The position numbers were made by a program, and so were the translations under genes. DNA of 64,000 bases from Bacillota bacterium (GTDB taxonomy: Bacteria; Bacillota_I; Bacilli_A; RFN20; CAG-826), in contig JAURFC010000001.1 in assembly GCA_030834445.1 (NCBI GenBank), forward strand, positions 214,544-278,543. Reading direction: 5' to 3'. Under the pieces are notes generated by a model. It searched no databases. It was not told the origin of the DNA and worked only from the letters and a program-made list of their open reading frames with translations. Shown here one piece after another: positions 1-64,000 of the stretch. Position 1 is the first letter of the stretch, and every line of letters begins with the position of its first letter.

Positions 1-591
1 GTAAGCGACCTGAATGATGTAAATGTAAGAAATACATCTTTTTGCCACCCGTTTTCATATACTTTGCGGTTACTTCTCGCACTTTTTCTTCATAGTCAAA
101 ATGAATGGAAGCTAATTTTTCACCTTGTACTTCATTATTAACAACGACTAGGGGAATTTTGTAACTTGAGAGTTTTGCAATATCCGATTGATCGAGTTCA
201 TCATCAAAAATAATCGCACCATCCACATGGGATGTAATCACTTTTTCAACGACTTGTAGAGCATCTTCTTTGGATTTATTCGTTACGAATAAAGTTAATT
301 GGTATCCGAGTGTTTTTGCTTCATCCGTCATTCCGTTTAACATGTTGGCGATATACACATAGTTTGCACTTGGAATCACAATACCGATGTTGGTTGTTTT
401 ATTCGTTGCAAGTGCTTGTGCAAGACGAGATGGTTTATACCCAAGACGTGCAATCGTTTCCTCAACCCTTTTTTTTGTTTTTGCAGTGACATTCGAATTA
501 TTATTGATGACGCGTGACACTGTCGCTAGAGAAACCCCAGAAGCAACGGCAACTTCATAAATTGTGACGCGATCTTTCATGTTTTTCATGA
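1..591 (-). CDS. LacI-family transcriptional regulator (3' end truncated by the window edge)
   Basis: Reverse-strand translation begins MKNMKDRVTIYEVAVASGVSLATVSRVINNNSNVTAKTKKRVEETIARLGYKPSRLAQAL (LacI HTH), then a periplasmic-binding-like domain. GGAGG RBS upstream of 591. No stop before base 1. Confidence 0.9.
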
Positions 592-674
592 AATCATCCT
601 CCATACTGAAATTTCTTACATTATAAATGAAAATATTTTACATTCCACTACTAATGCTTGGAAGTTAATACTTG

Positions 675-1775
675 TTAAAGAGGGAATAAAACGCGTTCTA
701 ATCGATGACTATCGAGTTTTTTTCGACCAAATTTTGCTTGATCTTCACCGTTCAGCATGACAAGGTCTCCGGTAAAGTTCGTGCGTAATGTCACTAAGTA
801 CAACCCCACACCATACAAATCAACCGGGGTATTTTCGCGTTCAAATCGAGCAATTTTTTCAGGATTAAAACCCGAACTTACAATAATTTTTACATGGTGA
901 AAACCATTTTCATTTAAGGCATTTCGTAACGCTTTAATGAGCGGCGGATTCACGCCATGAACATCGCCTTGAATGGCTTCAGGATGCCGGGTAAAGTAGG
1001 CATCGATTAAACTTTGCGACGTATCGACTCGCACAGCGCCAAGGTCTTTCGGAAATGCGTGTGCGACTTTTAAGGACTCCGTGATTACATCATTGGTGTA
1101 GTCCACGAGGGCCGTAATTTTTTCATTCGGAAACGTTTGATGATATAACGTAGCTGCTTTAACGATATCACCTTGGCACATTTGGATCAGAGCATGCGGC
1201 ATTGTCCCCATCCCTTTACCACCCCACCACGATCCTTGAGCATCCGTACTTACTTTTTGAATGCCTGAAACATAACTCGCATAGCCATCACCCGCTTGGG
1301 TGTGATAATCATCTTGACGATCCGCCATGGAAAACACCGGTTTTCCATTCGCCACTTTTAATACATCACGAGTATTGGAAGCGACGGAAGTCCTTCGTGA
1401 CAAAATACCATCAATCGTGGATTCTAAAAATCCAAAATCTTCATAACGACCTTCAATGGTTAAGATGGGTTCTTTACCGTTTAATGGATCTCCGTCATGA
1501 AGGGCATGAATAACTAAATCTTCGGGATGACGCGCACACGTATGAATTAAGGCAATTGCTTCATCAATGCCACATGCAATTAAATCATTTTGCCATTGAA
1601 AAAATTGCATATAGACGCGTTGATTAGGAAGAAATTGCTCAACAATTTTTCGGGTTTTTAAAAAATAATTCGCCGTATAAAATCCTGCTTTTAACGAGGA
1701 AGAAAACTGAAACGTTTCGTTCGTTAAACGTTTCATTTTGCCCGCCTTTTTTAATTCAACTTCTGGTTGTAGCAT
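675..1775 (-). CDS. pncB: Nicotinate phosphoribosyltransferase
   Basis: 366 aa ORF; motifs FSSSLKAGFYTANYF and DYTNDVITESLKVAHAFPKDLGAVRVDTSQSL are typical of the NAPRTase family. Confidence 0.85.
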   Translation of the reverse strand: MLQPEVELKKAGKMKRLTNETFQFSSSLKAGFYTANYFLKTRKIVEQFLPNQRVYMQFFQWQNDLIACGIDEAIALIHTCARHPEDLVIHALHDGDPLNGKEPILTIEGRYEDFGFLESTIDGILSRRTSVASNTRDVLKVANGKPVFSMADRQDDYHTQAGDGYASYVSGIQKVSTDAQGSWWGGKGMGTMPHALIQMCQGDIVKAATLYHQTFPNEKITALVDYTNDVITESLKVAHAFPKDLGAVRVDTSQSLIDAYFTRHPEAIQGDVHGVNPPLIKALRNALNENGFHHVKIIVSSGFNPEKIARFERENTPVDLYGVGLYLVTLRTNFTGDLVMLNGEDQAKFGRKKLDSHRLERVLFPL

Positions 1776-2370
1776 AAAAGTCTTCTCCTAATTCTTTATC
1801 GTTCCACGCTTGCAACATCACACCCGCTTGTGTAACGGGTTCGATCCCGAGTGTTTTTTGTGAACAAAACATGCCTTCGGTTTTTTGTTTTAGCATCATG
1901 GTGGTTTCCATCATTGAACCATCATTCATGAGCGCACCATCTACGGCAACGACCACACCACTACCTACGCTGACGGTGGCTGAATTTGTCACGATTTGTC
2001 GGGTGAACGTACCCAAGTTAACTTGACACACGAATAAGTGGTCCGAATCAGGATGTTCTTCTTTTTGTGTGAGTCTCCCTTTGATAAATCCAGAGGAAAA
2101 GGGTCGAAGAGGGGATGGTAAGGCAATGCCTTCAAGTTCTGTTTCTAAGTAGGCGAGTAAGTCCTCATTGATTTTTCGTACGATGCCAGGTTGAAGTGAA
2201 AATTTTTCATTTAACGTTTCATTCCATGGAATATTGATGCCAATCAATTGATTCTGACAGTACAACAGCTGATGCCCGCGATGAACTTCAACACGATCAG
2301 CTGTTTTCGTTTGTTGATAGATCAAAAACAACCATTGGGAAAAGTGACGAGGTTGAACGAGCGCGTACAT
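1756..2370 (-). CDS. ytpR: YtpR-like tRNA-binding-domain protein
   Basis: C-terminal OB-fold/tRNA-binding region HPDSDHLFVCQVNLGTFTRQIVTNSATVSVGSGVVVAVDGA...GMFCSQKTLGI. Confidence 0.75.
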   Translation of the reverse strand: MYALVQPRHFSQWLFLIYQQTKTADRVEVHRGHQLLYCQNQLIGINIPWNETLNEKFSLQPGIVRKINEDLLAYLETELEGIALPSPLRPFSSGFIKGRLTQKEEHPDSDHLFVCQVNLGTFTRQIVTNSATVSVGSGVVVAVDGALMNDGSMMETTMMLKQKTEGMFCSQKTLGIEPVTQAGVMLQAWNDKELGEDFYATTRS

Positions 2371-3459
2371 TTAACGATCCTCACGTTGAAGTTGTTCAAA
2401 TCGAGTGATAGAAAAATCTTTTAACATGGTGAGCAAGGTTTTCTTACTGGCAAAAAAATCATAGGTATCAAGAATAGTGGACGGAGAATGAATACTTCGT
2501 GCGACGATACAGTGCGTTAACGTCATCACACCCGCGTTGGATTTATGAACCGCTCCCGCATCGGTCCCCCCTGGAGAATCAAAATATTGAAAAGGTACGC
2601 GCGCGCGTTTCGCCATTTTTTCTTGATAAGCTAACAACGTAGGACGTGCTACCATGGAACGATCTAAATACCGCAATAAGACGCCTTGCCCTAACTGACC
2701 GAGTTCATCCGGTTTTCCGCTACTATCGCGTGCCGGTGAGCAATCTAACACAATCGCAAAATCCGGATGAATACGATGGGTCATGGTTTGTGCACCTCGT
2801 AAACCGACTTCTTCTTGGACCGAGGCACCTACATAAAGATCATAAGGTAAGTCTTTGCTTTCTAACGCGTCAAGAATGGAAAGTCCCATCACAAGACTGT
2901 AGCGATTATCAAACGCTTTTCCTAAAATGCGTTGACCGCCTGCTAAGGTTTGAAAAGGTGCATCAAAGGTTACCATCGCCCCGAGTTGAATTCCCGCTTC
3001 AAGAACAGCTTTTTTTGAAGATAATCCCACATCAAGGTAAACATCTTCCACGCGAGGAATGGGTGGTGAACCTGCGCCAAGTAAATGGGGTGGTGTTGCA
3101 TCTATGGCACCAATCACGTATGTTTTTTGCGTAGTTTTTACGCGCATACGTTGGGAGGTTAACGTTAACGGATTGATACCTCCAATTGGCAATAAGCGCA
3201 GCATCCCGTTGTCTTCAATTTTGCTGACGATAAAACCAATCTCATCCATATGGCCCATGATCATCACTTTTAATGCATGAGGGTTTTTGGATTTTTTAAC
3301 CGCAAAAATAGAACCTAAAGCATCGGTAATAATGGGGAGATTTTTTGCTTCAAAATGTCGCTTTAAAAATGCAGCAACTTCATTTTCTTGACCGGAAATG
3401 GCATTTTTTTCTGAAAGTGTTTTAAACCAAGATAATTCTTTTTTTGTTAAGTAATTCAT
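2371..3459 (-). CDS. M42-family glutamyl aminopeptidase / endoglucanase-like
   Basis: VMIMGHMDEIGFIV, GKAFDNRYS, ASVQEEVGLRGA, FDSPGGTDAGAVHKSNAGV motifs of M42 peptidases. Confidence 0.85.
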   Translation of the reverse strand: MNYLTKKELSWFKTLSEKNAISGQENEVAAFLKRHFEAKNLPIITDALGSIFAVKKSKNPHALKVMIMGHMDEIGFIVSKIEDNGMLRLLPIGGINPLTLTSQRMRVKTTQKTYVIGAIDATPPHLLGAGSPPIPRVEDVYLDVGLSSKKAVLEAGIQLGAMVTFDAPFQTLAGGQRILGKAFDNRYSLVMGLSILDALESKDLPYDLYVGASVQEEVGLRGAQTMTHRIHPDFAIVLDCSPARDSSGKPDELGQLGQGVLLRYLDRSMVARPTLLAYQEKMAKRARVPFQYFDSPGGTDAGAVHKSNAGVMTLTHCIVARSIHSPSTILDTYDFFASKKTLLTMLKDFSITRFEQLQREDR

Positions 3460-4073
3460 CGTTTTTTTGCTATCAACCGATAAATCGGTTCTCCTCTATC
3501 GCGAAAGTATCGCTCATATTCCGTGGCAACGTCCCCGTCTTCTACCGAATCATACGGTTCTTGCACGAATATTATATCATATGGAAAAAGTGCTAAATTT
3601 TTCAGGGTAAACGCGAACAAATCATGATTATCTGTCTTCATGATGAGTAACCCTGATGCTTGAAGAATCCGTGTGATTTTTTCTAAATTACCGATGGCTG
3701 TTAAACGTCGTTTATGGTGACGTAATTTCGGCCATGGATCAGAAAAATTTAAATAAATGGTTTGAAAGGTTTCATCTTTCATCGTTAAGGAAAATTTTGC
3801 AAAATCGCCTAAGAGTAAATGAACATTCGGAAGTTCATGTTCAAGAACCTTTTTAAGTGCAAAGGCAAAAACGGTAGTCGCCCGTTCAATCCCATAATAA
3901 TAAATATGCGGGTTTAGCGATGCTTTTCCTACGATAAAATCGCCTTTTCCCATACCAATTTCCAAATGAGCATGGCTGGCATGTAGGACGACAAAAGGAT
4001 GATCGTCTTGGGTAATTCGTGAGGCGTTTTCAGCAATAAGAGGCTTGGCCCAAGGTTTATTTTTTAAGCGCAT
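3456..4073 (-). CDS. trmB: tRNA (guanine-N7-)-methyltransferase
   Basis: LEIGMGKGDFIV, YLNFSDPWPKLRHHKRRLT motifs of TrmB. Confidence 0.92.
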   Translation of the reverse strand: MRLKNKPWAKPLIAENASRITQDDHPFVVLHASHAHLEIGMGKGDFIVGKASLNPHIYYYGIERATTVFAFALKKVLEHELPNVHLLLGDFAKFSLTMKDETFQTIYLNFSDPWPKLRHHKRRLTAIGNLEKITRILQASGLLIMKTDNHDLFAFTLKNLALFPYDIIFVQEPYDSVEDGDVATEYERYFRDRGEPIYRLIAKKR

Positions 4074-5433
4074 GCATGCGACCTAAATCTGCCATCGCAC
4101 GTGCATAAATACTAATACTACGCGTGAAGTCTTCTAAATCGATTTTTTCATCGTTTTCGTGAATAAAGTCTTCTTTTCCAGGAAATTTACTGCCAAAGGC
4201 AACGGTATTTTTTGCTTCTTTTGCATACGTTCCACCACCAATGGTCACCATTGGGGTTTTCTTATCACCGGTTTCTTCTTGATACGCATTTAATAAGGTT
4301 TGAATCATGGGTGAATCAGGTTGCATCAATAACGGTTCTGATACCATTAACGCCTGGAACGAAAGTGGTTTGGGTGTAATGGTCTTAACGCCTTGGGCAA
4401 CGGTATCAAAGGAGACGGTTTCAGGATATCGATAATTGGCGATTAATGAAAATTTTCCTTTGATTAAGTGAATTAAACCCACATTCAGCGTTGTTTCATG
4501 AAGGAGTTTACTGCGATAATATTGACCGAGTTTTTTCCCGTTAAATTGACTGTATTGTTGCGCAATCCTCACGAGTTCGGGGAAAGGATAAATACGCGCT
4601 AACACGCCTAATAGTTTCGTACCGGCATTCACACCCAATTGCGGTAAGGACCCATGAGCCGCTTTTCCAAACAAGGTGATGGTTGTGGTTTTTCCTTCAT
4701 GCTTAACCGAATAGGGAAGTTTAGTGGCTCGCAAGATCGGTTCAATACGATCATAGCGATCAATAACAGCCGTCGCTTCATCAATCACGGAGTTGGCCAC
4801 AATGCCAGCCCGAATTTCATGAATCGAGGGCCAGGCTACTTTTCCAGAAATTTCATAATTAGCAATCCCTTTTTCTCCGTAGATTAACGGAAAATTACCA
4901 TCGGGGGTAAACCCACTTTCCGGGTAAGGTTTTTTTAATTGATGGAAGTAATATTTTAAGCAACCGCTGCCTTTTTCTTCATTACCACCAATGACAAGCC
5001 GCACTTGATAACCCTCAATGAGGGAATGATCTTTCAAGAGTTTTAAAGCATAAAATGCTGCTAGGGCAGGACCTTTATCATCTGAGGTCCCTCGACCATA
5101 CATTTTTTCATTTTCAATCACACCACCAAAAGGGGGATGAATCCATCCTTCGGCAACGGGAACGACATCCGCGTGCGCATACACACCAATGAGTGGGCCA
5201 TTTCCAATGGTAATTTCTGTTGCATGACCATCACAATAATCGACTTTGAATCCTTCTTTTTCAGCAAGTTTTCCGATAAACTGTAATGCTTGATAAACGC
5301 CTTCACCATAAGGTTTCTTTTTACCAATCGTTTTTTCATCGTGAATGGAATTAATTTGAATCCAGGAACTTAATTGACGAATCGCTTCCTCAAAATAAGG
5401 TTCTGCATAAGTTTGAAATGGGGTTTTCATCAC
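4057..5433 (-). CDS. pepV: M20-family dipeptidase (PepV-like)
   Basis: IGVYAHADVVPVAEGW, GRGTSDDKGPALAAFYALK, GGNEEKGSGCLKYYF motifs. Confidence 0.85.
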   Translation of the reverse strand: MMKTPFQTYAEPYFEEAIRQLSSWIQINSIHDEKTIGKKKPYGEGVYQALQFIGKLAEKEGFKVDYCDGHATEITIGNGPLIGVYAHADVVPVAEGWIHPPFGGVIENEKMYGRGTSDDKGPALAAFYALKLLKDHSLIEGYQVRLVIGGNEEKGSGCLKYYFHQLKKPYPESGFTPDGNFPLIYGEKGIANYEISGKVAWPSIHEIRAGIVANSVIDEATAVIDRYDRIEPILRATKLPYSVKHEGKTTTITLFGKAAHGSLPQLGVNAGTKLLGVLARIYPFPELVRIAQQYSQFNGKKLGQYYRSKLLHETTLNVGLIHLIKGKFSLIANYRYPETVSFDTVAQGVKTITPKPLSFQALMVSEPLLMQPDSPMIQTLLNAYQEETGDKKTPMVTIGGGTYAKEAKNTVAFGSKFPGKEDFIHENDEKIDLEDFTRSISIYARAMADLGRMHALKK

Positions 5434-5434
5434 G

Positions 5435-6055
5435 TTATCTCCTTGCGTTAATTATACGACGAATGCTCGGAATTTTCGAGGATGCAACCGCAAGCGTAGG
5501 CAGTAAGAAAAAAGCGATGAGGGCTTCCCAAATGCCATTGAGGCTGAGCACCAAAAGAATAAACGTCCAATACGTTTCATTAAAGCCAATGCCGGCGAGC
5601 GCTTCAAGCACATTTTGTCCTTGTAATAATCCCATGATGCCTAAAACAAGCAAGGTATGCATTACGGTAAAAATCGCTGCAAACATGGCTAGTACACTTC
5701 GTTGAATCCAAACTGTTTTTAGTAACGTTTGAATCAAAGTAAATCCGATTCCCGCCAGGAGACCAAACATGAGGCGTGGGGTAATGGAAATTAATGGGTT
5801 TTGAAAGAAGGGATCGAGAATTCCCGTTGGATTGGCACTGGCTTGCCAAAACGAAAGAAAGCCAAATAAAAAACCATAATATAATCCCCCTCGCCAGCCA
5901 AATAAAAATGCACCGACAAGGACAGGAATGTGCATGATGGTAAAGGATACCGCAGGATTAATCGTAATAAAGCCTAAGGAAGGTATCAGTCCCATTAAAA
6001 GCAAAATGGCCGTCAGCATTGCATTAAACGACATCACAAAAAGACGTTGATTCAT
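5435..6055 (-). CDS. ECF transporter S component, likely pantothenate (PanT-like)
   Basis: 206 aa polytopic membrane protein, with INPAVSFTIMHIPVLVGAFLFGWRGGLYYGFLFGFLSF characteristic of ECF S components; overlaps coaX. Confidence 0.7.
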   Translation of the reverse strand: MNQRLFVMSFNAMLTAILLLMGLIPSLGFITINPAVSFTIMHIPVLVGAFLFGWRGGLYYGFLFGFLSFWQASANPTGILDPFFQNPLISITPRLMFGLLAGIGFTLIQTLLKTVWIQRSVLAMFAAIFTVMHTLLVLGIMGLLQGQNVLEALAGIGFNETYWTFILLVLSLNGIWEALIAFFLLPTLAVASSKIPSIRRIINARR

Positions 6056-6822
6056 AAAAATAACTCCTTGTTTTTTTGATAAATTGTGAATAAACCATCA
6101 ACATTTAAAAAAGGATCCCATTGAACATCGCTAGGTAGATGATCGTTAAAATAATGACTGTACCCTCCCGTCATAATTTTTTTGCATGGATAACCCATTT
6201 CTTTTTCAATTCCATTCATGAGATTAAAGACCATCGCTTCATGACCCAAAATTACACCTGATGTAATTGAATCAGGGGTGTTTTTTCCAAGAATTTTTGT
6301 GGGTCGTTTTAAGGGAATATCCATGAGTTGAGACGCTTTTCCAATGAGTGCTTGATAGGAAATCATAAACCCAGGAAGAATACTAACGCCAATCAAACGA
6401 CCGTGTTGATCAATACCGATGAGTTTTGTTGCCGTCCCTAAATCTGCAATGATACAGGGATAGCCATAGCGGTTCATCGCTTGAACCCCATCGACAACTA
6501 GATCACTCCCAAGTTCGCTAGGATGGTCAATTTGTATGGGTAGTCCTGTCTTAAAACCTTTGGAAAAAACAACCGGTTTTTTGTGAAGGAGTGCGGTTAA
6601 AATCGTTACCATCATCGGGGTGATTGAGGGCACAACACTACTGATGAAAATTGCTTCTGGCAAGGTTAAACAATACCGCGAGAGCATCGGTTGTAATTTT
6701 ATTGTAAATTCATCTTCGGATAAATTATGTTCGGTAAGAACGGTAAAAAAAGCAGTTCGCTTTTCGTTTTCATAGGTTGCAAAGCTTAAGGCAGTATTGC
6801 CAATATCTAAGACTAAAACCAT
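6052..6822 (-). CDS. coaX: Type III pantothenate kinase
   Basis: MVLVLDIGNTALSFATYEN, SSVVPSITPMM, IIADLGTATKLIGI, GGVI/SGVILGHEAM motifs. Confidence 0.9.
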   Translation of the reverse strand: MVLVLDIGNTALSFATYENEKRTAFFTVLTEHNLSEDEFTIKLQPMLSRYCLTLPEAIFISSVVPSITPMMVTILTALLHKKPVVFSKGFKTGLPIQIDHPSELGSDLVVDGVQAMNRYGYPCIIADLGTATKLIGIDQHGRLIGVSILPGFMISYQALIGKASQLMDIPLKRPTKILGKNTPDSITSGVILGHEAMVFNLMNGIEKEMGYPCKKIMTGGYSHYFNDHLPSDVQWDPFLNVDGLFTIYQKNKELFL

Positions 6823-6883
6823 AGTACCTCCGCTCTCATCTTGTTACCAAGTATGATGCTAGTGTAAGTATAAACTATCGGCA

Positions 6884-9289
6884 CTAAATGACGATAAAAT
6901 TTACTAATTTATTTTTAACGACAATTACTTTTTTAATGGTTTTACCCTCAAGATATTTTTGCACTTCAGGTTTTGCTTGAATCACGGTTTGAACCGCTTC
7001 ATCACTTAAACCATTTTCAACTTCAATCGCCACCTTAAATTTTCCATTTAAGCTGACTGCAATCGAGAGCGTCGATTGAATGAGTTTCGTTTCATCATAG
7101 GTCGGCCAAGGTGAAAAGGCGAGCGTTCCCTCAAATCCTAAAAGCGACCATAATTCTTCGCCAAGATGGGGAGCAACACACGAAAATAATTGAATAAAAC
7201 CTTTTAGATATGGACGATATATCGAGGGTGCCTTATATGCTTCATTAATGAAAATCATCATTTGCGAAATCGCCGTATTCATTTGTAAATTTTCAAAATC
7301 AAGCGTAACTTTTTTTACAAGGGTATGATACGCAAAATCCAACGATTGATCATTTGCGTCTTGTTGAAGGGATTGATAATCTGGAGCTACCATGAGGCGA
7401 TAGACACGGTCTAGAAATCGCCGTGCCCCTTCTAGCCCACTATTGGACCAAGGAAGTGACGCTTCAAGGGGTCCCATAAACATTTCATAAAGACGTAACG
7501 TATCGGCACCAAATTGATCGATAATTTCATCAGGGTTGACAACATTTCCGCGAGATTTTGACATTTTTTCTCCGTTTTCACCTAAAATCATGCCTTGATG
7601 AAAAAGTTTTTTAAAGGGTTCTTGGGTCGTAACAACCTCTAGGTCAAATAAAAATTTATGATAGAACCGAGCATAAAGTAAATGCAAGACAGCATGCTCA
7701 GCACCCCCCACATAAAGATCCACGGGTAACCAATGTTTAAGGAGTTTTTCATCCGCGATTGTCGTGTCATTTTTGGGATCTAAATAACGAATATAATACC
7801 AGCAACTTCCCGCCCATTGAGGCATGGTGTTTGTTTCACGTACATACCGTTTTCCATCAAGGACAACATCGAGCCAAGATCCTGCATGAACTAAGGGAGA
7901 TTCACCCGTACCGCTTGGTTTAAACTCTTTTAATTCGGGTAGTAATAAGGGTAGCTCATCCACTCTAACAGGAACGATTTCTCCGGTTTCTTTTTCAAAC
8001 ATGACCGGAATGGGTTCTCCCCAATAACGTTGACGCGAAAACAACCAATCCCGAAGTTTATAATTGGTTTTCCAGCGACCTTGTTGCGTGGCAATCAGTT
8101 TTTCTGTGATGATTAGTCGAGCATCTTCAATCAACGTCCCATTCGCGTTTTCAGAGGCGATGTGGGGTGCATCATCAATCATCGCCGCGCTTCCATCAAA
8201 CCCTTCCAAAACAGGAATTATCGGCAGATCATACGTTTTAGCAAAGGCAAAATCACGTTCATCATGGGCAGGAACGGCCATGACGGCACCCGTACCATAA
8301 CCATAAAGAACATAATCAGCGACCCAAATGGGTAATCGGGCTTGATTGACTGGATTAATGGCATAAGCTCCCGTAAATACTCCTGTTTTTTCTTTATTAA
8401 GTTCGGTTCGATCTAAATCAGATTTTGTTGAAACCACTCTTCGGTATGCTTCAATGGCATCACGTTGCGAAGCCGACACAATGACATCGACCAGGGGATG
8501 TTCTGGAGCAAGGACACAATACGTAGCACCATACAAGGTATCCGCCCGCGTCGTAAAGACTGTAAATTGTTCTGACGTTTTTTCAACTTGAAAATCGACT
8601 TCAGTTCCCTGTGATTTCCCAATCCAGTTTTTTTGCATATCCAAGGTGGATTTGGGCCAGTCTAAACCGTCAAGTCCATCGAGTAAGGAATCCGCATAGG
8701 CGGTAATTTTTAGGACCCATTGACGCATTAATCGCCGTTCGACAGGGAAGCCACCTACTTCGGATTTTCCATCAATCACTTCTTCATTGGATAAAACTGT
8801 TCCTAATGCCGGACAAAAATTAACGGGTTTTTCATCAATATAAGCGAGACCTTTTTCGAGAAATTTTAAAAAGATCCATTGCGTCCACTTGTAATATTGC
8901 GGATCCGTCGTTGCAAGTTCTTTCGTCCAGTCATAACTAAACCCAAGGGCTTGAATTTGTTTTTTAATATTCGCGATATTTTTTTCAGTAAATCCCGCAG
9001 GATGATTATTAGTTTTTAACGCGTATTGCTCGGCAGGCAAGCCAAACGCATCCCACCCCATGGGATGCAAAACGTTATACCCTTGCATCCGTTTCATACG
9101 GGCGATAATATCGGTGGCCGTATAGCCTTCAGGATGACCAACATGGAGTCCTTGGGCAGAAGGATAAGGAAACATATCCAGGATGTAGTATTTGGGTTTT
9201 GAAAAATCATAGACATCGGTGACAAAAATTTGCTCTTTTTCCCAATAGGCTTGCCACTTCGGCTCGATTTTTTTGTGATCGTAATTCAT
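6884..9289 (-). CDS. leuS: Leucyl-tRNA synthetase
   Basis: 801 aa with [21 protein letters not shown] (HIGH), [15 protein letters not shown] (KMSKS), editing domain; RBS GGAGG. Confidence 0.97.
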
Positions 9290-9300
9290 TGCATTTCCTC

Positions 9301-9455
9301 CAATAAAAAAACGTCCATTTTGAAGGACGCTTTTAAGCGCGGTACCACCTTACTTTACACGTGAACGTGCACACTCAAACCCTTTTAACGCAAGGGTACG
9401 AATTGATACATTTTGGGTGAGAAGAAGGGACGCCCTTCGTATTCCAAATCAATTA
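9301..9455 (-). promoter_or_regulatory. T-box riboswitch leader of leuS (tRNA-Leu, CUC specifier) with transcription terminator
   Basis: Reverse strand reads AAGGTGGTACCGCGCTT (T-box motif, 9335-9351), then hairpin CGTCC..GGACG plus T-run (9301-9330). Small Stem I at 9401-9454 contains CTC followed by A (9418-9421). The UGGU bulge complements ACCA (discriminator A). -10-like TATGCTAAAAT lies upstream. Confidence 0.9.
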
Positions 9456-9486
9456 AATGTATTTTAGCATAATTAAGCAAAATATG

Positions 9487-9515
9487 TTGTGAATTTCTCG
9501 GATCCGTGATACTAT
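9487..9515 (+). promoter_or_regulatory. Sigma-70-type promoter of rpmB
   Basis: TTGTGA - 17 bp - TACTAT, followed by RBS CGGAGGAG and ATG at 9541. Confidence 0.6.
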
Positions 9516-9540
9516 CTACACGTTGTCGGAGGAGATCAAA

Positions 9541-9735
9541 ATGGCAAGAGTATGCAAAGTTTCAGGTAAAGGACCCATGACGGGAAATGCCCGTAGTCAT
9601 AGTTTACGTGCGACACGTCGTACGTGGAATGTTAATTTACAAACCTATCAAATTACGGAAAACGGTGTGACCAAATCTGTGAAGATGTCCGCCCGTGCCT
9701 ATCGCAGTTTGATGAAAAATCAAGCTACCCGATAA
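9541..9735 (+). CDS. rpmB: 50S ribosomal protein L28
   Basis: MARVCKVSGKGPMTGNARSHSLRATRRTWNVNLQ. Start set at ATG 9541 by RBS GGAGGAG; the ORF track extends further upstream. Confidence 0.93.
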   Translation: MARVCKVSGKGPMTGNARSHSLRATRRTWNVNLQTYQITENGVTKSVKMSARAYRSLMKNQATR

Positions 9736-10369
9736 GTAGCGCGATTAGCCAACTGACGAAAAAGAGCAATCCATTCGCTAAACTCAACCACGTCGTATAC
9801 GCCAGCACAAACCAATTGGGTCGCTGTACACGTGGTTTTTTATTTTCTTCTTCAATTCGCTCAAGTTGATACCACGTTCTTAAACGAGGATTGATGAGTA
9901 AAAAAGACTGGAATAACCATTGGATCGTCATGGTCCATGGTAAAAAACGTTGGAGTGCTTCATAAGGACCTAAATACGTTGCGTATATTCCTACGGCTAG
10001 TATCATCCACGTCAAAACAAGGATGATAATATGCATTAATAAAAACCAAGGGAGCATACGGGGTTTAATCCAAGCAAGAAGACTCCAAACGATCACCCAT
10101 AGCAATAAAAGAATCCATAGCCATTGAAAAGGTACGGGAGTAAAACGTTGCCAAGCTTGTTGAACCCAACCGATTCCAAGGCTGGCGATGACAACGATAC
10201 TTAAGAAAAAAACAGGAGAGAAGTGAAAATAACGATTCTCAAAAAGTTCATAAAGAAACTGATTTTGCCAACGGAATCGAACGCGATGTTCACGCTGATA
10301 TTCTCGAACACCTAGGACGCCTAGAAAACATACACTTAAAACAAATGCCCAGCCAAAGGCAATGATCAT
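9725..10369 (-). CDS. Hypothetical multi-pass membrane protein
   Basis: 214 aa ORF with several hydrophobic segments, overlapping rpe by an ATG/stop overlap. No family recognised. Confidence 0.65.
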   Translation of the reverse strand: MIIAFGWAFVLSVCFLGVLGVREYQREHRVRFRWQNQFLYELFENRYFHFSPVFFLSIVVIASLGIGWVQQAWQRFTPVPFQWLWILLLLWVIVWSLLAWIKPRMLPWFLLMHIIILVLTWMILAVGIYATYLGPYEALQRFLPWTMTIQWLFQSFLLINPRLRTWYQLERIEEENKKPRVQRPNWFVLAYTTWLSLANGLLFFVSWLIALLIG

Positions 10370-11034
10370 GAGGAATGATGTCCTAATTTAACCAGACGAT
10401 CATGAAGATCTTTTTTCTGAAATAAGTAACTACCTGCAACTAAGATATCGGCACCGGCTTGTAAGCATTGTGGACCAGAAACATCATCAATCCCACCGTC
10501 CACTTCAATTAAATAATGCCATTGATGGCGTTGACGTTGCTCCTTAAGATAAGCAATTTTTTCTAGTGCGGAAGCAATAAAAACTTGGCCGCCAAAGCCT
10601 GGTTCTACGGACATGACTAACACAAGATCCACCAATGATAAGTAAGGTTGAAGTGCTTCTACAGGTGTGCCAGGTTTTAAACTTATTCCTACAAGAATGT
10701 TTTTTCCTTTAAGATAATGAATAAGTTTGTTACCGAGCGGAACATCGACGACTTCAACATGAAACGTAATCAATTTAGCCCCTGCTTGAATAAACATATC
10801 AAGATATTTTTCAGGATTGGAAATCATTAAATGAACATCGGAAAAAATGGAATAAGCCTCATTAACTTGAGAAACAATATTTGCCCCATAGGAAAGGTTT
10901 GGAACAAAATGTCCATCCATGATATCAAAATGAAACATCGAAACCCCTTCCTCTTTCATGGTCTGAATGTTTTCCCCGAGTTTCAAAAAATTCGCGGCTA
11001 AGATACTCGGTGCAATTCCAGGTTGTAATTTCAT
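10366..11034 (-). CDS. rpe: Ribulose-phosphate 3-epimerase
   Basis: IAPSILAANFLKLGENI, MFHFDIMDGHFVPNLSYG, VEVDGGI motifs. Start at 11034 by AAAGGA RBS and ATGA overlap with the rsgA stop. Confidence 0.93.
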   Translation of the reverse strand: MKLQPGIAPSILAANFLKLGENIQTMKEEGVSMFHFDIMDGHFVPNLSYGANIVSQVNEAYSIFSDVHLMISNPEKYLDMFIQAGAKLITFHVEVVDVPLGNKLIHYLKGKNILVGISLKPGTPVEALQPYLSLVDLVLVMSVEPGFGGQVFIASALEKIAYLKEQRQRHQWHYLIEVDGGIDDVSGPQCLQAGADILVAGSYLFQKKDLHDRLVKLGHHSS

Positions 11035-11885
11035 TCGTAATGTTTCCTTTCTAAACATGTCTCACTCAATTTTTGGTACGTTTCGTAAACAAAGACTGGG
11101 ATTTTACCCGCTTTCACTTCTGCCTTTATTGTACATCCTGGTTCATCAAGATGAAGACAATTTGCGAATTTACATGTCCCTACGTAGGCAGAAAAACCAG
11201 GGAAATCTTGGGCAAGCTCTTTTTTTAACATCGGTAACTCTAAGGAAGAAAATCCGGGAGTATCGACAAGGTATCCTGTAAGAAAGGGGACCATTTTAAC
11301 TTCTTTTGTTTCATGTCGACCGCGTCCTAATGCTTCTGAGTAACTCCCAATTTGTCGTTGAAAATCAGGGTTAATTAAGTTAATTAAAGAAGATTTGCCG
11401 ACGCCGGTTTGCCCGGCAAATGCAACAACTTTTCCCTGCATACGTTCAATGAGTTTTTGGCGATCTTGTTCTTGATTTCGATTCACAAAAACAACATCTT
11501 CACCAATGGAATGTAAGTAGTCTAATGCTTCTTGATACGGAGTTAAAGACGCTTTATCGAGTTTGGTAATGAGAATGGTTTTTTGAATATGATGATACGT
11601 TGCAAAGCACATAAACATCATCAGCAAGTTAAATGAAAATGGCGGCTCAACAAGACTATTAACAATAAACAAATGATCTAAATTCGCTAATCTTGGTCGC
11701 GCTAAATACGTTTTTCTTTCCTCGATGGAAAGTATAAGGGAGTGGGTTTCATCCAGCGTAATAACATCGCCGACAATGGGCTTCTTTTTTAAACGTAACG
11801 TTTTCGGGAGATGCACCGACCGAATATTCCCATCGATATCCACCAGATACTTACCAAAATCAAGGGCGACGATGCGTGCTTTCAT
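11031..11885 (-). CDS. rsgA: Ribosome small-subunit-dependent GTPase A
   Basis: AFAGQTGVGKSSLINLI, RGRHETKEV, LVDTPGFSSL, CKFANCLHLDEPGCTIKAEV (zinc motif). Start at 11885 overlaps the kinase stop. Confidence 0.93.
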   Translation of the reverse strand: MKARIVALDFGKYLVDIDGNIRSVHLPKTLRLKKKPIVGDVITLDETHSLILSIEERKTYLARPRLANLDHLFIVNSLVEPPFSFNLLMMFMCFATYHHIQKTILITKLDKASLTPYQEALDYLHSIGEDVVFVNRNQEQDRQKLIERMQGKVVAFAGQTGVGKSSLINLINPDFQRQIGSYSEALGRGRHETKEVKMVPFLTGYLVDTPGFSSLELPMLKKELAQDFPGFSAYVGTCKFANCLHLDEPGCTIKAEVKAGKIPVFVYETYQKLSETCLERKHYE

Positions 11886-12787
11886 TCGTCGTGCGTTTTC
11901 AATCCTAAAAAGCGAGACCAAAAGGATTTTCGTGGTTGTAGTTTTTGAGGATCATCTAAGCAACTTTGAATATCACGTTGCATATCTAACACCGAACGAT
12001 AACGATCTAAAGGATTTTTTCGGCATGCTTTTAAAATAATTTTTTCAAGACTTTTCGGCGTGGTGGTTACAAATTGACGGGGAGAAGGAAAGCGTTCTTT
12101 AATGTGCATCATGGCCACATTGATTTGATTATTACCTTCAAAGGGAACTCGACCCGTGATAAGTTCAAAAAATGTTATGCCTAGTGAATAAATATCACTT
12201 TTAAACGTGGGCGATTGTCCGTTTGTTACTTCTGGAGGTAAATAATGAACCGAGCCGATGATGACCTGACTTTTTGTCACGCGTCGTGAATTTTCAAAAA
12301 ATGCAATCCCAAAATCACCTAATTTAACGGTTTCATCAGGGGTTAAAAAAACATTATCTGGTTTAATATCACGATGAATGACTAAGGCATTATGAGCAAA
12401 TTGAACCGCTTCACAAAGTTCAACCATGATGTGACATGCTTGGTGAAAACTGTAACGTTTTTGTTCATCTAATTGGCCACGTAAGGTTTTACCTTTGACA
12501 AGTTCAGAAGCCATATAGGGCAAGTCGTGGTGGTAACCGATATTGACAACTTTGACAATATTGGGGTGGTTTAACGAAGCAGACGCTCTTGCTTCTCGTT
12601 CAAAACGAATTAAATTATCTTTGGATTTTAAAGCATTTTCTTTGATGATTTTTAAAGCAACTTCTTTTCCTGTAATAATATCTTCCGCTTGATAAACATA
12701 GGCAAAACCACCTTCACCTAATTCTTTAATGATGCGGTAGCGTTCATCGATAATTTCTTGTTCGCGAATGATCATAGGGGTTCCCAC
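11882..12787 (-). CDS. PrkC/Stk-type serine/threonine protein kinase, kinase domain only
   Basis: LGEGGFAYVYQAED, VALKIIKENAL, VIHRDIKPDNVFL, LGDFGIAF, SDIYSLGI. 301 aa with no apparent TM segment or PASTA repeats. Confidence 0.9.
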   Translation of the reverse strand: MGTPMIIREQEIIDERYRIIKELGEGGFAYVYQAEDIITGKEVALKIIKENALKSKDNLIRFEREARASASLNHPNIVKVVNIGYHHDLPYMASELVKGKTLRGQLDEQKRYSFHQACHIMVELCEAVQFAHNALVIHRDIKPDNVFLTPDETVKLGDFGIAFFENSRRVTKSQVIIGSVHYLPPEVTNGQSPTFKSDIYSLGITFFELITGRVPFEGNNQINVAMMHIKERFPSPRQFVTTTPKSLEKIILKACRKNPLDRYRSVLDMQRDIQSCLDDPQKLQPRKSFWSRFLGLKTHDE

Positions 12788-13512
12788 ATACCCACGGCAA
12801 TATTATCTGTTCCACCATGAGCGTTGGCAAGGCGAATTAACGATTCTACTTTTTGTTGGGTTGGATCCGAACTTGCCATCAAAGACGCGATTTCAGTGAA
12901 GGAAACATTGTTGTAAAGTCCATCGGAACATACCATGAGACGTTGCCCTTCATACGGAACAACTTGTAAATCATACGAAACAGTCGTGTTTAAACCTAAC
13001 GCATTCAATAAAACATGTCGTTGGGGATGAATTTTCATTTCTTCAAGCGTAATTTTGCCTTGGCGATATAAATAATCAACATACGTTTGATCTTGGGTTA
13101 AACACGCTAATTGTCCTTCATGAAAGCTATAAACACGAGAATCACCAATGTTTACAAGAATCAGTTGTTTGTGAACAATTAAGGCAATCACTAGCGTTGT
13201 TCCCATTTCTTTTAAGGATGAAGAACGTTGTGCTTCTTTATAAATCGCGCGATTGGCCTCAATTATTTGGGAGCGTAACCATAATGTTGCGGTTTTTGCC
13301 GTTAATAACCCCAGTGTCGATTGAAAACCTTTCGTTAACGATTGCATCGCTAATTTCGAGGCTAAATCGCCACGCGCATGCCCTCCCATGCCATCCGCCA
13401 CGGCTAACAAAACATTGCGATGTTTATTCACACCGACAAACACTTGGTCTTCGTTGGAAACGCGAACGCGACCGACATCCGTTTTACCAAAAAAACTACC
13501 GTTGAGTTTCAT
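12772..13512 (-). CDS. prpC: PP2C-family serine/threonine phosphatase
   Basis: VRVSNEDQVFVG, LLAVADGMGGHARGD, LVNIGDSRVY, LMVCSDGLYNNV, GGTDNIAVGM. Confidence 0.92.
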   Translation of the reverse strand: MKLNGSFFGKTDVGRVRVSNEDQVFVGVNKHRNVLLAVADGMGGHARGDLASKLAMQSLTKGFQSTLGLLTAKTATLWLRSQIIEANRAIYKEAQRSSSLKEMGTTLVIALIVHKQLILVNIGDSRVYSFHEGQLACLTQDQTYVDYLYRQGKITLEEMKIHPQRHVLLNALGLNTTVSYDLQVVPYEGQRLMVCSDGLYNNVSFTEIASLMASSDPTQQKVESLIRLANAHGGTDNIAVGMWEPL

Positions 13513-14518
13513 GTTGATGTTGGGCCCTTAACTGCCCACACGCTGATGCGATATCATGCCCTAGTTCCTTGCGAACGGTACAAAGTATTCCTCGTTGCAT
13601 AAGGCGATCAAAAAAAGCAGAAATCGCCGCTTGACTAGGACGACGATAATCATTTTCCATTACGGCATTATAAGGAATCAGATTGACATAACAATCGCGT
13701 TGACCGAGCAAGGTTGCTAAGGCATCTGCATGTTCTATTTGGTCGTTGAGGTCGGCAATTAAAATGTATTCAAAGGTGATGCGACGTCCCGTTTTTGCCA
13801 AGTAAAAATCTACGGCGTCCATGAGTTTTTCAAGCGGAAAAGCTTGGTTGATTTTCATAATTTTTGTGCGTAATTCATTGGTCGGAGCATGTAAGGAAAT
13901 CGCTAAATGAACAGGGAGTGCTTCTTGGGCAAATAAGCGAATTTTAGGAACGATCCCTGCCGTAGAAATCGTGATGTTTTTAGGGGCAATCGCAAGACCA
14001 TGAGGGTGCGTTAAAATTTGGGTAAACCGAATGACTTCATCATAATTATCAAAAGGTTCTCCCGTTCCCATACAAACCACATGGGTGACATGGGAAGTCG
14101 AGGCTTCCTCTTGAAGCATCGCATCCATCATCTTCACTTGCATCATCATTTCGCCTGCTGTAATTTGCCGTTGACGTTTTAATAACCCTGAGGCACAAAA
14201 AGAACACCCAATGTTACAACCGACTTGAGTGGTCACACATACAATATTGCCAAAGCTATAGCGCATTAACACCGTTTCAATCAAGTATCCATCCTCTAAT
14301 TGAAAGAGAACTTTAATCGTTCCATCCTGGGAGACAAGTTTTGTATGAATCGAAAAGGTATCTTTTTTCAAGGTGTCTTGAAGTTTTTGTAAGGGTGCGG
14401 TTAAGGGTTGATCCTTATAAAGAAAGCGATAAAGGTCTTTGGCGTGAATGGCTTTTACACCATGGTCAACAAGCCATTGTCCCGCATAAGAAAAGGTAAG
14501 ATTATACACCTGCTGCAT
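13496..14518 (-). CDS. rlmN: 23S rRNA (adenine(2503)-C(2))-methyltransferase
   Basis: Radical SAM motif CNIGCSFCASG, GMGEP-like VVCMGTGEPFDNYDEV. Start MQQVYNLTFS chosen at 14518; the ORF track start at 14632 lies inside the upstream gene. Confidence 0.92.
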   Translation of the reverse strand: MQQVYNLTFSYAGQWLVDHGVKAIHAKDLYRFLYKDQPLTAPLQKLQDTLKKDTFSIHTKLVSQDGTIKVLFQLEDGYLIETVLMRYSFGNIVCVTTQVGCNIGCSFCASGLLKRQRQITAGEMMMQVKMMDAMLQEEASTSHVTHVVCMGTGEPFDNYDEVIRFTQILTHPHGLAIAPKNITISTAGIVPKIRLFAQEALPVHLAISLHAPTNELRTKIMKINQAFPLEKLMDAVDFYLAKTGRRITFEYILIADLNDQIEHADALATLLGQRDCYVNLIPYNAVMENDYRRPSQAAISAFFDRLMQRGILCTVRKELGHDIASACGQLRAQHQHETQR

Positions 14519-15788
14519 CGTTAACTTTTGCTTTCTTTTTACGGAGTGCTGCAACATAGAGTGCCGTCTTCCACGTATCAAACGGGAAATATTGTTTTTC
14601 AAAAACAAGGGTAAACTCAGGATGAGTTTCACAAAATTGCTTAATGAGCCAAGCTCCTTCTTTTTGATTCAAAGTATTAACCCCATAAAAAAGTAATCCA
14701 CCTTGTTCAACAAAGGTTGAGGCATGATGTAACATCGTTGTTTGTTCATGGATTAAAGGATCTAATTCATCTTGTTGAAATTGCACAAAGAAATCAGGCA
14801 GAGAGCGAATTAAATCAAATTTTGAACATTGTGGAACCACGAGTACCATATCTTGAGGTTGACTAATTTGCGTCACCATATTTTCTGCAGTACCTTCATA
14901 AACTGTAACCCATTGTAATCCGAATTCTTGAACGCCTTTTTGCATGGCTAATTTACGCTCAATCGAATTGGTCACCACATTAAGGGGAATCCGGCCTTGG
15001 GTTAAAATAGGAACTTCGAGGTAAAGTGCCTGTGGACGTGATTCTACAATCAAAAGCTGCCCATGGACATTATCAAAATTAATTTGATTAATGATTTCCG
15101 TTACCGCAAGGCGTTGGGTGAACAATAAATGTTCTTGAAAAAACCGTTCTTTTTTCAAAGGGGTACGACCTTCATAAATCACGGTGTGGGGAATCGGGCC
15201 CGGTGTTAAGGAAGGATACGTTTTTGTAAGTTCTTCCACCGTCGTTCGCTGGGTATTCACCCGGCATGCTTGCACAACAGGTTTATTATTTGCGTTCAAT
15301 ATTTTTAAGGTATTGGGAAAGCCAAAATGCTTGGTCCACATTTTAATGAGCCAGGCAGGAGTGTTAAATTTAAGTTCTAAGTATTCCGGTGAATTCGGTT
15401 TTAATTCCGGATTAATGAGCGGACTCCCAGCTTGACTTGCTTCACAAAACGTTTCACTATCAAGTTCACTCACATGGGCATTTTTTAAAAAGTGACGTAA
15501 AGCGTCAAAGATTATATTCGCTTCAATGCGCTTAATAAAAACATTGTTTCCAACGGCAATCATTAAATAAAGTTTTTCTTCAATCGTTAACATCGGAAAA
15601 TAACGATCCACATGATGAAATAACAAGCGATAATGATGGAGCGTACAACTAGAAAGCGAACGCACTAACGATAACTGTGAGCTTGCAAGATTTTCGGACG
15701 AAAAAACTTCAGTTAGGGCATCCGAAAAAGGTCGTTTTTCAAAAACGATCTTTTCTAAAACTTTACGTGTTAATACTAACTCCAACAT
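14502..15788 (-). CDS. RsmB/Sun-family-like protein, apparently catalytically degenerate
   Basis: Sits at the rsmB position directly upstream of rlmN. The RsmB-like middle region is recognisable (ACRVNTQRTTVEELTKTY), but motif I, motif IV and motif VI are eroded (LLIVESRPQALYLEV; VPQCSKFDLIRSLPD; LFYGVNTLNQKE). Confidence 0.7.
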   Translation of the reverse strand: MLELVLTRKVLEKIVFEKRPFSDALTEVFSSENLASSQLSLVRSLSSCTLHHYRLLFHHVDRYFPMLTIEEKLYLMIAVGNNVFIKRIEANIIFDALRHFLKNAHVSELDSETFCEASQAGSPLINPELKPNSPEYLELKFNTPAWLIKMWTKHFGFPNTLKILNANNKPVVQACRVNTQRTTVEELTKTYPSLTPGPIPHTVIYEGRTPLKKERFFQEHLLFTQRLAVTEIINQINFDNVHGQLLIVESRPQALYLEVPILTQGRIPLNVVTNSIERKLAMQKGVQEFGLQWVTVYEGTAENMVTQISQPQDMVLVVPQCSKFDLIRSLPDFFVQFQQDELDPLIHEQTTMLHHASTFVEQGGLLFYGVNTLNQKEGAWLIKQFCETHPEFTLVFEKQYFPFDTWKTALYVAALRKKKAKVNDAAGV

Positions 15789-15790
15789 GA

Positions 15791-16273
15791 TTAATGTTTG
15801 GCCTCGTCCTCATCATCAGAAAATGGATTTTTCACCTTTTCCTGTTCATCGAACTGGTCTTGATGTTTCTCAAATGCATTGCCTAAAAAGATATCTTGGG
15901 GAATGATATTTTCTTCATTTTCTTCATTGTTTTCCGAAACATAAAGTGGATAATCTTCATGTTTCTCTAAGCGTAGTGCGGTCGATGGGAGCGGTAAGGT
16001 AATAAACTGCACATGAATAGTGTCTTCCTTTAAGGCATCAAGAATCATGGTTTGTAAAGATGTCGCAAAGGAAATAAGTGCTTCTTCTAAATAAAGTTTG
16101 ACGACGACAATCCACGTATTTTGATCAACACCATCGTAATAAAGTGAGGATTCGGAACCAGAAAATAAAATCGGATAGGATTGAAAGGCTGCATTCTTTT
16201 GAATTTTGGGTTGAACCAAACGACTCACTTCACCCACACGATATGCATCCATTCCGATTAATTCAATCAACAT
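15791..16273 (-). CDS. Hypothetical protein with acidic C-terminal tail
   Basis: 160 aa ORF with RBS (GAGG), between priA and the rsmB-like gene. Tail is E/D/N/Q-rich. Confidence 0.6.
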   Translation of the reverse strand: MLIELIGMDAYRVGEVSRLVQPKIQKNAAFQSYPILFSGSESSLYYDGVDQNTWIVVVKLYLEEALISFATSLQTMILDALKEDTIHVQFITLPLPSTALRLEKHEDYPLYVSENNEENEENIIPQDIFLGNAFEKHQDQFDEQEKVKNPFSDDEDEAKH

Positions 16274-16334
16274 AATTCGACCTCGATTCTTTTATATTTT
16301 AAGGGAAAACAATAAAAAATGATATGATTTTATC

Positions 16335-18536
16335 TCATACATCATAGGGATCTAAATTAAGATGAAAACGCAGATTTCGCTTACTTTGCAGCAAGGTGTA
16401 AACGTCTTTAATCACTGCGGTCATTGCTGCTTTATCTTTATACTTCAATAACAAACGTCGACGATAAAAAGGACCCCGTTTTTCTGGGTAGGGAATATTC
16501 GGTCCTATCAAATGATCTTCTCGTGGTATTTTTTCGTGTAAATAGTCTACGAGTTGAAACATCGTTTCCGTTAGCAGTACTTCGTCTTGGGCCTCAATTT
16601 CGAGTAATGTCAAAAACGTATAGGGAGGATACTGGGTCGCCCGTCGAGAGGCCATTTCTTCACGATAAAATGACGCATAATCTTGATGCGATCCTGTTTG
16701 AATAACGTAATGCTGAGGATGATACGTTTGAATCATCGCCAATCCATCTTTATCCCCACGACCCGTGCGTCCGACCACTTGCGATAAAAGTTGAAAGGTT
16801 CGTTCGGTCGCACGATAACTTGGAATATTCAGTCCCATATCTGCGAGTAACACCCCAACCAAAGTAACGTTGGGAAAATCATGCCCTTTTGCAACCATTT
16901 GTGTTCCCAATAAAATGTCAGCTTGTCCTTCTTGAAATTGCCGTAACGACGCCAAGGTTTTTTCCCGAATTTGATTACTATCTGAGTCTAATCGAATGAC
17001 GCGAGCATCAGGATATAACGCATGTAAATGTTCTTCGACTTTTTCCACCCCAAATCCTTGATGCATGAGTTGATGACTTTGACACTCTGGGCATGTTTTT
17101 GGTTGAAAGGCACGATAGTCACAGTAATGACATTTTAAAAGTTTGGCGTGGTCGTGATAGGCTAACGGAATCTCACAATGAGGACAAATAAAGCGATACC
17201 CACAACTTCGACACATGATGCTCGTCGAATATCCCCGACGATTCACGAGTAAAATAACTTGTTCTTTGCGCGATAAAACGTCTTGAATGGCATGATGAAG
17301 TGGAAGGGTAAACATCGATGCTTCCGGTAATAATAACTCAGTTTGATTTAAATCGATTATGACAGTTTTTGGTGGGGCTTTTTCATTCACTCGATGGGGT
17401 AATTCAAAATGACCGTAAACCCTTTTCTCGGCGCGAGCTTTGGTTTCAAGGGAGGGGGTTGCTGATCCAAGAATGAGTTTTGCGTGATGATAATGCGTTC
17501 GCCAAATGGCAACATCACGGGCATGATACGAAGGCGAAGAATCTTGTTTATACGTTTCTGAATGTTCTTCATCTAAGACGATGAGACCAAGATGATCTAA
17601 AGGTGCAAAGATGGCAGAGCGTGCCCCGACAACAATGCGTGCTTGATGTGAAAGGATGCGCCGGTATTCATCATACTTTTCTGCAGGCGTTAATTCTGAA
17701 TGAAGTAAGGCGACTTCCTCACCAAAGCGATTGAGAAGATAACTCATCATCACTGGTGTTAATGCAATTTCCGGAACAAGCAATAAGACAGATTTGCCTT
17801 GCGTTAAATAATGTTCACAAAGCGCTAAATAAACTTCGGTCTTTCCACTCCCCGTGACACCATGAAGTAAAGAAATCGGATTCTTTTCATTTAAAATGTT
17901 TTTTACAATTTTATTTTGTTGTTCCGTTAAAACGGGTTTAGCTAAGGTTTCTAAGTGGCTAAGACGCGTCCTTCGTTTTTCAACTCGTTCAATTCGAATC
18001 GCTTGCTTTTGTAATAACAATTGGACGATTCGTTTGTTTTTAACCGATGTTTTTTTAACACCAAGCGGAACATTTAATTGAACGTAAAGCTCATATTCTT
18101 TCGGTTCTAAGGAATCTTTTAATGCTTCCATAGGATTGATGAAATATCGTTCTTCATAGGCAATTTTGGGCGCTTTTAAACTACTTCGGGATGGTTTTAA
18201 TGACTTTGGTAACATCGTTTGTAAAAACGAAATTAACGGCGTTTGCTGCTCCGCGGTTAACGCTTCTGCAAGGGCCATGAGTTCCGTATTGATAATGGGT
18301 TGATCATCAATTACTTCACGAATCATTTCAAGCGTATAACCAGGAGGTGTTAAGCGCGGATCATCTTCATTGACTTCAATGATGCTCATCACAAAACCAA
18401 TCAATGTTTGTTGATGAAAAGGAATGATCACACGCATCCCTTTTTGTAAGGATTTTGAACCCGCGTATCGATACGTGAAAGGGCGACTTAATTGTGGATT
18501 TCGGTGTTCAATGAGGACGTCAACAAGGGCAATCAT
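16335..18536 (-). CDS. priA: Primosomal protein N' (replication restart helicase)
   Basis: LLHGVTGSGKTEVYL, LIVLDEEHSETYKQDS, CRSCGYRFICPHCEIPL..CHYCDYRAFQPKTCPECQS zinc ribbons, LVGVLLADMGLNIPSYRA. Confidence 0.96.
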   Translation of the reverse strand: MIALVDVLIEHRNPQLSRPFTYRYAGSKSLQKGMRVIIPFHQQTLIGFVMSIIEVNEDDPRLTPPGYTLEMIREVIDDQPIINTELMALAEALTAEQQTPLISFLQTMLPKSLKPSRSSLKAPKIAYEERYFINPMEALKDSLEPKEYELYVQLNVPLGVKKTSVKNKRIVQLLLQKQAIRIERVEKRRTRLSHLETLAKPVLTEQQNKIVKNILNEKNPISLLHGVTGSGKTEVYLALCEHYLTQGKSVLLLVPEIALTPVMMSYLLNRFGEEVALLHSELTPAEKYDEYRRILSHQARIVVGARSAIFAPLDHLGLIVLDEEHSETYKQDSSPSYHARDVAIWRTHYHHAKLILGSATPSLETKARAEKRVYGHFELPHRVNEKAPPKTVIIDLNQTELLLPEASMFTLPLHHAIQDVLSRKEQVILLVNRRGYSTSIMCRSCGYRFICPHCEIPLAYHDHAKLLKCHYCDYRAFQPKTCPECQSHQLMHQGFGVEKVEEHLHALYPDARVIRLDSDSNQIREKTLASLRQFQEGQADILLGTQMVAKGHDFPNVTLVGVLLADMGLNIPSYRATERTFQLLSQVVGRTGRGDKDGLAMIQTYHPQHYVIQTGSHQDYASFYREEMASRRATQYPPYTFLTLLEIEAQDEVLLTETMFQLVDYLHEKIPREDHLIGPNIPYPEKRGPFYRRRLLLKYKDKAAMTAVIKDVYTLLQSKRNLRFHLNLDPYDV

Positions 18537-19117
18537 ACGCCTTTATTCATCGTCATTCGATGCGCGATGATATGGATGATTTCATCCACGGCTCGGTCGA
18601 CTTGGTCATTGACCACCACATATTGATAATTTTTATAAAGTGACATTTCTCGATGTGCTTTTTCTAAACGTTTTTGAATAATGTCTTCGGTTTCGGTTTG
18701 TCGCTTACGAATTCGGTCTTCTAAGTCACGGAAGGAAGGTGGCATTAAAAAGATGGTAATAAGATCTTGGGCTTGATATTGAGAAATCACTTGTGAAGCC
18801 CCTTCAATTTCAATTTCTAAAAAAACGTTCTTCCCTTCATTGCGTAATTTTTCTACGTAAGTCTTTGGTGTACCATAACGGTTACCGACAAATTCAGCCC
18901 ATTCAATGAGCGCATCGTGATCAATCGCTTCTTGAAATGTTTCTTTATTAACAAAAAAATAATCAACGCCTTCGACCTCATGGATACGCTTTTCCCGTGT
19001 GGTCATTGAAACCGAATAGGCAAGGGATAAAGACGCTTCCTGCATAATACGTTTGCGGATCGTTCCTTTACCGACACCCGAAGGGCCACTGAGTATGACA
19101 ATCATTCCACGATTCAT
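18533..19117 (-). CDS. gmk: Guanylate kinase
   Basis: IVILSGPSGVGKGTIRKRI, YSVSMTTREKRIHEVEGVDYFFV. Confidence 0.95.
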   Translation of the reverse strand: MNRGMIVILSGPSGVGKGTIRKRIMQEASLSLAYSVSMTTREKRIHEVEGVDYFFVNKETFQEAIDHDALIEWAEFVGNRYGTPKTYVEKLRNEGKNVFLEIEIEGASQVISQYQAQDLITIFLMPPSFRDLEDRIRKRQTETEDIIQKRLEKAHREMSLYKNYQYVVVNDQVDRAVDEIIHIIAHRMTMNKGV

Positions 19118-19191
19118 AATATAAAGAAAATTATGAAATTAATTTCAAAAATTGTCAATAAAGACACGATTAATGCTATAGTTTTAACACG

Positions 19192-20442
19192 ATGAACGCT
19201 GAAAATATTGCTGCATTCGTACCCCTGAAAATTCACCATATTTTCAAACTATCACATCATATTTTGGTTACCTTTGAATCAACACCATACGTGTGGTTTA
19301 TTGATTTTGAAAATGCATCTCCGCAATGGTATATTGTCCATCCCCTTCACCGTCTCCACAGCTTCGGACTTGAAGATCATGGCCTGAATCATTACTTAAA
19401 AGATGGTGTGATTAACCATATTCAAGTGGCGGGTGATCACCTTTTTTTATCCATTCAAACAAAGGGATTTGGTCTCATGCAACTTGTCATCTCCTTACGA
19501 AAAGCCCGCCCGCGATTTCATTTAAAAACCGAAATGAAAACGTGGTTATCATCCCATCAGGAAGAAAATGAAATTCATGCCAAATCGATTTGTCCCATCA
19601 ACTCCGATGTCCATGCTTTTGAACATCGTTTCTTTCAATTACTGATGGAACCTCTTCAAAAAATCATTACCAAACAACTCACAACCAAGAAACGTAAAGA
19701 TGAACACTATGAAAAAGATGCTCAAAATCATCAATCCATGACAAGGTATCAAACCCTTGTGGATGACTTAATGATGCAGCAAGCCTTGGATGTTGATTAT
19801 TTCCGTAACACGTATGGAGCATTGCTTGATTTTGAACACCTTACCTTTGGGGAATGCGTCAACATCTGTTATAAAAAAATCAAAAAAGCAAAACAAGGTT
19901 TGATGACGTTACACGAGCAACGCCAAAACAATCAACAAGAGATCATTGAACTAGAAGCTTTACTTCAACGATTCGATGAACCCGGCTTCGAACAATATAC
20001 GTTTTTAAAAGAGGCGTTGATTGCAAAACGCCAGCTCTTACAAGCCCCCAGAAAAATCGTTCAAGCGCGTGCAGAATCTCCCTATCAAATCACCTATAAA
20101 GATTGGAAAGTAAGTTTTGGAAAAAATCAAAAACAAAATGATTACTTAACGTTTCACTATGCGAAAAAAAATGAAGTTTTAATTCACTTAGAAGGTTATC
20201 CAAGTCATCATATTATTTTGCATCAAACTCAGTTTGAACCTGATGCGATTCGCTTTGCAGGTGAATTACTACTTCATCTTAATCAACGATTAGAAGCCCC
20301 GATTGTCTTTGCAAAAGTCGGATCACTCAAGCAAACCAAGATTCTTGGTCAGGTGATTATAAAAGATAAAAAAACCATGATGGTCAAACAAAGCTATCAA
20401 TATCCATTTGAAGCGCTATTAAAGAACGCGATTCGTATTTAA
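19192..20442 (+). CDS. NFACT/RqcH-like (fibronectin-binding-like) protein, short and divergent
   Basis: C-terminal NFACT-R-like region WKVSFGKNQKQNDYLTFHYAKKNEVLIHLEGYPSHHIILH. N-terminal NFACT-N-like but divergent. Located divergently next to gmk, like B. subtilis yloA/rqcH. Confidence 0.75.
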   Translation: MNAENIAAFVPLKIHHIFKLSHHILVTFESTPYVWFIDFENASPQWYIVHPLHRLHSFGLEDHGLNHYLKDGVINHIQVAGDHLFLSIQTKGFGLMQLVISLRKARPRFHLKTEMKTWLSSHQEENEIHAKSICPINSDVHAFEHRFFQLLMEPLQKIITKQLTTKKRKDEHYEKDAQNHQSMTRYQTLVDDLMMQQALDVDYFRNTYGALLDFEHLTFGECVNICYKKIKKAKQGLMTLHEQRQNNQQEIIELEALLQRFDEPGFEQYTFLKEALIAKRQLLQAPRKIVQARAESPYQITYKDWKVSFGKNQKQNDYLTFHYAKKNEVLIHLEGYPSHHIILHQTQFEPDAIRFAGELLLHLNQRLEAPIVFAKVGSLKQTKILGQVIIKDKKTMMVKQSYQYPFEALLKNAIRI

Positions 20443-20960
20443 CCTTTCAGTTTCTTTTCTAAAAAGTCGTCGCCTTTGATGACTTCTTTAGTTGCAAGCC
20501 CGTGAAAAGCTTGTTGCCGTAATAATTCATACACCACAAGACTGACGGTATTACTGACATTTAAACTTCGTGCCGATGCTACCATAGGAATTCGGAATAA
20601 TCTGGCGCGATGTTCGTTCATGATGGATGCATCAATCCCTGAAGATTCAGCCCCAAACATGATGTAATAATCGTGATGAGGTTGAGTGGCATCGATTTCG
20701 GTGTATAAGCGATCCCCGTAACGCGTTAAACAATATACCTCGGGATGACGATTTTCTTTCATAAACGCGTCATAGGAATCGTAATAATGATATTGTAGCT
20801 GTTCGATATAATCTAAACCTGTTCGTTTGATGGTTTGATCATTAATGGAAAACGTTAAAGGTCCAATAATATGTAAATGACCGCCGATGGCAACGGTGGT
20901 TCGCATAATATTCCCTGTATTTTGTGGTTTTTCAGGATGATACAAAACCAAATGAATCAT
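20439..20960 (-). CDS. trmL: tRNA (cytidine(34)-2'-O)-methyltransferase
   Basis: MIHLVLYHPEKPQNTGNIMRT, MFGAESSGI, RIPMVASARSLNVSNTVSLVVYE (SPOUT motifs). Confidence 0.92.
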   Translation of the reverse strand: MIHLVLYHPEKPQNTGNIMRTTVAIGGHLHIIGPLTFSINDQTIKRTGLDYIEQLQYHYYDSYDAFMKENRHPEVYCLTRYGDRLYTEIDATQPHHDYYIMFGAESSGIDASIMNEHRARLFRIPMVASARSLNVSNTVSLVVYELLRQQAFHGLATKEVIKGDDFLEKKLKG

Positions 20961-21487
20961 GATTCAAAATGATCGGAATAGGAACTAAGACTATTTTTAA
21001 TAATATGAATGGCAACATCTTTTCCTTCAACTTGTGAGACAAAGGTATCTTTACCTTCTAACATCTTATACACTTGGAAAAAATGACGCATTTCATTAAA
21101 CATGTGATCAGGAATATCTGTCATATCTTTATAAGAACTATAAATCGGATCAGAAATGGCGATTGCTATAATTTTTTCATCAACCGTACCATTATCAATC
21201 ATCTTAAAGACACCTATCGGATAACATTCAACAAGCGCTAATGGTTGAATGGATTCAGAGCATAACACTAAAACATCCAAAGGATCTAAATCACCGGCAT
21301 ACGTTTTTGGAATAAAACCATAATTTTGCGGGTAGTGTGTGGACGTGTATAAAACGCGATCTAAGATTAATGCGCCTGTTTCTTTATCAAGCTCATATTT
21401 ATTTTTACTCCCTTTCGAAATTTCAATACAGGCTAAGAATTTTTCCGGAGTAATTCGTTTACGTGATACATCATGCCATAAGTTCAT
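20957..21487 (-). CDS. ppa: Inorganic pyrophosphatase (family I)
   Basis: IEISKGSKNKYELDKETGALILDRVLYTSTHYPQNYGFIPKTYAGDLDPLDVLVL. Confidence 0.93.
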   Translation of the reverse strand: MNLWHDVSRKRITPEKFLACIEISKGSKNKYELDKETGALILDRVLYTSTHYPQNYGFIPKTYAGDLDPLDVLVLCSESIQPLALVECYPIGVFKMIDNGTVDEKIIAIAISDPIYSSYKDMTDIPDHMFNEMRHFFQVYKMLEGKDTFVSQVEGKDVAIHIIKNSLSSYSDHFES

Positions 21488-21651
21488 AGGGTTACCTCTT
21501 CATCATTATAAAAGATATTTCTTTTTTTCTACGGGAAATGCTACGGTTTCATAGGATTCAACCTGAATCATCTCGCCATTTTACTTTTTTTCATTCATTC
21601 TTTTTCTTAAGGGATACTGATAAAAAAGGATGAAAATAAGCTATACTGGAA

Positions 21652-21673
21652 TGTTAGAGTTCACCCTCTAACA
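21652..21673 (+). promoter_or_regulatory. Perfect 8-bp inverted repeat in the 5' UTR of the uridine kinase-like gene
   Basis: TGTTAGAG-TTCACC-CTCTAACA, between the TATACT -10 candidate and RBS GGAGGG / ATG 21684. Confidence 0.6.
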
Positions 21674-21683
21674 TGGAGGGTCT

Positions 21684-23321
21684 ATGGCATTTCAAATCTC
21701 ATATTTAGGACAAAAAAAGTCCTTTGAACATCCTGTCGCATTAAAATCCTTATTATCTGATCATCACACCTTTATTGCCGCGCGCGTCAATCATCGTCTT
21801 CGTGAATTAGATTACGAGGTTTATTATGATGCGACGGTTGAGTTTTTATCCAAAGAAGTTCAAGATGCCACCCGCATTTATGAAACATCCTTACGGTATC
21901 TTGTGGCGATGAGCCTACATTCTATCAATCCTCATTATCGTTTTCGGTTTGCCTATCATATTTCTCGTTCGATTTTTTTAGAATTCATTGAACCGAGCAC
22001 CATGCCAGAAAATCTTCTTTCATTGCTCGAAAATACCATGGCGAGATTTGTCGAGCAACAGCTTCCCTTTCAGCGTTTAATCATGCCCAATGAGGAAGCG
22101 GCCGCCTTATACGAACGCTTAGGGATGGAAGACAAACTTGCAATCTTACCGTATCGACCTGAAAAAACCGTTCATTTTTATCAATGTGGGGAGTATCTCA
22201 ACTATATGTACGGTCATATGGCCCTTGGAACAAAATGGATTGATACATGGAAATTAATTCCGTATCAAGGCGGCATCATTATTCAATATCCTCGTTCGGA
22301 AGCTCAAGGTACCATTCCTCCGTTTGAAAATGCACCGATGTACAGTCAAACCTTACAAGAAAGTCATGAATGGTCCAAAATCACGCGAGCCGATTCCATT
22401 AGTGCCATTAATGCATTCATCAAAGAAGAACGGGTGGTTGATTTTATTAATCTATGTGAAGCAAAACATAATCGTATGCTCGTTGAGCTGGGAGAAGCCA
22501 TTCATGCCAAAAAAAATCATATCCGCCTGATTTGTATCGCCGGACCCTCGAGTTCAGGGAAAACGACGTTTGCGAATCGCTTACGCATTGAATTATTGTC
22601 GCGTGGTCTTCAACCGATTCGAATTTCCATTGATGATTATTATTTACCCAAAGATCAGGCTCCCAAAGATCAGGATGGTAAACCGGATTTAGAAAATATT
22701 CTCGCCCTTGATTTGGATCAATTTAATCGCGATTTAGCGGATTTAATCGCGGGTAAATTAGTGACGTTACCCAACTCAAAATTTGATGCTAATCACCAAC
22801 CAAAATCATTACAAATTGAAGATAATACCATGATTATTATTGAAGGGATTCACGCCCTAAATGATGCCTTATCCTCTTTAATTCCAAAAGATCAAAAATA
22901 CAAAATCTTTATTTCCCCACAATCGCAAATTTCTATTGACGACCATAATCCGTTATCGCTCACCGATATGCGTTTACTCCGACGCATGGTCCGCGACAAA
23001 AAATACCGCAACTCCCCACCGGAACAAACCATTGATATGTGGCCAAGTGTTCGGCGCGGAGAATTCCGTTGGATTTATCGCACCCAAGAAGAAGCCAACT
23101 ATGTGTTTAATTCCTTTTTACCATATGAACTCTGTGTGATGAAACGGTATGCGTTACCCGTGTTAACGTCGATTGATAAAGATTCACGTTATTTTCCAAC
23201 CGCGGAACGGCTCGTTCGTATGTTAAAGTATTTCCTCGATATCGATGAACGTTGGATTCCTTCTAACTCTCTAATCCGTGAATTTATTGGGGGTTCTTGT
23301 TTCCGCGAAGTTGAAGACTAG
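21684..23321 (+). CDS. Uridine kinase-like nucleoside kinase with ThrRS-like N-terminal region
   Basis: P-loop IAGPSSSGKTTFANRLRIELL, ISIDDYYLPKDQAPKDQDGKPDLENILALD, IIIEGIHALND; ~270 aa N-terminal extension; RBS GGAGGG. Confidence 0.85.
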   Translation: MAFQISYLGQKKSFEHPVALKSLLSDHHTFIAARVNHRLRELDYEVYYDATVEFLSKEVQDATRIYETSLRYLVAMSLHSINPHYRFRFAYHISRSIFLEFIEPSTMPENLLSLLENTMARFVEQQLPFQRLIMPNEEAAALYERLGMEDKLAILPYRPEKTVHFYQCGEYLNYMYGHMALGTKWIDTWKLIPYQGGIIIQYPRSEAQGTIPPFENAPMYSQTLQESHEWSKITRADSISAINAFIKEERVVDFINLCEAKHNRMLVELGEAIHAKKNHIRLICIAGPSSSGKTTFANRLRIELLSRGLQPIRISIDDYYLPKDQAPKDQDGKPDLENILALDLDQFNRDLADLIAGKLVTLPNSKFDANHQPKSLQIEDNTMIIIEGIHALNDALSSLIPKDQKYKIFISPQSQISIDDHNPLSLTDMRLLRRMVRDKKYRNSPPEQTIDMWPSVRRGEFRWIYRTQEEANYVFNSFLPYELCVMKRYALPVLTSIDKDSRYFPTAERLVRMLKYFLDIDERWIPSNSLIREFIGGSCFREVED

Positions 23322-24561
23322 CTTCAATCTCTTCAATCGATTTAGGAATATCGCGTGAAAGGTTTTCACACCCTTTTTCGGTAATTAAAATGTCATCTTC
23401 AATACGAATACCAATTCCTAATTCTTTGATGTATAAACCAGGTTCTACCGTAATGACACATCCTGGCTCTAACGGTAAATCACGGGCCATCGGGTCATGC
23501 GTATCAAGGCCTAAATGGTGACCGACATTATGGTAATAAATCGAACCAATGTCTTCTTCTTTTTTAATGAGGCCTTCTTTGACACACGCTTTGGCCAAAA
23601 AACTTAAACATTCTTTTTGTAAATCGACCAATTTGACGCCGGGTTTAGCCAGCGAAATAATATGCTCATTGGCGTGAAGCACAATTTCATACACTTGACG
23701 TTGTAACGGATTAAACGTACCAGAAGCAGGGTAGGTTCGCGTAATATCGCCCGCATAGTGTTGGTAACGGGCCCCTAAATCACAAAGGACAAGAACACCT
23801 TCTTGAATTTTATCTTTTGGATTTGGATAGTGGAGGACTATGGCATTTTTCCCTGCAGCGATGATCGTATCAAACGAAGTGCCTAAATTGCCGTACTCTT
23901 TTAATGCATAGGCAAAAAGGGCTTCCAGTTGATATTCGTATAAATCTGGTTTTAGTTGTTTTCGCAAATGATGTAATCCATACGCCGTCGCTTGGATGGC
24001 ATTACGAATGGCATCAATTTCCCCCGGCGATTTAATCATGCGGAGACGGGTAATGAAAGGATAAACATTATCGACTTTGAGAGTGGGATGTTTTTGCACA
24101 AACGCGTCCGCAAACACTTGGGTCGTTCCAAGGTTCGCTTCAATAATCAAATTTTTTTCAAGATCCACAAATAACGTATCGATATCCCCATAAAATTCGC
24201 GTTGTTGTAGGACATCTTCTAAACGAAGTTGAAACATGGAATACGTTAGAACATCTTGAATGCCCGAACGTTGCTTCGCCGTTGCTAAATCAAGTTTTTT
24301 GCCAACCCATCGTGTTTTTGTTTCATCGATTTCATCAATAAATAAATAGGTTTTTACCCCAAAAGCTGAGTTAACCATCATCACGATACTATGCTCTTGT
24401 TCAATGCCTATTAGATAATAAAAATTCTTATTGATAACAAACGGAAATAACGCATCCGCAGAGGATTTGATTTCGATTCCAGAAAAAAGCACGACAACAC
24501 TCCCTAAAGGAAGTGCTTTCATGAGTTTTTGTCGACGGAGGGTGAATTCTTTGGCGTTCAT
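23284..24561 (-). CDS. Xaa-Pro aminopeptidase (M24B, aminopeptidase P family)
   Basis: VLCDLGARYQHYAGDITRTYPASG, YYHNVGHHLGLDTHDP, VITVEPGLYI metal-site motifs. Start MNAKEFTL chosen; overlaps the upstream stop. Confidence 0.9.
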   Translation of the reverse strand: MNAKEFTLRRQKLMKALPLGSVVVLFSGIEIKSSADALFPFVINKNFYYLIGIEQEHSIVMMVNSAFGVKTYLFIDEIDETKTRWVGKKLDLATAKQRSGIQDVLTYSMFQLRLEDVLQQREFYGDIDTLFVDLEKNLIIEANLGTTQVFADAFVQKHPTLKVDNVYPFITRLRMIKSPGEIDAIRNAIQATAYGLHHLRKQLKPDLYEYQLEALFAYALKEYGNLGTSFDTIIAAGKNAIVLHYPNPKDKIQEGVLVLCDLGARYQHYAGDITRTYPASGTFNPLQRQVYEIVLHANEHIISLAKPGVKLVDLQKECLSFLAKACVKEGLIKKEEDIGSIYYHNVGHHLGLDTHDPMARDLPLEPGCVITVEPGLYIKELGIGIRIEDDILITEKGCENLSRDIPKSIEEIEASLQLRGNKNPQ

Positions 24562-25331
24562 AAGCGTTCTTCTTTCTTCCATTTTTGCAACCACGCTTGA
24601 ATGGGTAAGGAATGGAATGATTCAATTTTACCATTATCAATCGCGTTTGGTAAGCGTGGATCTAACGGTAAGGACGCGAGTAAGGGAAGTTCATAGGTTT
24701 TTAAAAATTGTTGTAAGGTTGTTTCACCAAATAAAGGATGCTGCTCGTGACATGTTGGACATTCAAAGTAGGTATAATTTTGGATAATCCCTAAACACGA
24801 TTGCGGAATAAGTTTTAGCATGTTGATGCCCTTACCGACGATCGTTTGAACCATATCTTGAGGGGTGGTAACCATGATAACCCCATCCATGGGTATTTGT
24901 TGAAGGACGGTCATCGGTGTATCGCCCGTACCGGGTGGTAAATCGATTAATAAAACATCAAGTTCACCCCAGTGTGTATCTTCATAAAATTGCCGAATTA
25001 AATCCAAAACAATCGGCGCGCGATACACCATGGGTTCATCTTTTTTTCCTAACAGTAATTGACTTGAAACCATAAAAAGATTTGGTTTTAATTCCAGGGG
25101 AATAATGGCACCATCTTCACTGTAAAGCCCATCCTTAGCTCCCAGGATAAAGGAAATGGAAGGTCCTAATATATCCGCATCGAGAATCCCGACGCGATAT
25201 CCCATGCGTGTGAGTTCAAGCGCGATTAACGAGGTCAACGTCGATTTACCGACGCCGCCTTTACTTGACATTACAGCAAAGGTATGACGAAAACGAGAAT
25301 CTTTATTGTGAACAAAACGTTTCGGCTTCAT
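24558..25331 (-). CDS. Mrp/NBP35 (ApbC)-family P-loop ATPase
   Basis: VMSSKGGVGKSTLTSLIALEL, DADILGPSI, LIDLPPGTGDTPMTVLQ; YFECPTCHEQH cysteine pair. Confidence 0.92.
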   Translation of the reverse strand: MKPKRFVHNKDSRFRHTFAVMSSKGGVGKSTLTSLIALELTRMGYRVGILDADILGPSISFILGAKDGLYSEDGAIIPLELKPNLFMVSSQLLLGKKDEPMVYRAPIVLDLIRQFYEDTHWGELDVLLIDLPPGTGDTPMTVLQQIPMDGVIMVTTPQDMVQTIVGKGINMLKLIPQSCLGIIQNYTYFECPTCHEQHPLFGETTLQQFLKTYELPLLASLPLDPRLPNAIDNGKIESFHSLPIQAWLQKWKKEERL

Positions 25332-25334
25332 ACT

Positions 25335-28300
25335 TTAATCACTGAAGACGTATTGAATCTTTTCCCCTTCAATTTCAAAGACGAAATGGGTGGAATAAGG
25401 TTCTAACGATAGTGAGGTTTCGGTGAATCCCGCGAACGGATTAGACGTAATCGCTAGCATCGAATTCGATAGGTTTGTGAATCCGGCATTGGTGACAACG
25501 CGCGCCCCGTAGAAGAGTTTGGCAATCACACTGGTTGCACTACTCGTCCAACTTGCATAATCGCCGACAACATAATTAGGATAAGGACCCGCAGTGGATA
25601 CATTCGCAAGAACTTTGGATCCCATTTGTGTGAGTGCATTTAACATGTTGGTGACATCCGTTGCCGAAGGATTCCCCCCTGAGGTAGCGACCGCTTTAAT
25701 CGCGCCTAAGAAAAGCAAAGCCCCTTCTAAACCATCCGCTTCGGTTGGGTTCAAGTTAGCAAAATCATTTTCATCACCATCATTGGCTTGGTCATAGAAA
25801 TTAATGCGTTTTGCGAGGTTGGCATCATCCCCAAAATACGGGGCGTTGGTATCTTGAACGAGGGCATATTCACTGTCAAAAATATCGGTGAAGAAACCTG
25901 CGGATAATTCCGAAACCATGAAAGCACGGTCGGTGATGGCATTCCCCGTTGCCGTGTAGGTTAACTCGATTAACTGACGCATTTCAGAACTGTATTGATC
26001 AAGCGTTGAAGCATCACCAATCGAGGTAAATTGTGAAAGAATTCCGATGAATGAGTCTAAGCGTGTAGCTTCATAATTCACATCAAAGTCACCAGAGAAT
26101 ATTTCTTCTACTCGTTCAACTTTAAACTCTTTGTCAGATTCTTGAGTCGTTAAATAATCAAAATATTTTCCCACAGAAGCAGTATTCAATAGATTAAAGA
26201 ACGTAAGTGAACGTGTTTTAATGGATCCTGGAGTCGTCACATTAGCGGTTCCAGAAACTAGTGCATTAGGATCATCAATTGTTCCGGCATTATTACCGAA
26301 TATGAGTGATTGACTCAAAAGGTTTAATAATGGATAAAGACTATTTCCATCATTTAAATAGGTAGAGATATTAAAGCCAGCTCCAACATTAATGTAGGCT
26401 CCCGCATCATTATCATAAAAGCCGTTTAATAAACCATAAATCAAACCTTCTTGAATGATTGTTCCAGGTATCAACGAATAATCCATTGAACTCAAGTCTT
26501 TTTGTAAAAATTCAACGGGTGACAATTCATAGGTCTCGTTGCCTTCGGTATACGTAGAAAATGAAATTGTATCAAACGCATCTTTAACAAGTTTTTTTGC
26601 GGCATCGGATGTTAGTGAAGAATAATTTAGAACACTTAAAATTGCATTAATGGATGCTGGTGATAAACTACTAGCATCAATTGAGGATGCACTTTCAAGG
26701 TTAGGAAGTGCCGCTTTTAATTCTTTAAATATTCTAAAGAAAGCAGATACCTCACCTACTTGATCGTAATCCGTCCATGAATCCGTTAAATGCGTTTCAT
26801 TGTTCGCAGGAAATAACGTCGAGAAATTAACGACTAAATATTCTGCTTTATTTTCAGCGCTGCCCAGGGTCAAATCATCAAGGTCATTCCCGTCATACGC
26901 CAAATCAGCCATGCCCGTATCCTTGAACATTTTAATCATCATTTGTTCGAAAATAGTCGCATCATCTTCTACGCCTGTGCTTGCCCCAGTTTGATGAAAA
27001 ACTTGAGATCCATATAAACTTAATACCAAATTAGCCATGTCATCAATTGCTTCGTCGGTTAGGTCTTTAATGGAACCATAATTTCGATTACCAACAACTT
27101 TCACATCCGAGAAAATACTCAATATAGAAGAAATTTCAGTGTCTTGATAAGGCAGATATACATCACCTACTTGGGGATCATTGGGGTCATTTCTTAACCC
27201 ACGATACGCGAAGTTTGCCTTTGTAAAGTCGACACCGACTGATGAAAAATCACCACCTTCTAACATATTGGAAAATAAATGTGGAATGGCTGGATACAAA
27301 ACGGAGGATTGATTCATGGATAAGAGTAGATTTTCAATTTTTGCCATTCCTGCTTCCGTATCAATTAAATTGGCAAGGGTATCACTACTACCAGCGCCTG
27401 AAAAGGACGCAAAGTCAATTTCAGTATCTTTAAACGCTTGTAAAACCGCAATAATTCGGGCAATTTCACCCGTAGTGGCCGTTGTCCAATCATCGGGCGT
27501 TTCACTACCCGCAAAAAGATTCGTTAACTGGGAGATATCTTCCTGTAACAACGTTAATCGTGTGGGTTGATCGCTAAGATCATAAATAAATGTATCCATT
27601 GTCGAGGTATTTAAAATCATGCGATACGTTTGTTCAAAGATGGTGAGGTTACTATTCGCGTAACTATTGCCAGTCTTAAACGTATTAAAGACATATGAAG
27701 CATGCATTTTAGTAAGTAAGCCTTCAAATAAGGGCGGATCGATTAAATCAGAAGTAAACGCGCCACCACCCGTTAATCCAATCGATTGGATATCCCAATA
27801 CACATCTAAAAGTTGGGAAATTTCGGTCCCACGTGCTTCTTTATTCGGTTCAGCTGCAAAATAACCTGTGTTTGCATCAGCCATATTTAAACCATTGATG
27901 TTAAAGGAATCGGATTCAAAAATATTCCCAAATAAATTACCAATGGAGGGCGAGACGAGCGTAGAATCATTCATCGCAAGCAAGAGATTTTCAACTTTAA
28001 GCAAACCTGGTTCGGTATTAAGCAACCCGGAAATGGAATCACCACCAAACGTTGCAAAGTCAATTTCTGTGTTTTTAAAGGCGGTTAGTACGCCAATAAT
28101 TCGAGCAATTTCTCCGGATTCGCCACGCCAGTCACTCGCGGTCTCAGGATCTCCAAAGCTGTTTGTCAATGCCGCAATATCGGTTTGAAGTAAGCCTAAA
28201 CGCGCATTATTATCCGGTTCATCATAAATAAAGGTATCCAGTGTGGATGTATTTAAAATCATTCGTACGGTTTGTTCAAAGACCGTTAAGTCCCCATCCG

Positions 28301-31300
28301 TATAACTATTACCGGATTTGAAAGTGTTGAACACTTGAGATTGATACATTTTATCGAGTAATCCTTCAAATAAAGGTGGATCAATTAAATCAGAAGTAAA
28401 CGCGCCACCACCCGTCAATCCAATCGATTGGATATCCCAATAAATATCAAGAATTAACGAAATTTCAATTGCTTTTTCTTCTTTTGTCGTCGTTTCTAAG
28501 CTGAAATAGGCAGTATGGGAATCTCCCATATTTAACCCATTAATGTTAAAGGAATCGGATTCAAAAATATTGCCAAATAAATTACCAATTGCAGGACCGA
28601 TTAAAACAGAGTCATTCATCGAAAGGAGTAAAGTTTCCACTTTACCGAGTCCTTCTAATGTGTTTAATAAACCAGAAATTGAATCGCCACCAAAGGTCGC
28701 AAAATCAATGCCTGTATTCACAAAGGCAACCATCACATCCACGAAGCGTTGGATTTCACCCGTTTCCCCGTTCCAACCATCTGCTGAGCCATCCCCAAAA
28801 TTATTATCGATGGTCACTAAATCGGTTTCTAAGGCGGCTAAACGTTCTGCTTCCGTCAACGTGTCATCATAAATAAACGTATCGAGTGTGGAGGTCGTCA
28901 GTAAGAATTTATACGCTTGTTCAAACACGGTTAAATCGCCATTATCACGACTAAACCCTAATTTAAACGAATTAAATAAAGCGGCATCGTGAAGAATGCC
29001 TAAAAGATCACCAACCGTTTGAATCGTTGTTTCATTGAAGTTCGCAATATCAAAACTACCACCACCATCTAAACCCATATCTGCAATCGTATCCAAAAGA
29101 TTCGCAGTTGCTTGAATTTGTTCAGCACGTCCTTCTTGGTCGAGTTCTAAGAACACAAAAATGTTGGTTTGTGAAAGACTTAACGAACCAATATCAAAAT
29201 TAGAAGTTCCAAAAATGGAATCATAAATGTTATACAAAAGAACGCGTAAGGAAGGCGCATCGTTCAGTGCGAGTAATAAATCAGAAATCGTATCCCCACT
29301 TAAGTTCGTTCCTGAAGTTAAATCATCAATGGAAACATTTTGGAACGCTTCGATAAAACCCACAATATTTTCAATTTCGCCGCCGTCAAATTCATATTGA
29401 ACGAATCCATTGGCGTCTAAAAGTGGTAAATCCGTCAGTGGATCGACTTTAATTTCTTTAGTACCGAACCAGTTTTCCATGGTATCGACGTCATTACTGA
29501 TCGCATAGAAATCATTTGTGATGAGCGTGTAATCATCGGTGCTGTCATCATCATACGCATCAAGGTATGGATCCGGATCGACAAAATACGAACTAATATC
29601 ACTAACCCCTTTGAGTTGATTGAGCAAGAAATCAGGGAATAAATACGTCCCATCTTGTTTCATGAATATTTGTGAGGCTGCTAGTCCTTGAAGGAGTTCT
29701 TCAACCATACTCACATCGCTATTTAAGAAATCTAGATTATTGAGACCATCGGCAAAGTTCGTTAATTGTTTCACCAAGAACACAAGGTTTGAACCTTCTT
29801 CTTCCCAAGACGTTACATTTCGGAAGGAGGTGCCTAACTCACTATCTAATAAGCCTCCCGTGTCGCCAAATAACGTATCTAAAATACCACCAAACGCATT
29901 GGCAATAATCGACGAACGGTCAGCATACGCGAAAATTTTATAAAGGGGTGCGACATCCGGATCCGCTATATCTTCACTTCCACTGGCTAAATCGTTTAAT
30001 GCGTCGAAAATATCTCCGCTAATATCCAAGAGTCCTGAGTCTAACGCCGCAGTTAAGAAGTTAACAAGATGATAGTTTTCACCGCTTTGTGCTTCATTCA
30101 CTTCATCCCCCTCATCCAATAGACCATTGCCATTCACATCGGTATATACGGTCGTCCATCCATCCGATTCCCCGGAAGTTGTGACGGCATTAAAGCCACG
30201 ATCTAAATCTGCCTCTTCGATACCAAATCCTTCGACAAGGGCAAATATACCACCAATCATTTGGCGATAATTCGTGGCCTTATCAAGGGTGTTCGGATTG
30301 AGATTCAAAATGTTCGAAGCGTAAATCGAATCAAGTAAACCAACAAGGTTACGTGAAATGGTGGGAAACTGATTAATTAAATCACTTTGCACGTCAAGAA
30401 TGGGTAGTGCATACCCTAACATGTCGATAACAATGTTAAGTTCACGGGATAGGGAGTCAAATTCAAAATTCAAATCATCCGTGGTGATATTAATTAAGGT
30501 TAAAAAGTCGTTGAAAGAAGGATCAGAGAAAGTGGCTTCTAAAAAGCCTGGAATAATCGTTAAAATCATTTCCGAACGATCTAGTTTGGGAATGAGATTC
30601 GATTTTAAATCAGCGCGGAACGCTTCATCGTTGAGAATATCTAAAATATTGACCGTTGCTCCGGGTTCTAAAAGTCCTGCTAATGTATCATTGGATAATG
30701 CGGCGCCAACAATACTAAACAAACCTGCAAATTCTTGTTTGTATGCTTTGCGAACGTCGCCAAGAGTTCCATCATTAAATCCTTCCACGAGGGCAACTAA
30801 TTCAGTATCGTCATAATCGGTTCCTAACACACTCAATAGTGTTGGTAAAACCAAACTTTCAACCAAGGAGGGTAACCCACGGGCAATCAAATCAGAGTCA
30901 AGCATCGAAACACGGTTAATCGAAATCCCAGTGACAGGATCGTTATTGATGGGTAAACCGTCTTCATCAACATCCCCGAGTAAAACTTCAACGAATAAAT
31001 CAAAATTATCGACAATGACACTCGTTAATGTCGGTTCTTCCCCTTCTCGCTTAGGAGCTTCAAAAGGAGCATCGTTCACTGCGGTTGTTCCGGTTAAAGT
31101 TTCTAATAAAACGTCACTGAGGCCAACCGCGTCGTTATAAAGTTCATAGACAAGGTCATATACCAGTTTTAATTCACGACCAAATTCAATCGTTTCATAG
31201 TCTTCCCATGCTGTGGGTAAAAAGGTAGATAATCCTAATCCCCCGGCAGGACCTCCTGCTGCCACTTCTTGTTCCACCAAACCATATAACACGGCAGGTA

Positions 31301-32582
31301 TGACTTGCGACAGGAAGGGTGACTCATCAATACTTAATAATATATCGCCAATTTCTTCCGCGTTACCTTGTTCAAATAATGCGGGAAGAATGACATCTAT
31401 ACCCGCGTTATCGACGAGAATATCTTGCAAAATACCCGTACGAATAACACCTGAAAGAATATCACCGATTTGAATGAGTTCTTCATCCCAATTAATCGCG
31501 TCAAAATCAATTTTATCCGGATCGACGTATTGGGTGACTAAATCAAGGTTGAATGCGACAGCCACTGCAATCGGAATAATGCGCATCACGAGGGTTGAAC
31601 CCGTCAAGCTCAAAATAAGATTTGTCACAGCACTTTCAGTTAATAAGAGGGAGGTATCAATACTCGATAAACTTGCATCAATGGCGCCAGTTCCAATTAA
31701 GGTGGCGGCGATATCTACAATCGAATCAAGTTCATCCGATAAGGTGAGTCGATAATTTTCAATATCTTCGCCAGAAATGAAATCCATTAAAACCGTATCA
31801 ATCGTTTTTCCGTCTTCAGAAATGTACCAATCAAACAAGACCGTAGAAAAAGTCGATTGGTCATACGCATTGACATATCCCATAATTTGGTCATAAAGTT
31901 CGGAATCAATTTGATCACCGTATTGTTCATCAAAGTCTTTAAATGACGTTGAGATCGTATTGACTAATGAAGTGAATGGGGATAAAAACATCGTCAACAC
32001 TAAAACCATTTTTGTGGCCCCTGCAAGACCGCCTAAAAGTCGCATTTTCTTTTTCTTACGCCATTTGAGTGGGATTAGAAAACGGAAGGGGATGAAATAC
32101 AATAACGCGGCGAGTGTTTCTCCGAGTAAGAAAATTAGAATCGCAAGAATGATAAAGACCAAATATCGTAACAACACAAGGGTTAAGGCAATAATGAGTT
32201 CGGAAAGTTGGGGCGTAATAAAAAAACCAAAACCAAGGAGAACTTGTTCTAATAATTCATTGATGGTTTCATACGCAGTCGTCACCGGAACACTGATCGG
32301 ACCGGAGCCAAGATCTAAGTTGATGGCACTCATGCCAATCGAACCTGCTAAACCGGAAATATCAAAATCAATGGAAAAATCGACCAATTGTCGTGTAAAT
32401 AAGACGGACAATGCGATTAAAGTTCCAACAAATAAAAGACGAAAACCTTCACGCCATATGCCACGAACAAAACCAAAGATAAAGCCTAACGCCACAAACC
32501 CAATTAAGCCATACAAGGCGTAATCTAAATATTGAGCAAGTACTTCTGGTGCTAAATTAAGAAAGATAATGAGTGAATTCAT
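25335..32582 (-). CDS. Giant (2415 aa) CvpA-like membrane-anchored repeat protein, function unknown
   Basis: Uninterrupted ORF with RBS AGGAG. N-terminal ~200 aa is multi-TM, with CvpA-like RLLGGLAGATKMVLVLTMFLSP. The remaining ~2200 aa is acidic, with ~214-aa internal repeats. Confidence 0.85.
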   Translation of the reverse strand: MNSLIIFLNLAPEVLAQYLDYALYGLIGFVALGFIFGFVRGIWREGFRLLFVGTLIALSVLFTRQLVDFSIDFDISGLAGSIGMSAINLDLGSGPISVPVTTAYETINELLEQVLLGFGFFITPQLSELIIALTLVLLRYLVFIILAILIFLLGETLAALLYFIPFRFLIPLKWRKKKKMRLLGGLAGATKMVLVLTMFLSPFTSLVNTISTSFKDFDEQYGDQIDSELYDQIMGYVNAYDQSTFSTVLFDWYISEDGKTIDTVLMDFISGEDIENYRLTLSDELDSIVDIAATLIGTGAIDASLSSIDTSLLLTESAVTNLILSLTGSTLVMRIIPIAVAVAFNLDLVTQYVDPDKIDFDAINWDEELIQIGDILSGVIRTGILQDILVDNAGIDVILPALFEQGNAEEIGDILLSIDESPFLSQVIPAVLYGLVEQEVAAGGPAGGLGLSTFLPTAWEDYETIEFGRELKLVYDLVYELYNDAVGLSDVLLETLTGTTAVNDAPFEAPKREGEEPTLTSVIVDNFDLFVEVLLGDVDEDGLPINNDPVTGISINRVSMLDSDLIARGLPSLVESLVLPTLLSVLGTDYDDTELVALVEGFNDGTLGDVRKAYKQEFAGLFSIVGAALSNDTLAGLLEPGATVNILDILNDEAFRADLKSNLIPKLDRSEMILTIIPGFLEATFSDPSFNDFLTLINITTDDLNFEFDSLSRELNIVIDMLGYALPILDVQSDLINQFPTISRNLVGLLDSIYASNILNLNPNTLDKATNYRQMIGGIFALVEGFGIEEADLDRGFNAVTTSGESDGWTTVYTDVNGNGLLDEGDEVNEAQSGENYHLVNFLTAALDSGLLDISGDIFDALNDLASGSEDIADPDVAPLYKIFAYADRSSIIANAFGGILDTLFGDTGGLLDSELGTSFRNVTSWEEEGSNLVFLVKQLTNFADGLNNLDFLNSDVSMVEELLQGLAASQIFMKQDGTYLFPDFLLNQLKGVSDISSYFVDPDPYLDAYDDDSTDDYTLITNDFYAISNDVDTMENWFGTKEIKVDPLTDLPLLDANGFVQYEFDGGEIENIVGFIEAFQNVSIDDLTSGTNLSGDTISDLLLALNDAPSLRVLLYNIYDSIFGTSNFDIGSLSLSQTNIFVFLELDQEGRAEQIQATANLLDTIADMGLDGGGSFDIANFNETTIQTVGDLLGILHDAALFNSFKLGFSRDNGDLTVFEQAYKFLLTTSTLDTFIYDDTLTEAERLAALETDLVTIDNNFGDGSADGWNGETGEIQRFVDVMVAFVNTGIDFATFGGDSISGLLNTLEGLGKVETLLLSMNDSVLIGPAIGNLFGNIFESDSFNINGLNMGDSHTAYFSLETTTKEEKAIEISLILDIYWDIQSIGLTGGGAFTSDLIDPPLFEGLLDKMYQSQVFNTFKSGNSYTDGDLTVFEQTVRMILNTSTLDTFIYDEPDNNARLGLLQTDIAALTNSFGDPETASDWRGESGEIARIIGVLTAFKNTEIDFATFGGDSISGLLNTEPGLLKVENLLLAMNDSTLVSPSIGNLFGNIFESDSFNINGLNMADANTGYFAAEPNKEARGTEISQLLDVYWDIQSIGLTGGGAFTSDLIDPPLFEGLLTKMHASYVFNTFKTGNSYANSNLTIFEQTYRMILNTSTMDTFIYDLSDQPTRLTLLQEDISQLTNLFAGSETPDDWTTATTGEIARIIAVLQAFKDTEIDFASFSGAGSSDTLANLIDTEAGMAKIENLLLSMNQSSVLYPAIPHLFSNMLEGGDFSSVGVDFTKANFAYRGLRNDPNDPQVGDVYLPYQDTEISSILSIFSDVKVVGNRNYGSIKDLTDEAIDDMANLVLSLYGSQVFHQTGASTGVEDDATIFEQMMIKMFKDTGMADLAYDGNDLDDLTLGSAENKAEYLVVNFSTLFPANNETHLTDSWTDYDQVGEVSAFFRIFKELKAALPNLESASSIDASSLSPASINAILSVLNYSSLTSDAAKKLVKDAFDTISFSTYTEGNETYELSPVEFLQKDLSSMDYSLIPGTIIQEGLIYGLLNGFYDNDAGAYINVGAGFNISTYLNDGNSLYPLLNLLSQSLIFGNNAGTIDDPNALVSGTANVTTPGSIKTRSLTFFNLLNTASVGKYFDYLTTQESDKEFKVERVEEIFSGDFDVNYEATRLDSFIGILSQFTSIGDASTLDQYSSEMRQLIELTYTATGNAITDRAFMVSELSAGFFTDIFDSEYALVQDTNAPYFGDDANLAKRINFYDQANDGDENDFANLNPTEADGLEGALLFLGAIKAVATSGGNPSATDVTNMLNALTQMGSKVLANVSTAGPYPNYVVGDYASWTSSATSVIAKLFYGARVVTNAGFTNLSNSMLAITSNPFAGFTETSLSLEPYSTHFVFEIEGEKIQYVFSD
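27045..29004 (-). repeat. Tandem ~642-bp in-frame coding repeats (3 clear copies) inside the giant gene
   Basis: The block CCTTCAAATA(A)..GGATCRATTAAATCAGAAGTAAACGCGCCACCACCCGTYAATCCAATCGATTGGATATCCCAATA occurs at 27721 and again at 28363 (offset 642). Protein repeats: NT(G/E)IDFATFGGDSISGLLNT, GNLFGNIFESDSFNINGLNM, DIQSIGLTGGGAFTSDLIDPPLFEGLL. Confidence 0.9.
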
Positions 32583-32675
32583 AAGGCTCCTTTACACGGA
32601 TTAATACCTTCTTATTATATGCTAATGCTGTGTTATCATAAACCTAAACTGAATGAATTAACTTTCTTTACAATC

Positions 32676-33422
32676 ATGAACCCAATTGAATATCCTATTT
32701 CACATCAAAAAAGCCTTCTGCTCTTTTTATCAGGTTGGTTAGGTTTAACATTACTTTCCTTTGTTTTTTTCTTTCTTTTTTGGGCTTTTGGAATGGTCCT
32801 TGTTGGCCAAGAACAAATCTCATTTTTTTTGCAAACGAATGCATTTTTAAGCACCGTTAATTTTTTGGTGTATCTCACTTTATTTATCTTCGCGCTTGTG
32901 ACAACTTATCGAGGTTGGATTATCTGGTTACGTGAAATCATTACTTATACTCGTTGGGTTAAAGGCATCGGCTATGGTTTTTTAGTCATTATTACCGGGG
33001 CGTTGCTCGGGATACTTTATGACGTATTAGGGATCCAAACTACGGATAATGTCAATCAAGAAACCATCAATACGCTTGTCTTAGAATTACCGATTTTGAG
33101 TTTTATCACTTTTACCTTACTAGGACCGATTGTGGAAGAATTTACGTATCGTATTGGGTTGTTTACCTATGTTGCCAAGCGTCAGCGTTGGCTTGCTTAT
33201 CTTGTTACATTAACACTTTTTGGATTCATTCACTTTAATTTTTTATCCCCGGATTTATTGAATGAATTAATTAATCTTCCTTTTTACTTAATCGCAGGAT
33301 TTTTATTTTGCTACATTTATGAAAAAGAAGGGTTTTGGGTCGTAACACTGGCGCATATTACCAATAATCTTATTTCGATATTATCCATTCTTTGGCTTGC
33401 TAGTGGAGGGCCTTCTTCATGA
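32676..33422 (+). CDS. CPBP-family intramembrane metalloprotease
   Basis: VEEFTYRIGLF (EExxxR), FGFIHF, LAHITNN motifs of the Abi/CPBP family. The upstream in-frame ATGs at 32619/32625 are alternative starts. Confidence 0.85.
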   Translation: MNPIEYPISHQKSLLLFLSGWLGLTLLSFVFFFLFWAFGMVLVGQEQISFFLQTNAFLSTVNFLVYLTLFIFALVTTYRGWIIWLREIITYTRWVKGIGYGFLVIITGALLGILYDVLGIQTTDNVNQETINTLVLELPILSFITFTLLGPIVEEFTYRIGLFTYVAKRQRWLAYLVTLTLFGFIHFNFLSPDLLNELINLPFYLIAGFLFCYIYEKEGFWVVTLAHITNNLISILSILWLASGGPSS

Positions 33423-34270
33423 ATCAAAAACTCGATGCCTATCATTTAAAATGGATTGCCCTCATTACGATGTTTATTGATCACACGGGAGTCATTATTT
33501 TACTACCTTTATTAGGTTCAAATAGCATTGTGTATGTTATATCACGGTTAATCGGACGTCTTGCTTTCCCCTTGTTTGCGTTTATGCTCGTGGAGGCGAT
33601 GACGTATAGCCGTAATAAAGAAAAGTATGTATTACGGTTGGCTTTCATGGCGTTACTCATCGGCATCGGTATGACCGGTTTATTATGGGTCAATGTTAAT
33701 GTGTTTGCAGGAAATATCTTTGTCGATCTTACCTTAGCCGCCGTCACGATTTACATGCTCAATCATCGGAAAATATGGGTCCGATTATTTGCTTTTATTC
33801 CCCTTGTCTACATCGCCGTATTACAACAAAACAACCTTACATTATCTCAGCAACTCTTTTTCTTTAATGCCATTCGTGCCGATTATGGGATTTATGGTTA
33901 TACATTAATTCTATCGCTTTATCTCGCTAAAAAGATTAACCTTCATTATGAAAGAAAGCGCCTTTTAGTGGAAGCTTCTAGTGGCTATGAAACGATGGTT
34001 ATACAGCAACAAAGTAATTTATATTCCGGATTAGCACTAATTGCGATCAATACGTTTTGGTATGTCTTATTTTTACTTCAGCCAACCCAACCTCAACTTC
34101 AGTTTATGGGTGCGCAATCATACGCAATATTAACGATGTTTTTCCTGTTTTCCTATACCGGTAAAAAAGGAAAATCACCCCGTTATTTCCAACTGTTTAC
34201 GTACCTTTATTACCCCCTACATTTTGTTGTGATATATTTAATTTACGAAATCATTATCGTGATTTTATAA
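33419..34270 (+). CDS. TraX-family membrane protein
   Basis: LKWIALITMFIDHTGVI...IGRLAFPLFAFMLVEAMTYSRNKEKYVLRLA typical of TraX; RBS GGAGGG. Confidence 0.8.
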   Translation: MNQKLDAYHLKWIALITMFIDHTGVIILLPLLGSNSIVYVISRLIGRLAFPLFAFMLVEAMTYSRNKEKYVLRLAFMALLIGIGMTGLLWVNVNVFAGNIFVDLTLAAVTIYMLNHRKIWVRLFAFIPLVYIAVLQQNNLTLSQQLFFFNAIRADYGIYGYTLILSLYLAKKINLHYERKRLLVEASSGYETMVIQQQSNLYSGLALIAINTFWYVLFLLQPTQPQLQFMGAQSYAILTMFFLFSYTGKKGKSPRYFQLFTYLYYPLHFVVIYLIYEIIIVIL

Positions 34271-34279
34271 GGAGATTGT

Positions 34280-34576
34280 ATGCTCATTCAATGGTCGGGA
34301 AAAGAAGCGTTAGAAACGTTTCTTCAACAAGGAAAAGTCATCGTTGATTTTTATGCCGACTGGTGTGGTCCTTGCAAAATTCAAGGTCCTGTACTGCAAT
34401 CGTTTGCTACCTCGCATCCTGAGATTACCATCGTAAAAATAAATGTGGATCAGTTTTCTGACCTTGCAGAAAAATATGGTGTCCTTTCCATTCCTACCCT
34501 CTTTGTCTTTCAAGGGGGTCAACAAATCTATAAGAAACCTGGATTTCATGCATTACCTCAATTAGAAGCGTTATAA
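34280..34576 (+). CDS. trxA: Thioredoxin
   Basis: VIVDFYADWCGPCKIQGPVLQ, YGVLSIPTLFVFQGG. Confidence 0.92.
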   Translation: MLIQWSGKEALETFLQQGKVIVDFYADWCGPCKIQGPVLQSFATSHPEITIVKINVDQFSDLAEKYGVLSIPTLFVFQGGQQIYKKPGFHALPQLEAL

Positions 34577-34637
34577 ACATCACCTTCTCTTTTGCGAATA
34601 ATTAAAATATGCTATGATAATTTTCGCCGATATTTAT

Positions 34638-34711
34638 GCAGGTGTAGTTCAGTGGTAGAACATCAGCCTTCCAAGCTGATTACGCGGGTTCGATTCCCGT
34701 CACCTGCTCCA
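34638..34711 (+). tRNA. tRNA-Gly (UCC)
   Basis: Cloverleaf GCAGGTG...CTTCCAA anticodon loop...GGTTCGATTCC...CACCTGC T CCA; CCA encoded. Confidence 0.95.
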
Positions 34712-34715
34712 ATCT

Positions 34716-34740
34716 AACAAGATAAAATCTTGTTTTTTTT
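34716..34740 (+). terminator. Intrinsic terminator after tRNA-Gly
   Basis: AACAAGAT-AAA-ATCTTGTT followed by a T-run. Confidence 0.85.
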
Positions 34741-34770
34741 TACCGATTTTTTGATTACAATAACCTTAAG

Positions 34771-35391
34771 ATGAACTATGAAATAGTGATTGCCACAAAC
34801 AATCAAGATAAGATAGAAGAGATTAAAGCTTACTTCACCGATTACACCGTCGATTTTTTGACGCTGAAAGACATTAAATTACGCTTAGCAGTCAATGAAA
34901 CCGGGAAAACATTTCTCGAGAATGCATTAATCAAAACCAAAGCGGTAGCTAAGAGTGTCAACAAGACGATTATCGCGGACGATTCGGGTTTACAAGTGGA
35001 TGCCTTAAATGGTTTTCCTGGTGTTTTTTCAGCCCGTTGGAACGATCACTTGTCAGCCGATGAAAAAAACCGAGAACTTTTAAAAATGATGGAACCTCAT
35101 AAACTTCGCAAAGCTCAATACACATGCGCCCTTGTCATTCATTATCCCCATCAAGAAATTCGTTTTTTCGTTGGGACAACCACGGGTAAAATCACCAAGG
35201 AACCGGTGAACGGGCCGTATGGCTTTGGTTATGATCCCATTTTTTTAAGTGATGCAGTTCATCAAACGTTTTCTCAAGTTCCGATGGAAGAAAAAAACAA
35301 AATTTCACATCGTGGTCGTGCCTTAGAAAAATTAAAACTCGCGTTACTTGAAAAAAAACTCATTACGAAAGTACGTAAAAGGAATCATTAA
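34771..35391 (+). CDS. rdgB: XTP/dITP diphosphatase (RdgB/HAM1 family)
   Basis: IVIATNNQDKIEEIKAYF, ADDSGLQVDALNGFPGVFSARW, GPYGFGYDPIF, KNKISHRGRAL. Confidence 0.92.
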   Translation: MNYEIVIATNNQDKIEEIKAYFTDYTVDFLTLKDIKLRLAVNETGKTFLENALIKTKAVAKSVNKTIIADDSGLQVDALNGFPGVFSARWNDHLSADEKNRELLKMMEPHKLRKAQYTCALVIHYPHQEIRFFVGTTTGKITKEPVNGPYGFGYDPIFLSDAVHQTFSQVPMEEKNKISHRGRALEKLKLALLEKKLITKVRKRNH

Positions 35392-36674
35392 TGGCGACAA
35401 CAACCTGGTTTAAAATCGATAACGCGGGGAAACTTTTTCCCGCGGTCACCAACAGTCGTCGTGCCTCCTACTTTCGTTTAGCAGTTACAATCAATGAAAC
35501 CGTCGATCCCTTCGTTTTACAAAAAGCAGCAGAGTTAACGCTCAAGCGATTTCCCAACTTTAATACCCGCCTCAAAAAAGGGCTGTTTTGGTATTATCTT
35601 GAAACCCAACAACGACCGTTTAAAGTCAAACCCGAACCGAATTTTTTTGGTTCCATTTCCGAACCCAATAATCCCCACATTCACTTAATTGAAATTTATT
35701 ATCATCGCCAACGTATCGCGATTGAAATTTTTCACTCCATAACCGATGGAAGGGGTGGGATGGAATTTCTAAAAACATTAACGCTCGCTTACCTTCGCTT
35801 AAAGCATTACCCCGTATCATCGGAGGGGATCATCTTTGATGCCGATGATATCACTACCGATAATGAACTTGAAGATAGTTTTCAAGCGAAAATCAAGCCG
35901 GGTCGATCCGAATGGTTACCAACCAAAAAAGCGTATCATCTCAAAGGTGATTACTTTAATCACCACGGTCATTATTTGACCCATCTTGAAATGTCCGTAG
36001 AAACATTAAAAACCGTCGCAAAAACATATCAACTTTCGATTACAGGACTCCTCGCCTCGGTTATCATGTATCAACTTCTTATTCAACAAAATCAAGAAAA
36101 CCCTAAGGTAAGAAAGCCCATCATTCTATCTATTCCAGTCGATATGCGGAAATATCTTCCTTCCACCACGATGAAAAATTTTGTGATGACGATTAATATT
36201 GGAAAAGTCTTTCCGATGCAAACCACCTTTGAAGAAATTGTCCAAGAAGTCCGTCAACAACTTAAAGAGGGACAATCGATTGAAAAACTTGCCCCACAAA
36301 TTCGTGCGAACATGCTTGCGGAAAGAATGTTACTCCTTCGCTTTGTCCCGTTATTTGTTAAGCGCATGATTATTCGTTCCGTGTTCAATCGGGTCGGTGA
36401 GCCTGCTTTGTCCTTAACGATGTCAAACCTTGGGCCAGTGACCATGCCTGAAAGTACAAAAAATTACTTAGAATCCTTTGAATTTATGATTTGCTCAACC
36501 AAAGTAATGCCCATTAATTTAGGGATTGTATCTTTTGGCGATCGTTTGGTGATGTCGTTTTCTCGAATCATTACCGACCGCCACTTCATTCAAGCCATTG
36601 TCCAACAACTGACGTCAACCTTTCAAATCCCGATTCGTGTCTATGGAAATCGTTGGGAGGAAGCCAATGAGTAA
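35391..36674 (+). CDS. Condensation/alcohol acetyltransferase-like acyltransferase
   Basis: HSITDGRGGMEFLKTL (HxxxDG-type motif), SIPVDMRKYLPSTTMKNFV; CoA-dependent acyltransferase superfamily-like. Confidence 0.7.
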   Translation: MATTTWFKIDNAGKLFPAVTNSRRASYFRLAVTINETVDPFVLQKAAELTLKRFPNFNTRLKKGLFWYYLETQQRPFKVKPEPNFFGSISEPNNPHIHLIEIYYHRQRIAIEIFHSITDGRGGMEFLKTLTLAYLRLKHYPVSSEGIIFDADDITTDNELEDSFQAKIKPGRSEWLPTKKAYHLKGDYFNHHGHYLTHLEMSVETLKTVAKTYQLSITGLLASVIMYQLLIQQNQENPKVRKPIILSIPVDMRKYLPSTTMKNFVMTINIGKVFPMQTTFEEIVQEVRQQLKEGQSIEKLAPQIRANMLAERMLLLRFVPLFVKRMIIRSVFNRVGEPALSLTMSNLGPVTMPESTKNYLESFEFMICSTKVMPINLGIVSFGDRLVMSFSRIITDRHFIQAIVQQLTSTFQIPIRVYGNRWEEANE

Positions 36675-37359
36675 ACCCCTAATTTGTCCAAAATGTCACG
36701 TGGAAGTGGATGAATCCCATTCCCATTGCCCGGTTTGTGGTCGATTTTTAAAAGACGTTTCTCATACAGAAAAGCAATCGATCTATCCTACCCCCAATTA
36801 CAAGGCACTTGAACGAAAAAATTCGACAATTCTTCAATCGATTTTTGCCTTTCCGTTATTATCTGCGCTTCTTGTGACCCTTCTGATTGATTTGCTCTTG
36901 ATTCGCAATAATTTTGGCACGAGTTTTCTTGTGACATTTATCGTGTTTTATTTATGGATTTTTATTTATCAGACACTCTTATCCAATCAAGGCGTTGGAG
37001 CAAAAATTCTTTGGCAAATCCTCGGTTTAAGTCTTTTGTTATTAATGATTGGCTTTGTCACTGAACGCACCTTAAATACGTGGCCCCTTCAATACGTAAT
37101 TCCTATTTTAATGGGGGTCGCCAATATGTTATTTTTTATCATTGTAACTATCCAACGACGCACGGATGTCATCCTCTTTCAATCGTTCGTAATGAGTTTA
37201 TTGTCCATGGTTCCCTTTGGCTTGTATTTATTCGCACTCAATGCAGAGCAAATTCCCGGATTTATTGCCTTTCTTCTTGGACTGATCAATATCATTGCCT
37301 TATTCACCTACTTACGGAGAAAGTTTTTCGCGTATATTCAACGCTGGTTACACATATAA
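36667..37359 (+). CDS. Zinc-ribbon membrane protein (DUF6320-like)
   Basis: CPKCHVEVDESHSHCPVCGRFL followed by several TM segments. Start ATG 36667 overlaps the upstream stop. Confidence 0.7.
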   Translation: MSKPLICPKCHVEVDESHSHCPVCGRFLKDVSHTEKQSIYPTPNYKALERKNSTILQSIFAFPLLSALLVTLLIDLLLIRNNFGTSFLVTFIVFYLWIFIYQTLLSNQGVGAKILWQILGLSLLLLMIGFVTERTLNTWPLQYVIPILMGVANMLFFIIVTIQRRTDVILFQSFVMSLLSMVPFGLYLFALNAEQIPGFIAFLLGLINIIALFTYLRRKFFAYIQRWLHI

Positions 37360-37389
37360 AAAAACAAGGACAACCATCCTTGTTTTTTT
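37357..37389. terminator. Bidirectional intrinsic terminator between the zinc-ribbon gene and eno
   Basis: AAAAAAACAAGGA-CAACCA-TCCTTGTTTTTTT symmetric hairpin with A- and T-runs on both sides. Confidence 0.85.
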
Positions 37390-37408
37390 CATCCATTTCT
37401 AAAGTGAT

Positions 37409-38734
<1,326 letters not shown>

Positions 38735-38748
38735 TTATTATATGCTAT

Positions 38749-40233
38749 TTACTTTGAAGTTGGTAGAGAATGACCTGAGTTTTTTTCTTTTTTAGACCGA
38801 CTCAAAAAGAAATGATAAAGGGAGAAAATAGCGATGAGAATGCCTAAAACAATCAATAAGGGAATCCAACCTTGATAAACAATACCCACGAATAAAAGCA
38901 GCGGAAATCCTAAGGGAATGGCCATCGAAGAACCATAGACGATATCATTGGTTGCCGGCGTCTTAAAATAAGGATCTTTTTCGCGTAGTAAAGCTACACC
39001 TGTGGACGCAGTTCCTGTCATCGTTCCAAAGAAAACAAGAAACGCTTCATCGTGATAAGCAGGATAAACACGTTGGGAGACCCAGCGTAAATAACGGTAG
39101 GTTGCCACCGTCCCAACAACCGCAAGTAACAACAAAGTAACAATGAAGCCTGAATCCAAAACGACGGCGATATCAATGGCCATAATACTAGCAATCATCA
39201 TCACATCAAACGCAAGGCCAGCGACCCGATTTAACATAAAATCATTCGTATAAATTCGTTTCATCCACCCACGACGCAATAACGACCGTGTAATTACTTT
39301 ATAAAGCATCGCTAAGAAGACGACAATTATAAAATTAAATCCATAAAGTAATCCAATTAAATTATTGATTAAAAACGCAACGCCCGATGCCAAAATGAGT
39401 TGTTCTAATCCATAAATGACGAACCAGGCCGACAAGTATACAAAGCCAATAATCGCAATTTGAATCGTAAGTTTATCTACCGCGTCTACTAAGGGGATTT
39501 GCCCATTGCCTTCAAGGACCGTGGACTCATTGGCAGCTTCCATCGAGGTTTCTGTCGGTTCAGGTAAACGACCTTTTCGTTTTAAGTCATTTAAATAAAT
39601 CACGCCTCCAACTGAAGCAGCTAAAAAACCAAAGGCTGCAATGGATAAGCCCAGATCGATACCAAATTCAAATTGACCTGCGTTAGCAAAAATGCTGCCT
39701 ACGGACAACGCTTGACCTGGCCCTTGACCGAATCCCATCGGGAGTAAAAAACCGACGAAATTTGGAATATTGCTGAAAATAAAACTCAAGAGTATGGTGA
39801 TCGTGATCCCTAAAATCCCTTGTAATAAATACGAGTTAACAATGACCATGCCACTTTTTACCGCATTGGCTTTTAAACGAACGGGGCCTTCCGTCAATTG
39901 ATCAATTCCTTTTAACGTCAGCGCAGCAAAGCCAATCGCAATCGCATGATACGTAAAACCCGCTAGGACTTCACGGGTAATGAGCGGTGTTTCATCAATG
40001 ATGATGGCAAAACCCGGAATTATGCCACCTGTAAAAAAATATTTTAAAAATAACCCTAAAAAACCCCCGATAACGGCAACAGGAAGCAGTGATTTTTTAA
40101 GCAAAGGGATACGGCGGCGAAGTACGTTCGCCAGAAGCAAGATGGCCATTAAGATACCAAATTGAACAATGACACTCCAAAAAACGTTAAATTCCGAAAA
40201 GGGTGGAAGCGCGTTGGTGAGTAGGTAATGCAT
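38749..40233 (-). CDS. Sodium/glutamate symporter (GltS family)-like
   Basis: Polytopic; LPMGFGQGPGQALSVGSIFA, FFGTMTGTASTGVALLREKDP. Start MHYLLTNALPP set by the AGGAGG RBS. Confidence 0.8.
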   Translation of the reverse strand: MHYLLTNALPPFSEFNVFWSVIVQFGILMAILLLANVLRRRIPLLKKSLLPVAVIGGFLGLFLKYFFTGGIIPGFAIIIDETPLITREVLAGFTYHAIAIGFAALTLKGIDQLTEGPVRLKANAVKSGMVIVNSYLLQGILGITITILLSFIFSNIPNFVGFLLPMGFGQGPGQALSVGSIFANAGQFEFGIDLGLSIAAFGFLAASVGGVIYLNDLKRKGRLPEPTETSMEAANESTVLEGNGQIPLVDAVDKLTIQIAIIGFVYLSAWFVIYGLEQLILASGVAFLINNLIGLLYGFNFIIVVFLAMLYKVITRSLLRRGWMKRIYTNDFMLNRVAGLAFDVMMIASIMAIDIAVVLDSGFIVTLLLLAVVGTVATYRYLRWVSQRVYPAYHDEAFLVFFGTMTGTASTGVALLREKDPYFKTPATNDIVYGSSMAIPLGFPLLLFVGIVYQGWIPLLIVLGILIAIFSLYHFFLSRSKKEKNSGHSLPTSK

Positions 40234-41413
40234 CTTGGTTTCCTCCTTGGGCAATGATGTATTGCAAATAGATTAACGACGCGTACGGCGAGTAAACTCT
40301 GGGAAAGCGGAAGAGTAAGGTAGTTTCTGGATCCACATAAAGGATTAATTTTGTGCGAACTTGAATCGCACACGAACGAAGTTCTTTAGCAGTGTAAAGG
40401 ATCGTTTCATTTCTTAGGATTAATTGTACCCCATTTCGCGACATTTTTAGTTCACAAGATTGAAACGCGGATCGTCGTTTTTCTCCCGCTTTCCAAACGG
40501 AAACAAATCCTGGATAGGTCATGCTGAAATCGGTATGTTCATCAACATAATCGATAAATCGTTTCTTATTTTCCTCATCAAGCGTCATCAAAGTATGTTT
40601 TTTCTGGTGGAAATGAACATAGCCTTGTTCATCATACGTTGCCTGCAACGTGCATTGATGACAACTAAGTACATTGTCATGAGAATAGGTCGATAAAACC
40701 CCTTGACATTGCGGACACGTAAAAAGTAGTTTATGAAGTCCTTCAGCGCATTTTTTTCCTCGATAGTGTGCGAAGGGAAAGACGGATTGATAGGCATTAA
40801 CATCGAGTGCTTCATGCACGATTTGATCAAGTTCTTCTGCAGAAAGCGAAGCATATTGTTCTGGAATTAATCGACGTTTCTCCACTATTGTGGATGGGCC
40901 AAATTTTCGATAATACGCCCAGCGAGGCGCAGATAAATAAAGGCCATGAATATTCAAGAAAATCACCGGCATCCCTAAAAACTTAATCAGACGCCCCATA
41001 CCCGGCGGAATGGAAGCAGGTCCACCATGCATGGAGGCATTCCCTTCAGGAAAGATGGCGATATTGCCCCCTTCATTACGTACGGATACCATCCGTTTGA
41101 CGACGGCTAAATCAGCCATCGACTTACTTTTGGGAATCGGATTGAAGAAAAATTTTAAAAACCAACTTCCTTTCCCAGAATTAAGCAGTTGTTCCGATGC
41201 GACAAAATATAAGGGTTTATCAAATAACATATCGGTAAAAATGATGTCAAATTCTGCGGTATGATTTGCTAAAACTAAATAAGGTCCCCCTTTTTTTAAC
41301 GAAATCTTCTTGCGACGAAATTGATAGTAAATACGAAAAATGGGACCAAAAAAGAAGCGAAATACTTTTAAAAAGAAACCGTGATGCCAGGAAGTATAAC
41401 GCTTTGACTTCAT
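40187..41413 (-). CDS. PlsC-type lysophosphatidate acyltransferase with C-terminal zinc-ribbon extension
   Basis: LANHTAEFD (HxxxxD), FPEGNASMHGG; C-terminal CPQC-x14-CHQC and a further ~130 aa. Confidence 0.75.
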   Translation of the reverse strand: MKSKRYTSWHHGFFLKVFRFFFGPIFRIYYQFRRKKISLKKGGPYLVLANHTAEFDIIFTDMLFDKPLYFVASEQLLNSGKGSWFLKFFFNPIPKSKSMADLAVVKRMVSVRNEGGNIAIFPEGNASMHGGPASIPPGMGRLIKFLGMPVIFLNIHGLYLSAPRWAYYRKFGPSTIVEKRRLIPEQYASLSAEELDQIVHEALDVNAYQSVFPFAHYRGKKCAEGLHKLLFTCPQCQGVLSTYSHDNVLSCHQCTLQATYDEQGYVHFHQKKHTLMTLDEENKKRFIDYVDEHTDFSMTYPGFVSVWKAGEKRRSAFQSCELKMSRNGVQLILRNETILYTAKELRSCAIQVRTKLILYVDPETTLLFRFPRVYSPYASLIYLQYIIAQGGNQDALPTHQRASTLFGI

Positions 41414-42540
41414 GCATCAATGGGGCGAACAAACGCACTTCTTGATTTATGTTGAGTATGCTCGAAATGTTTCCAAAGGGATTGGACGTGTTGATTCGTT
41501 AATAATTCGGGTCCCGTTTCCGCATATTCAATCTTATTTTTAATCGCATTCGTTAAGGCATCGACAAAGATTAACGAAAGTACCCCGCTATCTTTGTATT
41601 TTGGATCCACCGCTACCAAAAGCATATCAAGCACGCGACTTTGCTTAAGTTCTTTGAAAAAGGATAAAAAACCAAAGGGGAATAAATGGCCACGATGTTT
41701 TTTTAGGGCATTGACTGGAGATGGAATCATTAATCCAAAGGCGACAAGATTTTCTTCCGCATCACACACGAGTTGAATGTAATCTAAATTCACTAACGGA
41801 ATATATTGTTTGGCTAACATATCCATTAAATCTTCTTTTACAGGAACATAACCATAAAGATGGTCATAGGTTACGTTCATTAATCGAAATATTTTTTTAA
41901 TATAGGGAGCTAACGTTTTAAACTTTTTATTTTTGACGCGAACCAAATGAAGTTGATTCCGTTCCATGACACGTTGCGATATTTTGGTCAGTAATTCAGG
42001 AATCTTTTCAGGAACTTTAATACGGTATTCGTTCCACGTTGCATCTTTTTGAAAACCATATCGTTCAAAAAAGTCCACATAGTATGACGCGGTGTAAAAA
42101 GTTACGAACATATTTTTTTGTTCAAAACCTTGAGTCAATAAACCTTCTTTGTCTTGATCAGAATATCCCAAAGGACCTGCCATCTCGACAAGACCATGTT
42201 CTTTTCCATACTGTTGAACTGCATCCATGAGCGCGACGAAAACATCATAATCCTCAATGAAATCAATCCGATTAAATCGAATCCTTTTTTCCCGATATTT
42301 TTCGTTGGAAAAACGGTTGATAATTCCGGTCACACGACCAACAATTTTTCCATCTTTCTTGGCTAAAAAACTTTTAAAATCGCAATAAGAACTTGCAGGA
42401 TTTTTTGCGGGCGTTAGATTGTTGATTTCATCTTCAAAGATATAAGGAGTAAAGTAAGGATTATCACGATACAAATGCGCAGGAAAATCAATAAAAGCGG
42501 CTAAGTCTTTTTTGGTTTTAACTTCATGAATTGTGATCAT
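41410..42540 (-). CDS. GNAT-like acetyltransferase family protein
   Basis: DGKIVGRVTGIINRF, FERYGFQKDATWNEYRI, LLVAVDPKYKDSGVLSLI resembling GNAT motifs. 376 aa. Confidence 0.6.
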   Translation of the reverse strand: MITIHEVKTKKDLAAFIDFPAHLYRDNPYFTPYIFEDEINNLTPAKNPASSYCDFKSFLAKKDGKIVGRVTGIINRFSNEKYREKRIRFNRIDFIEDYDVFVALMDAVQQYGKEHGLVEMAGPLGYSDQDKEGLLTQGFEQKNMFVTFYTASYYVDFFERYGFQKDATWNEYRIKVPEKIPELLTKISQRVMERNQLHLVRVKNKKFKTLAPYIKKIFRLMNVTYDHLYGYVPVKEDLMDMLAKQYIPLVNLDYIQLVCDAEENLVAFGLMIPSPVNALKKHRGHLFPFGFLSFFKELKQSRVLDMLLVAVDPKYKDSGVLSLIFVDALTNAIKNKIEYAETGPELLTNQHVQSLWKHFEHTQHKSRSAFVRPIDA

Positions 42541-42590
42541 AAAAACTTCCTTACGTATAGTTTAAAGCATTTATGTTTTTTTGAAAATAA

Positions 42591-42616
42591 AGAAAAAAAC
42601 TCACCTGCGTGAGTTT
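42591..42616 (-). terminator. Intrinsic terminator after tRNA-Ser(GCU)
   Basis: Reverse strand AAACTCAC-GCAG-GTGAGTTT followed by T-run. Confidence 0.85.
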
Positions 42617-42618
42617 GA

Positions 42619-42709
42619 TGGCGGAGTAGAAGGGATTTGAACCCTTGCACCGGTTTCCCGATCTAACGGTTTAGCAAACCGTCCCCTTCAGCCTCTTGGG
42701 TACTACTCC
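42619..42709 (-). tRNA. tRNA-Ser (GCU)
   Basis: Reverse strand GGAGTAGTACCCAAGAGGCTGAAGGGGACGGTTTGCTAAACCG...GGTTCAAATCCCTTCTACTCCGCCA; anticodon loop TTGCTAA; long variable arm. Confidence 0.95.
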
Positions 42710-42750
42710 AACGCTACAAATAGTAGCATATTTACGTGGAGGAACTCAAC

Positions 42751-44187
42751 TTAATAAGCACGAGCAAATAAAACAACGCGTTGGGCTGGTTCCCCGGTAA
42801 TGGCGCACGTATTTTTTAGACCTTGTTGATTAAAAGGAATCACTCGCGCCGTTGCTTGGGCTTTTTCTTTAATGATTTGTTCTACGTCGGGACTGGCGCT
42901 GACGGACAAACGCACATACCCCCCTTTATGATTAAGAATATCAATGAGTTCATCAAGTGAATCCGCATCGGTAATGTGTTGTTCAAGATGGTTTTGTGCT
43001 GCCACTAGCATCCGTTGATGCATGACCTTTAATTCTGCTTGAAGGCTTTCAACGACCGTTGCCACCGCAACCATTTTCTTTTCTTTTGTATCCCGTAAGG
43101 CCAAGACGACCTGACCATTGGCTAAATCACGCGGACCCACTTCAATACGAAGCGGCACACCTTTCATTTCATATTCAGCAAATTTCCAACCAGGCGATTG
43201 GGTAGAACGGTCAAGTTTGACGCGAATACCAAGCTTTTGAATGGATTCAAGCAAGGCCTCTGCGGCCTCTAAAACCCCTTCTTTCTGCATCATAATAGGA
43301 ACAATAACAACTTGAATCGGGGCAACAAAAGGGGGTAACACAAGGCCATTGTCATCCCCGTGAACCATAATTAAACTACCAATCAGACGCGTAGAAACAC
43401 CCCAGGATGTTTGATGCGCATATTGAAGAGTATTTTGACGGTCTTGATAACGAATATTAAAGGCTTCGGCAAACCCTGTTCCAAAATAATGAGTTGTCCC
43501 GGATTGAAGTGACTTCCCATCATGCATGAGAGCTTCAATGGCATAGGTTTCTTCAGCTCCCGCAAATTTTTCTTTTTCTGTTTTTTGACCAGACATAAAG
43601 GGGATCGCTAATAAATCGGTGCCTAGTTGTTCATAAATTTTGAGCATCCCTAACGTTTCTACACGTGCTTCCTCTTCGGTTTCATGAACGGTATGACCTT
43701 CTTGCCATAAAAACTCCGCTCCACGTAAGAAAGGTCGTGTTGTTTTTTCCCAACGAACGACAGAACACCATTGATTATATTTTTTGGGAAGATCGCGGTA
43801 AGAACTAATAATTTTACTGTAATGCTCACAAAATAACACTTCGGATGTCGGACGAATGATAAGAGGATCTTCAAGTTTTTCCTTACCCCCATACGTTGCC
43901 AGTAATACTTCAGGCGCAAAGCCTTCCACGTGCTCTTTTTCTTTGTTAAAAAGCGATTGAGGGATCACCACCGGCATGTAAACATTTTCGTGTCCGGTTT
44001 CTGCAAAACGTTGATTTAAGTACGCTTGAATACATTCCCAAATCGCATAACCGTAGGGACGATAAATAATAAACCCCTTGGTTGAAGAATAATCCATTAA
44101 CTCCGCTTTACGACAAACGTCGGTGTACCATTGGGCAAAATCGACATCGCGGGCAGTAATCGCATCGTTTTTAATTTGTTTTTCCAT
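42751..44187 (-). CDS. proS: Prolyl-tRNA synthetase (archaeal/eukaryotic-like short form)
   Basis: DFAQWYTDVCRKAELMDYSSTKGFIIYRPYGYAIWE, IIRPTSEVLFCEHYSKI, FLRGAEFLWQEGHTVH. Confidence 0.93.
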   Translation of the reverse strand: MEKQIKNDAITARDVDFAQWYTDVCRKAELMDYSSTKGFIIYRPYGYAIWECIQAYLNQRFAETGHENVYMPVVIPQSLFNKEKEHVEGFAPEVLLATYGGKEKLEDPLIIRPTSEVLFCEHYSKIISSYRDLPKKYNQWCSVVRWEKTTRPFLRGAEFLWQEGHTVHETEEEARVETLGMLKIYEQLGTDLLAIPFMSGQKTEKEKFAGAEETYAIEALMHDGKSLQSGTTHYFGTGFAEAFNIRYQDRQNTLQYAHQTSWGVSTRLIGSLIMVHGDDNGLVLPPFVAPIQVVIVPIMMQKEGVLEAAEALLESIQKLGIRVKLDRSTQSPGWKFAEYEMKGVPLRIEVGPRDLANGQVVLALRDTKEKKMVAVATVVESLQAELKVMHQRMLVAAQNHLEQHITDADSLDELIDILNHKGGYVRLSVSASPDVEQIIKEKAQATARVIPFNQQGLKNTCAITGEPAQRVVLFARAY

Positions 44188-45892
44188 AAATTTTCTCCTG
44201 TTTGATCATCCGTTGTTGTAAGCGATTGAGCATGGGAAGCGTCGGTTGACTCGGTTCGGTTTGCCACGGATGTATAAAATCAGCACTCAAGATTTTAACA
44301 CGATTTACGGGAAGTAAATCGAGTGCCCCTTCCGAATGCACATCAAAGATCATAAAGGGTTTGTTATAGACCGCGAATTCATCAAGAATACGTTTAAATT
44401 GAAGTAACGCTTTTTCATCCGATTCTAAGTATCGGACCCGGCGTGCATCAAGGACAAAAAACTGGCATTGACTATAAATCGAGGAATCTAAATCACGATT
44501 GGTGTCATTTAAAACTAAACCAACGTCTATTTTTTGACGGTGAAAAAGAGAGAATATCGGGGTAATTTCTGCCGAAGGTAAATCCGTTTCCAAGATTTCT
44601 TCTTCATCAAATACAAATTGATGACGATACGGTGTGGATAACACATCATATTCCTTCATCAATGAATCAAGGGGCATTTGAATCGATAAGGGAATCAACA
44701 GTTGTTCTTTGGTTTGAGCGTGAACATCTTGAATCTTTCGAATGTATTGTTCATAAAAACCACGAGCATCATTCGTATTCGAGGCCGCTTGAAGAATTTC
44801 TAAGGTGGAAAGGATGAGTTCTTGCTTCGGTTGAATTTGGACAAGTTGACCGACCGGTGTCATTGTCGAAAATTGCAAGGTAGGACGAAAGCCAAGTTGA
44901 AAATTAAACTTCGCAAATAAATCACGTTGGTTATGTTCACTAACTTGATCTTGGGTGGAACTCATCGGTTGCACCGGATCATACACTAAAAAATTCATGC
45001 TTTTTGAAAACATAAATGCATTCATTTCCCGCGCTTTCAAGATGAGTGCTTTCAAATCATTCGGAAAATATTGGTGTTCAACAATCGATACCGTAAATTT
45101 AACGAGCGATTCAAGGGAATTAATTTCTAAGTATTGAGCAATCATCCGAATAAACGTTTGGGCAATAGAAATATACCCTTGCCGTTCTAGACGTTTGGTC
45201 GACAAAATATAAATATCATTGAGCGTATCAATAATTTGTAATTGATTGGATAAATAAGGAATTAATCGTTCTTTAAATTGGGATAAATAAAACGTTTTAA
45301 ATTGATCATCCAGCGAAGAACGACCAAAGTTGAACGAAATATAGAAAAACGCTCCTTCTTTTTTGCCTAGTTTTTTAGTAATACGGATGGCTTCTTCCGT
45401 GGTTAAAACACGACGCGTCATTCGATTTTGTTTAGGGTTGGGTTTGAGATAGCGTAAAACATACCGATTTAAATTAATAATTTCTTTATTTGCATCGACA
45501 AAATTCACTTCAAAAATAACTTGTTGTTGTTGGCGTTTATCCTTAATGAGATGGGTCTGAAACGTCCAAGGAACATCGTTTTGTTGTTTTAATAGACGCG
45601 TTAACCATAAGGTCAATTCATCACGTTGTTCCGGACGATAGAAACGCATAAAATCATCCATTAAATACGTTTTTACATGACGGCGTTTTCGCATGTCGTA
45701 TTCTTCAACTTTTCCCAATTTAAGATCAAGACGATAAACAAATCCATAATTTAAACGTTGTTGGATGGCCGTAAAATGGTCCTTGGCGTCTTGCTGAAAA
45801 ACAATCAGAAAAAGAATCACCGCGGACGTGATAACACCCATAATCCCTAAGGTAATCCAAAGGAAACTGAGTTCAACAACTTGAATATTCAT
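44171..45892 (-). CDS. Membrane-anchored protein resembling a degenerate PAS-GGDEF-EAL architecture
   Basis: Single N-terminal TM, ~550 aa cytosolic. C-terminal LFHRQKIDVGLVLNDTN..FFVLDARRVRYL..FAVYNKPFMIFDVHSEGALDLLPVNRVKILSADFIHPW has EAL-like spacing but lacks the ExL/DDFGTG/E motifs. Confidence 0.5.
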   Translation of the reverse strand: MNIQVVELSFLWITLGIMGVITSAVILFLIVFQQDAKDHFTAIQQRLNYGFVYRLDLKLGKVEEYDMRKRRHVKTYLMDDFMRFYRPEQRDELTLWLTRLLKQQNDVPWTFQTHLIKDKRQQQQVIFEVNFVDANKEIINLNRYVLRYLKPNPKQNRMTRRVLTTEEAIRITKKLGKKEGAFFYISFNFGRSSLDDQFKTFYLSQFKERLIPYLSNQLQIIDTLNDIYILSTKRLERQGYISIAQTFIRMIAQYLEINSLESLVKFTVSIVEHQYFPNDLKALILKAREMNAFMFSKSMNFLVYDPVQPMSSTQDQVSEHNQRDLFAKFNFQLGFRPTLQFSTMTPVGQLVQIQPKQELILSTLEILQAASNTNDARGFYEQYIRKIQDVHAQTKEQLLIPLSIQMPLDSLMKEYDVLSTPYRHQFVFDEEEILETDLPSAEITPIFSLFHRQKIDVGLVLNDTNRDLDSSIYSQCQFFVLDARRVRYLESDEKALLQFKRILDEFAVYNKPFMIFDVHSEGALDLLPVNRVKILSADFIHPWQTEPSQPTLPMLNRLQQRMIKQEKIYGKTN

Positions 45893-46013
45893 CGTGGTTT
45901 TCTCTAGGTAAATTATAGGGTTTTAGTGTGGAAATAACAACCGAACATTGTCGATACAGTTTTGTTCTTTCTCACCTAATCCTAGGATTTTTTTATGCTA
46001 TAATTCCGATGAC

Positions 46014-46104
46014 GGAGAAATACCCAAGTGGCTGAAGGGGTCAGTTTCGAAAACTGATAGGAGGCGCAAGTCTCGCGAGGGTTCAAATCCCTCTTTCTCC
46101 GCCA
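46014..46104 (+). tRNA. tRNA-Ser (CGA)
   Basis: GGAGAAATACCCAAGTGGCTGAAGG...TCAGTTTCGAAAACTGA...GGTTCAAATCCCTCTTTCTCCGCCA; anticodon loop TTCGAAA; TATAAT at 45999-46004. Confidence 0.95.
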
Positions 46105-46116
46105 TCATCAACAACG

Positions 46117-47154
46117 ATGAAAAAATCAACCTCAAAACGCGTTAAGTCGACGTTACTTGTTCTGCTTTTCTCCTATGCAACCATTCTTGTTTTCCCACGG
46201 CCTCAAAATTTTTCATTTGAAAATCCGCTACGCATTCAAGCTGGTGAACTTCCCCTCGCGATTGCTCACGGAGGAGGAAATTTAGAGTTCCCAGACAATA
46301 CCTTAGAAGCGTATTATCATGCGTATTCTATCAATCCCCAAGTAATGTTAGAAACCGATGTCAACTTAACCCAAGATGGGGTTGTCATTTTATCGCATGA
46401 TCGAACCCTTGACCGTAAAACCAACTTAACGAATGCGGTTATTGCCGACATTAATTACAGTGATTTGATGGCCAATGAAGTTGATTTTGGTTATGCAAAT
46501 CCCACCGATGGACCGAATGGTTTTAATGTCACCGAAACGTTCAATAAATATAAAAACGTGGAGGGGCAGGAAGTCACTCCTCTCGATGTGGTTTATCCAG
46601 AAGGAATCTCAGCACGCCATCCGACAAAGTTTCTTGCCACCACCTTAGAACAACTCATCACCTTATTCCCGAATAATCTTATTAATGTTGAGATCAAGCA
46701 AACGGATGTTTTAGGCTTGGCAGCCTTGGATGCTGTTATCGCCTTAATGGACGTTTATGCAGATACCCACCGAACGTATCAACGCATTGTCTTGGCAAGT
46801 TTTCATGAAAATGTGTATCAAGCTTTACAAGATTATCAACGAACGACTCACCCTCAGCTCATGTTTTCTCCTGAATTTAATGGGGTTCTTTCTTTTTACA
46901 TTATGCAGTTAACAGGAACCTCTGTTTTTTATGATCATCGTGTCGCCGTCTTGCAATTACCTACAGAACAATTAGGGCTTTCATTAACAACTTCTTCGTT
47001 AATTCAAACTGCTCACAAACACAATATCGCTGTCCATTATTGGACCATTAACGATGAAGGAACAATGATTGAACTGATTGAAAAAGGCGTCGATGGCATT
47101 ATGACCGACCGACCCACGTTACTACAAAACGTTTTAGATCGTTATTCTATTTAA
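46117..47154 (+). CDS. Glycerophosphodiester phosphodiesterase family protein, N-terminally membrane-anchored/secreted
   Basis: LAIAHGGGNLEFPDNTLEAYYHAYSINPQVMLETDVNLTQDGVVILSHDRTLDRKTN; N-terminal hydrophobic segment. Confidence 0.88.
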   Translation: MKKSTSKRVKSTLLVLLFSYATILVFPRPQNFSFENPLRIQAGELPLAIAHGGGNLEFPDNTLEAYYHAYSINPQVMLETDVNLTQDGVVILSHDRTLDRKTNLTNAVIADINYSDLMANEVDFGYANPTDGPNGFNVTETFNKYKNVEGQEVTPLDVVYPEGISARHPTKFLATTLEQLITLFPNNLINVEIKQTDVLGLAALDAVIALMDVYADTHRTYQRIVLASFHENVYQALQDYQRTTHPQLMFSPEFNGVLSFYIMQLTGTSVFYDHRVAVLQLPTEQLGLSLTTSSLIQTAHKHNIAVHYWTINDEGTMIELIEKGVDGIMTDRPTLLQNVLDRYSI

Positions 47155-48130
47155 TAGGACGAATAAAAAACCGACCATACACTTGGTGAGCATACGACTC
47201 ATCAATGAATGATTCAGGATCAACCGCCCGAACAAGTTTTATCACATCTTGGGCTTCCGTACTTGAAACCACCATATAAATCACATATTTATCTAAATTG
47301 GTGAAACCGCCCTTGGCTTTGACAACCGTGCAACCGTGATGAAATTTTTGCATGATGACTTTGGGCATACTTTCCACACTTGTGACAATTTGTAGACTCG
47401 TTTTCTTATTACGAACATTGATTGTATCCACGACTTTCGATGAGGTGAAAAAATAGATTAATGAAAAAATAATCGAGTTTAATGCCCCATCGGTGGATTC
47501 GGTGGTAATGAGGTAAATGGTCGTAAACATGAATAAAATGATGGTATTAAAAAGGATGGCAAATTTTCCTACTGAAGTGGATTTTACATTCGCAAAATAA
47601 TACGTGACAACATCGAGTCCACCACTTGAAATTTCCATGACATAGGCGATTGAACTTGCAAGACCTTGAAGCAATCCGGCAATAATCGCGCGTGACAACA
47701 AATCTTCGGTAATATTGACAAGTAAGGTCACATCGTTAGGAATAATTTCAATAAAAAAGGAGGTTAGAATGACATTGATCATCGAAAAGGTTGCGAAGCG
47801 TTTACCAATTTTTGTATAGCCTAAGATAAAAATAGGGATATTTAATACAAAGTAAAACACGGCTTGTAACGTGCGATTATCAATCGCATCGAGAAAATGA
47901 ATTAAGTCAAAAAAGCGATTTAAGGTTTGCGAAACGCCGGAAACGCCTCCGGTAATTAAGGGAACCGCATTAACGTCACTGGAAGGAACGATAAAGGACC
48001 GAAAAGTATAGGCTGCTAATAACGAGGAGACAACCGTCCCCAAAAAGATCAATGTGTTTTCTAAAATTGTCTTTAATTTTGGGTGAATTTCTAACCAATG
48101 CGTCACACGTTGCCAAAGTTTGGAATCCAT
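47147..48130 (-). CDS. YitT-family membrane protein (DUF161/DUF2179)
   Basis: GGVSGVSQTLNRF, SSGGLDVVTYYFANVKSTSVGKFAILFN; C-terminal VVKAKGGFTNLDKYVIYMVVS. Start MDSKLWQ chosen at 48130. Confidence 0.8.
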   Translation of the reverse strand: MDSKLWQRVTHWLEIHPKLKTILENTLIFLGTVVSSLLAAYTFRSFIVPSSDVNAVPLITGGVSGVSQTLNRFFDLIHFLDAIDNRTLQAVFYFVLNIPIFILGYTKIGKRFATFSMINVILTSFFIEIIPNDVTLLVNITEDLLSRAIIAGLLQGLASSIAYVMEISSGGLDVVTYYFANVKSTSVGKFAILFNTIILFMFTTIYLITTESTDGALNSIIFSLIYFFTSSKVVDTINVRNKKTSLQIVTSVESMPKVIMQKFHHGCTVVKAKGGFTNLDKYVIYMVVSSTEAQDVIKLVRAVDPESFIDESYAHQVYGRFFIRPIK

Positions 48131-48276
48131 ATATAAACCTACTTTTTCTTGGACATTTCTGCCAAAAAGATTATATACTAAATATTGTGTCTTGATTAAA
48201 GTATTATTCTTATTGAAGAATACGTGTTCCTTTGATAAGATTAACGTGCTCAATCTAAACCTGTGGAGGCTTATAC

Positions 48277-49068
48277 ATGAAAGTAATTGGTCAATTTTTT
48301 GCAAAAATATTCGGTGGTCTCTGGAACTGGATTAAAGAAACCGCGTGGGTTCAACCGTTACTCATCGTGGGGATGATTTTTGCTGTTATCTTTTCCATTC
48401 CCACCATTTCTGAATGGGTTCAAAATGTGGCAGAAAGCATTAATTCTGCGGAAACCTACTATCGTAATTATCAAATGAACTTAGAGGGTGAAGAAGATTC
48501 TGAAGCGCAACAACTTATTAATGCGATGATGGAAGAATCCGATGAATATGGTGAAAAATTCATGCTCGTTTTTGTCCAAGTTAACTGCCAATTCTGTAAA
48601 GATGTTCAACCAGCTTTTAAATTATTAGCCGAAGATACCGATCGTTTCTACGGAACAAAACGTGTGGGTGGTGAAATTACACCCGTCACCAAAGACGAAT
48701 TCGGAACGTTTAAAATTTACACCATTTTCATAGATGAAGAATACTCTTACACTGAAGATGAATCCACAACACCCTTTGAACGTTTCTTACAACGTAATGA
48801 TGCCTTCTTAGAACGCACCGCGGAAGTCGCTCGTAACTCATGGTACACAATTAATGGTTACTTAGATGAATCGCGTATCGACACCTTAGAAGCTGGTGAA
48901 TCTAACGCAGTTCCTACTCCCACCGTTATCATGTATGATCTATCGAACAATTCCCCAGAAGTCGGGATTTCTGAACTCATGATTTCTGTCTCTGGATCGA
49001 CCTCCTATGACCGCGCCACGTTACTCTCCAATGCATGGATGCACCGTGTTGAATTTGCCTTACAATAA
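48277..49068 (+). CDS. Membrane-anchored thioredoxin-fold protein
   Basis: N-terminal TM; FMLVFVQVNCQFCKDVQPAFKLL (CxxC) and VPTPTVIMYD (cis-Pro-like); RBS GGAGG. Confidence 0.65.
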   Translation: MKVIGQFFAKIFGGLWNWIKETAWVQPLLIVGMIFAVIFSIPTISEWVQNVAESINSAETYYRNYQMNLEGEEDSEAQQLINAMMEESDEYGEKFMLVFVQVNCQFCKDVQPAFKLLAEDTDRFYGTKRVGGEITPVTKDEFGTFKIYTIFIDEEYSYTEDESTTPFERFLQRNDAFLERTAEVARNSWYTINGYLDESRIDTLEAGESNAVPTPTVIMYDLSNNSPEVGISELMISVSGSTSYDRATLLSNAWMHRVEFALQ

Positions 49069-49092
49069 CCGCTTTCATAGATTAATTCTGAA

Positions 49093-49120
49093 AACCACCT
49101 TGAAGCCAAGGTGGTTTTTT
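49093..49120 (+). terminator. Intrinsic terminator after the thioredoxin-fold gene
   Basis: AACCACCTT-GAAGCC-AAGGTGGTT followed by TTTT. Confidence 0.88.
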
Positions 49121-49127
49121 GTATAAT
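49100..49127 (+). promoter_or_regulatory. Putative promoter embedded in the terminator hairpin (upstream of ylmD/pgeF)
   Basis: TTGAAG (49100-49105, terminator loop) - 16 bp - TATAAT (49122-49127), then ATG at 49134. Confidence 0.5.
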
Positions 49128-49133
49128 AAGGGC

Positions 49134-49910
49134 ATGTTACGTTCTTTGGTTCATATTGGTATCGACAATGATCGTGTTTTTGCTGCGGTCACAAAACGCA
49201 AAGGCGGCTTTTCACTCCCCCCGTTTGATGGGCTTAATTTAGGCTTTCAAACCGGTGATAACCAAGAAACTGTTCGCCAAAATCGTCAGGCTTTGATAAA
49301 CGCATTGCCGACCACCTTAGCCCCAATGATTTATACCTATCAATCCCACTCAACAGTCCTTCAAAAGGTTTTAAAAAAAGATGTTGGACGAGGTGGTGAT
49401 TCCTTTGAATCCGGCATTCCTGCGGATGCCCTTTATACAACCGAACGATTCCTACCGATGGGCATTTTTCATGCAGATTGTGTCCCCGTTTTTTTAGTCC
49501 ACCTTCATCAACCATTAATTGCCATTATTCATGCAGGAACCCCAGGCTCCTTAGCTCAAATCACTTTGAAATCGATTCAAACGATTTGTCAAAATGAAAA
49601 GGTTGAGGCAAAAGACTTTTCCGCCTATCTTGGACCATCTCTTGATTTTGCTCATCATCCGATTTCGGTTGAACGTGTTGATGAAATTCTTGGGATGAAT
49701 CGAAGTTTTGCACCTGCCATTAAATTAATCTCGGGGCAATTTTATTTAGATGTGCCGTTATTAAATTATATGCAACTCATCGAAGCAGGACTTCATCCGA
49801 ACGCGATTCGGGTGAGTTCGGTAGATACTTATTCCAATGCGAAAGAATATTTTTCTGCATCTCGCGATGAAAAAACAGGACGTCATCTTTCGTTCATTTA
49901 TTTGAAGTAG
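49134..49910 (+). CDS. YlmD/YfiH (PgeF) family multicopper-oxidase-like/purine nucleoside phosphorylase
   Basis: AVTKRKGGFSLPPFDGLNLGFQTGD, YQSHS, FHADCVPVFLV, IIHAGTPGS; active-site His/Cys/His pattern. Confidence 0.85.
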   Translation: MLRSLVHIGIDNDRVFAAVTKRKGGFSLPPFDGLNLGFQTGDNQETVRQNRQALINALPTTLAPMIYTYQSHSTVLQKVLKKDVGRGGDSFESGIPADALYTTERFLPMGIFHADCVPVFLVHLHQPLIAIIHAGTPGSLAQITLKSIQTICQNEKVEAKDFSAYLGPSLDFAHHPISVERVDEILGMNRSFAPAIKLISGQFYLDVPLLNYMQLIEAGLHPNAIRVSSVDTYSNAKEYFSASRDEKTGRHLSFIYLK

Positions 49911-50403
49911 TTTTTACTTTTTTTAAATACGTTAAAACAAGTTGTGGTACAAGGGTTGATACATCAACGCCTTGTTTTGCTAATTGTTTAATCATGCTTG
50001 AAGAAATAAAATCAAGTTGATGATTCGCCATAAAAAAAACCATTTCAATGCTTGGATCGATAAATTGATTTCCAGCAAAAATCTCATGCTCATAATTAAA
50101 ATCTGGAACGGCTCGTAAACCACGGACGATTGCGATAGCGTGATGCGATTTGGCATATTCCACGGTTAATCCTGTCGACGCATCGACACGCACACGGGAT
50201 GGATCAAGCTGTTTTGCAACATCATTCAACATCGCCATCCGTTCATTTGTCGAAAAGGTTGCTACTTTTTGTGGATTGACGGCAAGCAGTAAAATGACTT
50301 CATCAAAAAGTTTCAAGGAACGTTTTAAAATATCGATATGCCCGTTCGTGATGGGATCGAAAGTTCCTGGATAAATAGCAATTTTTTTGTGTGTTATTTC
50401 CAT
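49894..50403 (-). CDS. coaD: Phosphopantetheine adenylyltransferase
   Basis: IYPGTFDPITNGHIDILKRSLKLFDEV, IVRGLRAVPDFNYEHEI. Confidence 0.95.
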   Translation of the reverse strand: MEITHKKIAIYPGTFDPITNGHIDILKRSLKLFDEVILLLAVNPQKVATFSTNERMAMLNDVAKQLDPSRVRVDASTGLTVEYAKSHHAIAIVRGLRAVPDFNYEHEIFAGNQFIDPSIEMVFFMANHQLDFISSSMIKQLAKQGVDVSTLVPQLVLTYLKKVKTTSNK

Positions 50404-50942
50404 AAGATTGCGACGTGAGTCATCCCATATTCATAGTGCTTTAGGCGTTGATAGTCAACGGTGTTTAACCATGTTATTGGGACACTATCCTCAACGATAA
50501 GTATACCATTTTCTTTTAATAACCCGAGGGAGACAATATTTTGGTAAGCGGATTCAGAAAGTCCCTTGGCATACGGAGGATCTAGAAAGATGAAATCAAA
50601 CGTCCGTTTTTCTTGGGATAATTTTTCAAGGCATCGAGAATACGCTAAATTTAAAAGGGTCGTTTGTACTTCTACCTTTAGTGCCTTAACATTTGCTTCT
50701 AACACCTGAAAGGCGGCTTTAAGTCGGTCATTAAAAACCATCGATGCACATCCCCGTGAAAGGGCTTCAAACCCTAACGATCCTGAACCGGCGAATAAAT
50801 CTAACCCGTCTTTATCGACAATCCCCAAACCAAGGGAAGAAAAAATTGCTTCCTTGACACGATCCTTGGTTGGTTGTGTTTCCGGAGAATCAGGGGTTTG
50901 TAATAATCGCGAACGAAAACGTCCTGCAATAATACGTAACAT
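50394..50942 (-). CDS. rsmD: 16S rRNA (guanine(966)-N(2))-methyltransferase
   Basis: LRIIAGRFRSRLL, PTKDRVKEAIFSSL, LDLFAGSGSLGFEALSRG, FIFLDPPYAKG. Confidence 0.94.
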   Translation of the reverse strand: MLRIIAGRFRSRLLQTPDSPETQPTKDRVKEAIFSSLGLGIVDKDGLDLFAGSGSLGFEALSRGCASMVFNDRLKAAFQVLEANVKALKVEVQTTLLNLAYSRCLEKLSQEKRTFDFIFLDPPYAKGLSESAYQNIVSLGLLKENGILIVEDSVPITWLNTVDYQRLKHYEYGMTHVAILWK

Positions 50943-50945
50943 GGT

Positions 50946-51308
50946 TTAAAGACACCCTTTGATGGGCGTATGAAAAGGATCAAAGACTTCGGTTTGAATG
51001 GACCGGTAAAGCGTACGAACTTGTCCATATGCTTTCAAATAATCGCGGACGAGGGGATGGGCATCAATCATAATTTTTTGTTGATGAAGTTGTTTTTGAA
51101 CCTCAATGAGTTGAGGATGATCATCCCCATAAAGTTCCCATAAACGCGTATAATCCTCTTGAAGAGCATGAAAACGATCGGTCATCGTAAGCAAGGATTG
51201 ATGCGCATTAAGTTGTTGATTTAGTTCTTCTAAATAGACAACCACAGGTTCTTGTTCGAGGGTGTCTTTGAGGTCGTAAGCCAGGCTAATAATTTCTTGA
51301 AAACTCAT
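50946..51308 (-). CDS. ylbF: YlbF-family regulator
   Basis: 120 aa helical protein next to rsmD-coaD, as in Bacillus ylbF-ylbG-rsmD-coaD. Confidence 0.7.
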   Translation of the reverse strand: MSFQEIISLAYDLKDTLEQEPVVVYLEELNQQLNAHQSLLTMTDRFHALQEDYTRLWELYGDDHPQLIEVQKQLHQQKIMIDAHPLVRDYLKAYGQVRTLYRSIQTEVFDPFHTPIKGCL

Positions 51309-51370
51309 TCTAGCAATACTTTACCATACTCGCTTTTAAGCAAGTGAAAAAAATATGATAAGATAACGAC

Positions 51371-51913
51371 ATGAAAGTCAAACTCATCTTTGATCCTCAT
51401 CCCGTTTTGCGGCAGCGCGCTGCGGTTGTTCCTTTACCGTTATCCAAAGAAGATGAAACGATTTTACTTGCGTTAATGAAGTATGTTAAACAATCTCAAA
51501 ATAAAGAGTATGCTGAAAAACATCATATTCGAGAAGGCATCGGTCTTGCGGCTCCTCAAGTCGGTATTTCCAAGCGGATGACAGCGATTTCTTTTCCGTT
51601 TGAAGATCGTTTAGTAGAGTATGCCCTTGTTAATCCTGTCATCCTTTCCTCTTCTGTTAAAAAAGTAGCCCTTCATTCGGGTGAGGGATGTCTTTCGGTG
51701 AATGAAGATCATCCTGGTTACGTGTATCGTTCCAACAAAATCATTGTGAAAGCGTTTGATTATTTACAACAAAAAGAAATCCAAATTACGGCCTATGGTT
51801 TTGAAGCGATTGTTCTGCAACACGAAATTGATCATTTAAATGGAGTTCTTTTTTATGATTACATTGCCAAAGATGACCCTTTTAAAGAACTAACGAACGC
51901 CGAAATCATTTAA
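51371..51913 (+). CDS. def: Peptide deformylase
   Basis: GIGLAAPQVGISKRM, EGCLSVNEDHPGYVYR, IVLQHEIDHLNGVLFYD. Confidence 0.95.
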   Translation: MKVKLIFDPHPVLRQRAAVVPLPLSKEDETILLALMKYVKQSQNKEYAEKHHIREGIGLAAPQVGISKRMTAISFPFEDRLVEYALVNPVILSSSVKKVALHSGEGCLSVNEDHPGYVYRSNKIIVKAFDYLQQKEIQITAYGFEAIVLQHEIDHLNGVLFYDYIAKDDPFKELTNAEII

Positions 51914-51917
51914 TTTC

Positions 51918-51946
51918 TTTACAAATTCACTTTATCCACGTATACT
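51918..51946 (+). promoter_or_regulatory. Sigma-70-type promoter of rnjA
   Basis: TTTACA - 17 bp - TATACT upstream of RBS AAAAGGAG and ATG 52011. Confidence 0.6.
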
Positions 51947-52010
51947 TGAGACGAATTTGATGTTGCATAGCATGATCATGTCAATTTAAATAAAAAGGAG
52001 ACGATTTTTA

Positions 52011-53693
52011 ATGGCGTTAAACGCGTTTAATTCGGGTGTGTCTGTTTACGCACTCGGGGGACTAGGAGAAGTAGGAAAAAACACCTACTGTGTTGAATCT
52101 GACCAAACCTTGGTCATGATTGATGCAGGGGTTCGCTTTCCAGAAGAAGATTTACCAGGGGTGGATTATGTCATTCCTGATTATTCCCATTTAAAAAACA
52201 ATCAACGTAAACTCAAAGCACTCGTGATTACTCACGGCCACGAAGACCACATTGGTGGTGTTCCTTTTTTAGTCCAACATGTGTATATTCCGGTGATTTA
52301 CGCACCGCGATTAGCGGCGGCATTTATCCGTCACAAATTACAAGATAATCGGATCAAAGAACCCGTAAAAATCGTTGAATATGAAGAAAATACCATTCTC
52401 AATATTGGCGAATTTAAAATTAGTTTCTTTTCGATGACTCACTCCATTCCCGATGCGTTTGGCGTGTGTGTCGATACGCCTGAAGGTCGCATTGCAACGA
52501 CCGGGGATTTCAAAATCGATCTAACCCCTGTTGGCGCAGAAATAAACCTTGGTAAGATTGCCAAGTTAGGAACCGAAGGCGTTGATTTACTCTTATCAGA
52601 CTCCACCAATGCAGAAATCGAAGGTTACACCCCAAGCGAACGCGCGGTTATTGGGGCCATCAATGATATTTTTGAAAATGCCGAGGGACGCCTTATTATT
52701 TCTACGTTTTCGAGTAATATTTCGCGGATTCAACAAATCATTGAAGCGGCTGTTGCCTTTAAAAAGAAACTTGTCATTATTGGTCGTTCCATGGAAAATG
52801 CGGTAAGTATGTCCCGTAAATTAGGGTATATTCGTATTCCCGATTCCTCCATTGTCCCCTCCGAAGACGTTCGCAGTCTCCGCCCCGAAGAAACGGTCAT
52901 TATTTGTACCGGGTCGCAAGGGGAACCGATGGCAGCGCTTTCCCGAATTGCCAAAGGGGAACATCGCCAAGTGAAGATTATTCCGGGTGATACCGTTGTT
53001 TTTTCTTCAAGTCCAATCCCTGGTAATGGTTTAAGTATTAACCGCGTGGTAAATCAATTAACCCGTGCTGGTGCCAATGTGTTAACAAATTCTATTTTAT
53101 TCAATGTTCACTCGTCCGGTCACCCTGCTCGTCAGGAACTACGCATTATGCTAAAACTCTTCCGACCCCGTTATTTTATGCCAATGCATGGAGAATATCG
53201 GATGTTAAAACTTCACGCAGAAATTGCCGAATCATTAGGCATGCCAAAAGATAACGCCTTTATTTGCCGCAATGGCGACACTTTAGTTTTGAAACGTAAA
53301 GAAGTAACACGCGGACCTAGCGTTCCTGCGGAAGCTGTTTACATTGATGGTAAAGACATTAATGGTTTATCTACTGCGGTTATTCGAGACCGCAAAATCC
53401 TTTCGGATGATGGTTTAGTCTCTGTATCAATTGTCATTGATGCGAATCAAAATAAACTTCTCATCCCACCTTCGATCACAGCATTAGGATTTGTATACAA
53501 AAGCTCTAATGATTTATTAAAACAAGCAGAAAAAAAACTTGGAGATCGCCTTGATGTCATCATGAAAAATCGTACATCCTTTTCCGAATTGAAAAACACG
53601 ATTAAAGATGTAGTCGGTCGTTACTTATTTATTAAAACCCAACGTAATCCGATGATTGTTCCTGTGATCATGAATCGCAGTAAAGCGAATTAG
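52011..53693 (+). CDS. rnjA: Ribonuclease J
   Basis: ALGGLGEVGKNTYCVE, VITHGHEDHIGGVPFLV, LLSDSTNAEIEGYTPSE, MPMHGEYRML. Confidence 0.95.
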   Translation: MALNAFNSGVSVYALGGLGEVGKNTYCVESDQTLVMIDAGVRFPEEDLPGVDYVIPDYSHLKNNQRKLKALVITHGHEDHIGGVPFLVQHVYIPVIYAPRLAAAFIRHKLQDNRIKEPVKIVEYEENTILNIGEFKISFFSMTHSIPDAFGVCVDTPEGRIATTGDFKIDLTPVGAEINLGKIAKLGTEGVDLLLSDSTNAEIEGYTPSERAVIGAINDIFENAEGRLIISTFSSNISRIQQIIEAAVAFKKKLVIIGRSMENAVSMSRKLGYIRIPDSSIVPSEDVRSLRPEETVIICTGSQGEPMAALSRIAKGEHRQVKIIPGDTVVFSSSPIPGNGLSINRVVNQLTRAGANVLTNSILFNVHSSGHPARQELRIMLKLFRPRYFMPMHGEYRMLKLHAEIAESLGMPKDNAFICRNGDTLVLKRKEVTRGPSVPAEAVYIDGKDINGLSTAVIRDRKILSDDGLVSVSIVIDANQNKLLIPPSITALGFVYKSSNDLLKQAEKKLGDRLDVIMKNRTSFSELKNTIKDVVGRYLFIKTQRNPMIVPVIMNRSKAN

Positions 53694-54475
53694 TTTTTCA
53701 CAAAGGTTTTGCGAATCGTTTCAATATAACTGTGTCGTTTTTGATGCACAATTTTTAAGGCAATTCCACTGAGGGAAACCGTGACGGAATCCACTATTTT
53801 TTCAGGTTTATAAAGTTGGTGATCATAGCCAAAAATCGCAGATTTGAAATCGCCTTTGAATGTAATTTTTCGGGTCGGATCGAGAACCAGTGAACTACCA
53901 AGACTTCGATACACATTGTTTTGGATTGACGCCATTTCAGTGAGCTGTAAGGTCGGTAAGCGTCCATCCACAACACTGCCCCCTAAACTTTTGTTATACG
54001 CACTGGAGCCTAAGGTACTTGAAACAATTAATCCGGTACCACGAAACGTTTCTAAATGTTCTTGGTCAATTTGCACATGCGTTACGAGCGTTTGAAAGGG
54101 ATCTTCAACACGTACTTCGTTCACCGCATAAAAGGTTTGAGGTTGTTCTCCTTCTAACGTCATGCTCAGTAATGGGTAAGGTTTTGCAAGCGTTTGAAAT
54201 ATCGGAATATCCGAAAGTAGAGCTGGAATTTCGGTCGGACTGTATTCGCAAAAAAAGCCCAGAGATCCAGAGTGAATGCCAATGAAAATGACACTGGAAA
54301 GAATGGCTTGAAAGTGCTGAACGGCACGGAGGAAAGTTCCATCCCCACCGACAAAGAAAATGTATTCTGGGCGTTGATCATTATATTGATGCCCATCTGT
54401 TTCTAATTTTAGCCTTAAATCGTGACTGATTTTTTCTGAGGATGCGTCATCCCGTGCTACTATAGTAAATGTCAT
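53690..54475 (-). CDS. nadK: NAD kinase
   Basis: YIFFVGGDGTFLRAVQHF, IGIHSGSLGFFCEYSP, GTGLIVSSTLGSSAYNKSLGG. Confidence 0.93.
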   Translation of the reverse strand: MTFTIVARDDASSEKISHDLRLKLETDGHQYNDQRPEYIFFVGGDGTFLRAVQHFQAILSSVIFIGIHSGSLGFFCEYSPTEIPALLSDIPIFQTLAKPYPLLSMTLEGEQPQTFYAVNEVRVEDPFQTLVTHVQIDQEHLETFRGTGLIVSSTLGSSAYNKSLGGSVVDGRLPTLQLTEMASIQNNVYRSLGSSLVLDPTRKITFKGDFKSAIFGYDHQLYKPEKIVDSVTVSLSGIALKIVHQKRHSYIETIRKTFVKN

Positions 54476-54539
54476 AACGTATCCTTTTTGACTCCTATGC
54501 GCCTTATTTTATCATAAGAAAAGAAATCGAGGAAAAGCC

Positions 54540-55112
54540 ATGTCCACAAACATTGAAATTGAAGCGAAAATTCTTGTCAGTGAAAAAGAATTTCAAACGA
54601 TTAAGTCCTTTCTTCAACTAGAAACAATCACGCCGATCACTCAAACAAATTACTACATTGATAGCAACGAAGGAAGTTTACGAAACTACGGTTTTGCCTT
54701 ACGCATTCGCGCCATTCGTTCTCAATATACTCTCACCTTAAAATCCCCGATGGCGGAAGGTACCCTTGAAAAAAACCAAGTCATTTCTGAAAAAGCTTAT
54801 CTTGCCTTACGTCAGCAACAACAATTTCCCCAAGGTGAAATTCATGAATTTTTAACGATGTTCGGCTTTAAAACATCTACGCTACAAATTATTGCCGAAT
54901 TAACAACTGATCGAATTGATACGACCTATCAAGGGCAACATCTTTGTTTAGATATCAACCACTATAATGGCCAAACAGATTACGAAATTGAAAGTGAACA
55001 GTCCTCATTAAAATATGCTGCTGAAACACTTAAACAACTTTGTGAAGTAACCCAAATTTCCTATCAAGAAAATCACGTTTCTAAATACGCTCGTGCATTA
55101 AAAAGTTTATAA
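54540..55112 (+). CDS. CYTH-domain (YjbK-like) triphosphatase
   Basis: NIEIEAKILVSEKEFQTI (ExExK), GFALRIRAIRSQYTLTLKSP. Confidence 0.88.
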   Translation: MSTNIEIEAKILVSEKEFQTIKSFLQLETITPITQTNYYIDSNEGSLRNYGFALRIRAIRSQYTLTLKSPMAEGTLEKNQVISEKAYLALRQQQQFPQGEIHEFLTMFGFKTSTLQIIAELTTDRIDTTYQGQHLCLDINHYNGQTDYEIESEQSSLKYAAETLKQLCEVTQISYQENHVSKYARALKSL

Positions 55113-55122
55113 GAAAATATTT

Positions 55123-55545
55123 TTATTCAGCCGTATCAGATTCGTTATCTAAAGGGGAGTTAAATCCTGTTTTGGCTAATTCTTTATACCGTCGGCTAAT
55201 CGGAATAAAGGTGCGAATTTCTTCTTCGTTATATCCAACTTGAACCCGTCGATCGTCCACCATAATGGGACGTTTAAGAATCGAAGGATTTTGCCGTATA
55301 AATTTTAGCAGTTCGGAGATTGACATCGATTCAACATCGATATTTTGATCTTTAATGATTTTACTACGGGTTGAGATAATGTCTTCGGTCCCATTTTCAG
55401 TCTTGGACAACATATCTTTAAGTTCCGTTTCGTTAAGGGTTGCCGAAAAGATATTCCGTTCTTCAAAGGGAATATTTTCCATTTCGAACCACTTTTTTAC
55501 TTTACGACAGCTCGAACAACTCGGCGACGTATAAATTCGGACCAA
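55123..55545 (-). CDS. spxA: Spx/ArsC-family regulator
   Basis: VRIYTSPSCSSCRKVKKWFE (CxxC), LLKFIRQNPSILKRPIMVDDRRVQVGYNEEEIRTFIP. TTG start at 55545 fits the GGGAGG RBS better than the ORF-track ATG at 55566. Confidence 0.87.
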   Translation of the reverse strand: MVRIYTSPSCSSCRKVKKWFEMENIPFEERNIFSATLNETELKDMLSKTENGTEDIISTRSKIIKDQNIDVESMSISELLKFIRQNPSILKRPIMVDDRRVQVGYNEEEIRTFIPISRRYKELAKTGFNSPLDNESDTAE

Positions 55546-55655
55546 TGGCTTTTCGCCTCCCGTCAACGTAATTATACGCTTAATTCAAAAATAAACCTAA
55601 TCATCACGGAAAAGATTTGCTAAAATGGAAATTGAACCGCACGTAGAGAAATGAT

Positions 55656-56636
55656 ATGGCAAGAGTATTAAGTGGAATAAAGCCGACGGGAACGCTCACC
55701 TTAGGAAATTATATTGGCGCATTAAAACGTTTTCCTGCGTTTCAAACTTTACATAACTCCTTTATTTTTATTGCCGATTTACATGCTTTAACCTTACCGA
55801 TTGATCCTGAAGTCCTAAAAAAGAATGCATTTGATCTAGCTGCATTTTACTTAGCAGCCGGTTTAGACCCAGAAAAAACAACCCTTTTTTTACAATCCCA
55901 AGTGAGTGCCCATGCTGAACTCAATACCATCCTCACGAATTATGCTTATATGGGTGAAATGGCACGCATGACACAATTTAAAGAAAAGAGTGAAGCGAAA
56001 AAAGAACAAACGATTGGCTTGGGTTTATTTACCTATCCTGTACTTATGGCAGCGGATATTTTACTCTATGATGCGGAAATTGTCCCTGTGGGTGAGGACC
56101 AACGTCAACACGTGGAATTAACAAGGGATCTTGCTCAACGCTTTAATCATCGCTATGGTGACGTCCTTGTCATGCCAAAGGCGGAACTTTCCAAAGTAGG
56201 AGCTCGTGTGATGTCGTTATCCGATCCAACCAAAAAAATGTCGAAGTCCGATCCGAAAGGAAACATTGAGCTAAGCGAAGATTTAGCCAGCGTACGTAAA
56301 AAAATCATGAGTGCGGTCACCGATTCGGACACAATTGTTCGCTACGATGTCGCACAAAAACCTGGTATTAGTAATCTCATGACGATTTATGCAAGTTTAA
56401 AAGAAACCTCCCTTGATAATGTCGAAAAAACCTTCGCGAGTCAAACATATGGAGCGTTTAAAAAAGCGGTAGCCGATGTCGTTTGTGAAGAACTTCAACA
56501 ATTACAACAACGTTATCAGTCTATTGTCGCTTCAGGACTCGTTCACCATGTTTTAAAGCAAGGCGCGCAACGTGCACAAAGCATTGCCAATGCCACCCTT
56601 CAACGCGTGAAAGCCGCTGTCGGTTTATGGCTGTAA
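55656..56636 (+). CDS. trpS: Tryptophanyl-tRNA synthetase
   Basis: LSGIKPTGTLTLGNYIGAL (HIGH-like), GEDQRQHVELTRDLAQRFN, KKMSKSDPKGNIEL. Confidence 0.97.
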   Translation: MARVLSGIKPTGTLTLGNYIGALKRFPAFQTLHNSFIFIADLHALTLPIDPEVLKKNAFDLAAFYLAAGLDPEKTTLFLQSQVSAHAELNTILTNYAYMGEMARMTQFKEKSEAKKEQTIGLGLFTYPVLMAADILLYDAEIVPVGEDQRQHVELTRDLAQRFNHRYGDVLVMPKAELSKVGARVMSLSDPTKKMSKSDPKGNIELSEDLASVRKKIMSAVTDSDTIVRYDVAQKPGISNLMTIYASLKETSLDNVEKTFASQTYGAFKKAVADVVCEELQQLQQRYQSIVASGLVHHVLKQGAQRAQSIANATLQRVKAAVGLWL

Positions 56637-57442
56637 AACCTCATTTGATTGCCCTTGATTTAGATGGCACCCTCTTAACGTCTCAAAAAACAATTGATCG
56701 TTCGACTGCTGCCTATTTACGAAAATTAAGTAAACAACATTATATTGTACTTGCATCAGGTCGACCCTATCGATCGTTAATTAAATACTATGATCAACTG
56801 CAACTAAAGACACCACTTGTTTGCTACAACGGTGCTTTTGTTACGTATCCTCACCATCCCGAACGAAAGGATATTGCCTTCGAATTTCCCCAAGATGTCG
56901 TCAAAACCATTTACCGGGATGTCGGTCATGAGATTCTTGATAATATTATGTGCGAAACCAATCATGATATTTGGTTACTCCAAGAGGAACATGGTCTAGC
57001 TGATTTTTTCTGGCACGACAACATGCGGATGAATTATGGACCCCTTGATCAAACGCTTTTTGAAAACCCGATGACGATGATTATTAAATCCAAAGAGCGA
57101 AACGAAGAAGCCGATCAAATCATCCGCGATGCTGTCGCTAAACATCCAGGGTTATCCGTCCGCTTTTGGGGGGATTCTGTTTATTCAGAAATTTATTATT
57201 CTCACATTTCCAAAGGATCCGCACTACAAAAACTTTTAGACGAATTTCAACTTCCTTTATCCCAATTCATCGCTTTTGGCGATGCAGAAAATGATCGAGA
57301 AATGCTTAGTCTCTCCCCCCATAGTTTTGCCATGAAAAACGCGGTAGAATCAATGAAAAAAGTGGCAAATAAAATCACTCGTTTTGATAATGATCATCAC
57401 GGTATTCGTGAAGAACTCATGCAATTTTTTAAAGAAGATTAA
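56627..57442 (+). CDS. Cof-type HAD-family hydrolase
   Basis: LIALDLDGTLLTSQK, VLASGRPYRSL, FIAFGDAENDREML. Confidence 0.9.
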   Translation: MAVKPHLIALDLDGTLLTSQKTIDRSTAAYLRKLSKQHYIVLASGRPYRSLIKYYDQLQLKTPLVCYNGAFVTYPHHPERKDIAFEFPQDVVKTIYRDVGHEILDNIMCETNHDIWLLQEEHGLADFFWHDNMRMNYGPLDQTLFENPMTMIIKSKERNEEADQIIRDAVAKHPGLSVRFWGDSVYSEIYYSHISKGSALQKLLDEFQLPLSQFIAFGDAENDREMLSLSPHSFAMKNAVESMKKVANKITRFDNDHHGIREELMQFFKED

Positions 57443-59141
57443 GACGATACTGTTGAAAAAAAGCATTCTTTAATTCGGTAATTCGATCATCCACGTGGGC
57501 ATCATGTTGACTCACGACTGAGATATAAAATTTACATTTAGGTTCTGTTCCCGAAGGACGAATCACAATCGTTGAACCATCTTCATACGTAATTTTAATC
57601 ACATTCGCTTGCGGTAAATTAATCGTACTTCGATGATGATCAAAGGTTTTCTTTTCTTGATGCCAATAATCTTCAAAAAGGACGACTTTACGGTCGCCAA
57701 TGGGTTGAAAGGGGGTTTTACGAATGGAAGCCATCAACGTTGCAAGTAAGGTTTGTCCTTCTTCCCCTTTTAAGGCAATTGAAAATTGTTGGTCAGCATG
57801 ATAACCAAACCGTTGGAATAAGGAGGCAATGACATCATCCAGTCGGCGCCCTTGGGAGAGATGAAACAACGTCATTTCTGAATAAAGTAATAAAGCTTGT
57901 AGTGCATCTTTATCTCGTACAAAAGGACCAACAAGACACCCATAGGATTCTTCATACCCAAACACGAAGGTAGGTCCAGCATTCTCTTCGTAAAATTGAA
58001 TGCGGTCCCCGATAAATTTAAAACCCGTGAGAAACGATTCAACCTGAACGCCATAGGATTCGGCAATTCGCTTGGCAAATGGCGAGCAAACAACTGTGTC
58101 ATACATAACAGGGTTTTCCGGCATTTTATGCAATGCTCTCTTTTGGGAGAATAAATAATCTGCTAATAAGGCCCCTGAAAGATTGCCATTTAATAATTGA
58201 TAGGTCCCTTGACGGTCTAAATAGGCAATCCCCACGCGGTCTGCATCCGGATCGGATACTAAAATTAAATCCGCTTTATGTTTTTTGGCGTACGCTAAGG
58301 CAAGCTTGTAGGCTTTGGGTTCCTCAGGATTGGGTGATTCTGTCGCCGAAAAGTTCGGGTCTACATGCATTTGTTCTTCAACAGGAATAAGGGTATAACC
58401 CACCGATGAAAATAAGGTTGGCACTAAACGGTACCCTGTACCATGTTGGGGACTATAAACTATCTTCATCGAGGCTTGATCGAGTTCGGGATGAAGTTGT
58501 AATGCGTGGATGGCTTGAAGATACGTTTTTTCAACATCATCACTTAATGTGACTATTGCAGCGGGTTTGTCCACAACCGGTAACGTGATTTCTAAGGCAT
58601 CGGGTAAGGCTTCAAGTTGGCGAATGACTTGTTGAATTTTATAGGGAACGAGTTGACAACCATGCTCATCATACACCTTAAAACCATTATGTTCTTTGGG
58701 GTTATGGGACGCGGTTAACATCACACCGCCAATGGCATGTTGATAACGAACAGCATAAGAAAGTAAGGGTGTTGGAACAAGTTCGGGAAAAACAAAAGCA
58801 GGAATGCCGAGTTGAATAAGGATTTTCGCCGTTAATTGAGTATATTCTACTGCATTAAGACGATTGTCATGGCCAATAACGACCCCGCGTTGATACGTTT
58901 GAGGAAACGTTGTTTTTAAATATAAGCCAAAGGCATAGGCCACTTTTCGAATGGTAAAATAATTAATGCGATTCGTTCCTGGACCCATAATACCGCGCAT
59001 CCCAGCGGTTCCAAATTCAATGTCTTTAAAGAACGCATCATCTGCTTCTTTTTCTGAGTAAGCTCGGATAACCTCTTTGTCGGCGTCAGTGACATGTGCC
59101 GAGGAAAGCCACGTGTTCATTTTTTCGTGTATCATTTTCAC
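57429..59141 (-). CDS. pgcA: Phosphoglucomutase / phosphomannomutase
   Basis: FGTAGMRGIMGPGTNRIN, GGVMLTASHNPKEHNGFKVYDEHG, SDPDADRVGIA, RPSGTEPKCKFYI. Confidence 0.94.
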   Translation of the reverse strand: MKMIHEKMNTWLSSAHVTDADKEVIRAYSEKEADDAFFKDIEFGTAGMRGIMGPGTNRINYFTIRKVAYAFGLYLKTTFPQTYQRGVVIGHDNRLNAVEYTQLTAKILIQLGIPAFVFPELVPTPLLSYAVRYQHAIGGVMLTASHNPKEHNGFKVYDEHGCQLVPYKIQQVIRQLEALPDALEITLPVVDKPAAIVTLSDDVEKTYLQAIHALQLHPELDQASMKIVYSPQHGTGYRLVPTLFSSVGYTLIPVEEQMHVDPNFSATESPNPEEPKAYKLALAYAKKHKADLILVSDPDADRVGIAYLDRQGTYQLLNGNLSGALLADYLFSQKRALHKMPENPVMYDTVVCSPFAKRIAESYGVQVESFLTGFKFIGDRIQFYEENAGPTFVFGYEESYGCLVGPFVRDKDALQALLLYSEMTLFHLSQGRRLDDVIASLFQRFGYHADQQFSIALKGEEGQTLLATLMASIRKTPFQPIGDRKVVLFEDYWHQEKKTFDHHRSTINLPQANVIKITYEDGSTIVIRPSGTEPKCKFYISVVSQHDAHVDDRITELKNAFFQQYRLNLL

Positions 59142-60100
59142 GCATTTAATTTTAACAAAAAACCTTGGTCAATTTCATCCAATTCAATTGTAAATTTTTT
59201 TTCACTAATCCCAGATAAGACACCCGTCAATTTAGGAAAAACTATCGCATAGGCGTGTAAAAACATGGCTTCATAACCATAGTTTTTTTTCACGGCAAGA
59301 TTTTTTTGAAAATCTCCATATTTTTGATCGCCAACTACAGGATGTTGAAAGGCTTTCATGTGGACACGAATTTGGTGCGTTCTTCCTGTGATGATTTCCA
59401 CATTGAGTAAGGAAAAATCTTGAATATGTTTAACGACATCATAACGTGTAATTGCCGTCATGCCTTCTTCATCGTCACCCGCAACATACACCATTTTTTT
59501 ATCACTGTCTTTGGTGAGATTATAGGTCAATTCACCGGCTTTATCGACATAACCATGAACGAGGGCATAATAAAATTTCCGTAATTGATGGGATTTAAAG
59601 ATGTTTTGAAGTGCCTGTAAACTTTCAACCGTTTTTCCATAGACAATGAGGCCACCCGTTTGTCGATCGAGGCGATGGGCGGGGGCAGGCAATGAACCCA
59701 TGACGTGATCCGTCAGTTCACCTTGATACACCATGTATGCTTGAACTTCGGTCGTCAGCGTAGTTTCTGAAAGTTTCCCTTCACCCTGAACAAGCACACC
59801 TTTGGGTTTTTGAATAATTAGGACATGGCTATCTTCATAAATAATGTTGTACGGTAGTTTTTTGGGTTGTAAGCGACGTTGTACCGAAAAATCAGCATAT
59901 TGTTCTTCTTTAAGGTAGACCGTGACTAGATCACCCTGCTTTAAGATATACTCTGGTTTAACCCATTTTCCATTCACTTTGATTTCTTTTTTGCGAAATA
60001 ACTTATAAATAAAACTTAATGGGGCTTCTTCAAGCCATTTTCGCATAAATTTATCGATGCGTTGATGAGCATTTTGGGGTTCGATTGTGGTTTGTTTCAT
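59138..60100 (-). CDS. RluA/RluD-family pseudouridine synthase with S4 domain
   Basis: LEEAPLSFIYKLFRKKEIKVNGKWV (S4), APAHRLDRQTGGLIVYGKT, GRTHQIRVHMKAFQHPVVGDQKYG. Confidence 0.92.
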   Translation of the reverse strand: MKQTTIEPQNAHQRIDKFMRKWLEEAPLSFIYKLFRKKEIKVNGKWVKPEYILKQGDLVTVYLKEEQYADFSVQRRLQPKKLPYNIIYEDSHVLIIQKPKGVLVQGEGKLSETTLTTEVQAYMVYQGELTDHVMGSLPAPAHRLDRQTGGLIVYGKTVESLQALQNIFKSHQLRKFYYALVHGYVDKAGELTYNLTKDSDKKMVYVAGDDEEGMTAITRYDVVKHIQDFSLLNVEIITGRTHQIRVHMKAFQHPVVGDQKYGDFQKNLAVKKNYGYEAMFLHAYAIVFPKLTGVLSGISEKKFTIELDEIDQGFLLKLNA

Positions 60101-60163
60101 AACCCAAACATTTTAGCATTTATCTCTCCCTAACGCTTGTGATTTTGTTATAATCATTATCAC

Positions 60164-60254
60164 GGAGAAATACCCAAGAGGCTGAAGGGGCAGGCTTGGA
60201 AAGCTTGTAGGTCCGTAACAGGGCGCGAGGGTTCAAATCCCTCTTTCTCCGCCA
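60164..60254 (+). tRNA. tRNA-Ser (GGA)
   Basis: GGAGAAATACCCAAGAGGCTGAAGGGGCAGGCTTGGAAAGCTTG...GGTTCAAATCCCTCTTTCTCCGCCA; anticodon loop TTGGAAA; TATAAT at 60149-60154. Confidence 0.95.
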
Positions 60255-60277
60255 TTCCATCACCAATAACCATTCAC

Positions 60278-61054
60278 ATGAATTTCCTCTTTGCCTTCCT
60301 TCTTACCATCCTTGCGGGTCTTGCAACAGGCCTCGGTGGTTTAATCGCGTTTACGAAATTTGCCAAACGCAAAACGTTTTTATCGTTCAGCCTTGGATTT
60401 TCTGCAGGCGTCATGCTTTATGTCTCGTTTGTTGAAATTTTACCAAAAGGCATCGCTGCCCTTGAAAATACTGTTTTTGAAAATGATGCCGTTTTATACG
60501 GAACGCTAGCCTTTTTTGTCGGGATCGGAGTGATTATGCTTATTGATCAATTCATTCCCTCAAAAATAAATCCTCACGAGATAAAGGATGAAAAGACGTC
60601 GCATCAATCCTTACTTCGTATGGGAATTTTCACCGCATTCGCGATTGCACTCCACAACTTACCGGAAGGTTTAGCCACACTATATGCAGGATTGAGTGAT
60701 GCACGACTTGGTATTAGTGTTACCCTTGCCATAGCGTTACACAATATTCCCGAAGGGATCGCTGTCGCCATTCCCATTTTTCAAGCCACCCAACAAAAAG
60801 GAAAATCATTCCGTTATGCATTTTTATCCGGTTTAGCAGAACCCATCGGCGCGATCATCGGTTTTGCGATTTTTTCAACGCTCTTTCCTGCCGAATGGTT
60901 TGGTTTAATTTTTGCCTTTGTCGGAGGCATTATGGTTTATATCTCTTTAGATGAATTATTACCGACGGCTGAAAAATATGGATACCATCATTTATCCATT
61001 CTTGGTTTAGTCTTAGGCATGGCCATGATGGCGACGTCATTATTACTTTTTTAA
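60278..61054 (+). CDS. zupT: ZIP-family metal transporter (ZupT-like)
   Basis: AIALHNLPEGLATLYAGL, LAIALHNIPEGIAVAIPIF. Confidence 0.9.
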   Translation: MNFLFAFLLTILAGLATGLGGLIAFTKFAKRKTFLSFSLGFSAGVMLYVSFVEILPKGIAALENTVFENDAVLYGTLAFFVGIGVIMLIDQFIPSKINPHEIKDEKTSHQSLLRMGIFTAFAIALHNLPEGLATLYAGLSDARLGISVTLAIALHNIPEGIAVAIPIFQATQQKGKSFRYAFLSGLAEPIGAIIGFAIFSTLFPAEWFGLIFAFVGGIMVYISLDELLPTAEKYGYHHLSILGLVLGMAMMATSLLLF

Positions 61055-62518
61055 ATAAACAATCTGATCGTCAACAATGGTCATGGTTACATGGGCATCA
61101 TAGATGCGCTTGGGTTCTGCATAAAAATCAACATTAAAAACGGTAAAATCCGCGATAAATCCTGGTTTTAGTTGGCCTCGTTCATGGGTTTTATACGTCG
61201 GGACATTTGCCCAATCCGTATAAAGATGAATCGCCTCTTCCATGGTTAAACATTCGTCTTTACCGTAGTTTTTTTCATCATGGTCACTCGTACGGAAGAC
61301 TGCAGCGATGACGCCTTTTAAAGGATTTGGTGGTTCTACTGGAGCGTCACTCCCCCCACAAAGAATAAGTCCATGTTGATGGTAGGTTTTCCAAGGATAT
61401 ATGAGTTCGGTTTGCTCAGGTAATAATGCATATCCCCACGGTAAATCACTGCTTAAAAATTGCGGTTGAATATCAAGAATTATGGGTAATTTTTTTAAAT
61501 ATTCAAGTGTTGCTTTCATCGCGAAAGAGGCGTGAATGATGCGGTCATGCTGCCCTGTTTGCGGGGGATATTTTTCTAACCACTTGGAAACCTCCTCTAA
61601 CGCTAAATCACCGATGGTATGTAAGGCGACAGGGAGGCGATGCGTGCGCATTGTTTTTAGAACGTTCTCAAAGGCCTCGGGTGGCATAATGCGTTCACCG
61701 TAATGCGATTGCTTGGGATAAGGATGGGCCATCAACGCGGTTTGACTGGATAAGGTACCATCATAAAAGATTTTGACGGCACCCAGTTGTAAGTAAGGCG
61801 ATTGATCTAACCATGGGCGACCACTTTGAATAAAACCTTTCACTTCTTCATGATGTATCAATAAATGGGCACGAAAGGGTTTTCTCTTTAATGCTTCTTC
61901 AAAAGCTTCAACGGTGTCTTTAAAGCCATTAAAATAATGCAAATCGTCAGAGTGACCTCCGGTAATACCATAAGCATGCAGACTTTCAATCGCATTGGAA
62001 ATCATCGTTGTCAGGGTTTGGTTGGAATGGCGCGGCATCGCAAACAAGGCTTTGGCGGCGTCCAGTTCATGTAATATTCCATTCGATTCGGTTGTACCAA
62101 TACGATTTAATAAAACTGAATTGACGGTTGCACTATGGTAATCGGCATGTCGAACAAGAATGGGCTGCGTTGTACTAATCGTATCTAAATCAGACTTTGT
62201 TAACCCGATATCGTGGTAGCCTTGCACGTACAAAGGTTGGCCTTGGAATGCATTTTGAATCGTTGCTAAAATTAATGCTTTATCCGTTAACTTATTGAGA
62301 TTGGGTAACGTTAAACGTTCCCCATAGCCTGCAATATGTAAATGCGCATCCACCCACCCTGGATAAAGTATGCCTCCCTGGAGATCAACCACCTTATCAG
62401 CACGAAGGGATTGAGGTCCGAGCGCGATAATCGTTCCATTTTCTGTGTAAAATTCACGAACAAATTCACGGGAAGCGGTTAAGGTGTAACAAACGCCATT
62501 TTTATAATGGGTAATCAT
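61043..62518 (-). CDS. YtcJ-like amidohydrolase
   Basis: GGILYPGWVDAHLHIAGYG, ALHTIGDLALEEV, GGSDAPVEPPNPLKGV, GQLKPGFIADFTVF. Confidence 0.85.
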   Translation of the reverse strand: MITHYKNGVCYTLTASREFVREFYTENGTIIALGPQSLRADKVVDLQGGILYPGWVDAHLHIAGYGERLTLPNLNKLTDKALILATIQNAFQGQPLYVQGYHDIGLTKSDLDTISTTQPILVRHADYHSATVNSVLLNRIGTTESNGILHELDAAKALFAMPRHSNQTLTTMISNAIESLHAYGITGGHSDDLHYFNGFKDTVEAFEEALKRKPFRAHLLIHHEEVKGFIQSGRPWLDQSPYLQLGAVKIFYDGTLSSQTALMAHPYPKQSHYGERIMPPEAFENVLKTMRTHRLPVALHTIGDLALEEVSKWLEKYPPQTGQHDRIIHASFAMKATLEYLKKLPIILDIQPQFLSSDLPWGYALLPEQTELIYPWKTYHQHGLILCGGSDAPVEPPNPLKGVIAAVFRTSDHDEKNYGKDECLTMEEAIHLYTDWANVPTYKTHERGQLKPGFIADFTVFNVDFYAEPKRIYDAHVTMTIVDDQIVYLKK

Positions 62519-62532
62519 AGCGTAAGTTTAAC

Positions 62533-62557
62533 AAAAAAAGTGCCTTTCGGCACTTTT
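62533..62557 (-). terminator. Intrinsic terminator after the 111-aa membrane protein gene
   Basis: Reverse strand AAGTGCC-GAAA-GGCACTT followed by T-run. Confidence 0.85.
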
Positions 62558-62562
62558 CATGT

Positions 62563-62898
62563 TTAGGATTCGATGGCGTCTTGAAGCCGTTGAGCGCGAC
62601 GGAGCTTCTTTTCTCGCTCCACTTGTTCGCGTTGGGCAATATGATTCAAGATGATGACTAAAAAGAGCACGCCGGTAACAAGGAAAATCGCGCCCCCTTG
62701 TAGAAGCGTTAAGGATACGGAAAGAAAATCTTGAATGGATGCTTCCATCGTTTTAATCCAGTTATCCGCTGTAGGGACATTGAGAAAATCGGCGATAAAG
62801 CCAAAAAGCGAAGCCAAGAAACCAAGGCCGGCTATCAATCCAAAAAGGCTAATGCCTAACCAATCTTTTCGTGTGAGTGATGTTTGTTTTTTTTTCAT
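62563..62898 (-). CDS. Hypothetical small membrane protein
   Basis: 111 aa with two hydrophobic segments; RBS GAGG. Confidence 0.65.
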   Translation of the reverse strand: MKKKQTSLTRKDWLGISLFGLIAGLGFLASLFGFIADFLNVPTADNWIKTMEASIQDFLSVSLTLLQGGAIFLVTGVLFLVIILNHIAQREQVEREKKLRRAQRLQDAIES

Positions 62899-62945
62899 AA
62901 GTTAAACCTCTTTAGCATTGTATCAAAGACCGTCAAAAGTCTCAA

Positions 62946-63797
62946 TTAGGAGTGATCTTTTTCGAGGTAGGATTGCAATTCATAAACACGACGAACGATA
63001 TGTTTAGCGTGTTGTTTGATCCGCGGATGCGCTTGCGCCATACAGAAGGAATGCTCAAACGTCTCGAATAACGGGATATCATTGCCGGAATCACCAATCA
63101 CATAAACATCGTTTGCATTGATGTTTTCCCGTTCCATGATGAGTTTTAGTCCATTGGCTTTACTCACGCTTTTTGGAGAAACCTCGATAATGTTATGAAT
63201 CCATAATATGGATAGTTCAGGAAAGGCTTTTTGTAGACGCTCACTTTCATCATGCGATAATTTTTTGGATTTATTGGATAAACCAAAATAAATGAGGAGG
63301 CGTTGCAAATCATCCCCATGGGCACTTAATTTATCCACAAAAACATCGTTATCAATTAAATACGGTTCACGATACACGCCTTGATACCAATAATAGAGCC
63401 GATAAATCAAATTCAAATACCAAATTTTCCCCTTGGAATAAACAAGGTTTGTCACCGAATCCGCATCAATCGAAAGCATGGTTCGTGCATGACGGCCGAT
63501 AATATCTTCAAAGACCGCCCTGCTTAATTTGGCATCTAAATACGTCTTTTGAATCATTTCGTTGCGGTAATAAACTTCCGAACCATTTCGTGAAACGATA
63601 TCGATGGGAAGGTTAATTTTATCAATCACACGCTGAACAAAATGGCGATTACGAGACGTGACAAAGACCAGATGATGGCCTTGTGCCGCCGCCCAACGTA
63701 AGAAGCGAATGTTTTGGCGAGAGATAAATTGAAATCTTTTTTTGGGATAAAAAAGCGTCCCATCTAAATCCATCGCAATGAGTTTGCGTTTATTCAC
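62946..63797 (-). CDS. Cof-type HAD-family hydrolase
   Basis: LIAMDLDGTLFYPKKRF, VFVTSRNRHFV, VYVIGDSGNDIPLFETF; start codon is GTG. Confidence 0.88.
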   Translation of the reverse strand: MNKRKLIAMDLDGTLFYPKKRFQFISRQNIRFLRWAAAQGHHLVFVTSRNRHFVQRVIDKINLPIDIVSRNGSEVYYRNEMIQKTYLDAKLSRAVFEDIIGRHARTMLSIDADSVTNLVYSKGKIWYLNLIYRLYYWYQGVYREPYLIDNDVFVDKLSAHGDDLQRLLIYFGLSNKSKKLSHDESERLQKAFPELSILWIHNIIEVSPKSVSKANGLKLIMERENINANDVYVIGDSGNDIPLFETFEHSFCMAQAHPRIKQHAKHIVRRVYELQSYLEKDHS

Positions 63798-63804
63798 TTG
63801 TAAG

Positions 63805-64000
63805 TTATTGTACTTTATTTTCTGCTTGGATTAAACCATATCCGCCATCAACGCGGTGATAGAGAACACTAATTTGTTTTTCTTCGACATCAAGATACAT
63901 AAAAAAACTATGACCTAACGCTTCCATACGTGTAATTGCTTCTTCGAGTGTCATTGGTTGAAGATACATACTTTTCGTACGAACCAGTTTTTCAACTACA
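63805..64000 (-). CDS. hpf: Ribosome hibernation promoting factor, long form (C-terminal part; 5' end beyond the window)
   Basis: Reverse-strand translation VVEKLVRTKSMYLQPMTLEEAITRMEALGHSFFMYLDVEEKQISVLYHRVDGGYGLIQAENKVQ* matches the HPF C-terminal domain pattern. Confidence 0.88.
   Translation of the reverse strand, partial: VVEKLVRTKSMYLQPMTLEEAITRMEALGHSFFMYLDVEEKQISVLYHRVDGGYGLIQAENKVQ

Follow-up and report, generated by a model that had tools for sequence, protein, structure and literature searches.

The DNA analysed here, referred to as the window, is a stretch of 64,000 nucleotides from a genome of ~1.01 Mb in 36 contigs. On its minus strand, which carries all features described below unless stated otherwise, a T-box leader runs from position 9454 to its terminator-marked end at 9305 and is followed by a GGAGG Shine-Dalgarno sequence (9301-9297), located 3' of the terminator and outside its hairpin, and then by leuS (6884-9289). 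This gene encodes a leucyl-tRNA synthetase (LeuRS) of 801 amino acids with Pfam matches to the LeuRS editing domain and to class I synthetase domains. The T-box leader proper, which begins with Stem I and ends with the antiterminator, occupies 9454-9323. Located 3' of leuS and separated by small gaps are genes for a type III pantothenate kinase, the substrate-specific component of an ECF transporter, and an M20 peptidase, and no clear terminator was found after leuS in this region (4057-9289). The small gaps and the missing terminator suggest that the leuS T-box may also control these downstream genes.

An extended −10 promoter element, TGCTAAAAT (9461-9469), was recognized by reading the sequence. 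It ends at 9461, seven nucleotides before Stem I, and predicts a transcription start at ~9454, where Stem I begins. A consensus scan yielded an alternative, overlapping promoter (TTCACA-16-TATGCT, 9493-9466). Beyond the promoter and upstream of the leader lies rpmB (9541-9735), which is divergently oriented on the other strand. The extended −10 element recurs in L008 and L009, and as the variant TGGTAAAAT in L010. These three are the nearest relatives (MAGs from Bacilli), and their LeuRS proteins share 97%, 81%, and 74% identity, respectively, with that of the window. The record title of L010 (CAMBSI010000001.1) describes a Staphylococcus epidermidis MAG, but this title looks wrong, as its LeuRS and leader are those of the window's genus.

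Stem I comprises only 54 nucleotides (9401-9454). It forms a base helix AAUUGAU/AUCAAUU (9454-9448/9407-9401), a middle helix UUGG/CCAA (9447-9444/9416-9413), and an apical hairpin with six base pairs and a three-nucleotide loop (9438-9424), all of which are present in the minimum free energy (MFE) structure and supported by covariation in nine species. The internal specifier loop AAUAC/UUCUCAC presents the leucine codon CUC (9419-9421), which agrees with both leuS and the tRNA-Leu(GAG) of the genome. A one-sided bulge, AAUGU (9408-9412), sits at the junction of the base and middle helices, where a kink-turn would be expected. It is found in all nine species with a length of 3-6 nucleotides and no conserved sequence, and the GA motif was not seen by eye in any of them. 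When Stem I (9454-9401) is folded alone, the MFE and centroid structures are identical, with a free energy of −12.0 kcal/mol. This energy is just mildly better than that of shuffled sequences (14 of 200 are as good), and thus support for Stem I comes from the species comparison. In a longer version of the leader, the MFE structure instead pairs ACAUUU with AAAUGU at the expense of the Stem I base. This pairing was rejected because it is broken at two positions in L008, where AAUUGAU/AUCAAUU stays intact.

Straight after Stem I, the leader carries a Stem IIA/B pseudoknot with the F-box (9379-9400), in which the helices CGU/GCG and ACCCUU/AAGGGU are arranged in the order CGU-ACCCUU-GCG-UUAA-AAGGGU. 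The pseudoknot is supported by a compensatory C-G to U-A change and by five covarying pairs. Because zero bases separate the end of Stem I (9401) from the start of IIA/B (9400), Stem II is absent. Stem III, UGCACG-UUCA-CGUGUA (9371-9356), is supported by folding and nine-species covariation. The antiterminator (9323-9351), indicated by an Rfam match and by covariation, consists of helix A1 (AAGG/CCUU), the T-box bulge UGGUACC, and helix A2. Its UGGU sequence (9347-9344) is complementary to the ACCA end of tRNA-Leu(GAG). A terminator hairpin with a run of seven T residues (9305-9334) uses as its 5' strand AAAAGCGUCC, which overlaps the 3' side of the antiterminator. The two structures are mutually exclusive through this common strand, as in the usual switch, and the computed energies are −6.2 kcal/mol for the weak antiterminator versus −12.7 kcal/mol for the terminator hairpin.

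Much of this anatomy had been anticipated in a preliminary description of the locus. Its strikingly small Stem I of ~54 nucleotides, with the same sequence and pairings, is reproduced by the isolated fold, and its placement of CTC (Leu) in the specifier loop is borne out by the invariance of UCUCAC in the nine species. The T-box sequence, the terminator with its T-run, and the UGGU/ACCA pairing likewise agree with the sequence and with the tRNA end. One assignment has to be revised, in that the ACCCTT...AAGGGT pairing taken as Stem III-like is a helix of the IIA/B pseudoknot, and Stem III is the hairpin described above. The preliminary description also overlooked the missing Stem II, which is the feature that makes this leader odd against the known T-box classes.

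A search with T-box models and a comparison with the leuS leaders of relatives had been proposed as checks, and both support the assignment. The Rfam T-box model RF00230 matches positions 9476-9320 with 54.6 bits (E = 2.6e-11), although no T-box in the window is reported at the Rfam gathering threshold, which is 93 for this model. Because the other T-boxes of the host genome are likewise below this score, it is best regarded as an annotation threshold chosen by curators rather than as a defining biological feature. When 279 genomes of the order were surveyed with LeuRS as the anchor and the regions upstream of leuS were read, leaders of this short form were found in nine species, which come from three genera within a single uncultured family of Bacilli. 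Four of these species belong to genus g1 (the window included), one to g10 (L194), and four to g30 (L305, L307, L312, and L314). All nine leaders score far below 93 (33.3-54.9 bits). Their Stem I regions span 47-57 nucleotides and differ considerably in sequence, but share the same arrangement.

The nine leaders were aligned with a model and by hand; a MAFFT alignment, in which L009, L010, and L031 had their Stem I base in the wrong place, was rejected. In the retained alignment, 94.7% of the cells pair, and two-sided changes are found at 27 of 38 pairs overall and two-sided compensatory changes at 15 of 17 pairs in Stem I, counts that are inflated by the fitting of the alignment to the structure. 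None of 500 shuffles reaches this level of pairing, and shifted registers give only 37-51% (at most 50.5%). L307 is misplaced, which slightly weakens the nine-row statistics. A covariance model of the short form, built from eight of the nine leaders that it separates, returned the nine with E-values of 1e-19 to 1e-33 among 224 genomes of the family, whereas every other T-box was at 2e-14 or weaker.

The host genome carries five other T-boxes, upstream of valS, ileS, thrS, pheS, and alaS (the last two assigned from reading the translations). All five have a Stem I of roughly 85-100 nucleotides and, by reading, a distal hairpin loop with a motif of the GTG-AA type. Loss of the distal domain in this host is therefore specific to leuS. 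In a LeuRS tree, g10 and g30 group as a single clade (support 99/98) next to g3, g20, and g21, genera in which the leuS leaders retain a distal domain, while g1 is placed elsewhere with weak support. A single clade of the short-form genera (g1, g10, and g30) is not rejected (p-AU 0.2). Because g1 stands apart in the tree and yet the AU test allows one clade, the leuS leaders have lost the distal domain either once or twice. Among 395 genomes across the class, the best matches outside the window that were read keep the distal-domain motifs, with the asnS leader L341 as a possible exception.

Several further variants were encountered in the family. In the leuS leaders of g30, Stem III also appears to be missing, and the part that begins with Stem I and ends with the antiterminator measures about 110-122 nucleotides. 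The thrS T-boxes of two other genera, g25 (L214, L216, and L217) and g18 (L215, L231, and L369), have a short Stem I with an apical UAUA loop. They are devoid of the distal domain but keep loop-E-like and kink-turn-like sequences and a Stem II hairpin, and all of them fall below the Rfam cut-off. These leaders suggest that distal domain loss is recurrent. The reverse reduction is seen in some g27 leuS leaders (L099, L317, L318, L226, and similar), which keep the distal domain and have lost Stem II and IIA/B. An informal reading revealed no leader, among those read, that lacks both the distal domain and IIA/B.

A terminator of another type is present in leuS leaders of g3, g20, g21, g10, and g30 (L107, L277, L096, L294, L194, L305, L307, L312, and L314). 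In these, the 5' strand of the antiterminator together with the T-box, AAGGUGGUAC, pairs with GUAUCACUU, UACCAUCUU, or CACCUU, and helix A2 is enclosed within the hairpin. The computed energies are −13.6 to −18.3 kcal/mol, compared to −4.5 to −8.1 kcal/mol without that 5' strand. The window leader differs from these leaders in using the ordinary terminator.

The sequence features of the leader indicate that it is a real, and probably functional, structural variant of the T-box riboswitch family. Specifically, we assign a probability of roughly 85% to the reading that it is a minimal, transcription-attenuating T-box responsive to tRNA-Leu(GAG). From the anatomy and its conservation, we infer antitermination by the uncharged form of this tRNA. 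Its anticodon would pair with CUC and its ACCA end with UGGU, thereby stabilizing the weak antiterminator and permitting transcription of leuS when leucine is short, whereas the charged tRNA would give no such stabilization and the terminator would form. With neither an elbow platform nor a Stem II S-turn available, binding must depend on base-paired contacts and spacing. It would presumably involve the two paired contacts, both G-C pairs of CUC:GAG, and a spacing set by the pseudoknot, and the altered specifier loop (5' AAUA/3' UCUCAC) possibly helps. Recognition of the tRNA elbow would, on this reading, be dispensed with in function. The features of the host tRNA-Leu(GAG), which has ordinary GG and TTC loops, do not explain the missing platform. 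The other tRNA-Leu isoacceptors of the host carry the anticodons UAG, UAA, CAA, and CAG. An extra U·G37 pair (UCUCA with U33-G37) was also considered; it was set aside because such tRNAs usually carry a methyl group on G37.

Other explanations for the small Stem I were weighed against this minimal T-box. A canonical, long Stem I might have been missed if transcription starts further upstream, a prospect that the preliminary description had itself raised, and the start at ~9454 is indeed a predicted one. However, this scenario is hardly credible given a −10 element directly upstream and the divergent rpmB beyond it. Moreover, as the pseudoknot follows immediately on the 3' base of Stem I, a further helix would lack a 3' strand. 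With the predicted start at the first base of Stem I, there is no room for a longer stem.

Alternatively, the T-box could have decayed, with tRNA sensing lost and only a fixed attenuator left in front of leuS. Two tRNA-contacting modules are gone, and regulatory decay would be unsurprising in a host genome of this small size. We nevertheless consider decay quite unlikely, because the leader retains its specifier loop, F-box, UGGU, and antiterminator pairing. Nor would decay leave helices that have been preserved by compensatory changes over such deep divergence. It is also conceivable that the T-box works but that its secondary contact has been replaced, either by a protein (e.g. a kink-turn protein of the L7Ae type sitting on the 3' bulge) or by the apical hairpin, whose RNA would make a new contact with the tRNA. 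The presence of both the bulge and the hairpin in all nine species is compatible with such a replacement. This idea is doubtful, however, as neither the bulge nor the hairpin loop has conserved sequence and a kink-turn motif was not seen by eye.

Transcriptional T-boxes generally need the distal motif, and in translational T-boxes a truncated Stem I hardly binds tRNA unless Stem II is present (PMC7583486). In glyQS, impairment of the elbow contact weakens first-step binding about 50-fold (PMC6197855). From these precedents, an efficient response to tRNA is not assured. According to the argument of a T-box review, glyQS can do without Stem II because its codon and the anticodon pair strongly; by analogy, the two G-C pairs of CUC:GAG may go part way to replacing Stem II here. 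A leader that lacks both the distal motif and the S-turn offers a direct test of the minimal needs of a T-box within the short time before termination, and would serve as a compact design module. Such leaders are missed at the default Rfam threshold (33-55 bits versus 93).

Four T-box classes are recognized, and their tRNA binding is reinforced by the distal motif, by the S-turn in Stem II, or by the two together (PMC10482949). Short forms had been described in the preliminary account as mainly actinobacterial and translational, and the literature agrees (PMC7583486, PMC10482949). Its contention that the leader is transcriptional, leucine-specific, and too small in Stem I for an elbow platform is supported by the anatomy and the nine species. 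Class I leaders of the Bacillus subtilis tyrS type (PMC10482949, PMC7583486) are alike in being transcriptional and in having an internal-loop specifier, IIA/B, Stem III, and an antiterminator/terminator pair, but they also have a long Stem I with a distal double T-loop and a Stem II S-turn, both of which the leuS leader lacks. Class I model leaders with a predicted truncated Stem I are mentioned in TBDB. Class II (glyQS) is similarly transcriptional and devoid of Stem II; however, it has a long Stem I with an elbow platform, a flexible linker, and glycine specificity, whereas the leuS leader is short, keeps IIA/B, and is leucine-specific. The ultrashort Class III leaders (Nocardia and Mycobacterium ileS) also lack the elbow platform and have the IIA/B pseudoknot, but their specifier is apical, they require Stem II, and they are translational, in contrast to the internal-loop CUC and absent Stem II observed here. 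Class IV (Actinomyces odontolyticus ileS) shares the reduced Stem I without a distal motif and the side-loop specifier, but has a Stem II like that of Class III and is mostly translational, whereas the leuS leader has no Stem II and ends in a terminator with T7.

By combining a Class IV-like Stem I with the absence of Stem II and a transcriptional output, the leuS leader fits none of the four classes. This is likely the first description of such a leader, although the literature covered is incomplete. On balance, we lean towards a fifth T-box class, which would be transcriptional, lack both the elbow platform and Stem II, and operate with codon-anticodon pairing, tRNA-end pairing, and IIA/B alone, the distal domain having been lost repeatedly (once or twice for leuS and at least once for thrS) in one Bacilli family with small genomes.
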